From Turicibacter sp. (GTDB taxonomy: Bacteria; Bacillota; Clostridia; Lachnospirales; WQUN01), in assembly GCA_009778175.1 (NCBI GenBank), contig WRKH01000320.1, forward strand, positions 1 through 48,718: a DNA stretch of 48,718 bases. Reading direction: 5' to 3'. The notes beneath the pieces were generated by a model. It was not told where the DNA came from, did no database searches, and saw only the letters and a program-made list of their open reading frames with translations. The translations under genes and the position numbers were made by a program. How positions within the stretch are numbered: position 1 is the stretch's first letter; each line of letters starts with the position of its first letter. Positions 1-48,718 of the stretch are shown here, piece after piece.

Positions 1-68
1 AGCCATTTATGTGTCTTTTTTATGATATAACGCTTTATGCGGCGGTTTGTGCTGTTAAATTCAGACAA
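1..68 (-). CDS. Partial CDS (5' end only) of a further operon gene, truncated by the left window edge
   Basis: Minus strand after the 653-aa ORF stop reads TAAGGAGGAGCAACA-TTG; the frame LSEFNSTNRRIKRYIIKKTHKW... stays open to position 1. Confidence 0.5.
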   Translation of the reverse strand, partial: MSEFNSTNRRIKRYIIKKTHKW

Positions 69-80
69 TGTTGCTCCTCC

Positions 81-2042
81 TTAATTTTTTGGTTGTGATA
101 GGTCTAAAATCCAATTGTGTCCCATTACAGGTGAGCTGTTCTTCCACTCACCATAACGAAACTTGTTATATTCAAAAAGTGTCCCAAATCCATTATAATA
201 TCCAAATTTTGATTTAGAATGACCACTTACACCACCCACGTACCAATAGCTATCGTCAAAACTTGCCATTGTCATTACATCAGATCGTCCACTATCATCG
301 GGAATCCATCGTTCAGGCTCGTTGGCTTTTATGACATTGCTAGATTTTAGAGGGCTAGGGTTTCGAGGGAGTTCATTTTTAAAAATTCCTTTCATTTTTT
401 CTATTCTCTTACCAAAAGGAGCGCCGTTTACCCATTTTCCAGCTCGATAGTCGTTGTCAGGGGAAATCATAACGCCCCAACCATTAGCGTTACCGTAAAT
501 ATGTTCAAATTCGCCGATATAACGGCTTCCGTCTCCAAAAGTCCACATTCCCCAATTACGGTTTTCGTCTCCGAAAGTCCATATTTCCCAATTATTGGGA
601 TTACTCTCAATAATCAAACCAAAATAGTAAACCATTCCCCTACTACGTGTCTCCACTTGCAGGTTGCCGTAATATGGTTGCGGTTGGTTTTGCGGTGCTA
701 TTTGCGGCGGATTTGACACACTTTGCGGTGGTTGTTGTGGTGTGATTAGCGGTGCTTGTTGTTGCGGTTGTGCGACAGGTTGCTTGGTTTGCGGTTGCGG
801 TGCAGCAGATTGTGGCTTGATTTGCGGTTTTGGTGCTGGCTTTGGCGGCGGTTGTGGTTTTGGTGATGGCGTGGATTTTGGCAGTTCTTGTTTTTGAGAC
901 ATCGGAGCAGGTTTTACAGGCTCGGCTTTTGTGGATTCCGCTACTTTTGGAACTTCCGCAGTCTTTTCAGCTTTTGAAACTTTCGCTTCCGTAGATTCAG
1001 CAACTTTTTTAACTTCCGCTACTTTTGGAGCAGGCTTTACAGGTTCGACTTCCGTAGATTCAGCAACTTTTTTAACTTCCTCTACTTTTAGAACTTCCTC
1101 AACCTTTTCGACTTCCTTGGGTTCTGCAACTTCGACTTCTTCCGTAACCTCTTCAACTTCCGTAATTTCAGGGGCTTCCTCTTCCACTTCTGGATTTATA
1201 TAACTTTTATAACACCCCAACAAAGACTCCACATTGCCAATTTTACCCTTAACAACATTTTCATATTCCTCGAAAAATTTATCCCTCTCGCTTTCCTCCT
1301 TAACACCAACAATCCATTCTACATACTCCGCCAAATCGTCCTTTGCGTCAAATTCCGTGCCGTCCTCTTCTACAATGACCAACTTGCCCTCGTTACGTTT
1401 ACTCACGGACGATAAGGCAATCAACCCCAACCGATAATCCGATTTTAACAGCGTTTCCGTATCACAGGAAGTAACAAAAGAGGTCGTTGTCCGTAAACCA
1501 ATCGGCAGGTATGTAAATATCTGCTTTGCGTATTGCCTAAATATTTCAAATTGTCCGCCGCTGCCGTTATTGTCATTGTTATCGAGAGCAAAGGCAACGG
1601 CGATTTTCTTGTCCTTTTCCGAGTGCAAAATATGGATTACTTTGTGCAAAATATCACTCTTAATGTCATACGTACCAGACCCAGCGGTGCGGTTAATGTC
1701 TCCGCTTTCTCGCAAGGCGTTTATATCGTCTTGATTGGCAAAATCGCTTAACATCTCATCAAAAAAATCGGCTTTTATAAAATCGTCGCGACGATATTTG
1801 TGCCATTTCACATGATTATAAAACGCACCTCTGTCAAAATTATTGTCTGCTGCATATAGGCTGAAAATAGTAGTAAATGACAGGCCATCGGAAACTACTT
1901 TGTAAGTAAATAACGGCTCTGCCCAGTCAGTGCCAAAGTTATTGATTTTCTGCATATATTCACTTATTTGCGGAGTGCGCGGATTGTCGTCCTGATAGAG
2001 TAACCCATAGCTTGTCCCACTGTTTCCAAATACAAATTCCAT
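81..2042 (-). CDS. Candidate GTPase-associated (GAP1-like) N-terminal domain, long V/E/K/P/Q low-complexity linker, C-terminal MORN-like repeats
   Basis: 653-aa ORF next to a GTPase gene; C-terminus has MORN-like GMWTFGDGSRYIGEF and related units; the GAP1 assignment is by eye and gene context only. Confidence 0.6.
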   Translation of the reverse strand: MEFVFGNSGTSYGLLYQDDNPRTPQISEYMQKINNFGTDWAEPLFTYKVVSDGLSFTTIFSLYAADNNFDRGAFYNHVKWHKYRRDDFIKADFFDEMLSDFANQDDINALRESGDINRTAGSGTYDIKSDILHKVIHILHSEKDKKIAVAFALDNNDNNGSGGQFEIFRQYAKQIFTYLPIGLRTTTSFVTSCDTETLLKSDYRLGLIALSSVSKRNEGKLVIVEEDGTEFDAKDDLAEYVEWIVGVKEESERDKFFEEYENVVKGKIGNVESLLGCYKSYINPEVEEEAPEITEVEEVTEEVEVAEPKEVEKVEEVLKVEEVKKVAESTEVEPVKPAPKVAEVKKVAESTEAKVSKAEKTAEVPKVAESTKAEPVKPAPMSQKQELPKSTPSPKPQPPPKPAPKPQIKPQSAAPQPQTKQPVAQPQQQAPLITPQQPPQSVSNPPQIAPQNQPQPYYGNLQVETRSRGMVYYFGLIIESNPNNWEIWTFGDENRNWGMWTFGDGSRYIGEFEHIYGNANGWGVMISPDNDYRAGKWVNGAPFGKRIEKMKGIFKNELPRNPSPLKSSNVIKANEPERWIPDDSGRSDVMTMASFDDSYWYVGGVSGHSKSKFGYYNGFGTLFEYNKFRYGEWKNSSPVMGHNWILDLSQPKN

Positions 2043-2057
2043 TACAAACCACCTATT

Positions 2058-3698
2058 TTATATAACGCCATCGACTTTTAGGATACGCAGGAAAGCTAAG
2101 CCGTTTAAGAAGCCTTGTTTAGCCAGCCTATCATTTTTTTCTTGTGGTGTTTCTGGTTTTTCTTCTCCTTTTGTGAGTCTGCTCTCTGCTGGTCTTCCAT
2201 ATGGCGAAGTAGGGATAAAGCAGATTTTTTTGTCCTGGTAACGCTTGCTAACGGTACTTACGAGATCGGGAATTTTCCTTCTTAGGAATTTTTCCGTATT
2301 CTCTGTAACAATTTTCCAGTTATCTTCGTTCCATTCGCCGTCTTCCCCATATATGTCCGATTCCTTCAGCTGATTGGTTTCGACTAGATTGTTTATTTTG
2401 TCTACATTTTTGTCTCCTTCTCCTGCATAGGCATCAAATTTATTTGCCAAAAATGTTATGCTCCGCAAATTTTTTTCTTTGGGTTTAGTATAACCAATAT
2501 GTTTCTCAAATTCCTTGATTAAATGTGTTTCTTCGTACAAATTATCCTCCTTGTAATCTTCGCCTAGCCTTTTCAATACCTGCGATGGATCCAACGCACA
2601 TATAAGATGCCTACTTTTATGGAAAATTCTGCGATCATCTCGTGCATAATTACTTCTCTGGTCATTCTTCACACCGTCTTTATTGATAAACGCCTCCCCT
2701 GGATAATCGACAAAGACGTAAATAACATTGTTTACCAAGAATGATAGAATGGGAGCACTCCCCCTTTCAATAAACGGAGTTTTATTAGGAGCATAGCCAT
2801 CCTTGTACTCCTCATAGTTAATCTCAAATGGAGTTAAATCGTCGTCAAGGGTAAGTGTTTGGATGTCAAAATGATCGCTTGTACGGGTAAACGGCGATTC
2901 GTGTATTGTACAGTAATATAGGGCAAGTAGTATCGAAGTTTTAGCCGCATACGCCGAGCCAAGCATTGTAATGGGAACTATTTTAAAATAGCCAAACTCT
3001 AACGGAAGTTTATGCCCACAATCCCTGCAAATTTTAGATTTTTCCTCCATCTTTCCACTGTTCATGTTAAAAACAAACATTGCATCTGGTACACGATATT
3101 CTGGTTTCTCTTTATTTTCCTGACTACAATACATTCTAACATACAGCTCTTTGCTTTCAGTTTGATTCTTGAAAATGTGTAGCAATATTTCAATCAAACC
3201 TCTTACGGCAGGCGATACAATATTAAAATCCTGTTGGTTTGGGTAGCATCTACGCCAAATCGGTTTAATGCAGTTGTCTATTATTGTTGAGTCGTTGAGG
3301 ATTGGTGCATCGTGGAGTACATTTCCGTCAGTTGCGTATTCGTTAAGTTTTTTCATAAATGCTTTAAAATTTTCTCTATGTTGGAGAGGGACGTTTCGCC
3401 TTACGATATAATCAAAAATTTCCTCGTTCGTGAGTTTAAAAACGTAGTATTTATTGAAATCTCCAGCGTATCCTCCTTTCTCACCCGTTTCTAGTTGAAT
3501 TTGAGAATCGCTGACTCGGTCTAACGAAAGGATTGCCTCCTCGTCAATGTAGTATTTAAACTCAAATTCGTACGTTTTGAGATTGTTCATGATTTCGTCA
3601 TTGGGCGAGATTAGCGGTTTAACATACTCCGAAAAGTCAAACGCTACATCTCGTGCAATGAAACTTTCGCCGCAATTTGGGCATATTATGTCATACAT
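2058..3698 (-). CDS. Zinc-ribbon P-loop GTPase (TRAFAC-like / double-GTPase-like)
   Basis: N-terminal CPNC plus internal CRDCG; G1-like GSAYAAKTS, G3-like DYPGE, G4-like NKFD; RBS AGGAGG upstream of ATG. Confidence 0.65.
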   Translation of the reverse strand: MYDIICPNCGESFIARDVAFDFSEYVKPLISPNDEIMNNLKTYEFEFKYYIDEEAILSLDRVSDSQIQLETGEKGGYAGDFNKYYVFKLTNEEIFDYIVRRNVPLQHRENFKAFMKKLNEYATDGNVLHDAPILNDSTIIDNCIKPIWRRCYPNQQDFNIVSPAVRGLIEILLHIFKNQTESKELYVRMYCSQENKEKPEYRVPDAMFVFNMNSGKMEEKSKICRDCGHKLPLEFGYFKIVPITMLGSAYAAKTSILLALYYCTIHESPFTRTSDHFDIQTLTLDDDLTPFEINYEEYKDGYAPNKTPFIERGSAPILSFLVNNVIYVFVDYPGEAFINKDGVKNDQRSNYARDDRRIFHKSRHLICALDPSQVLKRLGEDYKEDNLYEETHLIKEFEKHIGYTKPKEKNLRSITFLANKFDAYAGEGDKNVDKINNLVETNQLKESDIYGEDGEWNEDNWKIVTENTEKFLRRKIPDLVSTVSKRYQDKKICFIPTSPYGRPAESRLTKGEEKPETPQEKNDRLAKQGFLNGLAFLRILKVDGVI

Positions 3699-3731
3699 AT
3701 TAAAACCTCCTGTTATTTGTGATTTTTGTTG

Positions 3732-4232
3732 CTAAACACCGAATACATTTCTAAGCACAAAAAGGATAAGTACCGATGCTGTTAAAAATACATAATGGAA
3801 CTTATGAGAAAGCCCAAGTGCCGTTCTTGAATATGAGGTAGCCGCCAATAAAACTAATGATACAACGAACGACCAAAACGGACTTAGTAATGGCAAAACC
3901 CTAGGTTGCCGAGTAACTCCTCCTGCACGCTCAAAAAATTCCCAACTAGCTGGACTACCTGATGGCATATTCGCCCAAGTAAAGGGTCTGCCAGTATATG
4001 GATTTATCAGCACTTCTCTTACTACATAAAAGTCGTTGAATATAATGAGAAAAAGTGCAAAGGCTGCTATTGAGGCTATAACACCAATAACCTGCATACC
4101 TGTTCCAATGTAGCCATCCTCGTTGAAGACCGCTACAAATGGAACTACAATGCAACATAACACAAATCCGATAGCCAGTAACAGCCCTAGAAAAAAACTT
4201 CCACCTGTGGCTGTCGTTATGATAATAATCAA
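3732..4232 (-). CDS. Small integral membrane protein
   Basis: About 4 hydrophobic segments; likely TTG start at 4232 because AAAGGAGGGG lies directly upstream; the track start at 4250 overlaps this RBS. Confidence 0.6.
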   Translation of the reverse strand: MIIIITTATGGSFFLGLLLAIGFVLCCIVVPFVAVFNEDGYIGTGMQVIGVIASIAAFALFLIIFNDFYVVREVLINPYTGRPFTWANMPSGSPASWEFFERAGGVTRQPRVLPLLSPFWSFVVSLVLLAATSYSRTALGLSHKFHYVFLTASVLILFVLRNVFGV

Positions 4233-4271
4233 TGATTCCCCTCCTTTCATCTAATTTTTTGCATTGCCAAA

Positions 4272-6845
4272 TTACGGATTATGAACAAAATCAAAATCCT
4301 GGAAGAAGAACCATTCTCCCACGAAATGGGCTCTTATCCTAAACGTGTAAGTTTCGCCCACTGTCAAAAATGAATTGACATTCGGCAGGAGGGGGGTTGC
4401 TCGCCATTCACTCCCGGCGGATAGAATCCAGTTATCGCTAGACCACTCTGCTACTACATTGCCATCGGTATCGCGCATTTGTGCGGTATATCTTATATCA
4501 TATGCTCCTGTCGCACTCAAATTTATAGGGAAATGCTTATCTAGCACATTGGTATCATCGTTAAATACGTATCTAAAAGCTGGTTGTTGGAAATTTATCC
4601 CAAAGTCAACGGCTCTTACTGCATGGGTAAAATCAAACTCCCATCGAAACGCACTAACTTCGCCACCTGAAAAAACTTCTCCTCTTACTATGAAAGTGTA
4701 TTGTTGGTGGTTTGTCATATTCCCAAGAACAGCCAATCGCCTAAATGTTCTTAGATTATCGGTACTTCCAGCGGCGATAGTAAAACCATCGTCCCACCTC
4801 GCAACAATATCTCCACTTGCATCCAGTAACCTTGCCGTGTACCTCACATCATGCTCCCTCGTTGCACCCAAATGAAATGGGAATAGTAAATCTAACGTAC
4901 CAGCTTCGTGATCCAACTCATAACGCTGAGGTAGCCTTTCAACACTCATTCCAAAATATGCGGCAGTGCCTGGCGTTACGGCTGGCGGCGGTGCTTGTAC
5001 TGGCGGCGGCGTTGGTGTTATTGGCGGTGGTTGGTTGGTTTGCCCTGGAACAGCCAAGCCAAGATTTAGCACTCCTGCTCCGTATCGTGCGTTATTCCAG
5101 CCAGCAGGCACATCAACATATCTTTCAAAATTGCGTGTTAATGCTGCAGGGCTTATATCTGGATTTACCAACATATACAGGGCAATCGCCGCCGAAACAT
5201 GAGGGGCTGCCATTGATGTCCCTGACATAGTGCCGAACCGCCCATTGGGGAGCATACTATTGATATTAGAACCTGGTGCGGCTACATTTACCACTTCGCC
5301 CCAATTTGTGAAACTGGTAGGATTGTCGTTTATATCCGTGGCGGCAACGGTCAAAGAGCCAAAACTGCCAGCAGGGGACACTCCATTTGCATCAAGAGTG
5401 TTGTTGCCTGCCGATGCTACAATCATAACGCCAGCCGCCGTTGCCCACATAACGGCATTGTCAAGCGAATCCGAACGTGCAGGTTGCCCACGAGCATTAA
5501 GTGTACCTAAACTTAAATTTATGACATTTGCACCATTTTCAACTGCCCATTGAATACCTCTTGCCGTTGTACCAATACGATTGCCCTCTCCCAAGACTCT
5601 AACTGGCAAAATGTACACGTTTAGCCCACTAGTTATATCTGCAATAACCCCAGCAACATGAGTACCATGTCCTTGCGGATCGCTTGAGTCTGCGTTATTT
5701 CCGATAGCGTTCCAGCCAGGTAAAACTCTGCCTTGCAATGCTGGGTGGTTCGCATCAACCCCAGTATCCAAAACAGCCACTACAATTCTGTTTTGATTCT
5801 GCCCTGATTGGTGCAAATGCTCTACAAAAGACTCCGCATTTATCCTATGTCCGCCCCAAGAAACAAATCCGTCTGTGAATGGCAAATATTCTAGCGGTTC
5901 TATTTCATAATCAAAGGGCGGCAGATAAGTGTCAAACTCAACCCAAACTACATCTTCGAGAACAAATAGATAGTCAAATGCACTCGAAGCATTTTCAACC
6001 GTTGGAAATTGCAAAACATATATCCCACTCCGTATTTCTTCAATGTCTATGGGTGATAATGCCGAAAAGTCCACAGGGTTGCTAACCATAACCAACAGAC
6101 TGTCAGAAAGGAGTTCCTCATCGTCAGGAACTCGACTAACCAGCCGATTGATTTCGTTATCGTCCAAATCCGAGCCGATGGAAGATGTGTCGTCATCAAT
6201 GCCCACAATTCCGATAAAGGCTATTAGTACAATGGATGCCACCAGCGAAACCATGTTTAGCGAAACCCCTATACGCCCAATTTTTCCTAATTTAGGGCTT
6301 GGTTTTATCGGATTTTCATCGATTGAGGCATCGGTATATTCATTATTAACCGCTTCCGTTTCCCTGTTGGCCGCTTCCCTTTCTCTAGCCTTTCTTTCGG
6401 CAACAATGCGACTATAATCAAAGTGGTATTCTTCTCGATACTTAATAGCATGAATGATTCCTATTATCGCCAAAATAATTATTGGAATTATAAAAAACAT
6501 TCCAAAAAAGAACATCATAATCGGCAAAAGAATAGCGAGTCCGCCAAAGAATATAAAATAACTCTCAGCAACAGCCTTTGCCTCGGTCTCGTGTTCCAGC
6601 TCATCGCAACAATACTCCCTGCCGTGCTTTCTTCTGGAAAAAATAGCCAAAACTATCCCTGCTATTGCCATAATCACGATAATTATGGAAAGTGCCAAAA
6701 ATGCTTCAATAAAGAACGCTATAATTAGCAAAGGAATAGCAATCCCTCCTAGGGCTAACGAAATTTTCGCATTTGTTTCGGCATATCCTGCATTTTTTCT
6801 ATTGTTTTTTAGTTGTTTGCAATAAGGACATATAATACTTGACAT
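4272..6845 (-). CDS. Membrane-anchored subtilisin-like (S8) serine protease with N-terminal Cys motif, TM bundle and two C-terminal beta-type repeats
   Basis: S8 motifs VAVLDTGVD, GHGTHVAGVIAD, GTSMAAPHVSAA; N-terminal CPYC and CC followed by several TM segments; start ATG 6845 with AAAGGAG. Confidence 0.88.
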   Translation of the reverse strand: MSSIICPYCKQLKNNRKNAGYAETNAKISLALGGIAIPLLIIAFFIEAFLALSIIIVIMAIAGIVLAIFSRRKHGREYCCDELEHETEAKAVAESYFIFFGGLAILLPIMMFFFGMFFIIPIIILAIIGIIHAIKYREEYHFDYSRIVAERKAREREAANRETEAVNNEYTDASIDENPIKPSPKLGKIGRIGVSLNMVSLVASIVLIAFIGIVGIDDDTSSIGSDLDDNEINRLVSRVPDDEELLSDSLLVMVSNPVDFSALSPIDIEEIRSGIYVLQFPTVENASSAFDYLFVLEDVVWVEFDTYLPPFDYEIEPLEYLPFTDGFVSWGGHRINAESFVEHLHQSGQNQNRIVVAVLDTGVDANHPALQGRVLPGWNAIGNNADSSDPQGHGTHVAGVIADITSGLNVYILPVRVLGEGNRIGTTARGIQWAVENGANVINLSLGTLNARGQPARSDSLDNAVMWATAAGVMIVASAGNNTLDANGVSPAGSFGSLTVAATDINDNPTSFTNWGEVVNVAAPGSNINSMLPNGRFGTMSGTSMAAPHVSAAIALYMLVNPDISPAALTRNFERYVDVPAGWNNARYGAGVLNLGLAVPGQTNQPPPITPTPPPVQAPPPAVTPGTAAYFGMSVERLPQRYELDHEAGTLDLLFPFHLGATREHDVRYTARLLDASGDIVARWDDGFTIAAGSTDNLRTFRRLAVLGNMTNHQQYTFIVRGEVFSGGEVSAFRWEFDFTHAVRAVDFGINFQQPAFRYVFNDDTNVLDKHFPINLSATGAYDIRYTAQMRDTDGNVVAEWSSDNWILSAGSEWRATPLLPNVNSFLTVGETYTFRIRAHFVGEWFFFQDFDFVHNP

Positions 6846-6894
6846 AAAACTTACTCCTTTCAATTTTGATTATTGATAATCTGCATTTGAGAGA

Positions 6895-7542
6895 CTATTG
6901 CACATTTATCGAATCAACCACATACATCAACTGAAAATTACCAACACTCGAGTCTAAATAATACTCACTACGATCACTGGGCAATAAAGAATATACCTTC
7001 CTACCGCCCAAATCCGTCTGCATTATCACTCTCTTTGTGCCGCTTTTGTTGATTTTTATCTTTTTGACGATCTCCCGTTTGAAGAGACTTATCCTTATCT
7101 CTTCATCATCACACGAAACTTTCCTTACTGCCGTATCCGCCGCCACCTTCCTTGCAAAGCTGTGGAATATCGTACCGCTCTGATGTATAAAGTAGAAAAA
7201 ATACAAGCAACCTGTCTGTGTAATTTCCACATCGCACTCGGATCTTATGTGATTGCCTGAATTATAGCTATATGTCGATATACCATCGTACTGCCCACCA
7301 TTTGCCATAAATGCTTCGTAAGTATGTTCTTTCATGCCGCGAAACATATACGAAGTAATGGAATCCTGCGTAAATAATGAATGTTCCATTATCTCACTTT
7401 CATCGACAATTCGGTGCAATAACTGCAAGGCTGGTTGGGGCTCCTCGTTAATAATCCAGTCCCATCTAAACCGAAATATCGGCTTTTTTTTGGAGTTTTG
7501 CGATAACGTGCAACTTATGTTTCTTATGATGTTTTTTTCCAT
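6895..7542 (-). CDS. Hypothetical protein in tubulin/vWA operon
   Basis: ORF with RBS AAGGGGG upstream of ATG at 7542 (MEKNIIRNIS...); co-directional. Confidence 0.6.
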   Translation of the reverse strand: MEKNIIRNISCTLSQNSKKKPIFRFRWDWIINEEPQPALQLLHRIVDESEIMEHSLFTQDSITSYMFRGMKEHTYEAFMANGGQYDGISTYSYNSGNHIRSECDVEITQTGCLYFFYFIHQSGTIFHSFARKVAADTAVRKVSCDDEEIRISLFKREIVKKIKINKSGTKRVIMQTDLGGRKVYSLLPSDRSEYYLDSSVGNFQLMYVVDSINVQ

Positions 7543-7558
7543 GGTTTCCCCCTTAATT

Positions 7559-9346
7559 TTACTGAAAATCCCAATACTCGCTAACAAATTGAATACCCTT
7601 TATTTGAAATTCACCGAAATCTTGGCTAATTTTTGGTTTTCTGGAAAGGGCTGAATTCGGTGAAAAACTCAACGCAGAAGCCAAGTTAGCGGTAAATTCC
7701 TTTTCCGTGCCACTGTCAACGTACTCTTTCTCCCACTTCTCTAACTTTTTCAAAAACTCCTCGTCCTCCGCAAGCCTCAAAACCTTCGATATTGTATAGC
7801 CCTTGACCTCGTTCAGTTGCACATCAAAATCATTGCTGTACTGATAGGCCTGCAATTTCCGTTTCAAATCCTTGAACTCTTCAACGTGGCTAGTAAATAC
7901 GGAATAATCAGGAATCATCGAGGGGTTAATTTTCGTTTTTAAGGCGTTCCAGTAATCTAGCTTGGTTGACAACTCTTCGTTTTTGAGAAATCGCTTGACA
8001 TAACCCTCCAAAATATCTGTAAGGTCATACTCCGAGCCGTCAATCTGCCTTTCAACGAACTCCTTGTATTCCACCGCCGCCTTCGAGACCTCGTCCTGAA
8101 TCTGCTTGATAAACAAGTCCACGCCCTTAATTATCATGTCCATCAAGTTGTCATGCCGATATACCGACACTTTTGTTACCAGTTCGCTTGCCCGTTGTGT
8201 ATAATCGTCCTCTTGCGAAAGATTTTTTAGGGCGTTTGCATTTGCAAAGGTAATCTTACAAGAAATTTCGGCGGCACGATAACCCTCCCTGCCAAACATC
8301 AGCTTACACGCTTCGCTAAACGAATAATAGTCTGGGAATTTTATCTTGGATTTTGCCGTTATGGTGGGCATTGCGGTAATGGCAGCCTCCAAAGTCTCCT
8401 GAAAGGATTGTACATCACCCAGCGGAATGTCGATTTTACTTGCTTCTTCTTTCACTCGCCCAATTGAGAGTTCCTCAACATTATCGCACAGCATGGTCAG
8501 CACATAAGCGACAAAATCTCGCCGTTTATCACTAAAAATAGCGGAGATCGATTGCCAAGGAAAGCGTGATTTATCTTTCACATAATCTTTGTAGCTTCCT
8601 TCTACTGTGGATTTGAGAAGCGAACGAGTATCCTCTTCCTCTTTGTGGAAAGTTTTGGCAGAATGGGCGTGGGAAGATAAAACCACAGCCGCCACAATCG
8701 AACCAATTAGAGCCTCTTGGTTTTCAGGCACGATGTCTGCACCGCTTAGAGCCTCTTGGTTTTCAGGCACGATGTCTGCACCGCTTAGAGCCTCTTGGTT
8801 TTCAGGCACGATGTCTGCACCGCTATGACCGTAATCACAGGTAAAGACAAAAATATTGAAGTCGTTCTTTTGGATTTTATTTAGAAAAGCCACTAAATCA
8901 GGGTCATCGCTGTCGATTTTGGAATCCACGACAATAATAACGCTTACTTTATAATCATTGTCATATTTAACGTCTCGCTCGATGTTTTCGAGGTATTTTA
9001 GCGTTTCGTCGATATCAAATTTAACACTGTCGGAGTTGATTTTGGCACTATCGGAGTAGTATAACGTAAGCAGATAGTGTATTTTTATGTTTGGTTGGAG
9101 TAGTGTGTCTTTTATTTTACGTTTTGCCTGAATTACCTTGCTTTTAACGTCTGAAATGTCGTTGATAGTGTAGTTGTAGTTGCCCTTGCCTAAATATCTG
9201 TCCAGTAGCGAGTCTAGCAAATTTTGGTTATCGACCAAGGAAAACGCCTCGTCCACGATAAATAGCGGATAATACGATTCGTTATCGAACTCTCTTTGTT
9301 TAGTGCCAAAGGCTTTGTTATAGCATTTGTCAATCAAGTCAATCAT
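7559..9346 (-). CDS. Hypothetical protein (595 aa) with alpha/beta N-terminus, triplicated 13-aa repeat, helical C-terminus
   Basis: Long ORF, RBS AAAGGAA; YKVSVIIVVDSKID/NIFVFTCD strand-like segments; three SGADIVPENQEAL-type repeats. Confidence 0.65.
   Translation of the reverse strand: MIDLIDKCYNKAFGTKQREFDNESYYPLFIVDEAFSLVDNQNLLDSLLDRYLGKGNYNYTINDISDVKSKVIQAKRKIKDTLLQPNIKIHYLLTLYYSDSAKINSDSVKFDIDETLKYLENIERDVKYDNDYKVSVIIVVDSKIDSDDPDLVAFLNKIQKNDFNIFVFTCDYGHSGADIVPENQEALSGADIVPENQEALSGADIVPENQEALIGSIVAAVVLSSHAHSAKTFHKEEEDTRSLLKSTVEGSYKDYVKDKSRFPWQSISAIFSDKRRDFVAYVLTMLCDNVEELSIGRVKEEASKIDIPLGDVQSFQETLEAAITAMPTITAKSKIKFPDYYSFSEACKLMFGREGYRAAEISCKITFANANALKNLSQEDDYTQRASELVTKVSVYRHDNLMDMIIKGVDLFIKQIQDEVSKAAVEYKEFVERQIDGSEYDLTDILEGYVKRFLKNEELSTKLDYWNALKTKINPSMIPDYSVFTSHVEEFKDLKRKLQAYQYSNDFDVQLNEVKGYTISKVLRLAEDEEFLKKLEKWEKEYVDSGTEKEFTANLASALSFSPNSALSRKPKISQDFGEFQIKGIQFVSEYWDFQ
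8707..8823 (-). repeat. 39-bp in-frame coding tandem repeat, 3 copies
   Basis: ttagagcctcttggttttcaggcacgatgtctgcaccgc at 8707, 8746 and 8785. Confidence 0.95.
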
Positions 9347-9375
9347 AGTTGATATTCCTTTCGTTTTTGGGTTTT

Positions 9376-9450
9376 CGTAGGGGCAGGTAGCATCCGCCCA
9401 TCGTGCTTAGGCTTGGGGGATGGGGTGGGCGGATGTTATCCGCCCCTACG
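9376..9450. repeat. Intra-operon imperfect palindrome (REP/MITE-like)
   Basis: cgtaggggc...catccgccca ... tgggcggatgttatccgcccctacg; related sequence at 27331-27358. Confidence 0.75.
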
Positions 9451-9472
9451 TTAGTGTTGTGATAGGTTTGTG

Positions 9473-12400
9473 TTATGAGTCTGATTTCAACAGTTCACTA
9501 GCAAGATTCGCAAGACCAGTATAAAAATCCACAATGGCAGCCTCATCATTAGTTAGGGTCTCTATTCTAATCTCTCTGCTATACTTGTCATGCACACCTT
9601 GTGCCACCGATTCATATTTTTTGCAATTAGCCACAACATCTTCTTCGCTGATGTCAGTGTAATCTCCGTCTTCAACGGAATCAGACCTATATTTCTGCTC
9701 TTTCTTTAATCTATCATGGATTTTTTCATAATTGGGCAGTTCAATGAAAAGTTTAAACGCCGCAAATTCCATAAAATCAGCCAAATTTTTGATTTTCGTG
9801 TCTTCATGTTGGATGACTGTTTTTCTGGATGTAAACCTTTCTTTCTTCTTCTTGAAAAAGTCAAAATAGTACCATTTGCCGTCCTCGGAGGTTATTAAAT
9901 CGTACAGCATAAATTTATAGAAATCATTTTGCCATAGTTCGCTATTACGATTGTTGTTTTCTTCATCTATTAAGTTGTGCATAGCTTGCAAGGCAGATAA
10001 CATCGAGAGTAAGTCGCCTGTTAGCTTCATTTGTTTCCGCAAGAGTAATACGGCATTTTCCTTGCTGTCGGCTTTTAAACCGCTTGATTGTTCATGGTTC
10101 GGCTTAATTTCCTTGCTCTTGTCACCGAATTTGTCGCACAGTTGCTTGTAAAAGCCGTCTTTGACGATACGCCCATTATCATCGGTGTTGCTTTCGTCCG
10201 CTATGTAATCCTGCACAAATGCCCGAACTTCGTCTGACATCTCCCCTTCTGCTTGCACCTCAGATTTTTTTCCGTCTTTTTTGATAAGGGCAAAAGTGGG
10301 AAGTGGCAAATCAGTTTGTGGCAAATTTGCAACAATCACGTTAAATCCGCCATTGTCTTGCTCTTTGATTATGCCGTATTCTAGCCCTAAATCAAAGGCG
10401 TATTGTAGTTTGTCGCAAAATTCTTGTTCTTTTGGGTTGGTGTGCTCCTTCGTTCCAGCTTTTGCATAGCTCCAAGTCTCTTTGATAAATGGCGAAGGAT
10501 ATTCGAGATAGGGTGGGTACAATTCAGTTGATTCGTTGGTATGTACACCATTTGCCATATGTTTATAATATTCCAATTCATAATCCTTTATCCGAAAGTG
10601 CATCCACAACGGCAAACAGGCATACAAATCGTAACAGAATAGTGTATTTTCATCGGGGCTGTACATAATTTGACTTTTACTCACTCCTTGTGAAACGGCT
10701 GGCTGAAACTCATTTGACCAAGGATTTGTCCCCTTCCTCATACTGTCTGGCATTATGACATATTTAAATTCAAGCGTGGGTACGTTAGCAAGAGACATTC
10801 CACTCCAAGTGTTGTAGGCTACTGATGCTTTATTAAAAAGCGTATTAACTATTTCGTGTGCCAATCTCGATTTCACTTGCTGACTTTCGTCTCCGTATGC
10901 GTTGTCCAAATACTTAGATAATGAAGTTTGTGAATAATCTCCAAAATAAGACTCGACAAATTCACGAAAACTTTTAACGCAACGTGTTTCGGGGTTTGCC
11001 CTCTCCTCTGTCATTCTCCAATCATTTTTGTTACGAACAATTGTGTCCAAAAATCTAGTTGTAAAAGAGTTTAATTTGGCTCCGTCATACTCACTTATCT
11101 CGGTTCTCAACTTACTCGTTACTTTATTTTTAATATTTTGAAAGACATTATCGGACAAACTTAGTATATTATCGGGTTCCTCAACCTCAAAGACCTTGTA
11201 TTTAGTTTCCTTAACGTTGTAATCCATAATCTCGCCCAAACATTTTACAACATCACGAAAATACAAGTGGTGGTTCTCCAAATTTTTCCTTAGGTCATAA
11301 TTCAAGCCCTCTCTATCGTCCGCTCCCTTAAAATAGTGTTTCGTCAAGGCATCAGCTAATTTTATTTGCAGCTCATGTACGCAAATTTCTTTTAGCGTTT
11401 GTCTGTAAGTGTCTAAATTTCTCCTAAATTTCCCACCAAACAAACCAGGATTGTTAATCATAAATGTTACCTGGTCATCTAGGGTTCTCTTTTTTTCGTT
11501 ATAATCACTATTCGCCTTATTTTTGATGTTTTCCGCAAACTTCCGATATTCGTCAAACTTTTCTAGCAAGCCTTTGATATTTCCACCAGCATTTGAATTA
11601 CTTTCGATTATTTCCGCTAAATAGTATGGGCCTTTTGCATCATTTCCAAATATTTCGCTTGCCATACTGTTGCATTTGGAAATCACTTCGCCTTTAAGCT
11701 GATCATAGGATGGCAAATTATGGTTGGGCATTTTATTTCTGCAAGTGATTTCTATATTGTTCGCGAAATTCCTAATATCGCCTCTTGTAATTGTGTGTCT
11801 GCCGATTTCCCTCGCAACATACTGCCCAAATCTATTCAAAAGTGGCTGAATCAAAGTTTCAGGCTTAATTCCAAGTTCCTCTTCAAATTCGTCCACCTCT
11901 TTCTGTTCTAGTTTGGTTGGGTTTTGTTCTAACTTTTTCGTCATTTTGTTATATACGTTACCCACCAAATACTCCAAAATCGGCACATTGGGGAAATATA
12001 AAGAGGCTGCCCCCACGCCACAGTAAACATAATTTGCATTTCGAGGAAACCTTTTTGGGTCTTGCTTACCAAAAGTTGTACCCAAAGTGGCATCCTTGTT
12101 ATTAAGGAACGAGTCCACAAAAAACACATCTTGACCTTCTTTGTCCTTATCTGGACTTATAGTCTTAGTAACCAATGATATCATATTTTCCACAAAGATT
12201 TTTACGGCAAAATTTCGAGGATCGTCTTGCGGCATATCAGGAACTTCGCCACCAATAAGTGTACATCTTTCAAAAATATTTTCATGTGATGACACTGTTA
12301 AACCAGGGAATGTTGCGGTATATGTTTCCTGGATTTCTTTTATGGTCATATAGTAGTCGATTTCTTTTAATGCAGCATAGCCATTACGGTAGGCATACTC

Positions 12401-13081
12401 AATATTCTTTTGATCTTTGTGAACATTTGGTAGAAAAATACTGCCCATGATTTTGGTGTTTTGAAGTTGCAAATCCGCACAAATATGTCTCGCTAGATAG
12501 GAAACATCGACAACCAAGCCGCTACCAGTGCCACCGCCAATGCCTGCAACTATATAGATATAAAGATGCTTTCTAGTAACGTCTTTAAGCGCTGTTATAG
12601 AATCATGCAGTTTTTTATGAATTTGAGCAAAAACGGTGGGTTCGGACAATGTTAGTCTGCCAGCCAATCGCACTTGGTTTGCGCCGCTACCATCGAGATT
12701 TACCCTAAAACCTTTTTTAATAATATCCTTTATTTCCTGTGGCATCTTCTCCTCGTTATCAAACATAGCTCTGAGTTGCTCGCTGTGCAGTTTAATAAAC
12801 TCGGTTTCATCAACATCGCCGCCTTTCAAACGGTCGCTAAGTTCATTCGTCGCCGTGTCTAGGATAAGGAACTGGATTCGGTTAGGGTCGGGAGTGCCGA
12901 TATTTTTCGTCAAGGTTAATTTCAACTGACATACCGCCTCCTGCCCCATACCGCCCAGTCCAATAACAAGTACCTTCGAGTCCTCTCGCAAATACGAACT
13001 TGAATTTTTGCTTACAATACCTAGCTTGTTGGTACTTAATACATCCAATTCTTTCATGTCGCCTCTAGTTAAAACTGGCAT
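9473..13081 (-). CDS. Tubulin/FtsZ-superfamily-like protein B (1202 aa, with C-terminal extension)
   Basis: VLVIGLGGMGQEAV near N-terminus and IVAGIGGGTGSGLVVD tubulin signature loop; paralogous to the next gene; RBS AGGAGG. Confidence 0.82.
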   Translation of the reverse strand: MPVLTRGDMKELDVLSTNKLGIVSKNSSSYLREDSKVLVIGLGGMGQEAVCQLKLTLTKNIGTPDPNRIQFLILDTATNELSDRLKGGDVDETEFIKLHSEQLRAMFDNEEKMPQEIKDIIKKGFRVNLDGSGANQVRLAGRLTLSEPTVFAQIHKKLHDSITALKDVTRKHLYIYIVAGIGGGTGSGLVVDVSYLARHICADLQLQNTKIMGSIFLPNVHKDQKNIEYAYRNGYAALKEIDYYMTIKEIQETYTATFPGLTVSSHENIFERCTLIGGEVPDMPQDDPRNFAVKIFVENMISLVTKTISPDKDKEGQDVFFVDSFLNNKDATLGTTFGKQDPKRFPRNANYVYCGVGAASLYFPNVPILEYLVGNVYNKMTKKLEQNPTKLEQKEVDEFEEELGIKPETLIQPLLNRFGQYVAREIGRHTITRGDIRNFANNIEITCRNKMPNHNLPSYDQLKGEVISKCNSMASEIFGNDAKGPYYLAEIIESNSNAGGNIKGLLEKFDEYRKFAENIKNKANSDYNEKKRTLDDQVTFMINNPGLFGGKFRRNLDTYRQTLKEICVHELQIKLADALTKHYFKGADDREGLNYDLRKNLENHHLYFRDVVKCLGEIMDYNVKETKYKVFEVEEPDNILSLSDNVFQNIKNKVTSKLRTEISEYDGAKLNSFTTRFLDTIVRNKNDWRMTEERANPETRCVKSFREFVESYFGDYSQTSLSKYLDNAYGDESQQVKSRLAHEIVNTLFNKASVAYNTWSGMSLANVPTLEFKYVIMPDSMRKGTNPWSNEFQPAVSQGVSKSQIMYSPDENTLFCYDLYACLPLWMHFRIKDYELEYYKHMANGVHTNESTELYPPYLEYPSPFIKETWSYAKAGTKEHTNPKEQEFCDKLQYAFDLGLEYGIIKEQDNGGFNVIVANLPQTDLPLPTFALIKKDGKKSEVQAEGEMSDEVRAFVQDYIADESNTDDNGRIVKDGFYKQLCDKFGDKSKEIKPNHEQSSGLKADSKENAVLLLRKQMKLTGDLLSMLSALQAMHNLIDEENNNRNSELWQNDFYKFMLYDLITSEDGKWYYFDFFKKKKERFTSRKTVIQHEDTKIKNLADFMEFAAFKLFIELPNYEKIHDRLKKEQKYRSDSVEDGDYTDISEEDVVANCKKYESVAQGVHDKYSREIRIETLTNDEAAIVDFYTGLANLASELLKSDS

Positions 13082-13099
13082 AATATTACCTCCTGATTT

Positions 13100-16000
13100 T
13101 TATTTTTTATTTTCTGCATCTATCATGTTGTGCATAAACTGCAAGGCGGATAATGTCGAAAACAGTTCGCCCATTAGTCGCATTTGCTTACGCAACAGTA
13201 ATATTGCATTTTCTTTATTGTCAGCCAATAATCCTCCTGAGTGCGGATGATTTGGTTGAATTTCCTTACTAACCTTGCCGAACTTTTCACATAATGCCTT
13301 ATACAGGTTCTCCGACCTGACACGCTTGCCCACGGCGTTCTTTGGGTCGGCAATGTAAGTTTGCACAAATGCCTTAATTTCGCTTAACAAAGGCTCTTCT
13401 GGCGGCTGCATTTCAAAACTTGTGCCGTCTTTTTTGATAAGGTCAAAGGTGGGCTGTGGCAAGCCTGGTATATCAAAAATCTCTATGCTAAATCCACGCT
13501 CCTCCTGCTCGATTATCCCATATTCAATCCCCAAGTCAAAGGCGTATTGTAGCTTTTGGCAATATTCTTCTTCTTGTAGATTGACGTATGTAACTCCTGA
13601 ATGTTCCCACGCCTCTTTAATGAATGGCGAGGGATATTCTATGTATGGTGGATTCATGTTCGCTGACTCGTTTGTATGTATGCCGCTTGCCATGTGTTTG
13701 TAGTATTCTATTTCGTAATCCTTTATCCGTAAGTGCATCCACAACGGCAAACAAGCGTACAAATCGTAACAGGAGATTGTATTCTCGTCAGGGCTGTACA
13801 CGGTTTCAATTCGGTTCATTCGTTGTGAAGAAATGGCTGGCTTAAACACATCTGACCAAGGATTTGTACCGTGCGACATACTCTCTGGTAGCGTAACATA
13901 CTTAAATTCAAGCGTGGGTATGTTGGCAAGAGACATTGTACTCCAAGTGTTGTAGGCTACTGATGCCTTGTTAAAAAGTGTATTGATTATTTCGTGTGCT
14001 AGTCTAGCTTTTACCTGCTGGCTTTCGTCTCCGTATGCAAGTTCTAAATACCTCGATAATGAAGTTCGTGAATACTCCTCAAAAGAATCCTTAACGAACT
14101 CACGAAAACTTTTAACGCAGCGTGTTTCGAATTTTACCCTCTCCTCTGTCATTCGCCAATCATCTTTGTTGTTGATAATTTCGCCCAAAAAGCGAAATGT
14201 AAAAGTGTTTAATTTGTCGCCGTTGTAACTCTCTATTTCTTGCTGTAAATGCGATGACACTTTGTCTTTGATATTTTGGAAGATTGGGTCGTCTAAACTC
14301 AACAAGTTATCCGTTTTGATAACATCGAAGATTTCGTTTTTGTTATAGTTGACGTTGTGCTTCATAATTCCGTCCAAATGCCTGACAATATCGCAAAAAG
14401 GTAGATAGTCGTTGAGCAGACAAGCCTTTAATTCGTGGTTCAAGCCGAATCTATCTGATTCTTCCTTAAAATAGCCGTCTGTTAGGGTTTGGACTAATTT
14501 TATTTCCAGCTCGTGCATACAGATTTCTTTTAGTGTTTCTTTGTAAGCCACCAAATTAGCCCTAAAAGGGTCGTACTTAAACAAACCGCCCTTGTCGCCC
14601 ATCATAAGCGACATAATTTCTTCTAGCTTTAATTTTTTGGCACTGTAATCTTTTTCCGTCTGACTTTTAATATATTCAGCCACCGCCCAATAACCTCTAA
14701 ATTTTTTGAGCAAGCCTGTGATATTGCCGCTACTCTCGATTATTTTCGCTAGATAATATGGGCCTTTGTCAGGATTTTCAAATATTGCATTTGCTTTGCG
14801 GCTGCATATGGAAATCACTTCGCCAACAAATTGTTTATAGGATTCCAAGCGGAAATTGGGCATTTGGCTTCTGCAAACGAGTTCTATATTGCTCGTGATT
14901 TTTTTGATATTGTCTTTTATAATTGTGTGTTTGTCTATTTCACGCTCAACATATTGTCCAAATCTTCTCAAAAGCGGCTTAATTAAGGTTTTTGGGTCTA
15001 TTTCCAATGCCGCCTCAAATTCGTCTACTTCTTTTTGGGTTACTTTGTCAGCGTTTTCGATTAGCCGCTCCGTCATTTTGTTGTACACGCTACCCACCAA
15101 ATACTCCAAAATCGGCACATTGGGGAAATATAAAGAAGCTGCTCCCACGCCACAGTAAACATAATTTGCATTTCGAGGAAACCTTTTTGGGTCTTGAACA
15201 CCAAAAGTATGACCCAAAGCGGCATCCTGGTTATTAAGGAATGAGTCCACAAAAAACACATCATCTTCGCTTTTGGGTTTTGTAACCAGCGACATCAAAT
15301 TTTCCACACAGGTTTTTACGGCACGCTCTCGATTTTTTGTTGTTGGTATATCAAGAATTTCGCCACCAATAAGTGTACATCGGTCAAAAATATTTTCATG
15401 TGATGACACTGCTAAACCAGGAAACTGTTGTGTGTACGTCTCTCCAATATCCTTTATGTTCATGTAATAGTCGATTTCCTTTAATGCGGCGTAACCGTTC
15501 CTATAAACATATGAGATGTTGAACTGACCCCTATGCACGTTGGGCAGAAAGATATTGCCCATGATTTTGGTATTTCTAAGTCCCATTTCTTCGCAAATAT
15601 GCCTTACCAAATAGGGAAAATCCACAATCAAGCCACTACCAGTGCCACCGCCAATACCTGCAACTATATAGATATAAAGATTTTTTGCGGTTTCCATTCG
15701 AAGATATTTTATAGTATCACGAAGTTTTTCAGTAATATACTTAAAAATAGAGGGTTCGGACAATGTTACTCTGCCTGCCAGCCGCACTTGGTTTGCACCG
15801 CTACCATCGAGATTTACCCTAAAATCGTCTCCAATAATATCCTTTATTTCTTGTGGCATAAATTCCCTATTGTCGAACATCACTTGCAACTGCTCGCTGT
15901 GCAAGCTAATAAATTCGCCCTCGTCAATATCGCCCATACTCAAACGGTCGCTAAGTTCATTCGCCGCTGTGTCTAGGATTAGGAATTGGATTAGGTTAGG

Positions 16001-16201
16001 ATCGAGAGTGCCGATATTTTTCGTCAAAGTCGATTTCAATCGACAAACCGTCTCCTGCCCCATACCGCCCAGTCCGATAACAAGCACTTTCGAGTCCTCT
16101 CGCAGGTGCGAACTGGAATTTTTGCTTACAATGCCTAGATTGTTGCTGACTAACACATTCAATTCTTTCATGTCGCTGTTGCTTAAAACAGAATATTGCA
16201 T
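13100..16201 (-). CDS. Tubulin/FtsZ-superfamily-like protein A (1033 aa)
   Basis: VLVIGLGGMGQETV and IVAGIGGGTGSGLIVD; colinear similarity with 9473-13081 over most of its length; RBS AGGAGGGG. Confidence 0.82.
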   Translation of the reverse strand: MQYSVLSNSDMKELNVLVSNNLGIVSKNSSSHLREDSKVLVIGLGGMGQETVCRLKSTLTKNIGTLDPNLIQFLILDTAANELSDRLSMGDIDEGEFISLHSEQLQVMFDNREFMPQEIKDIIGDDFRVNLDGSGANQVRLAGRVTLSEPSIFKYITEKLRDTIKYLRMETAKNLYIYIVAGIGGGTGSGLIVDFPYLVRHICEEMGLRNTKIMGNIFLPNVHRGQFNISYVYRNGYAALKEIDYYMNIKDIGETYTQQFPGLAVSSHENIFDRCTLIGGEILDIPTTKNRERAVKTCVENLMSLVTKPKSEDDVFFVDSFLNNQDAALGHTFGVQDPKRFPRNANYVYCGVGAASLYFPNVPILEYLVGSVYNKMTERLIENADKVTQKEVDEFEAALEIDPKTLIKPLLRRFGQYVEREIDKHTIIKDNIKKITSNIELVCRSQMPNFRLESYKQFVGEVISICSRKANAIFENPDKGPYYLAKIIESSGNITGLLKKFRGYWAVAEYIKSQTEKDYSAKKLKLEEIMSLMMGDKGGLFKYDPFRANLVAYKETLKEICMHELEIKLVQTLTDGYFKEESDRFGLNHELKACLLNDYLPFCDIVRHLDGIMKHNVNYNKNEIFDVIKTDNLLSLDDPIFQNIKDKVSSHLQQEIESYNGDKLNTFTFRFLGEIINNKDDWRMTEERVKFETRCVKSFREFVKDSFEEYSRTSLSRYLELAYGDESQQVKARLAHEIINTLFNKASVAYNTWSTMSLANIPTLEFKYVTLPESMSHGTNPWSDVFKPAISSQRMNRIETVYSPDENTISCYDLYACLPLWMHLRIKDYEIEYYKHMASGIHTNESANMNPPYIEYPSPFIKEAWEHSGVTYVNLQEEEYCQKLQYAFDLGIEYGIIEQEERGFSIEIFDIPGLPQPTFDLIKKDGTSFEMQPPEEPLLSEIKAFVQTYIADPKNAVGKRVRSENLYKALCEKFGKVSKEIQPNHPHSGGLLADNKENAILLLRKQMRLMGELFSTLSALQFMHNMIDAENKK

Positions 16202-16219
16202 AATATCCCCTCCTGATTT

Positions 16220-18661
16220 TTATAATAACCTTTTTTCTATTTTGGAAAATTCAATTTTGTAAAGCCTGTCTTCGTCGTTAGATTCCAGATATATCGTGTT
16301 CTTACCTGAAAAAGTCTGCCATTTTTTATTGGTTCGATTCTTATTTTTGTCCACTACCCAAAAATCCTTGCTAAAAGGCTTGCCAACAAGTGTTACATTT
16401 TGGATAAAGGGTAATATCTCATTGTCTGGTTTAGATGGGAATAATGTATCATCTTCGATTATTTTTATTAGTTGCACTGGCGGTTTTTGGAATTTTGTCA
16501 TTGTGCCTATACTGATTGCCTCTTTTCCTTCTACGTACCAATCTTTGTCGTTCTCTTGAATGGACAACGCTAACTTAAACGGATGCCCAATCTTCATGTT
16601 CCGTGAAATCACATAAGCCGCAATCCCACCAACCACCAACACCGCACCAACCACAATCACAGCAATAATCCACCGTGCAATCATGGAATTAACCTCTACA
16701 TTCACAACATGAGTATACAAATCAACATTCCCATCGCTAACGATAATCCGCAACGTATCGCCGCCAGCATCAAAAAACTCCAAATTCAACATAGACCCAA
16801 CTACCGCCGCACTAAACTCCGCCGTCGCCAACTCTCGCTCCACACGAAAAGACAAAGCCCGATCATCCGAAACGACAAAATGTTCGTCCAAATCATAACT
16901 AGCCGTCTCGGCTCTTCCGCCGAAAACTGTACGTGAAATATCAGTTGGAAAAGTGCTTGTTATCGTGGGCAAAATGGTAACAACTCGGTGCGGCTCACTT
17001 GACAGGACAACAACGCCCCTATCCTCCAAAACTGCCACAAATTCATATTGCCCCACCTGTTCAAACAGATAATCAACTGTAAAAATGCCCCCTGCCATTT
17101 CTTCTATACTAAGGGAAATCGTTTCCAGCATATTGCCGTTAAAATACACCCTCACGGCGGCGTGAGCATCTTGCAGAAACGGCGGTAAATTCACGATATT
17201 TTCGCCTACATTGGAAGTCCGCAAATTCACGGCAATCGGAATTTCATTACCTATAAGTGCCTGTGCTTGGCTTTCCACGACAAGCACAGGATTTGCCACA
17301 ACTATCTCAATCGGTTCACTAACAATGTCCATTCTGTCGTTTGACAAAAATATGCGAATCGTGTAAGTCCCTGCCATGTTAAAAATATCAACATCAAGGT
17401 CAAAATTAAACGCCGTACTGGACGGATTTAAGCTACCCAACAACAAAGTGGCAACGCCACGTGGATCGATAACCTCAACGTGCGTCCTCGAAACAGCATC
17501 TTCGTAAATCTGCGTGGACGTTATAATTAAATCCCTTTCGTTGTTGAACAAAAACGCATCAAAATTGAGATTTTCGCTAAAATCCAAGTAAATACGTTCG
17601 TCCGCAAGGGTCGTCTGCAACGAGATGTCGAACAGGATTATCTCTGTTATGCTAACGGTTCTGCCAGGCGGCCCAAATGCGTGGACTACCCAATCTCCGC
17701 CTATCGGTTCAATGAGTTTTATATTGATTGTCATGCTGGACGAGTCCACAATAACTCGCTCCGAATCGTTTAGCACATCAACGCCAGTTTCCGTAAGTAA
17801 TTGAGAAATGCCGATATTTGCACCAGCCGTGCCGCTTACGATTGTGATGTTCGCCTCTCTGACGGCTTGCCCATAAATGTGGAAATGATGCTGTAATTGC
17901 CCATCTGAATCGAATTCGCCTGGCTCTGGCTCTGGTGGGGGAATTTCGTCGAACAAATCGGTAAATATCTGTGCAAAAAGTTCTGGCAAGCCATCTGTCG
18001 AGGTAACGACAATGCTCCTGCCGCCTGTTGTTTCGGATAGGTCTAGCAGAAATTCCGCATCCACGCCAAAATCCACAGAGTCTAGTCCAATGGTATGAAT
18101 AGGAATACCAGCAGCGGCAAAGGCATCTCGTGCATCGTTTGAGTTCTGTCGAGACAATTCCGCCAAGGCAGGTGTACTCATTTCGATAACGCCGTCTGTA
18201 AAGAGTAGAACGCCCTTTCTGTCGGCATCGCTGTCGGCTAAAATTTCATATGCCACCTGCAAAGCATCGCCGATATTCGTCCAGGACGACCAAGCGTTAA
18301 ATCCAGGAATGTTGTTGTTATTTATGTCGTCCAGCGTCCTGGAAAATTCTTCCCTTCCCTCATCACTTCGTACATTGGTGGATTGCAAAACGGTACGCAC
18401 CGCTTCGTTGTAGATAACCAGTGAAATATTGGTATCGGAAAAAGTTGGCGACAGAAAGCCAAAAATCCTAGCACCCTCGGTGGACGTGCGCGACATATCC
18501 GCCGCCGCTGGGTCTGTAAAATTCATGGATCCGCTAACGTCCAGCAGTATAACAAATTCAACGGAAGCATCGCCGTCATCGACGAAAGCGGCTTGTACAG
18601 GCGTGAAAATAAATGCCAGTATTGCCAAGATGACTGCACATTTGATTGATGTTTTACTCAT
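16220..18661 (-). CDS. Secreted/membrane vWA-domain protein with C-terminal TM and cytoplasmic domain
   Basis: Signal peptide; MIDAS-like LDVSGSMNFTDP and LLFTDGV; TM WIIAVIVVGAVLVVGGIAAYVI; ATG 18661 preceded by GAGGG. Confidence 0.87.
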   Translation of the reverse strand: MSKTSIKCAVILAILAFIFTPVQAAFVDDGDASVEFVILLDVSGSMNFTDPAAADMSRTSTEGARIFGFLSPTFSDTNISLVIYNEAVRTVLQSTNVRSDEGREEFSRTLDDINNNNIPGFNAWSSWTNIGDALQVAYEILADSDADRKGVLLFTDGVIEMSTPALAELSRQNSNDARDAFAAAGIPIHTIGLDSVDFGVDAEFLLDLSETTGGRSIVVTSTDGLPELFAQIFTDLFDEIPPPEPEPGEFDSDGQLQHHFHIYGQAVREANITIVSGTAGANIGISQLLTETGVDVLNDSERVIVDSSSMTINIKLIEPIGGDWVVHAFGPPGRTVSITEIILFDISLQTTLADERIYLDFSENLNFDAFLFNNERDLIITSTQIYEDAVSRTHVEVIDPRGVATLLLGSLNPSSTAFNFDLDVDIFNMAGTYTIRIFLSNDRMDIVSEPIEIVVANPVLVVESQAQALIGNEIPIAVNLRTSNVGENIVNLPPFLQDAHAAVRVYFNGNMLETISLSIEEMAGGIFTVDYLFEQVGQYEFVAVLEDRGVVVLSSEPHRVVTILPTITSTFPTDISRTVFGGRAETASYDLDEHFVVSDDRALSFRVERELATAEFSAAVVGSMLNLEFFDAGGDTLRIIVSDGNVDLYTHVVNVEVNSMIARWIIAVIVVGAVLVVGGIAAYVISRNMKIGHPFKLALSIQENDKDWYVEGKEAISIGTMTKFQKPPVQLIKIIEDDTLFPSKPDNEILPFIQNVTLVGKPFSKDFWVVDKNKNRTNKKWQTFSGKNTIYLESNDEDRLYKIEFSKIEKRLL

Positions 18662-18714
18662 AATATCCCTCATTCTTATGATATTTTTTTGTTGATATAT
18701 TGAGGTTTTGGGGT

Positions 18715-18740
18715 TTCGTTGAATTGATATTTCTGCGAAA
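18715..18740 (+). repeat. Left 26-bp inverted repeat (candidate tyrosine-recombinase core site)
   Basis: ttcgttgaattgatatttctgcgaaa; exact reverse complement at 20444-20469. Confidence 0.93.
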
Positions 18741-18751
18741 AATTAGCGAAA

Positions 18752-18783
18752 ACAACAAAAAAGCCCAGTTTTTGGGCTTTTTA
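18752..18783. terminator. Bidirectional intrinsic terminator
   Basis: aaaaaagcccagtttttgggctttttt-type hairpin with A and T tracts between integrase and operon. Confidence 0.75.
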
Positions 18784-18867
18784 AAATGTGCTACCAGTAT
18801 TTTGACGGCGTATTTGAATACAAATTCTACAAAAAATCAATTTTTTGTGCGGAAAGCCAATAAAAAT

Positions 18868-18924
18868 GTGCGGGTCAAGGGGCGCGCTCCTTGCGGGGTG
18901 TGGGGCAGCGCCCCACGGTTTTAA
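18868..18924. repeat. Dispersed modular GC-rich hairpin repeat, copy 1
   Basis: gtgcgggtcaaggggcgcgctccttgcggggtgtggggcagcgccccacggttttaa. Confidence 0.85.
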
Positions 18925-18937
18925 GGTTTTGGGATAC

Positions 18938-20044
18938 CTAGAATAACGCCGTTAATTTTTCCATATTGCACCGCTTCATATCAAAAGAGGGATGTACATA
19001 CGTATCTAGCGTTGTATGTACGTTGGAATGTCCCAAAATTTCGCTAAGAGTCTTTATTTCAAAACCAAGAGCAACACATCTTGTTGCAAATGTGTGTCGC
19101 AACGCGTGAAAATTCGCATTTTTTACGCCGCAATGGGACAAGTAATATTTTAGGCGATTTTGCAAGGTTCGTGGCTCGATGTACTTGTTAATCTGCCCAG
19201 TTAGCAAATATCTGTCGTTAATATCGGATTTTGGGCGAAATTCCTGTAATTTGTCGATTAAACATTGTGGCAATGGGATTGTACGTGCCGAAAAATTACT
19301 CTTTGGGTCGGTGGTAATTATTTTTGTTCTTGTGTCGGAATTGCCGATTATTTGTATACGTTGCATGGTGCGATTGACGGTCAACACGCCGCTATTTAAG
19401 GAAATGTCGCTCCATAGCAACGCACAGACTTCGCCGATTCTTAATCCTGTGTACAAACATAAATAAACGCCCAACTTGCTTTCATCCATGTCGGCACATA
19501 GATATTTTTCTAAAACAGTCTGCTCATCTATGGATAAAACTCGCATATTTGAGGGCTTTTCCTTGGGCAAGGTTACATTTATATTGACGTTGGCAATGAG
19601 TGATTCATTTTGGGCAAATCGCAGGGCGGATTTTATTATAGATAGGAGGATTTTTACTGTTTGGAGGGAGAGCGGCTGGGGATTTTCGGTAATTTTCAGC
19701 TTATTTGCAACAAATTCACTTATTGCAGCGTTTGTGATTTCCGATAGCGGACGGTTGCCCAAAATGGGCTTGATGTGCTTGTTTATAAGGTTGTGATATT
19801 TTACGAATGACGATTCTTTTAGCCTGATTTGGGAATTTTCGAGCCAGTTATCAAGCAGGATTCCGAAACTGATAGTGGGGGCTACATATAATAAGGAAGC
19901 GAACATTTTGTCCTTTACGTCCTTATAGGAATAAGCATAAAAATACGCATAAACAGGCTTGCCCAAAGCGTTATAGCCTTTAATAACACGGGCTTCCCAG
20001 CGGCCGTCTTTGCGTTTGTAGATATTTTCGCCACGTTTTGCCAT
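18938..20044 (-). CDS. Tyrosine recombinase / phage-type integrase (Tn916-Int-like architecture)
   Basis: N-terminal AP2-like KRKDGRWEARVIKGYNALGKP; catalytic TGLRIGE, HALRHTFAT, LGHSNVHTTLDTYVH; ATG 20044 with AAAGAGGAG. Confidence 0.93.
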   Translation of the reverse strand: MAKRGENIYKRKDGRWEARVIKGYNALGKPVYAYFYAYSYKDVKDKMFASLLYVAPTISFGILLDNWLENSQIRLKESSFVKYHNLINKHIKPILGNRPLSEITNAAISEFVANKLKITENPQPLSLQTVKILLSIIKSALRFAQNESLIANVNINVTLPKEKPSNMRVLSIDEQTVLEKYLCADMDESKLGVYLCLYTGLRIGEVCALLWSDISLNSGVLTVNRTMQRIQIIGNSDTRTKIITTDPKSNFSARTIPLPQCLIDKLQEFRPKSDINDRYLLTGQINKYIEPRTLQNRLKYYLSHCGVKNANFHALRHTFATRCVALGFEIKTLSEILGHSNVHTTLDTYVHPSFDMKRCNMEKLTALF

Positions 20045-20180
20045 TATAATCTCCTCTTTCTTGTGGTTTGACGGAAAGTTTGACGGCGATAAAGGGATTG
20101 AGGTTATATGCAACAAAAATAAGCAAAGTTAAGCACAGAGGGAATTTTGCTATGGACATGATAACACAAAAGACATGGTG

Positions 20181-20330
20181 CAAGCAAAAATATCGTGAAA
20201 AAATTTTAAAATTTATAGGGCAAGCAAGCATATCGTGAAAAAATTTTAAAATTTATGGGGCAAGCGAGCATATCGTGAAAAAATTTTAAAATTTATGGGG
20301 CAAGCAAAAATATCTTGAAAATTTAAAATT
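20181..20330. repeat. 40-bp iterons, three full copies plus one degenerate
   Basis: caagcRagcatatcgtgaaaaaattttaaaatttatgggg at 20181, 20221, 20261; degenerate from 20301. Confidence 0.92.
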
Positions 20331-20335
20331 TTTTG

Positions 20336-20364
20336 TTGCAATATTTTTGGGCATTGTGTATAAT
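20336..20364 (+). promoter_or_regulatory. Near-consensus sigma-70/A promoter facing the right inverted repeat
   Basis: TTGCAA - 17 nt - TATAAT. Confidence 0.65.
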
Positions 20365-20443
20365 AGAAAAGTCGAAAAAATTTTGATTTACCTATTACAA
20401 TATTTATTGACGTTGTGCATATAGGTCTTGGGGTTTGTGGCGG

Positions 20444-20469
20444 TTTCGCAGAAATATCAATTCAACGAA
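20444..20469 (-). repeat. Right 26-bp inverted repeat
   Basis: tttcgcagaaatatcaattcaacgaa; reverse complement of 18715-18740. Confidence 0.93.
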
Positions 20470-20472
20470 GGC

Positions 20473-20501
20473 TTGTAAAAAATGGCAAGCTGTGATATAC
20501 T
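20473..20501 (+). promoter_or_regulatory. Candidate promoter for the ThyX-like gene
   Basis: TTGTAA - 17 nt - TATACT. Confidence 0.5.
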
Positions 20502-20528
20502 TGAGAAGTACAAGGAGATAGTGCATAT

Positions 20529-20566
20529 CGCCTTTTTATTTTGAGTAGAGCAAAAGGCGTTTTTTT
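20529..20566 (+). terminator. Intrinsic terminator/attenuator in leader of the ThyX-like gene
   Basis: cgcctttt ... aaaaggcg followed by 7 T, between promoter and ATG 20602. Confidence 0.6.
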
Positions 20567-20601
20567 GTGAACCTTACGGAAATGAATATGTGGAGGAAAA
20601 A

Positions 20602-21324
20602 ATGAAAGTACATCTAAACAAAATCAGCGGCATAGCGGACGCAATCGTCTCATTACACATGAGCAAACGAAGTTGGAGCCGCACCGCCGAGCAGGATATT
20701 TACGCCATTTGCGATGCGGCACTCGACCAAAACGGCAAGCTAAACGCCGCCTGCGACACGGAAACGGCGGCAAAATTCCAGGATTACATGAATATGTTAG
20801 TAAAATGGGGACGAAAGCACACGACTTTATTAAGGTACGTGGATTTTACCTGCACGGTCGAGGGGATGCACCGTGGCGGTCAGGACGACTGGGATGCACA
20901 CGCCAAACGCTTTAATAATCGTATTTTGCGTTCTAGCACTCGGCTTGCTAGTTTTGATTATGAGATGTCGGATTGGTATGTGGGCAAAATTATCCCCACG
21001 GATTCGGTTTTGGCGGATTTGGGCATAGAGTTGCCCGAGCGTATCGAAAAAGACGGCGTTTTTTATACCAAGGCGGTCAACGGATATATCCGTGAGGACT
21101 TGGCGAGTCAAAACGACGTTAAGCGGGGTTTGTATATGTTGAGTATACCGAGCAATTTTATATTCAAATGCGATATAACCGAATGGAGTCATGTTTACAA
21201 GGAGCGTGGCGAGGCTGGGACGGCACATCCCGAGGTGAAGGAGTGTTGCGAGGGGATAGCGGATCAGCTTGTGGGGGCGCATTTGCAGTTTGATCGCAAG
21301 CTGTTTGAAAGCATAATAAACTGA
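20602..21324 (+). CDS. Divergent ThyX-like (flavin-dependent thymidylate synthase-like) protein
   Basis: RBS GGAGG before ATG 20602; HTTLLRYVDFTCTVEGM and GTAHPEVKECCEGIADQL segments resemble ThyX; no RHRxxS motif seen. Confidence 0.45.
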   Translation: MKVHLNKISGIADAIVSLHMSKRSWSRTAEQDIYAICDAALDQNGKLNAACDTETAAKFQDYMNMLVKWGRKHTTLLRYVDFTCTVEGMHRGGQDDWDAHAKRFNNRILRSSTRLASFDYEMSDWYVGKIIPTDSVLADLGIELPERIEKDGVFYTKAVNGYIREDLASQNDVKRGLYMLSIPSNFIFKCDITEWSHVYKERGEAGTAHPEVKECCEGIADQLVGAHLQFDRKLFESIIN

Positions 21325-21435
21325 CGGGCGGCATTATAAGCAGGTCGAAGTACATTCAACGACATGAAAACGTGAATTTTTACGATTAATGCTATGCCTT
21401 AACTAAAAACTCAACCCAATAAAAATCCCAAAAAT

Positions 21436-21508
21436 GTGCAGTCCAGAGCCGCACCCTAGCGGCAAGACGGTCTTGTGCCAGTGCGGGACAAAGCCCCACG
21501 GCCTTAAA
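21436..21508. repeat. Dispersed modular hairpin repeat, copy 2
   Basis: cggcaagacggtcttgtgcc module and agccccacggccttaaa end. Confidence 0.75.
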
Positions 21509-22118
21509 CTAATGCTATTGAATTGCTGCCGATTACATTTTTCCACACGACCTTTTTTCGTGCGATTATCTTTTTCAAAATTCTATCAGAATTTTTGTTG
21601 TGCCACCAATCAGGGCGTTTGCTGTAGCTTTGCAAAGGGTACTTTGTCTTTAGCTCTCGACCCAGTATGCTGTCCTCAGAATAGAACAAAAACCCCTTGT
21701 AATCAATGCAATTCACCTTAATAGCACCGCTTTTTTTAATACCAAACACGTAAGATGGCACATCTATCGATACATAACTTATGCCCCTAATCCGCAAGAT
21801 AGACTCCTCGGTCTCTCTACCTATGTAGAGTTCGTACAAAATACCTAAATCTAAGCTGGCTGCGGCAAATTCAATGGCTTTGGTTGAATAAAAAGCGGTA
21901 AGCTGAAAAGATGCCGCCGTGTGGTGATACTCGCTCGGCATGACATACTCATTCTTACAAAGCCACTTGAAAAAGGTAACAGTTTGATAGAAGCCGTGTT
22001 TATACAATGTTTCCTGAGTGATTTTAGACATGGCAAACATACCGCGACTATATGCTTTTTCAGCGTTTGCACTCATGTCTCTTTTTCCATCCAAATAACT
22101 CATAAATTCTCCATCCAT
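21504..22118 (-). CDS. Hypothetical protein (204 aa)
   Basis: Uninterrupted ORF, GITGS-like composition not diagnostic; no family recognised. Confidence 0.55.
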   Translation of the reverse strand: MDGEFMSYLDGKRDMSANAEKAYSRGMFAMSKITQETLYKHGFYQTVTFFKWLCKNEYVMPSEYHHTAASFQLTAFYSTKAIEFAAASLDLGILYELYIGRETEESILRIRGISYVSIDVPSYVFGIKKSGAIKVNCIDYKGFLFYSEDSILGRELKTKYPLQSYSKRPDWWHNKNSDRILKKIIARKKVVWKNVIGSNSIALV

Positions 22119-22256
22119 TATAGTCTACTTATACCATTTTACACAAGGCTTTATCTTTTGTCAAGTCCATTTTGCGATACTTTCCAAAATAAATTTGAGT
22201 GTGCCGCAATATTTTGTTATAATGGGGATGTCGCAAACAAGTTGAACCTTTTAAAA

Positions 22257-22306
22257 GTGCGGGTCTGGAGGCACAGCGGGGTGTGGGGCAGATTCCCACG
22301 GTTTTG
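22257..22306. repeat. Dispersed modular hairpin repeat, copy 3
   Basis: gtgcgggtctggaggcacagcggggtgtggggcagattcccacggttt, upstream of clpS. Confidence 0.75.
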
Positions 22307-22323
22307 AATGATGAGGTGGAAAG

Positions 22324-22629
22324 ATGGAACGAGAAGGCAGTGTAAGCACTATTGCAAAAACGCATTATAAAGAGCCCAATATGTACTCTGTAATCCTGCA
22401 CAATGATGATATTACAAGTATGGACTTTGTGGTGGAGCTACTTGTGAAGGTTTTTCATAAAAGTTCTGTGGAGGCATCCGATATTATGATGACCGTACAT
22501 AATGAAAATAAGGGGATAGCGGGCGTATATACATACGATATAGCTCTAACGAAAAAAACCCAAGCGGATATAATGTCGGAAAAACGGGGTTTCCCATTAA
22601 AATTGACGGTGGAAGAAAATGGAATTTGA
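22324..22629 (+). CDS. clpS: ATP-dependent Clp protease adaptor ClpS
   Basis: MYSVILHNDDITSMDFVVELLVKVFHKS...; next to clpA. Confidence 0.93.
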   Translation: MEREGSVSTIAKTHYKEPNMYSVILHNDDITSMDFVVELLVKVFHKSSVEASDIMMTVHNENKGIAGVYTYDIALTKKTQADIMSEKRGFPLKLTVEENGI

Positions 22630-24796
22630 TCAGCTGATGGGCCAAGTCTACATCGTTGCCGTGAACGAGGCACGGTTGAGCGGCCATGAATTTATCACGC
22701 CAGAGCTTTTCCTGTATAGCATAATCCTGTTTGATGTGGGTAAGGAGCTTTTGGAATCGCATGGCGTTAATGTAGCGAATACGATAGAAGATTTGCAAGA
22801 ATTTTTGAATAATTTCATGCCTTCAAACCAGAATGAAACGCCAACGGATTCATACGGCCTTATAAAATTATTTGAATTTGCGACAACAACCGCCGCAAGC
22901 GTTAATCGTAAAGTTGTAACGCTAAGCGATTTTGTAAACGCCATTTTTTACTTGCAAGAATCACACGCACAATATATTCTGCTGAAAAATGGTTTCGATC
23001 GATTTGCACCCATCAAAAGGAACGCCAAAAAACCAGCCAAAGAGAAGTCGGAGATAAAGTATGCGGCAGATTTATGCCAAATGGCTCGAGAAAATCGGCT
23101 TGATCCGTTAATTGGCAGGGAAGACGTAATCGAACGCACGATACACGTTCTATGCAGAAGGCTTAAGAATAACCCCATGCACGTGGGCGACCCAGGTGTT
23201 GGAAAGACTGCAATCGCGGAAGGCTTGGCACAGCATATTGTAGCGGGCAAAGTCCCCAAAATCCTCAAAGAGGCACAAATTTTGCGTGTTGACATGGGGG
23301 CTTTGTTGGCGGGAACACGGTACAGGGGCGAATTTGAGGAGCGTTTAGTGAAACTACTGGAGGCGGTGGAAAAGCTAAAAAAGCCCATTTTATATATAGA
23401 TGAAATACACGCTGTGGTCGGGGCTGGGGCAGTTTCTGGCGGCGGGATGGATGCAACCGACATCATAAAGCCATATCTTTCCAGGGGCGACATACGTTTT
23501 ATCGGCTCCACTACTTTTGACGACTTCAAAAAATATTTTGAAAAGGATAGGGCACTTGTACGCCGTTTTCAGCGTATAGATTTAAGCGAGCCGTCAACCG
23601 ATGAATGTATCAAGATTCTATCGGGTATAAAGGATCGCTATGAGTCTTTTCATGGGGTAAAATATAGCGAGGATACGCTGAAATTAATCGTGAATTTAAG
23701 TTCAAAACATATGCACGAACGCAAACTGCCAGACAAGGCAATAGATGTAATGGACGAAGTAGGCGTTATGGTCTCCTTGCGAGGGCAATCTAAGGTTTCC
23801 GAAAGCCATGTGGAGCGTACGGTAGCACAGATGGCAAAAGTGCCGATAAATTCAGTTACCAGCTCAGAAAAAGAATTGCTAAAAGGGTTGGAAGCCAACC
23901 TAAATGCACATATTTTTGGCCAAGAAGAGGCGACCGCCGCCTTAACACAACATATTATGACGGCACGGAGCGGGTTGGGCGAAAAGGATAAACCTGTAGC
24001 CAACTTATTATTCGTCGGGCCAACTGGGGTTGGTAAAACAGAGATAGCCAAAAAATTAGCTGATATTCTAGGCATTGCATTAATACGTTTTGACATGAGC
24101 GAATATCAAGAACGTCATGCAGTAGCTAGATTGATAGGTTCTCCTCCTGGGTATGTGGGTTTTGAAGAGGGAGGGCTTTTGACCGAGTCCATACGTCGCA
24201 CACCGCACGCTGTATTGTTACTAGATGAGATTGAAAAGGCACATTTGGACATATTAAATGTATTGCTACAGGTTATGGATTACGGCAGACTTACTGACAA
24301 TTCGGGGCGGCAGGCGAGTTTTTCGGATATAATTCTTATAATGACATCAAATGCTGGTGCAGTTGATTTGGAGAAAAAAACCATTGGTTTTGGCAATGAT
24401 TTTAATACAAAGGCGATAGACACGGCGGTTGACAAATTTTTCAGCCCAGAGTTTCGCAACCGCTTAGACGGGGTATTGAAATTCAACCCTGTAGATGAAA
24501 AAATGGCGGCATTGATAACGGACAAGGCTATGCGTGAATTAAACGATAAGCTAAAAGCCAAAAATGTAACCCTAACAGCCACAAAGACGGCATTGGATTA
24601 CATTGCAAGGAAAGGGTTATCCAAGACATACGGTGCAAGGGAGATAATTCGCACCATAGACAGCGATATAAAAAAGCTACTGGTAAACGAACTTCTATTC
24701 GGCAGACTGGAGGGCGGCGGCACAGCCAAGCTAGTTTGGGACAAAAAGAACGAAAGTTTCAACATACGCATATCAAACAAAAAGCCACAGTCTTAA
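22619..24796 (+). CDS. clpA: ATP-dependent Clp protease ATP-binding subunit ClpA
   Basis: Two AAA modules (GDPGVGKTAIAEGL; GPTGVGKTEIAKKL), overlaps clpS. Confidence 0.95.
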   Translation: MEFDQLMGQVYIVAVNEARLSGHEFITPELFLYSIILFDVGKELLESHGVNVANTIEDLQEFLNNFMPSNQNETPTDSYGLIKLFEFATTTAASVNRKVVTLSDFVNAIFYLQESHAQYILLKNGFDRFAPIKRNAKKPAKEKSEIKYAADLCQMARENRLDPLIGREDVIERTIHVLCRRLKNNPMHVGDPGVGKTAIAEGLAQHIVAGKVPKILKEAQILRVDMGALLAGTRYRGEFEERLVKLLEAVEKLKKPILYIDEIHAVVGAGAVSGGGMDATDIIKPYLSRGDIRFIGSTTFDDFKKYFEKDRALVRRFQRIDLSEPSTDECIKILSGIKDRYESFHGVKYSEDTLKLIVNLSSKHMHERKLPDKAIDVMDEVGVMVSLRGQSKVSESHVERTVAQMAKVPINSVTSSEKELLKGLEANLNAHIFGQEEATAALTQHIMTARSGLGEKDKPVANLLFVGPTGVGKTEIAKKLADILGIALIRFDMSEYQERHAVARLIGSPPGYVGFEEGGLLTESIRRTPHAVLLLDEIEKAHLDILNVLLQVMDYGRLTDNSGRQASFSDIILIMTSNAGAVDLEKKTIGFGNDFNTKAIDTAVDKFFSPEFRNRLDGVLKFNPVDEKMAALITDKAMRELNDKLKAKNVTLTATKTALDYIARKGLSKTYGAREIIRTIDSDIKKLLVNELLFGRLEGGGTAKLVWDKKNESFNIRISNKKPQS

Positions 24797-24850
24797 AACC
24801 GTGGGGCTCTGCCCCACACCCCGCAAGGGGCGCGCCCCTTGACCCGCTCA
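24788..24850. repeat. Dispersed modular hairpin repeat, copy 4
   Basis: ttaaaaccgtggggctctgccccacaccccgcaaggggcgcgccccttgacccgc. Confidence 0.85.
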
Positions 24851-24991
24851 TTTTTATTGGTTTTTTTGTGCGTGTTCAATATCTCGCTGTTATTGGCTTT
24901 GGCGAATTGTTCATAAAAAGCAGAACGAAAAAAGCAACAAAACAAAACAGACCTGCCCCAATACTACCACCATAGCATAACCAATATAAAA

Positions 24992-25113
24992 CGAGCGGGT
25001 CTGGGGGCACGCCCCCAGCGGCAAGACGGTCTTGTGCCAGGTGTGGGGGCGACTGGTGTCCAGTGGACACCGTTTAGGCGTTGCGAGTAGCACCAGAGCC
25101 CCACGGTTTTAGG
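24992..25113. repeat. Dispersed modular hairpin repeat, copy 5 (with extra module)
   Basis: gagcgggtctgggggcacgcccccagcggcaagacggtcttgtgcc...ggtgtccagtggacacc...agccccacggtttta. Confidence 0.85.
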
Positions 25114-25115
25114 TT

Positions 25116-25526
25116 TTACATACTGGCCTTGTTGTCTAGTGGTTTTTTGTCGGGATCTTGTTTGGCTAGTTTCATTGCCTCTTTCCAAGTGTCTCGTAAG
25201 CTGCGTAAATGGTCTCGTACCTCGATTAGTATCTCCACATCTTTTTTAATGTTTGCCGTTACTAGTCGGCGGTGTAGATAATCGTATATCTGATCTAGTT
25301 GCCCAGATATGTCGTGTGTCCTGTCCAGCGTTATCTGAAATTCACGCACAATATTTTGAACCCTTAGTATCGCCTCGTTAGTCTTTACGTGATCTTTGTT
25401 TTCAATAGCAGCAAGTGCCTGATTGCAAAATTTAACCGCACCGTCAAAAAGCATGAGCGTCAGCTCCTCTTTGGTCGCAGTATTTATAGCATGATTTTTG
25501 TACTTTTCATATGGATTTTTTTGCAT
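25116..25526 (-). CDS. fliS: Flagellar export chaperone FliS
   Basis: NPYEKYKNHAINTATKEELTLMLFDGAVKF... Confidence 0.92.
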   Translation of the reverse strand: MQKNPYEKYKNHAINTATKEELTLMLFDGAVKFCNQALAAIENKDHVKTNEAILRVQNIVREFQITLDRTHDISGQLDQIYDYLHRRLVTANIKKDVEILIEVRDHLRSLRDTWKEAMKLAKQDPDKKPLDNKASM

Positions 25527-25562
25527 AAATATCTCCTATCTTTTGCAATACAGGTTTTACAG

Positions 25563-25961
25563 CTAAGCCGTGGTATCAAGCAGCAACCCTGCCAACTCAT
25601 TCATTCTAGCCACAATATCTAGCCTCGATTCTGGTGGTATTTCCCGCAATATCTCGTTGGTTTCATCATCTATTACCTGCACCAAAAATCTGTTTGTAGG
25701 CTCATGAACATCGATATTCAAACTAAAATGCGTAAAATTCAGCGATTGGTTGACTGCTGCTATATAGCTGTTCATAGCACTCTCTGTTATATCTCTATCG
25801 GTAAAGGGGATGGGTACGCTAATGGCTGCCAAATTTGGCGGCGTGGCTCTAGCTGATGCAATTTCCGTTCTTGTACCCTCTCTTTGCCCTCTCTGTGTCC
25901 TTTGATGAGCTTCAATATTAGCTCTCGTTATTCCGCTTCCCTGCAATATAGTAGCTTCCAT
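25563..25961 (-). CDS. flaG: FlaG family flagellar protein
   Basis: LNFTHFSLNIDVHEPTNRFLVQVIDDETNEILREIPPE. Confidence 0.85.
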   Translation of the reverse strand: MEATILQGSGITRANIEAHQRTQRGQREGTRTEIASARATPPNLAAISVPIPFTDRDITESAMNSYIAAVNQSLNFTHFSLNIDVHEPTNRFLVQVIDDETNEILREIPPESRLDIVARMNELAGLLLDTTA

Positions 25962-26183
25962 GCTCTTTTCCTCCTCATTTGCCTAAAAAGGTAAAATTTT
26001 GATTTTCAAATTGGCGACACATCCGCTTTAACCTCTACAAAAACATTATATAACGGGCATTATATGTTTGTCAAGCCTCGTGTGCAAATTTTAACAGTGA
26101 AAAACCATGACCTCCCACAACCAACTTCGTATATCTCATTATACATCAACAAAAAGTTGATACAAGAAAAGGAGCTACATAAT

Positions 26184-27179
26184 ATGGAAAACAACCAAGA
26201 AAATCAAGGCGGGCAGGAATTTACAAACCACCCGTCAAAAAAATCAAGAACCAGAATAGTCTCTATAGCAATCCTTGCTTTGGTGGCAATCTATACGCTA
26301 ATTTTTGGTTTCGGCATCGCACGGGGAATTTGGGATTCTCTGCGGGGATATTCTATAATGACGGAGGCTATTCCTGAACATTCCCCCATACCCGAGGACG
26401 GCATCAGAGTAACCCAATCCAACCTCAACCTCTCGGTTGACGTAGTCAGCTCAAGGGTGGAAATCGAAACGCATAGCCAGCCATATACGCTTGTCGTTTA
26501 CGTTCCGCATAGATCGAACCAATCGGAATTGCCTACGTACAGCTTAGACGGTTCACATTTGGAAATAATACAACGTCCCCCAAGCAATTCAAGATTAGTC
26601 AACCGAACGGGAGTCCTTACCATTTTTATCCCACAAGACACAGACGACGTATTTGATTTTCTAAACATCGGAACGGTGAGCGGCAGGGTAAGTCTTGCAG
26701 GTAGCCGCAACTTTAATCTGGCAGGAATCGTCCAAATTTCCAGCACGAGCGGTCGCATAAGCACACAGGATTTTTCAACGGACAATATTTTTTTGAACAC
26801 GGTATCAGGGGGCGTGAGTCTCAACAACATTTTAGCGGGAGAGATTAACGCAGGCTCGACCTCGGGGAGCGTAACTGCCGATTACATCAATGCTGACAGC
26901 ATAGATTTACGCAACACATCGGGCAGCGTTAGAGCCAGCAACATAATCGCTCCAACGGTAAATGCGTCAAGCACTTCTGGAAGTGTAAGGTTACAAAACC
27001 TAGAGACAGACAGTCTCGTTGCCATCTCCACTTCGGGCAGAATAACTCTAGAAGACTCCACCATAACTGGTCCTCTAACTGCCGCATCCACCTCAGGCAG
27101 CATAAACCTAAACAACGTAAACGCCAACCAAAACTCAACCTCCCTAACCACAACCACTGGCAGAATAACCAACAACTAA
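26184..27179 (+). CDS. Membrane-anchored DUF4097-like beta-solenoid protein
   Basis: Single TM, repeated STSGSV/TSGRI units; ATG 26184 with AAAGGAG. Confidence 0.78.
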   Translation: MENNQENQGGQEFTNHPSKKSRTRIVSIAILALVAIYTLIFGFGIARGIWDSLRGYSIMTEAIPEHSPIPEDGIRVTQSNLNLSVDVVSSRVEIETHSQPYTLVVYVPHRSNQSELPTYSLDGSHLEIIQRPPSNSRLVNRTGVLTIFIPQDTDDVFDFLNIGTVSGRVSLAGSRNFNLAGIVQISSTSGRISTQDFSTDNIFLNTVSGGVSLNNILAGEINAGSTSGSVTADYINADSIDLRNTSGSVRASNIIAPTVNASSTSGSVRLQNLETDSLVAISTSGRITLEDSTITGPLTAASTSGSINLNNVNANQNSTSLTTTTGRITNN

Positions 27180-27285
27180 GACCGTGGGGCTCTGCCCCAC
27201 CTCCCCGCAAGGGGGCTAGCCCCCTTGTTTCTCCGAAAACGCCTAAACGGTGTCCGCAGGACACCAGGCGCCCCCCAACATTCGC
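27178..27285. repeat. Dispersed modular hairpin repeat, copy 6 (with extra module)
   Basis: accgtggggctctgccccacctccccgcaagggggctagccccctt...cctaaacggtgtccgcaggacaccaggcg. Confidence 0.85.
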
Positions 27286-27330
27286 TCTTTTTTGTTATCT
27301 TGGTTAAGCAATTGGGGGTTGCAATTTTTT

Positions 27331-27358
27331 CCGTAGGGGCGGATATTATCCGCCCGCT
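27331..27358. repeat. Short copy of the gtaggggcggata-tatccgccc palindromic repeat
   Basis: cgtaggggcggatattatccgcccgcta; related to 9376-9450; overlaps the 3' end of the RCC1-like CDS. Confidence 0.7.
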
Positions 27359-28533
27359 ATCAACACTGGAAACCAATCATCCAAAAAATCTAGGTTATCG
27401 GCTTTTGAACGTCTCAACCATTCGGGGTCGGTGCAGACGGACAGTAGGCGGCTTTCTTCCGTTAGGGCGATGAGCCGCTTGTATTTGCCGTATATGGCGG
27501 AAACATTAGACCAATTATCTGCGGCGGTAATTTTGCGGGGCGTGCTGCGATCGTATGGAAGGATTCGCACCGTCCCGTCTTTTCGTAATATTGCAAAACC
27601 GTCCGATAAATCCACTATCGAGACGACATCATTGATGGCGGCGAAATAGCTGTCGGGATAGCCCATTTTATAGATTTTTCCATTGTTTTTCAAGACGATG
27701 CTCCCGTTTACATAGGTGGAGATTATCTGCACTACGTCCGTAAGGGAATTTGCCCATTCTTCCTCTTCCCAACCTGCCGCAGAGGTCGCTACCGAGCCGT
27801 CATGCCGCAAGCCGTACACGCCCTCGGGGTGCTTGGCTATGGATTTTATATTTTTGAAATGGGAAAGGTCAAAGCCTGATTTTCCAACGGAAAAAGCCGC
27901 ACCGTCCACGTCCACGCAAACCGTGTCGTCGTCGAATGCGTAAATCGAAGAGATGTTCGCCATACGAGCTACATCGCATTGGTCAAAGGTGTTTCTGCCC
28001 GTGGCTAGGACATTGTTTGCGGTTGGGAGGTCTAGGAGGGCGACCGTATGGGCATTGCCAGCCGCTATGGAGACCACGTTTCGCCAGTCCCCGACATCGC
28101 ATTGCAGGAAATCATTTTCGCCCGCCGCTATTGCCGTGCCGTCTTGCAAAACGGCGACCGTATGCGACATTCCCAACGCCACCGAGGCGGAGCTGGTTTT
28201 ACGGTTGGAAAAGCTGGAAAAATTAGAAAGTTCCTTAAATTGCAAATCCTGATGCGAAACGCCCATAACTTCGGCAAAAACAGAGGTTATCCACGCAGCC
28301 GCATTTGCCTCTATGCTGAAATCCTCCCTCAATCGGCGTACTGCAAGGGTAACGGAATTGTTTTTTAGTGCATCATAACCGCCCGATTCTATAAAATGCC
28401 TCGCAAGCAGGCGATTCCTCGGGTTATCAACGGCAAAATCCATTAAAATAGCATTGGCTCGCTGGGCGTTTCGGAACACCTCTTCGCCGTACTCGGCGAG
28501 CATTTTGCGTATAATTTCTGAAAATTCACTCAT
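27346..28533 (-). CDS. RCC1-repeat-like (beta-propeller) protein
   Basis: Repeated SVALGMSHTVAVLQDGTAIAAGEND..., SIAAGNAHTVALL...; ATG 28533 overlaps upstream stop (ATGA). Confidence 0.7.
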   Translation of the reverse strand: MSEFSEIIRKMLAEYGEEVFRNAQRANAILMDFAVDNPRNRLLARHFIESGGYDALKNNSVTLAVRRLREDFSIEANAAAWITSVFAEVMGVSHQDLQFKELSNFSSFSNRKTSSASVALGMSHTVAVLQDGTAIAAGENDFLQCDVGDWRNVVSIAAGNAHTVALLDLPTANNVLATGRNTFDQCDVARMANISSIYAFDDDTVCVDVDGAAFSVGKSGFDLSHFKNIKSIAKHPEGVYGLRHDGSVATSAAGWEEEEWANSLTDVVQIISTYVNGSIVLKNNGKIYKMGYPDSYFAAINDVVSIVDLSDGFAILRKDGTVRILPYDRSTPRKITAADNWSNVSAIYGKYKRLIALTEESRLLSVCTDPEWLRRSKADNLDFLDDWFPVLIAGG

Positions 28534-29678
28534 AATCTTAGCATTTTTACCAATCGGGGCTTGTGTACCCTTATCGCTTTTTGCGGGCAAAGCTCCTGAC
28601 AGCAGTAGCAACGTATACAATCTGTATAATTCATGCCCGCTTTTTTGTCAACAATATGTACAACTTTCACAGGGCACGCCTCTTTGCAAATGGCACAACC
28701 CGTACAGTCGCCCGCATTGACTACTGGGCGAGACTGCATATGCCTTGCCAAAAAGGCTTTTGCGAAATTCGGGAGATTGGAATTCTGTATATTCATGGGC
28801 TTTTTGCCCCGCACAATGTCAAAGGACGGCATGACGAAATTTTGAGGCTTTTCCGCAACAAAGTCGATCTCCGCCAGCCTGCCAAGCAATCCCCGTTCCT
28901 GTGCACGTTTCAAGGTTGGGACTTCCCGAGCTTCAAGCCCAATTATATGAGCCGCCGCAAGATCGAGGGTGTGCGGGCTTGCCGAACCCATGATAACGCC
29001 GATATTCACAGGTACGCCCGCCGAGGGCCCGTTCCCCTCCATTCCGACAATGCCGTCAATAAAGGAAAGTACGGGGTTCGCCGCAATGCAGACATCTATC
29101 AACATATCCGCAAAGTTCTCATAGTCCGAAATATTCATATGATACTCCACCTTGACAATCCCTGGCACAACGCCGAACATATTTTTAACTGCACCCGTGT
29201 AGGTCATCATGGCGTGGGTTTTCAGCTTTGCGACAGAAATGACCTTATCCACATCGTTTAGCATATCGGTCAGGGTCAGGTGTTTCATGATGAGTGCCTC
29301 GGGGTTATCTTTTTTGAAGGATTTGAAATTGCTATTAAGGGCGACCCCGCCCTGCAACTCTTCGACGATTTTCGACATACCCGTAGCTTTATAAACGCCA
29401 TTCATAAGAGCGGGATTAAACGGGCCGCCTGGGCTGTCCCCGATGATTACGGTTGCACCATATTCTAAGAGCAGGGCAGCCAGTGCTTTGACGACAATGG
29501 GATGTGTGGTCGCCGCCTCTTCGGGTTTTTTCTTCATCAGGAGGTTGGCTTTTAGCAGGACTCTTTCTCCAGGTTGTATGTATGGCTCGAAGCCGCCTAG
29601 GTTTTGTATGGTTTGGGCGATTGCGGTGTATACTTTTTCGTATTCGTAGGAATCGCATCGTAGTAGTGAACATTTCAT
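28530..29678 (-). CDS. DUF362 domain protein with ferredoxin-type 4Fe-4S motifs
   Basis: GDCTGCAICKEACPVKVVHI and DCIRCYCCQELCPQKAI; RBS AAAGGG. Confidence 0.88.
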   Translation of the reverse strand: MKCSLLRCDSYEYEKVYTAIAQTIQNLGGFEPYIQPGERVLLKANLLMKKKPEEAATTHPIVVKALAALLLEYGATVIIGDSPGGPFNPALMNGVYKATGMSKIVEELQGGVALNSNFKSFKKDNPEALIMKHLTLTDMLNDVDKVISVAKLKTHAMMTYTGAVKNMFGVVPGIVKVEYHMNISDYENFADMLIDVCIAANPVLSFIDGIVGMEGNGPSAGVPVNIGVIMGSASPHTLDLAAAHIIGLEAREVPTLKRAQERGLLGRLAEIDFVAEKPQNFVMPSFDIVRGKKPMNIQNSNLPNFAKAFLARHMQSRPVVNAGDCTGCAICKEACPVKVVHIVDKKAGMNYTDCIRCYCCQELCPQKAIRVHKPRLVKMLRL

Positions 29679-29750
29679 AATGTAGCCCTTTCTGTTTGGC
29701 TTTTATTCATATGCATCGACCGTTGTCGGTCTTATGCCCGTAGTACCCAA

Positions 29751-29778
29751 CAAGGGGTTGAAGATTTTCAACCCCTTG
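29751..29778 (-). terminator. Hairpin downstream of pyk
   Basis: caaggggttgaagattttcaaccccttg inverted repeat; weak T tract. Confidence 0.45.
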
Positions 29779-29789
29779 TGTCTGTTAGT

Positions 29790-31538
29790 TTATCGGTAGC
29801 CGTTAAAGACAAAACCTTGGTCGCAGTCAATGGTAACGGCAGTGCCGTCGTTTATTATGTCAATAACCTTTTCGTCCGCTATGAAGAGAGGAATGTTGAG
29901 TGCCATGGAGACGGTTTCGGCATGGCTTAGGTCTAGTTGTTCCCAAGAGCCGATTATTAGGGCGCTGGCTTTTCTTATGTAAGGCATGATTTGGTCAGAT
30001 GTGTTTGTCGATACCAAAATATCGCCTTGCTCGAAAAATTGAGTTTTGTTGTCGTGTATTTTCAATGTACGAGCCACTGCTTTTACTTTGCCCTGACCGT
30101 TCTTGATCGTACCTTTTACCAATACGTTGCCCACAACTCGGATTTTTAATGTGTTTGTGGTAGCAGTTATGCCGATAGGCACACCTGCGAGAGCGACTAT
30201 TGCATCGCCAGTCTTTGCAATGCCAGACTGTAATGCCATATCTTCAACTACATCGAAAACTTCGTCATTACCCTCTATCTTGTCAGTGTATACAGGTTTG
30301 CAACCCCAGGTAAGATTAAGTTGACGGCACACTATTTCGGAAGTGGTTATGGCTAAAATAGGCGAATCTGGGCGGAAACGTGCAACCATGCTGGCAGCAA
30401 AGCCAGAATCGGTAACAGCGGCGATACAAGCTGCGTCGAGATCTTTTGCAGCGGCACAGGCAGCGAAGGAGATTGCGTTTGTTGCGTTTTTGTTTCTAGC
30501 TTGCTTTTTGCTGTTGAAATATTCTCGCGAATTTTCGGTGCTTTCGGCTATACGTGCCATCATGGCTATACTTTCGATAGGATAGGAGCCGCTAGCAGTT
30601 TCGCCCGAAAGCATGACAATGTCAGTTCCCTCAAAGATTGCGTTAGCAACGTCATTTGCCTCGGCACGAGTGGGGCGCGGATTTTTCGTCATGGATTCCA
30701 GCATTTGCGTGGCTGTAACAACTAGCTTGCCCAAAGCGTTTGTCTTCTTTATCAGTAGCTTTTGGACGAGCGGCACCTCTTCGGGCGGAATTTCCACGCC
30801 CAAATCGCCGCGTGCAACCATGATGCCGTGTGTTACTTCCAAAATGCTGTCCAGATTGTCAACGCCGTCTCGGTTCTCGATTTTGGCTATTATCTTGATG
30901 TGTTCCCCGCCGTTTTCTTCCAATACTTCCTTAATCCGCAAAATATCATTGGCGGAGCGTATGAAAGAGGCAGCCACGTAGTCAAAGCCCATTTTTATAC
31001 CAAATTTTATGTCGCTTATGTCTTGTTCGGTAAGCGGCGGCAAATTCACGTACACATCTGGCACGTTTACGCCCTTTCGAGAACTTAAAAAGCCCTCGTT
31101 TATTACCTTACATACTATCTCGGTGTCGTCCTTGATATTCTCCACGAGCAGCTCAATCAAGCCATCGTCCAACAATATGCGACTACCTACTTTAACGTCC
31201 TTTGGTAGATTCGCATAGGTTATCGATACCTTGGTCTCATCGCCCTCGATGTCCTCGGTGGTCAGAGTGAAAATATCCCCGCTATTCAAGTAGATTTTTT
31301 TCTCCTTGAAGGTTTTAATCCGTATCTCTGGCCCCTTAGTGTCCAAAATCAATGGCACAGGTGCATTCAGAGCCTCTCGAGCCTCTTTTAGGTTGTTGAT
31401 TGTAACCGTATGTGTCTCGTAAGTTCCGTGGGAGAAGTTTACCCTAGCTCCGTTCATACCAGTCTGAATCATCTTCTTCATGGTTTCAACATCGTTGCAG
31501 GCAGGCCCCAAAGTTGCTATAATCTTTGTTTTACGCAT
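29790..31538 (-). CDS. pyk: Pyruvate kinase with C-terminal PEP-utiliser-like extension
   Basis: MRKTKIIATLGPACND..., IMVARGDLGVEIP, MLSGETASGSYP. Confidence 0.97.
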   Translation of the reverse strand: MRKTKIIATLGPACNDVETMKKMIQTGMNGARVNFSHGTYETHTVTINNLKEAREALNAPVPLILDTKGPEIRIKTFKEKKIYLNSGDIFTLTTEDIEGDETKVSITYANLPKDVKVGSRILLDDGLIELLVENIKDDTEIVCKVINEGFLSSRKGVNVPDVYVNLPPLTEQDISDIKFGIKMGFDYVAASFIRSANDILRIKEVLEENGGEHIKIIAKIENRDGVDNLDSILEVTHGIMVARGDLGVEIPPEEVPLVQKLLIKKTNALGKLVVTATQMLESMTKNPRPTRAEANDVANAIFEGTDIVMLSGETASGSYPIESIAMMARIAESTENSREYFNSKKQARNKNATNAISFAACAAAKDLDAACIAAVTDSGFAASMVARFRPDSPILAITTSEIVCRQLNLTWGCKPVYTDKIEGNDEVFDVVEDMALQSGIAKTGDAIVALAGVPIGITATTNTLKIRVVGNVLVKGTIKNGQGKVKAVARTLKIHDNKTQFFEQGDILVSTNTSDQIMPYIRKASALIIGSWEQLDLSHAETVSMALNIPLFIADEKVIDIINDGTAVTIDCDQGFVFNGYR

Positions 31539-31744
31539 AACTTCATTCTCCTTTATGTTTTATAATAAACGCAATATTCATTATAACACAAATTTTCAAA
31601 TTATGCACTTTTTTGGGAAAATTATTTTTGCACACGCTCGGCGATATTGTTGCGCCGAAATCGAGGAATAAAAAATTTTGTTTTATGCGGCTTCATGTGT
31701 TACAATAGAGATATTCATTTATCTTGTGGAAGAGAGTGTGTGTT

Positions 31745-32635
31745 ATGAACGATAGAAAACATGATTCGAATGCCATTACAAGGGCTTATTTCGACTCGCT
31801 GCTATTAGAGATGCGGCATTTTGATGCGGTAATTCCAGATACGAGTCTGGAGCTATTTGGCGAAAAATTCGATACGCCCGTGATGATGGCGGCGTTATCG
31901 CATCTGAATAAATGCCATCCGCAAGGGCTTGAGGAGATGGCACGAGGAGCGGTTGCTGCAGGAGCGGTTATGTGGTCGGGGATGGGCGAAGACGAAGAGC
32001 TTGAACGCATCTGCAAAACGGGTGCGAAGACCATAAAGATTATTAAGCCGCATAGTGATAATGCCGAAGTTTTGCGTGAGATTGCCTGGGCGGAGAAGAT
32101 GGGCTGCATAGCGGTCGGCATGGATATCGACCATGCTTTTAACCGTCAGGGCGAATTTGACAATATTTTTGGTAATTGCCCGCTATCTGGGAAAACAACG
32201 GAAGAATTGGCAAGTTTTGTAGCGGCGACAAAATTGCCCTTTATCGTAAAGGGCGTTTTGAGCGTTAAAGATACAAAAAAATGTTTGGAGATAGGGGCGG
32301 CTGGCATAGTTGTTTCGCATCATCACGGGCTTATGGATTATGCTGTTCCGCCGCTTATGATTTTGCCGAAAATCGTTGAAATCGTGGCTGGAAAGATACC
32401 GATTTTTGTCGATTGTTCTGTAGAAAGCGGAATGGACGTATACAAGGCTTTGGCTTTGGGGGCAACGGCTGTCTCGATAGGAAGAGCAATGATGACTCCG
32501 CTATCACAGGGAGGTGCTATTGCCGTTACACAAAAAATACAAGAAATAACCGCCTCGCTTGCAGGTACAATGGCAATGACGGCCATCCCAAATCTTAGCA
32601 AAATGGACGCAAGCGTCATCTGGCCCAGGTTTTAA
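31745..32635 (+). CDS. FMN-dependent alpha-hydroxy-acid oxidase/dehydrogenase family protein
   Basis: PFIVKGVLSVKDTKKCLEIGAAGIVVSHHHG, IPIFVDCSVESGMDVYKALALGATAVSIGR. Confidence 0.87.
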   Translation: MNDRKHDSNAITRAYFDSLLLEMRHFDAVIPDTSLELFGEKFDTPVMMAALSHLNKCHPQGLEEMARGAVAAGAVMWSGMGEDEELERICKTGAKTIKIIKPHSDNAEVLREIAWAEKMGCIAVGMDIDHAFNRQGEFDNIFGNCPLSGKTTEELASFVAATKLPFIVKGVLSVKDTKKCLEIGAAGIVVSHHHGLMDYAVPPLMILPKIVEIVAGKIPIFVDCSVESGMDVYKALALGATAVSIGRAMMTPLSQGGAIAVTQKIQEITASLAGTMAMTAIPNLSKMDASVIWPRF

Positions 32636-32706
32636 AATCGTGGGATTCTGCCACACACCTGGCACAAGACCGTCTTGCCGCTGGGGGCGTGCCCCCAGAC
32701 CCGCAC
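32632..32706. repeat. Dispersed modular hairpin repeat, copy 7
   Basis: ttaaaatcgtgggattctgccacacacctggcacaagaccgtcttgccgctgggggcgtgcccccagacccgc. Confidence 0.85.
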
Positions 32707-32763
32707 TTTTGTATTATTTTAGTATCGGGACAGGTTTAGTACAATTAAGGAGATAGAAAATTT

Positions 32764-33276
32764 ATGTTAAAACAAAAATGGATTATAGCAGTAGCGGCAA
32801 GTCTAGGGCTTGCCACGGGGCTAATCATAACAACACTGGCAGAACCTGGCACAGCCACCGATCCTTTGGTATCCAGAAGCTACGTAAATGCCCGTATTGC
32901 AGAATTGGAAGCCCGAATATCAGCCTTATCCACCGAGGGTATAACGGTGCAGCCTACTCAACCACCTCAACCACCTCAACCACCTCCACAACCCACCCAA
33001 CCCGCAACTCGAGAACTTTTTACAATAGTACGTGCGGAGTCGGGGTCAATTCTATTCGGCGGTGCTAGTACGGAAATTATCCTGCGGGCGGGCGAGGCGA
33101 CTGTTGTCTCTGGGCCTAATGGCTTTGCTAATGTAACCGCTGGTTGGGACATTATGAACGGCGAACCCGTCCCTCTAAATAATTTGCTGATTGTTCCTAA
33201 TGACGATGGCCGTGGACTCAGATTCCACACGGTCTCCTATCTCCTCATACGAGGCGATTTCTATTTCGGAAATTAG
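32764..33276 (+). CDS. Secreted/anchored hypothetical protein
   Basis: N-terminal hydrophobic segment, PQPPQPPQPPPQPTQP linker; RBS AAGGAG. Confidence 0.6.
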   Translation: MLKQKWIIAVAASLGLATGLIITTLAEPGTATDPLVSRSYVNARIAELEARISALSTEGITVQPTQPPQPPQPPPQPTQPATRELFTIVRAESGSILFGGASTEIILRAGEATVVSGPNGFANVTAGWDIMNGEPVPLNNLLIVPNDDGRGLRFHTVSYLLIRGDFYFGN

Positions 33277-33297
33277 GGCTGGGAAGGTTGGGAAGGT

Positions 33298-34788
33298 TTG
33301 GGGTCGATGAACAACATACAAAAGAAATGTGTCCTATTTATGGACGGTAGCCTATTTTTCCGTGCCATACTATGGTTTTTTGACGGATTAACAAAATTTT
33401 TCCAGGGTAGCTTGGTTGTACGCCTCTTTACTGCTGATTTTGATACGGAACGCCTGAAACACAGCTTTTTTGTGCGGAATATCGAAAAAATATTAAACTT
33501 CCCGCCAAAATTTGGGGACTGCTCGGTCTCATTAAAGGGCGTGCTGGGCGGCAGTAGGATTATCAAATCCACAGTCGGCGTACTGGGCTTTGACTTGCCG
33601 GCGTATATTTTGATTGCCGTAGTCTTGCTTACTCCATTTTTGCCCACGATACCTGCAGTTGGGTTGATTGCCGTCGCTTTTTTCCTTGCCCTCTTTTTCT
33701 ACACATTCAAACTGGAGCTGATTGATTTGCCCCTCATGTTCTTTATGGTCGTCAGCTTGATTAGTGCCATTATGTCGGTTGCCGCCTCATACAGCATACC
33801 GATAGCCTTTCTTAGCATTGCCATAATGCTCTCCTGTATTCTGTCAAAAACGGCAATCTTTACCCGCAGTCGTTTGGATTTATGTTTGGCTGCTTTTGTT
33901 GTTGCCACTTTGGGTACTGGATTCGTGGCGATTTTTCAGATGTACACAGGCTACCTAAACCCCGCTTGGATAGATGCCGAACTTTTTGCTGGTTTCATGG
34001 GCGTTAGGGTATTTTCAACCTTTGGCAACCCCAACATATACGCCGCCTACCTGCTGTTGGCAATCCCCATTGCGGCGGTATGCATATTGTACGCCAAAAA
34101 TACTTGGTTCAAATTATTCGCCTTCGGGACGACCATTGTCTTGCTGGGTGCTTTGGCGGCGACCTATTCGCGCGGTGCTTATGTTGCACTTGCCCTGTCC
34201 GTGATGGTTTTCATGCTGCTTATAGAGCGGCGTTTGATTGTTTTATTCGTGGCGGGGCTTGCCGTTGCACCGTTCCTGCTGCCAGCCACCATTCTGGCAA
34301 GGGTTCTTAGCATAGTGAATCTTACCGATTCTTCTACTATGTACCGTATAGCGATTTGGCAGTCTAGCCTGAGAATGATTGGCGATTTTTGGATGGCTGG
34401 CATCGGGCAGGGTGCTGCGGCGTATAATGCCATATACCCTTTCTACGCATTTAGTGCCGTTGTGGCACAACATACACATAATCTGTTTCTGCAGATTTTT
34501 ATAGAGACGGGTCTTGTAGGGTTGCTGGTTTTTGTGGCGATTTTGGCTTGTTTTTTCAGAACGCAATTTTCATTTATCAGACGTGCCGCCGATGTGCGGT
34601 TGAAATTATTATCACAAGCTATGGTCTCCGCCGTTGTGGGATTCCTGGCATTGGGAATGTTCGATTACCCATTTCACAATTATAGGGTAATGCTGACATT
34701 TTACCTATTTTTAGGGATTGCCAGTTGTGTTGTAAATATAGGGAGTGCGGAATATGAAAAAAATAAAGGTGATGCAGATAATCACTGA
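33298..34788 (+). CDS. O-antigen ligase/polymerase (Wzy-like) family membrane protein
   Basis: Multi-TM ORF; MRVFSTFGNPNIYAAYLL, ATYSRGAYVALAL, QHTHNLFLQIFIETG; start may be ATG 33307. Confidence 0.82.
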   Translation: MGSMNNIQKKCVLFMDGSLFFRAILWFFDGLTKFFQGSLVVRLFTADFDTERLKHSFFVRNIEKILNFPPKFGDCSVSLKGVLGGSRIIKSTVGVLGFDLPAYILIAVVLLTPFLPTIPAVGLIAVAFFLALFFYTFKLELIDLPLMFFMVVSLISAIMSVAASYSIPIAFLSIAIMLSCILSKTAIFTRSRLDLCLAAFVVATLGTGFVAIFQMYTGYLNPAWIDAELFAGFMGVRVFSTFGNPNIYAAYLLLAIPIAAVCILYAKNTWFKLFAFGTTIVLLGALAATYSRGAYVALALSVMVFMLLIERRLIVLFVAGLAVAPFLLPATILARVLSIVNLTDSSTMYRIAIWQSSLRMIGDFWMAGIGQGAAAYNAIYPFYAFSAVVAQHTHNLFLQIFIETGLVGLLVFVAILACFFRTQFSFIRRAADVRLKLLSQAMVSAVVGFLALGMFDYPFHNYRVMLTFYLFLGIASCVVNIGSAEYEKNKGDADNH

Positions 34789-35830
34789 TACCAACATAGG
34801 CGGTGCAGGGCGGTATTTAATGGCTCTGCTCGGTTCTTACGACAGAGAGCGTTTTACCATGGAGGTTATCTTGCCGCAGAATAGTGCATTGAAATTCCCC
34901 GACACGATTGTCCACGAAGTGCCATTTATTGCGGAAAAATCATTTTCCATACAGGGGATTCGGGTAATACGCCGCCTATTGAAACGGATTCGCCCCGATA
35001 TTGTCAGCACTCACGCCTCGTTGTCTGGGCGTATAGCGGCGGCGTTATGCGGCTGTAAGATAATATTTACCAGGCATTATTGCGTGGAGAGTCGGCGTAT
35101 AAAATTGGGTTTTTTGCACAGTATGTTTAGCAATGCGATTGTGGCGGTGTCGCCCGCCGTGGAGCAGACCTTGATTCAGTCGGGAGTGAACGCCGAAAAA
35201 GTCGTTACAATAAATAGCGGAGTGCCGCAGATTCCGCATTTTCCTACGGAGAAAAGGGCAAAAATACGGGAAAGATACGGCATAAGCGAAACGGCTTTTG
35301 TGGTTTCGCAGGTGGCAAGGTTGGAAACGGTAAAGGGGCATGACTATACCTTGGATGCGGCAAAATTGCTTGCCGACGATATTGTCATAGTGTTGGCGGG
35401 CGAGGGTTCGTTGGCGGAGCATATACAGCATCGCATAGAGACTGAAAGGCTTAAAAATGTGGTGGTTACGGGATTTATAGAGGACGTGGCTGATATTTTC
35501 AATATAACAGATGTGCAGGTTTGTGCATCGGCTACGGAGGCGATTGGATTATCCTTGCTCGAAGGCATGAGTTTGGGGATTCCGGCGGTAGTAAGTGATG
35601 CGGGGGCTAATCCGTTTACGGTACCGCATATGGAACGGGGATTGGTTGTGCCTTATGGTAACGGAGCTGCCATAGCAGAGGCAGTATTGAGATTAAAAGA
35701 GGATAGCGGGTTGTATCGAAAGTTTGCGGATAATTGCAAGGCGGCGTATGATGAGGTTTATAATGTGGATAGTATGACGAAGCAGGTAGAGGCATTGTAT
35801 GCGAGTGTGCTAAAAGGGGTAAAATTTTGA
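34745..35830 (+). CDS. Glycosyltransferase family 4 protein
   Basis: TNIGGAGRYLMALL, ...GEGSLAEHIQ..., ATEAIGLSLLEGMSLGIPAVVSDAGANP. Confidence 0.92.
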   Translation: MRNMKKIKVMQIITDTNIGGAGRYLMALLGSYDRERFTMEVILPQNSALKFPDTIVHEVPFIAEKSFSIQGIRVIRRLLKRIRPDIVSTHASLSGRIAAALCGCKIIFTRHYCVESRRIKLGFLHSMFSNAIVAVSPAVEQTLIQSGVNAEKVVTINSGVPQIPHFPTEKRAKIRERYGISETAFVVSQVARLETVKGHDYTLDAAKLLADDIVIVLAGEGSLAEHIQHRIETERLKNVVVTGFIEDVADIFNITDVQVCASATEAIGLSLLEGMSLGIPAVVSDAGANPFTVPHMERGLVVPYGNGAAIAEAVLRLKEDSGLYRKFADNCKAAYDEVYNVDSMTKQVEALYASVLKGVKF

Positions 35831-36426
35831 AAAAAAGGGGCAAATTCATAGTAATAGAGGGCATAGATGGCAGTGGCAAAACCACGCTAATCAACAATAT
35901 AGCGGAATATTTCAAGCGAACAGAGACACCATTTTTAACGACAAAAGAGCCGACGGAGAGCATTATAGGCAGACTGGCAACGAGCGTAATACGCAAGCAG
36001 GAGAGTCTTTGCAACGATGCACTAGCCCTAATCTTTGCCGCAGATAGAGCGGAACATTTGGAAAAAGAGATAAAACCCGCAATAGACGTGGGTAAAATTG
36101 TTTTTTGCGATAGATATGTGTATTCTAATATGGCATATCAGGGCTACAAGGCGTATGAATATAACAAAACTTTCCTGCTAAAACCTGATTTGACTGTATT
36201 TTTGGACACAACGCCAAAGGAATGTACAAAAAGGATTGCCCTCAACCGTATGAGCATGGAGATATATGACGGTATTCACAATGCAGAGCGGATACGCCAA
36301 AGCTATTTTGAGATGTTTGCAGCTTGCGGCGATGAGCTGCCAGTTACAACAATGAAGGGTAATTGCAAGGAAAATGAAGTTTTCGAGCGATTTATTGAAA
36401 TATTGCGAGATTCGCAGCTATTGTAG
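35827..36426 (+). CDS. tmk: Thymidylate kinase
   Basis: KFIVIEGIDGSGKTTLI, FCDRYVYSNMAYQG; TTG start overlapping previous stop. Confidence 0.94.
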   Translation: MKKRGKFIVIEGIDGSGKTTLINNIAEYFKRTETPFLTTKEPTESIIGRLATSVIRKQESLCNDALALIFAADRAEHLEKEIKPAIDVGKIVFCDRYVYSNMAYQGYKAYEYNKTFLLKPDLTVFLDTTPKECTKRIALNRMSMEIYDGIHNAERIRQSYFEMFAACGDELPVTTMKGNCKENEVFERFIEILRDSQLL

Positions 36427-36508
36427 CATAATAGACCCGTCTGTAAACTTATAAAAACCAGAGGCGGGTAACAAAATATATGATTAAAAGTGTGAAGGGA
36501 GCATTATC

Positions 36509-37588
36509 ATGTTCAAATTTAGAGAATCGATACAGCCTATATCGCCGTATGTGCCAGGGCGGCCGATTGACGACGTAAAGAGAGAGTTTGGGTTGGACGA
36601 TGTTGTGAAATTGGCATCGAACGAGAATCCATACGGGGCTTCGCCCGCAGTTAGGGATGCTGTTTTGAAGACGTTCGAGTCTTCGGCAATCTATCCTGAT
36701 GGCTACTGCACAAATTTGCGGGCAGCTGTATGTAAGTATTACAATGTTAAGCCCGAAAATTTAATTTTTGGGGCAGGGACGGACGAGGTTATTGCAATGC
36801 TCGGCAAAGTCTTTATCGATGCGGGCGACGAGGCTATAACGGCACAAATTACTTTTCCGCAGTATGCGGCGGCAGTTGAGGCAATGGGCGGAAAAATCGT
36901 GTACACGCCGATGACCGACCACGGCTATAATTTGGATGCTTTGCTTGCGGCAATCACACCAAAGACTAAGATGATTTTTATTGCCAATCCAAACAATCCG
37001 ACAGGCACGTATTTTTCCAAGGAAAAACAGGATGCATTTATCAAAAAAGTGCCGAAAGATATTGTCGTCGTCTTTGATGAGGCGTACCAAGAGTACGTTG
37101 CCGCCACAGACTACCCCGACACAATGAAGACGATACAGGAATATCCCAACGCCATTTTGCTTAAAACTTTCTCGAAAGTGTATGGCATATCCTCGTACAG
37201 GGTAGGTTTTGGCATTTGCCACCCGACAATCGTTGAGCAGTTGGAAAAAATCCGCTGCCCGTTTAACGTAAGCAGTCAGGCACAGGCGGCCGCCGAGGCG
37301 GCACTTACCGATCAGACATTCGTCAAGGAGAGTTTTACCAAAAATCGCCATGTTATGGACAAATTTATAAAAGCACTCGACACAATCGGCGTATATTCCG
37401 TGCCTTCGCAGACAAATTTTGTCCTCTCCGACGTGAAAACAGACAACATAGAATTGTTTAATAAGTTGATGACAAAAGGCTACATTGTACGCCCTGTTCC
37501 GCCGATGAAAACATTCTTAAGAATCACGCTCGGCACGGAAGAAGAGATGGACGGGCTGTTCAAGGTAATGAAAGAATTTTTGGTTTGA
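36509..37588 (+). CDS. hisC: Histidinol-phosphate aminotransferase
   Basis: LASNENPYGASPAV, NPNNPTGTYFS, KTFSKVYGISSYRVGFG. Confidence 0.94.
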   Translation: MFKFRESIQPISPYVPGRPIDDVKREFGLDDVVKLASNENPYGASPAVRDAVLKTFESSAIYPDGYCTNLRAAVCKYYNVKPENLIFGAGTDEVIAMLGKVFIDAGDEAITAQITFPQYAAAVEAMGGKIVYTPMTDHGYNLDALLAAITPKTKMIFIANPNNPTGTYFSKEKQDAFIKKVPKDIVVVFDEAYQEYVAATDYPDTMKTIQEYPNAILLKTFSKVYGISSYRVGFGICHPTIVEQLEKIRCPFNVSSQAQAAAEAALTDQTFVKESFTKNRHVMDKFIKALDTIGVYSVPSQTNFVLSDVKTDNIELFNKLMTKGYIVRPVPPMKTFLRITLGTEEEMDGLFKVMKEFLV

Positions 37589-38904
37589 AAATAGCAGGAA
37601 AAAACACCCCAATATCGGGTGTCTACACAGTGCCTGGTGATAAATCCATATCGCATCGCTCTGTCATTTTGGGTGCGATAGCGGCGGGAACAACGCAAGT
37701 TAGCGGTTTTTTGACGGGAGAAGACTGCCTTGCTACCATCTCATGTTTTCGTGAATTGGGCGTAAAAATTGATGTGGCTGGCTCAGATTTGACGATTTTC
37801 GGCGGAAATTTGCAATCGCCTGAAAATGTGCTGTTCGTGGGCAATAGCGGTACAACTTTACGCTTGCTTTCGGGACTAGTGGCGGGGCTTGGCTTTTCTT
37901 GTACTTTTGACGGAGATTCTTCCATAAGGAAACGCCCTATGAAAAGGGTTATTGAGCCTCTTACGGCTATGGGTGCAGCATTTAATGCCGCAACTGCCCC
38001 CCTTTCCGTTGCTTGCAAAAATAAATTAACGGGCATCGAATATACGTTGCCCGTTGCCAGTGCACAGGTAAAATCCGCTATTTTATTGGCGGGTCTATAC
38101 GCCGTGGGCACAACAACAATAATCGAGCCAACGCCGACTCGCAATCACACAGAAATCATGCTGAAGAATTTTGGGGCTGATATTGAGGTATTGAAAAAAC
38201 CAGCGGGCAACATGATAAAATTACGGGCAGGTAAACTAAAAGCCCAAAATATTAAAATACCTGGCGACATATCTTCCGCTGCTTTTTTGATTGCTCTGGC
38301 TGTGATGACTCCACATTCGCACATTACGATAAAAGAGGTGGGTGTAAACCCCACAAGAACAGGGATAATTCACGTTTTGCGACGTATGGGAGCTGATATA
38401 TTTTTACACAACGAGCATTTATCTGCGGGAGAACCCATGGCGGACATTGAAGTAAGCGGAGCAAAGCGACTTACAGGCACGATAATAGGCGGGACAGAGA
38501 TACCCACGCTTATCGATGAATTGCCTATAATTGCAGTGATTGCTCTGTTCGCCGATAGTCAGACCATCATAAAAAATGCCGAGGAATTACGGGTAAAAGA
38601 AACTGACAGGATTTCTGCCATTTGCGAAGAATTTAACAAATTTTTTGAAAATGACCCCATTACACCCACATCTGACGGCATGATAATATCGGGGAATCTC
38701 AAAAACACGAAAAATACCATACCAGGGAACAATCTCAAAAACACGAAAAATACCATGATAAATGTTTCAAGCCACGGCGATCATCGCTTAGCGATGAGCT
38801 TGACCATACTAGCCCTCGCAACAAACACAACAATCGAGCTCAATCAAGCGGAGTGCACCAATATTTCGTTCCCAAATTTTTACAATCTACTAAATCTTGC
38901 TTAA
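37585..38904 (+). CDS. aroA: 3-phosphoshikimate 1-carboxyvinyltransferase (EPSP synthase)
   Basis: PGDKSISHRSVILGAIA, GNSGTTLRLLSGL, HGDHRLAMS; TTG start. Confidence 0.96.
   Translation: MKIAGKNTPISGVYTVPGDKSISHRSVILGAIAAGTTQVSGFLTGEDCLATISCFRELGVKIDVAGSDLTIFGGNLQSPENVLFVGNSGTTLRLLSGLVAGLGFSCTFDGDSSIRKRPMKRVIEPLTAMGAAFNAATAPLSVACKNKLTGIEYTLPVASAQVKSAILLAGLYAVGTTTIIEPTPTRNHTEIMLKNFGADIEVLKKPAGNMIKLRAGKLKAQNIKIPGDISSAAFLIALAVMTPHSHITIKEVGVNPTRTGIIHVLRRMGADIFLHNEHLSAGEPMADIEVSGAKRLTGTIIGGTEIPTLIDELPIIAVIALFADSQTIIKNAEELRVKETDRISAICEEFNKFFENDPITPTSDGMIISGNLKNTKNTIPGNNLKNTKNTMINVSSHGDHRLAMSLTILALATNTTIELNQAECTNISFPNFYNLLNLA
38695..38756 (+). repeat. 26-bp direct repeat (36-bp unit) inside aroA
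   Basis: aatctcaaaaacacgaaaaataccat at 38695-38720 and 38731-38756. Confidence 0.95.
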
Positions 38905-38910
38905 AAAAAC

Positions 38911-38967
38911 GAGCGGGTCTGGGGGCGCGCCCCCAGCGGGGTGTGGGGCAGAGCCCCACGGTTTTTG
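38911..38967. repeat. Dispersed modular hairpin repeat, copy 8
   Basis: gagcgggtctgggggcgcgcccccagcggggtgtggggcagagccccacggttttt. Confidence 0.88.
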
Positions 38968-38985
38968 GTTGAAAGGAAAATTGTA

Positions 38986-41070
38986 TTGGATTTGACAAAT
39001 TATTTTGGAAATATGGTTTTTAATGATGCCGTTATGCGGTCGAAATTGCCGCAGGATATTTATAAAGCCCTGAAAAAAACTATGATTGAGGGCAAAGCCC
39101 TGGATTTGAACGTGGCTAATGTGGTCGCAAATGCCATGAAAGAATGGGCAATCGAAAAGGGCGCAACCCATTTCACACACTGGTTTCAGCCAATGACGGG
39201 CGTTACAGCGGAAAAACATGACGGATTTATTGCCGTGGACGGAAACGATAAGATAATTCTGGAGTTTTCGGGCGCGGCACTGGTGCGGGGCGAGTCTGAT
39301 GCGTCGAGCTTCCCGTCTGGTGGCTTGAGGGCAACTTTTGAAGCTCGAGGTTATACCGTTTGGGATATCACGTCCTATGCGTTCGTAAAAGACGGCACAC
39401 TCTTTATCCCAACCGCATTTTGTGCCTATAACGGCGAAGCACTCGACAAAAAAACGCCGCTGCTCCGCTCCATGGAAGCACTCGATAAACAGGCACTCCG
39501 CATTACCCATCTATTCGAACGACATTACAAAAATATTGCCACAAAACGCATTATTACAACGGTTGGACCCGAGCAGGAATATTTCTTGGTTGATAAGGAT
39601 ATTTATCTGAAACGTCCCGATTTAATCATAACGGGGCGGACTTTGTTCGGTGCACCTCCCAGCAAAGGACAGGAAATGGAAGACCATTATTATGGTAGCA
39701 TAAAACCCAGAATTGCCGCATTTATGAAGGAGGTCGAGGAAGAATTATGGAAATACGGCGTGGCTGCCAAGACGAAACACAACGAGGCAGCACCTGGGCA
39801 ATACGAGCTTGCCCCGATTTTCACGATTACGAATGTCGCTTGCGATCACAATCAGCTGACCATGGAGACACTAAAAAATGTTGCCGCACGGCATAATTTA
39901 GCTTGTATCTTGCACGAAAAACCCTTTGCGGGTGTGAATGGCAGCGGCAAGCACAACAACTGGTCAATGGCGACGGATGCGGGCGTGAATCTGCTTGAAC
40001 CTGGCGAAACGCCGTTTGAAAACGCCCAATTTCTGCTATTTTTAACGGCAATAATAAAATCCGTGGACGTTCATCAGGATTTGTTGCGTGTCTCATGTGC
40101 AAGTGCTGGAAACGACCACAGACTCGGCTCTAGCGAGGCACCGCCAGCTATTATTTCCATATCGCTAGGGGACGAATTGACGGAGATTTTGACTGCCATC
40201 GAAACAGGCGAACGCTACCAAAACAAACAGCCCGAAGAGTTGGAGATTGGCGTAACCGTCCTGCCGCATTTTCCAAAAGATACGACAGACCGCAACCGCA
40301 CATCACCATTTGCGTTTACGGGCAATAAATTTGAGTTCCGAATGCTTGGCAGCTCGTTTTCCGTGGCTGGCCCGAATATTGTCTTAAACACGGCTGTTGC
40401 GGACACTTTAATGGAATTTGCCAACATTTTGGAAGAGTCCAAGAGTTTCAAATCCGATCTTGTCAAGCTGATACGCAAGACACTTTCGGCACACAAACGC
40501 ATCATTTTCAACGGGAACAATTATTCAGAAGAATGGCTAAATGAGGCGGAAAGGCGGGGTCTGTCCAATCTAAAAAACACAGTAGATGCCCTGCCCAAAT
40601 TGATTGAGCGAGGCGAAGTTTTCACAAAACATGGCGTATTTACAGAGCAGGAATTGCAGTCCCGCTACGAGATTCTGTTAGATAATTACGCCAAAACTAT
40701 CCACATAGAGGCTCTTACAATGTTGGATATTGTCAAATTACAGATAGTGCCAGCGGTGCTAAAATATCAAAATGAGCTGGCAAATTTAATCGACAAGAAG
40801 AAAGCCGATTTTGACAGCTCGCTTGAACGCTATTTTTTGAAAAACATCTCGGAAGAGTCCGCTAGTTTACTGACTAAAATGTTGGATTTGCAGGAGTTGT
40901 GTAATGAGAGCAAGCCAACTGCTATTTTGGAATCCGCAAAATTGTATAGCGACAAAATTCTACCCGCTATGCTAGATTTGCGGGCATCGGCGGATAGATT
41001 GGAGACATTGATGTCAAAAGAATATTGGCCGCTTCCGTCCTATGGGGATTTACTTTATAGCGTGATTTAG
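38986..41070 (+). CDS. glnN: Type III glutamine synthetase (GlnN-like)
   Basis: NYFGNMVFNDAVMRSKLPQD, THFTHWFQPMTGVTAEKHD, NEAAPGQYELAPIF, GSGKHNNWS; start set to TTG 38986 because the track ORF start lies in repeat copy 8. Confidence 0.92.
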   Translation: MDLTNYFGNMVFNDAVMRSKLPQDIYKALKKTMIEGKALDLNVANVVANAMKEWAIEKGATHFTHWFQPMTGVTAEKHDGFIAVDGNDKIILEFSGAALVRGESDASSFPSGGLRATFEARGYTVWDITSYAFVKDGTLFIPTAFCAYNGEALDKKTPLLRSMEALDKQALRITHLFERHYKNIATKRIITTVGPEQEYFLVDKDIYLKRPDLIITGRTLFGAPPSKGQEMEDHYYGSIKPRIAAFMKEVEEELWKYGVAAKTKHNEAAPGQYELAPIFTITNVACDHNQLTMETLKNVAARHNLACILHEKPFAGVNGSGKHNNWSMATDAGVNLLEPGETPFENAQFLLFLTAIIKSVDVHQDLLRVSCASAGNDHRLGSSEAPPAIISISLGDELTEILTAIETGERYQNKQPEELEIGVTVLPHFPKDTTDRNRTSPFAFTGNKFEFRMLGSSFSVAGPNIVLNTAVADTLMEFANILEESKSFKSDLVKLIRKTLSAHKRIIFNGNNYSEEWLNEAERRGLSNLKNTVDALPKLIERGEVFTKHGVFTEQELQSRYEILLDNYAKTIHIEALTMLDIVKLQIVPAVLKYQNELANLIDKKKADFDSSLERYFLKNISEESASLLTKMLDLQELCNESKPTAILESAKLYSDKILPAMLDLRASADRLETLMSKEYWPLPSYGDLLYSVI

Positions 41071-41105
41071 ATAAAAACGAATGAGCTTTGTTAAGGAGGG
41101 ACAAA

Positions 41106-41375
41106 ATGAACACTTCAAAAATTGAAATCAAGGAAAGCTGGATTAGGGTAGAAAATGCAGAGGAAATGGCAATCGGCTCAGTTAGCACGCTGTACCCCGA
41201 CCATTATGCTATTTTTGAGATAACTAGGATAGTGGACGGGTTTCGTCAAAGAGGCAGAGTGCTTTATTTGCTTGACGATGGGTACGATGCTATAAATTTG
41301 CAATTTGATTTCTACGATGAAGGAAACATGAATATAAGAGCGATAGCAGGGGTAGATTTACCATGGCAAATATGA
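41106..41375 (+). CDS. Small partner protein, module copy 1
   Basis: RBS AAGGAGGG before ATG 41106; three paralogues in tandem. Confidence 0.8.
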   Translation: MNTSKIEIKESWIRVENAEEMAIGSVSTLYPDHYAIFEITRIVDGFRQRGRVLYLLDDGYDAINLQFDFYDEGNMNIRAIAGVDLPWQI

Positions 41376-41839
41376 CACCAAATCAGGTTGAAATAGCTGA
41401 AAACGGGCGAATTTATTACGATTTGTATATAAAGCCTTTTGACGAGGTTACTATGCGGCAAATTAGATTTCAGTATGATACAGGTGCTGATAATTGTTTG
41501 TTAGATATTGCTGCGCTAAACAGACTCGGCTACACCAACGACTGGATAAAAACAACAGGAGAACCCAAAAAGGTCTACACAGCCGATTTGAAATTGGTGG
41601 AGGAGTGTTTTGTGATAAAACTGCCAAATGTAACCATCGGCAAGCACAGTTGCACCAACTTTCACATAGTAACGTCTTTGTCAGCCAAACTAGCCCCGCT
41701 ACTGGGCTTGAATTTCATTAAATTTTGCAACTGGTTTTTAGACTACGAAAAAGCCGTTGCCGATTTTAAGCTAATCAGGGAAATTTTCCCGATAAAACAG
41801 GGCGATTTCGGTATTCATTTCACGCAGGGAAAGATTTAA
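41363..41839 (+). CDS. Retropepsin-like (clan AA) aspartic protease, module copy 1
   Basis: FQYDTGADNCLLDI (DTGA active-site motif) and LAPLLGLNFIKF. Confidence 0.75.
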   Translation: MANMTPNQVEIAENGRIYYDLYIKPFDEVTMRQIRFQYDTGADNCLLDIAALNRLGYTNDWIKTTGEPKKVYTADLKLVEECFVIKLPNVTIGKHSCTNFHIVTSLSAKLAPLLGLNFIKFCNWFLDYEKAVADFKLIREIFPIKQGDFGIHFTQGKI

Positions 41840-41857
41840 TACGAGGAGGAAAATAAA

Positions 41858-42121
41858 ATGACAACTTCAAAAATCAAGGAAAACTGGATTAGAGTAGAAA
41901 ATGCAGAGGAAATAGCAATCGGCTCAGTTAGCACGTTGTACCCCGACCATTATGCCATTTTCGAGATAACTAGGATAGTGGACGGCTTTCGTGAAAGGGG
42001 TAGAGTGCTTTATTTGCTTGACGATGGGTACGATGCTATAAATTTAAAACATGATTTTTACGATGAGGGCATTATGAATATACAGGCGATAGCGGGGGTA
42101 AATCTACCATGGCAAATATGA
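41858..42121 (+). CDS. Small partner protein, module copy 2
   Basis: Near-identical to copy 1 except C-terminus; RBS GAGGA. Confidence 0.8.
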   Translation: MTTSKIKENWIRVENAEEIAIGSVSTLYPDHYAIFEITRIVDGFRERGRVLYLLDDGYDAINLKHDFYDEGIMNIQAIAGVNLPWQI

Positions 42122-42579
42122 TGACTAACCAGGTTGCAATCGCCGACAACGGGCGGATTTATTACAATGTGTACATTAAGCCTTTTGATAATGTTACCAT
42201 GCAGTACATTAGATTTCAATATGATACGGGTGCGGACAACTGTATGCTAGACATTTCTGAATTAAACAGACTCGGCTACACCAACGATTGGATAAAAACA
42301 ACAGGAGAACCCAAAAAGGTCTACACAGCCGATTTGAAATTGGTGGAAGAATGTTTTGTGATAAAACTGCCAAATGTAACCATCGGCAAGCACAGCTGCA
42401 CCAATTTCCACATAGTAACGTCTTTGTCAGCCAAACTAGCCCCGCTACTGGGCTTGAATTTCATCAAATTCTGTAGCTGGCACTTGAATTACAAGGAATA
42501 TTTTGCCGAATTTGAGCTGATAGAGGAAATTTTCCCGATAAAACAGGGCGATTTCGGTATTCATTTCACGCAGGGATAA
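42109..42579 (+). CDS. Retropepsin-like aspartic protease, module copy 2
   Basis: FQYDTGADNCMLDI; LLGLNFIKF; 13-bp overlap with upstream gene. Confidence 0.75.
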   Translation: MANMMTNQVAIADNGRIYYNVYIKPFDNVTMQYIRFQYDTGADNCMLDISELNRLGYTNDWIKTTGEPKKVYTADLKLVEECFVIKLPNVTIGKHSCTNFHIVTSLSAKLAPLLGLNFIKFCSWHLNYKEYFAEFELIEEIFPIKQGDFGIHFTQG

Positions 42580-42603
42580 ATTTAATACAAGGAGGAAAAT
42601 AAA

Positions 42604-42864
42604 ATGACAGCTTCAAAAATCAAGGAAAACTGGATTAGAGTGGAAAATGCAGAGGAAATAGCAATCGGCTCAGTTAGCACGTTGTACCCCGACCATTATG
42701 CCATTTTCGAGATAACTAGGATAGTGGACGGGTTTCGTGAAAGGGGTAGAGTGCTTTATTTGCTTGACGATGGGTATGCGGCTATAAAGCTAGAATCCAG
42801 TTTGTATAGAGATGGACTAGATGTAAGAACTATAACGGGGGTAAATCTGCCATGGCAAGTATGA
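42604..42864 (+). CDS. Small partner protein, module copy 3
   Basis: Paralogue with divergent C-terminus (AAIKLESSLYRDGLDVRTITGVNLPWQV). Confidence 0.8.
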   Translation: MTASKIKENWIRVENAEEIAIGSVSTLYPDHYAIFEITRIVDGFRERGRVLYLLDDGYAAIKLESSLYRDGLDVRTITGVNLPWQV

Positions 42865-43325
42865 TGACCAATCGAGTTGCAATAGCCGACAGCGGAAAAA
42901 TTTATTACAATGTGTACATTAAGCCCTTCGACGATGTTACCATGAAACCTGTTAGATTCCAGCACGATACAGGTGCTGATAACTGTATGCTAGATATTTC
43001 ACGCCTAAACGAACTAGGCTACACCAACGACTGGGTAAAAACAACAGGAGAACCCACAAAAATTTACACAGCCGATTTGAAATTGGTGGAGGAATGTTTT
43101 GTGGTAAAACTCCCCAATATAACCATCGGTAAGCACAGTTGTACCAACTTTCACATAGTAACGTCTTTGTCAGCCAAACTAGCCCCGCTACTGGGCTTGA
43201 ATTTCATTAAATTTTGCAGCTGGCACTTGAATTACAAGGAGTATTTTGCCGAATTTGAACTGATAGAGGAAATTTTCCCGATAAAACAGGGCGATTTCGG
43301 TATTCATTTCACGCAACAAACATAA
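42852..43325 (+). CDS. Retropepsin-like aspartic protease, module copy 3
   Basis: FQHDTGADNCMLDI; LLGLNFIKF; same 13-bp overlap. Confidence 0.75.
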   Translation: MASMMTNRVAIADSGKIYYNVYIKPFDDVTMKPVRFQHDTGADNCMLDISRLNELGYTNDWVKTTGEPTKIYTADLKLVEECFVVKLPNITIGKHSCTNFHIVTSLSAKLAPLLGLNFIKFCSWHLNYKEYFAEFELIEEIFPIKQGDFGIHFTQQT

Positions 43326-43329
43326 AAAT

Positions 43330-43358
43330 CCCCCGCCAATCGGCGGGGGAAAATTTTA
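43330..43358. terminator. Strong hairpin terminator between convergent genes
   Basis: cccccgcc-aatc-ggcggggg with flanking A/T tract. Confidence 0.8.
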
Positions 43359-43359
43359 T

Positions 43360-46300
43360 CTATCTTCTGATATTTACCGTCTGAGTCGCCTCGTCCCAGC
43401 TTACTTGCACGCCCAAACTATCAGCTATGTACCGCAACGGCACAAAAGCTCGATCGTTTACTATCATGGGCATTCCCAAGCCATCGGGGAGCGGCGTGTC
43501 CAGCGGTAACTGTAAAACTACGCCATTGCTGATTATAACGGCTGTCCTTGCTTCAGCGTTCCAATTTACGTCCGCACCGAATATCTCGGCTATAAGCCGA
43601 AGCGGCATCATTGTGCGGTTGTACTCTGGGTCGATAAACGGAGCTAAGCCCTCGCTATCGGTTGTTTGTACGCCGTTTATTGTGTGAGTCGCTTGCCCGA
43701 TTGTGAAAAACATCTCAATCGGCTGTGGCTGTGGCTGTGGAGCTGACTCGGGTGGAGCGGTAACTACCTCTTCTACGACTATTGGCTCGATTGTCAAGGT
43801 AAGTTCTAGGGATTCCACTACCGCCTCGCTCTCTTCATCGTATAAACTTAAAGTTAGGGTGTATGTACCAGCCACATCGTTCGTAACGCCCTCTAAATCA
43901 AATGGCATTACTTCGTCCACGACTTCCGCAAATGTCATCTCTGAGACGATTTCTTCGAGTGCGGCAACTACCTCTTCGGGCAATTCGTCCGTTTCGGAAA
44001 TTTCCTCTTCCGCCGTCTCGTTGTAAATCTCTATCGCAAGCCCCAAAGCCCATTCTGGTGCGGCTGAACTTGCGAAATTTACGCCCGTCGGTAAGCCTGT
44101 GAGATTTAGTTGGTATACGCCCGTTGCTACATCTGGCAGGAAAATATCCCACTCGGTGGAATCGTCTACCGCTATTGTGATGGTTAGTGCAATACTACCG
44201 TCTTCTTGGATAAAACCTGGTAAAGCTGCCTCTGTTACTTCGGCTGCAACCTGTACAGGCCGTCTGGGTATCCATGGTGTTATCGGAATAACAGGTCCTT
44301 CTAGGAAATCATCCTCTGGTTGTTCGAAATGACCGCCGCCGCCAAGGTCTGGTTGCGTGGGTGGCTGTGTGGGTGGTTGTGTGGGTGGCTGCGTAGGTGG
44401 CTGTGTCTCTGTTTCCACCAAAAAGACAACGCTTTCGCTTAACGGCGAACTTATGTGAGTTGTGTAATTGCCCACGGCTCTAAGCTGTATCGTGTAACTA
44501 CCTGCCGAAAGCTCCAAATTTCCAAGGTCAAAGCTAGTGCCTTCCAACGCCAATTCCCTTAACGTGCCGTCCACATAAACGCTATATCCCACCGCTCCAG
44601 AAACGGCGTTCCAACTCAAGATTGTGTCAGCTATGCTCAAATTGGTAGGTGCTGGCAATGTCGGAAGCTCGGTGGCTACCACTTCAATGGAAAATGTCAT
44701 GCTAAGCAGCGAATCGGCAAATCTTGTACCGTCTCCAATCGCCCTTACCTGCAGATTGTGCAGCCCTGCGGGAAGATTCAATTCCTCCAAATCAAAATAA
44801 TTGTAATCTGCTGTCGCAACCCTTGTGCCGCTTAAATAGATTGCATAACTAGCGGAGCGGGAAACAGCGTTCCAATGGAATACCGTGCCGATCGCATCCA
44901 AATGCGTGGGTGTAGGCAACTGAATCTCTCCTAGCTCGCCAACCAACAACGTAAACGGCAGAGAAATTCCACGCCCCGCAACTGTCATCGTCAACACCAA
45001 ATCAAACTCACCCTCGGGCAAACCATCAGTCGCTGTCGCTCCAAATAGCGTTACACCCTGCGTTACATCAACCGAAATCACGCCATGCCCATCTTCTACC
45101 GTCAAAGTCCCCGTTCCGCCATTCTGAATTACAGGACTATTCGCACCCGCTATTGCTGTGCCAAAATCAATATTCATCGGATTATAACCCGAAAGCACCA
45201 TCGTCCGAGTGTAATTCATTGCATCAGGCCAGGGCATCCTATCCCTTGCCACGCTCCGAGGCACGCTTAACGCTATATTATACGTACCATCCGCAATTCC
45301 AGCCACATCAACATCAAACTCCACCGTACCTGCCGTGCGTTCCAAAATTTCATCAGCTTGGAAAATGCCCTCAATCCTCGGTGCGTTGGCGGCGACCGTG
45401 TAACTTACCTGTGTCCAGCTACTCACGCCCAAGGCGTTCCCAGCACGTATCCTAAAATTATAAACGCCGCCCCTTTGCAGATTCGCAATAACCCATGGGG
45501 CTGTATAGGCTAAATCACTAGGCTGTGGCACATCGGATGCAGAGTAAATCGGGTTGTCGGGGTGTCCGAAATTTGCGTGCGGGAACATAACCTCATAACC
45601 CGAGCCGCCTAAATGAACGGCTACCCAGTTGTGCCCGCCGCCTTGCATTACCATATAACCAAAATCGCTCATATCCTGCGTTGCAAAACTGTTCGGCCTT
45701 GCGGTGGCGATGTGTGTGGTAAGATTTCTCCACGTCCCATTATCAAGGAATTCTATCTCAAAAAATTCCGCCTGCGGGTCGTTGAAATTCCAGTCTAACG
45801 TAAAGGTGTGCGGATAAGTTATCGAACGCAGAGACGGCGTGGGCGAACCCTGCCTGTGCATAATGTATTGCAGTTCGTTAAAGGAAACTTGAAAGCCAGT
45901 CGGAGCGGCGGGCGTATGCGAAAAATGAAGAGGCATAACGCCGACACTCGCCTCTAAATGTGCCACCAAAGCGGCAACTTGCCCTGCCGAACCCGTGGGG
46001 CGAATATCCAACGGCGAAGTGGACGGCCTAAAATCGCCCTCAAATCCCCAGCCGTGGTTAGCGGCGTTGCCGTTTAATGCTGGAAAACCTGGGTTTACTT
46101 CTTGGTCTATCTCTGGTGGCATCAGCATTGTGGCGGTTTGATCTATTATGATACCGATATCCAAATTGGGGTCAAAAGTGCTTGCGGTGGCGGCATCCAT
46201 TATGTTTGGCTGCATTTGTGCAACGGCGGCTGCAAAATCATTCCACTCCTCCATTGTGCTCCAACCCCGAGCGGTATTTCTGTACCCCAAATCTCCGAGC

Positions 46301-48504
46301 GGCGGAATCGTCATAGCACCCACGGAGGTAAAATTCTCTCGGCTTAAATTGTCGCCCGTTACGAGAAAACCAGGCCCGTCGCCGAAAAAGTGGTTATGCC
46401 CCGTATGCGGTGCAAAGCCCCTTGCGTGGCCGTGCCGAGAACGCAGAAATGGAAAACCTACATTTTCAAAGATATTGCCTTCCGCCCAAATTGTGGCGTT
46501 ATGTGCCGCACCTATGCCGTATCCCGTGTATCTGTCCGCCAAGCGATAATGCAACGGATGCCCGATAACTTCTCGGAATAGATTGTTGAACATATGCTGA
46601 TTGTGGTGGCGGGTTCTTGGATTTCTTTCCTGTGCATGGTCGTAGATGTTGCTGTGCAACGTGCCGTAATGCCTGTGTACATTGTTGTCAAGATTCTGAT
46701 TCTGCACGCCGCCCACGACTAGATGAGTGCCGCGCCCGCCGTTAAAATGATTGTAAGAAATTGTGTAACCTCTGACATTTTGCTCTATATCGACCGAACC
46801 CTGCCCCATAGTGCGGTCGGTCTCTTCATCATTGTAGAAAAAGCGATTTTGCCCGAAATGAAAGGTATTGTTGTGTACCCAAAGATTGGTTGTGTTGCCG
46901 CTTGCTCTAAAACCCTGCTGGAAAAATTGGTCAACGGCTAAATTCCGATAAACTACATTAACCGCCCCATTTGTGAACATTCCCCAACCGTATAATCTCG
47001 CATCATTGCCGACCCCCTCAAAGGTGATTCTGTGAGCTGTGTTGCCTTGCATGGTCATCATACGATTGCCGCCCATAGCATCGGGAGGTAGCACCGCACC
47101 CGCCGCCGCCGCTGTGTTTGCAACTCGGTCAAAAGCCCCGACCGTTCCGAGAAAGCGGATTACCAAGGGATTTCCGCCTCGGAAAGCACTATTTATATTA
47201 AGGTCGGCGATGGTAAAATTCGCCCAATTATTATGTGAAACGTACATGATGACGGCATCTGGATCGATTCTGCCGTCAGAGAGATAACCGCCCGTTGCGC
47301 CGTATAACGCCCAGTCGGTTTGGGCGGAATTGCCCAAAAGCTCATTCGACGGAATAAAAGCCGCCCCCAACCTAGAAAAGCTCTCCGTACGAAGCGAGCC
47401 AAAAGCCTCCACCACCGCACCGCCTTGTCGGATTTCTACATCGTAAGTGCCTCGTGGCAAGCCTTGAATGTCTACTCGCCAAATATTGCGGGCGGAGTCG
47501 ATTTGGCGGATAAGTTCGTTGTCAACCTGCACCCAGCCATTCGCCATGTCCCAAGTGGGGTCGTAGCTTGTGATACTTTCGCCCGTCCGCCAATAATAGG
47601 CATTTTGCCCAGGCGTAAGCCGTACGAAAGCCTCGAAAGGCCCAGCACCTGTCCAGGTCGCCCACGCTGTCTCAAACCAAGTACCTGCCGTATCGCCCAC
47701 GAATGGCGTAATCATCGCTGTTATTGGGAGAAACCCGCTGACGGTTACGGTTGCACTATGTTCGCCCGCCTCGAGTTCGGGGTTTGGTGCTATTTCAAAA
47801 TAAGCCGCCGCTCCTGGGGCTAGGTACATTATTTGCGTGGTGGAAAGGGAGAAAGCCGTGTCGTTTGATATTGAGATTGAAATGTTTAGGATTTCTTCAC
47901 GCAGATTGGTGATTCTAACCTGCCTAGGGGGAGTTTCGCCGTCCTCTTCGCCTACCCAAAAAACGCCCTCTCTAACCACGCCGAAATTGATGTTTTCGTG
48001 TGGGTAGAGTTCAAGGCTGGCTGGAATGGTTTGCAAAAAGTCCAAGCCGTCCGCCGCCACGCTAAATGCGTATGCTAGGTTGCCTTCTTCGGGTTGGTCG
48101 TTTTCGTCTTCGTCTTCGTTGTCGTTGTCGTTGTCATTGTCATCGTCATCGCCGTTTTCGTTGTCGTTTTCGTCGCCGTTTTCGTTGTCATCGTTGTTTT
48201 CGTCGTCGTTTTCGTCTCCATTTTCGTCGCCGTTGTCATCGCCATTTTCGCCGTCTTCTTCTTCTTCGGCTGGCTCTTCGTCTTCGTCTTCTTCGGATTC
48301 GATTTCTTCCTCATCGGCTATACCCATCTCGTCATTTTCAAGCACGGTGATACTAACGTCAAAGGACTCCGTGCGGATAGGTATTGCTTCCTGCCACTCT
48401 TGCTGTTCGTTTACGCCCTCGTTTGCGTACACGAAATTTGCTGAGGTGATTAGCATAACCACCGCTAGCAACATTGCCAGATACTGCTTTGTTCGTTTTT
48501 TCAT
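43360..48504 (-). CDS. Large secreted surface protein: acidic D/E/N repeat, pectate-lyase (PL1-like) beta-helix, Fn3-like repeats, PTQP linker, C-terminal copper-amine-oxidase-N-like/stalk domain
   Basis: Signal peptide; YTISYNHFNGG...RNPRTRHHNQHMFNNLFRE; C-terminal MPLRLIAEIFGADVNWNAEARTAVI..FVPLRYIADSLGVQVSWDEATQTVNI. Confidence 0.85.
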   Translation of the reverse strand: MKKRTKQYLAMLLAVVMLITSANFVYANEGVNEQQEWQEAIPIRTESFDVSITVLENDEMGIADEEEIESEEDEDEEPAEEEEDGENGDDNGDENGDENDDENNDDNENGDENDNENGDDDDNDNDNDNEDEDENDQPEEGNLAYAFSVAADGLDFLQTIPASLELYPHENINFGVVREGVFWVGEEDGETPPRQVRITNLREEILNISISISNDTAFSLSTTQIMYLAPGAAAYFEIAPNPELEAGEHSATVTVSGFLPITAMITPFVGDTAGTWFETAWATWTGAGPFEAFVRLTPGQNAYYWRTGESITSYDPTWDMANGWVQVDNELIRQIDSARNIWRVDIQGLPRGTYDVEIRQGGAVVEAFGSLRTESFSRLGAAFIPSNELLGNSAQTDWALYGATGGYLSDGRIDPDAVIMYVSHNNWANFTIADLNINSAFRGGNPLVIRFLGTVGAFDRVANTAAAAGAVLPPDAMGGNRMMTMQGNTAHRITFEGVGNDARLYGWGMFTNGAVNVVYRNLAVDQFFQQGFRASGNTTNLWVHNNTFHFGQNRFFYNDEETDRTMGQGSVDIEQNVRGYTISYNHFNGGRGTHLVVGGVQNQNLDNNVHRHYGTLHSNIYDHAQERNPRTRHHNQHMFNNLFREVIGHPLHYRLADRYTGYGIGAAHNATIWAEGNIFENVGFPFLRSRHGHARGFAPHTGHNHFFGDGPGFLVTGDNLSRENFTSVGAMTIPPLGDLGYRNTARGWSTMEEWNDFAAAVAQMQPNIMDAATASTFDPNLDIGIIIDQTATMLMPPEIDQEVNPGFPALNGNAANHGWGFEGDFRPSTSPLDIRPTGSAGQVAALVAHLEASVGVMPLHFSHTPAAPTGFQVSFNELQYIMHRQGSPTPSLRSITYPHTFTLDWNFNDPQAEFFEIEFLDNGTWRNLTTHIATARPNSFATQDMSDFGYMVMQGGGHNWVAVHLGGSGYEVMFPHANFGHPDNPIYSASDVPQPSDLAYTAPWVIANLQRGGVYNFRIRAGNALGVSSWTQVSYTVAANAPRIEGIFQADEILERTAGTVEFDVDVAGIADGTYNIALSVPRSVARDRMPWPDAMNYTRTMVLSGYNPMNIDFGTAIAGANSPVIQNGGTGTLTVEDGHGVISVDVTQGVTLFGATATDGLPEGEFDLVLTMTVAGRGISLPFTLLVGELGEIQLPTPTHLDAIGTVFHWNAVSRSASYAIYLSGTRVATADYNYFDLEELNLPAGLHNLQVRAIGDGTRFADSLLSMTFSIEVVATELPTLPAPTNLSIADTILSWNAVSGAVGYSVYVDGTLRELALEGTSFDLGNLELSAGSYTIQLRAVGNYTTHISSPLSESVVFLVETETQPPTQPPTQPPTQPPTQPDLGGGGHFEQPEDDFLEGPVIPITPWIPRRPVQVAAEVTEAALPGFIQEDGSIALTITIAVDDSTEWDIFLPDVATGVYQLNLTGLPTGVNFASSAAPEWALGLAIEIYNETAEEEISETDELPEEVVAALEEIVSEMTFAEVVDEVMPFDLEGVTNDVAGTYTLTLSLYDEESEAVVESLELTLTIEPIVVEEVVTAPPESAPQPQPQPIEMFFTIGQATHTINGVQTTDSEGLAPFIDPEYNRTMMPLRLIAEIFGADVNWNAEARTAVIISNGVVLQLPLDTPLPDGLGMPMIVNDRAFVPLRYIADSLGVQVSWDEATQTVNIRR

Positions 48505-48621
48505 TTTTCTCTCCTCACCTAGATAGGTTTATCGGTTTCCAAACCGATTGTATTCGCCTGTACCCCTGTGGTACGGCTCTCCTCTTGGTTCGGCTATTTT
48601 TAGTGAATTTTTTAAACTAAA

Positions 48622-48718
48622 AACGGCCTCAACGGCCTCAACGGCCTCAACGGCCTCAACGGCCTCAACGGCCTCAACGGCCTCAACGGCCTCAACGGCC
48701 TCAACGGCCTCAACGGCC
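48622..48718. repeat. 9-bp tandem repeat (aacggcctc), at least 10 copies, reaching window end
   Basis: Uninterrupted aacggcctc units from 48622 to 48718. Confidence 0.97.

Follow-up and report, generated by a model that had tools for sequence, protein, structure and literature searches.

The window, the whole 48,718-nucleotide stretch of DNA analyzed here (contig C320 of a 2.70-Mb, 320-contig genome, G000), carries a tandem triplication of a two-gene unit encoding a small partner protein and a retropepsin-like aspartic protease, and these units belong to a family that is very probably a cognate two-gene module related to the PADLOC candidate PDC-M08. The fuller reading, to which we give an even chance, is that an active retropepsin is restrained or directed by its cognate partner and has diversified with it as matched pairs, probably with a role in conflict.

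The array occupies positions 41106–43325 (plus strand) and consists of three units of ~746 bp with a period of 743 to 752 bp, each with a partner open reading frame (ORF; 86 to 89 aa) followed by a clan AA protease ORF (156 to 158 aa), the two overlapping by 13 bp in all three cases (Table 1). These ORF coordinates bear out the tandem units, gene sizes, and exact overlap given in a preliminary description of the sequence, and the DTGA and LLGLNF motifs (found in all three proteases) and the terminator closing the array were also correctly identified there. The ribosome binding site that it assigned to each gene is clear only for the partners, which have strong Shine–Dalgarno sequences, because nothing but a G-run (GGGGT or GGGGGT), located inside the partner gene, precedes the protease starts. 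The array is flanked by a glutamine synthetase gene and a gene for a large secreted-looking protein (both named by eye), which are ordinary genes and form no defense island. The latter (43360–48504, minus strand) converges on the array terminator and encodes a 1714-aa product that has a TQPPTQPPTQPP linker and, at its N terminus, a long acidic stretch rich in Asp, Glu, and Asn; the terminator may be common to both converging transcripts. We found no conserved genomic site, in that the array is not beside glnA in 13 relatives. The three copies are 81 to 91% identical at the protein level, which rules out an assembly duplicate as their source, and dN/dS between copies is below 0.55 in every segment compared, indicating purifying selection; no positive selection was found in these comparisons of tandem-array copies. 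Because of this identity and purifying selection, we conclude that the copies are maintained coding genes and not spurious ORFs.

Table 1. Features of the tandem partner–protease array in the window
Feature	Coordinates	Strand	Description
Partner gene copy 1	41106..41375	+	89 aa; no Pfam family; Shine–Dalgarno AAGGAGG just 5′
Retropepsin-like protease copy 1	41363..41839	+	158 aa; DTGA/LLGLNF; PF13650 25.4 bits
Partner gene copy 2	41858..42121	+	87 aa; Shine–Dalgarno GAGGAGG; model alpha-beta-beta-alpha-beta, pLDDT 86.7
Retropepsin-like protease copy 2	42109..42579	+	156 aa; DTGA/LLGLNF; PF13650 25.0 bits
Partner gene copy 3	42604..42864	+	86 aa; Shine–Dalgarno AAGGAGG; C-terminal half divergent
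Retropepsin-like protease copy 3	42852..43325	+	157 aa; DTGA/LLGLNF; PF13650 29.8 bits
Hairpin terminator	43329..43350	.	9-bp G+C-rich hairpin, 3′ of last protease stop

The array is not the one-off that it had first appeared to be. One protease used as a query finds 13 related places in the source genome, and a profile built from 12 proteases finds 22 matches there, including a few that are short or weak, so that the genome encodes about 20 such proteases. Protease matches are present in 22 of 61 relatives' genomes, with 1 to 24 per genome, and are nearly absent outside the bacterial family: of the 291 other class members searched, 3 have matches. These three matches all have a small upstream partner, of three types: one of the same kind as in the window family (L182), one canonical PDC-M08 (L184), and one of another type (L183). 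The L183 protein (FAWFKEHYADFQKKYGESFIAIKNKKILGVYDSYGN...; 1956–2196, minus strand), a different small protein upstream of a clan AA protease, looks DUF5678-like by eye, with no Pfam hit. In a narrower survey, the named near relatives carrying loci are Bacillota/Defluviitaleaceae metagenome-assembled genomes (two named assemblies), whose isolate names read as termite gut in origin. Searches of 50,697 phages with a window protease and of 72,556 plasmids with its C287 paralogue gave no match, and lend no support to the idea that the window's own branch arose on a phage or plasmid.

Pairing of the two genes was surveyed at ~100 loci, comprising 126 protease matches in 22 genomes, with the last 15 cases judged by eye. 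An intact small partner lies immediately 5′ of the protease in 119 of the 126, and the others have a truncated or frameshifted partner (three), consist of a protease fragment preceded by an intact partner (two), adjoin a contig end (one), or have no partner (one). The preliminary description had proposed that protease and cognate partner are translationally coupled and were amplified in tandem, naming a protease commonly found without the partner as the observation that would count against it; with a single partnerless match in 126, the pairing stands. That one clan AA protease (L135; G018:C53, 467–901) probably belongs to another protease family. When the ATG nearest the partner stop is taken as the protease start, it overlaps the partner stop in 93 of 110 cases, 4 and 8 nt being the commonest overlaps. 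Partners vary widely, the common motif type being EIxxKYPxKWV (116 partners). In about 14 cases a complete pair has an extra partner nearby, and another two partners stand alone, but no case of two proteases on one partner was seen in the survey; the association is thus asymmetric, with partners occurring without a protease and proteases almost never without a partner. Distances among partners and among proteases correlate (r = 0.82 for 114 pairs), as they do within the source genome (r = 0.94, 19 pairs), with none of 1000 permutations as high, and we conclude from this that the pairs are inherited as units. Such co-divergence is no proof of binding, because it is expected for any pair inherited in this way.

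Several individual loci depart from the simple two-gene arrangement. On C287 of the source genome, genes for a TIR-domain and a TPR-repeat protein are situated between partner–protease units (L013, 4199–6850), and the protease at 7005 retains only the C-terminal part of a partner, as if truncated by insertion. Both genes are frameshifted at L014 (G000:C24, 967–1640), reflecting either a decaying pair or assembly errors. At L060 and L063, a 307- to 325-aa open frame with a weak match to the partner profile lies beside the pairs. L012 (G000:C281, 1435–2194, minus strand) includes two small Cys-containing ORFs with similar N termini beside an ABC-transporter-like gene, and these look like peptide (RiPP-type) precursors.

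Three tandem arrays (the window, L178, and L179) are mosaic in sequence. In most comparisons, the copies are diverged (dS from 0.4 to saturated) over the C-terminal half of the partner and over the first part of the protease, as far as a point just beyond DTG. They are more alike over the 65 protease codons that follow (dS of 0.18 to 0.45), and we infer that the protease core may have been gene-converted and that a block spanning the junction of the two genes has been diverging. The mosaic fits matched specificity and also simple conversion, and is a lead, not a proof. Divergence in the partner C-terminal half and the N-terminal third of the protease, with a homogenized core, would be expected if specificity is set there, as it would be if the partner were a substrate-recognition or activating subunit, with the paralogues providing different substrate specificities in regulated proteolysis. 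Partner duplicates upstream of one protease could then be alternative adaptors, and characterized bacterial A2 peptidases are said to involve other protein factors in their activation (PMC11957791). Nonetheless, we think an adaptor function unlikely, as there are partner-only genes and essentially no protease-only genes, and an adaptor would be useless without its protease unless it serves a paralogue. We are also quite doubtful of a grander possibility, in which a lineage-specific arsenal of up to 24 pairs per genome would form a protease-based immune repertoire with many parallel specificities, the partners, as a small and newly recognized family of regulators, co-diversifying with the N-terminal third of the protease as a matched specificity cassette while the core is homogenized.

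The preliminary description recognized no described system with this structure, but the same two-gene layout is already catalogued as PADLOC candidate PDC-M08, a distant homologue of both genes, which comprises PDC-M08A (small) and PDC-M08B (an aspartic protease). Both have a small YPxxWV-type partner first and a clan AA protease second, on the same strand with ends overlapping. The PDC-M08B model matches 9 of the 12 proteases (best E 2e-6; window protease E 0.013), and the PDC-M08A model barely matches 2 of 14 paralogous partners (best E 0.018) and gives no hit with the window partners. Comparison using hhalign of 116 partners with 27 PDC-M08A sequences gives 95.4% (range, 93.6-95.4%; reversed control, 0.5%), and of 124 proteases with 18 PDC-M08B sequences 98% (reversed control, 0.3%); judged by these alignments, each gene has its homologue in PDC-M08. 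Moreover, a genome of the same order has a protease gene, matched by the window profile, that shares a 4-bp overlap with a canonical PDC-M08A gene (E 1e-20). Because its partner fails the PDC-M08A model, we regard the window family as a divergent sister branch, greatly expanded within a single Bacillota family, and not as a member of PDC-M08. The two differ in the C-terminal half of the partner and in copy number, with up to 24 matches per genome in the window family compared to 1 to 5 canonical PDC-M08A in a survey of 250 genomes of the phylum, 18 of which have PDC-M08A, mostly followed by PDC-M08B. Using a self-made consensus-like sequence as the query, we found the canonical pair on Clostridioides difficile phage phiCDIF1296T (L193, 4001–4634), where PDC-M08A is followed by a gene annotated as Asp_protease_2, and also on plasmids of Clostridium taeniosporum and Alicyclobacillus. 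The PDC candidates originate in a preprint on guilt by embedding (doi 10.1101/2024.01.29.577857, cited in PMC12988326). PDC-M08 is a database candidate for an anti-phage system with putative anti-phage activity, and our literature search found no published experimental test of it and, in the papers searched, no mention of the name.

A small first gene, an overlapping second gene, and a partner that is tolerated alone are also reminiscent of type II toxin-antitoxin systems. If the protease were a host-directed toxin neutralized by the partner as antitoxin, with phage- or plasmid-style maintenance as the main selection, then the gene order, overlapping ends, and orphan asymmetry would be accounted for, together with the canonical pairs on a phage and plasmids and the many paralogous copies per genome. 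However, the putative toxin would have to be the protease itself, neither Pfam nor Foldseek recognizes a DNA-binding domain in the partner, and the window copies, which have a chromosomal location, show ordinary purifying selection; we consider a strict toxin-antitoxin system unlikely.

All three window proteases exceed the cut-off of 24.3 bits for Asp_protease_2 (PF13650; Table 1), the catalytic Asp is invariant in all 124 sequences covering the site (DTGA in 97), and the Gly of the hydrophobic-hydrophobic-Gly motif is present in 120 of 122. A single D-[TS]-G[A] and a hydrophobic-hydrophobic-Gly motif per chain are shared with the clan AA/MEROPS A2 retropepsin-like proteins (PF13650 and PF13975, including RimB, RloA, and APRc), from which the window protease differs in that no signal peptide is evident in its sequence. 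A2 peptidases must be dimeric for activity. Each ~157-aa chain here has a single DTG, which implies dimerization of any active enzyme, and judging from these motifs the window-family protease is presumably dimeric and active as an endopeptidase. The predicted protease structure is of low confidence (pLDDT 56, from nine sequences), its best PDB matches being endothiapepsin (E 0.08) and HIV protease (E about 0.7), with none at E≤0.001, and alignment of all 12 proteases revealed no conserved block. Although TIGR02281 (clan_AA_DTGA) matches weakly round the active site (E about 3e-5), the scores of 21-24 bits are well below its cut-off of 57.95, and we rejected membership. RimB and RloA have operon partners (RimA/RimK and RloB/RloC, respectively), and a constant small partner such as that of the window family is undescribed for them (PMC11957791, PMC12239564).

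A Pfam scan places the window partners in no family. The partner is modeled as a compact alpha-beta-beta-alpha-beta domain, with a pLDDT of 86.7 for the best of five models and near 60 for the others, and the fold has no significant match in the PDB or among viral models. DUF5678 (PF18929) was considered and rejected, as it gave no hit in any partner scanned; a search for it in 150 genomes of the phylum, including the source genome, also gave no hit, with the controls silent too. The compact fold bears on whether the partner might be a dedicated substrate or propeptide whose cleavage acts as a signal. Retropepsins classically process one cognate polyprotein, and one-to-one pairing with co-translation would suit such an arrangement, but a compact folded domain is not a flexible substrate, and no conserved cleavage-like segment stands out among the 116 partners; we consider a substrate role improbable.

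The genomic settings of the pairs raise the question as to whether they act in conflict at all. Physiological roles are known for the bacterial retropepsins RimB and RloA (PMC11957791, PMC12239564), and many loci, including the window, sit among housekeeping genes, so that housekeeping or niche-specific regulation unrelated to phages, such as stress-related proteolysis like that of RimB or Rlo, might be suggested. Such a function fits less well with copy numbers from 0 to 24 across genomes of one family, with an array missing beside glnA in 13 relatives, and with the related canonical pair residing on a phage and plasmids, and we find it rather unlikely. The support for defense is circumstantial, and comprises the candidacy of PDC-M08, the mobile settings, copy-number volatility, the lack of the array beside glnA in those relatives, and the defense-type neighbors of some pairs (TIR and TPR genes at C287, a PDC-S09 match at C300, and a type II methyltransferase at C293). 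We regard an anti-phage or anti-element role as a realistic possibility, although somewhat short of probable.

In the mechanism that we favor, the small alpha/beta partner would be made first and the single-domain retropepsin-like aspartic endopeptidase second, the two being translated together and most likely binding as a cognate pair. The partner, which is probably a direct regulator of the protease, would restrain (or license) the dimeric enzyme until a trigger relieves it, and the freed protease could then cleave host or phage proteins. The likeliest role would be in conflict with phages or other mobile elements.

What appeared as a local triplication is part of a family of more than 100 natural pairs. 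Their catalytic residue is invariant, their unnamed partner is constant, and they are linked to a candidate defense system. If the partner does control the protease, the family would represent a compact protease switch available in many matched, naturally diversified variants, and would provide a testable mechanism for PDC-M08.
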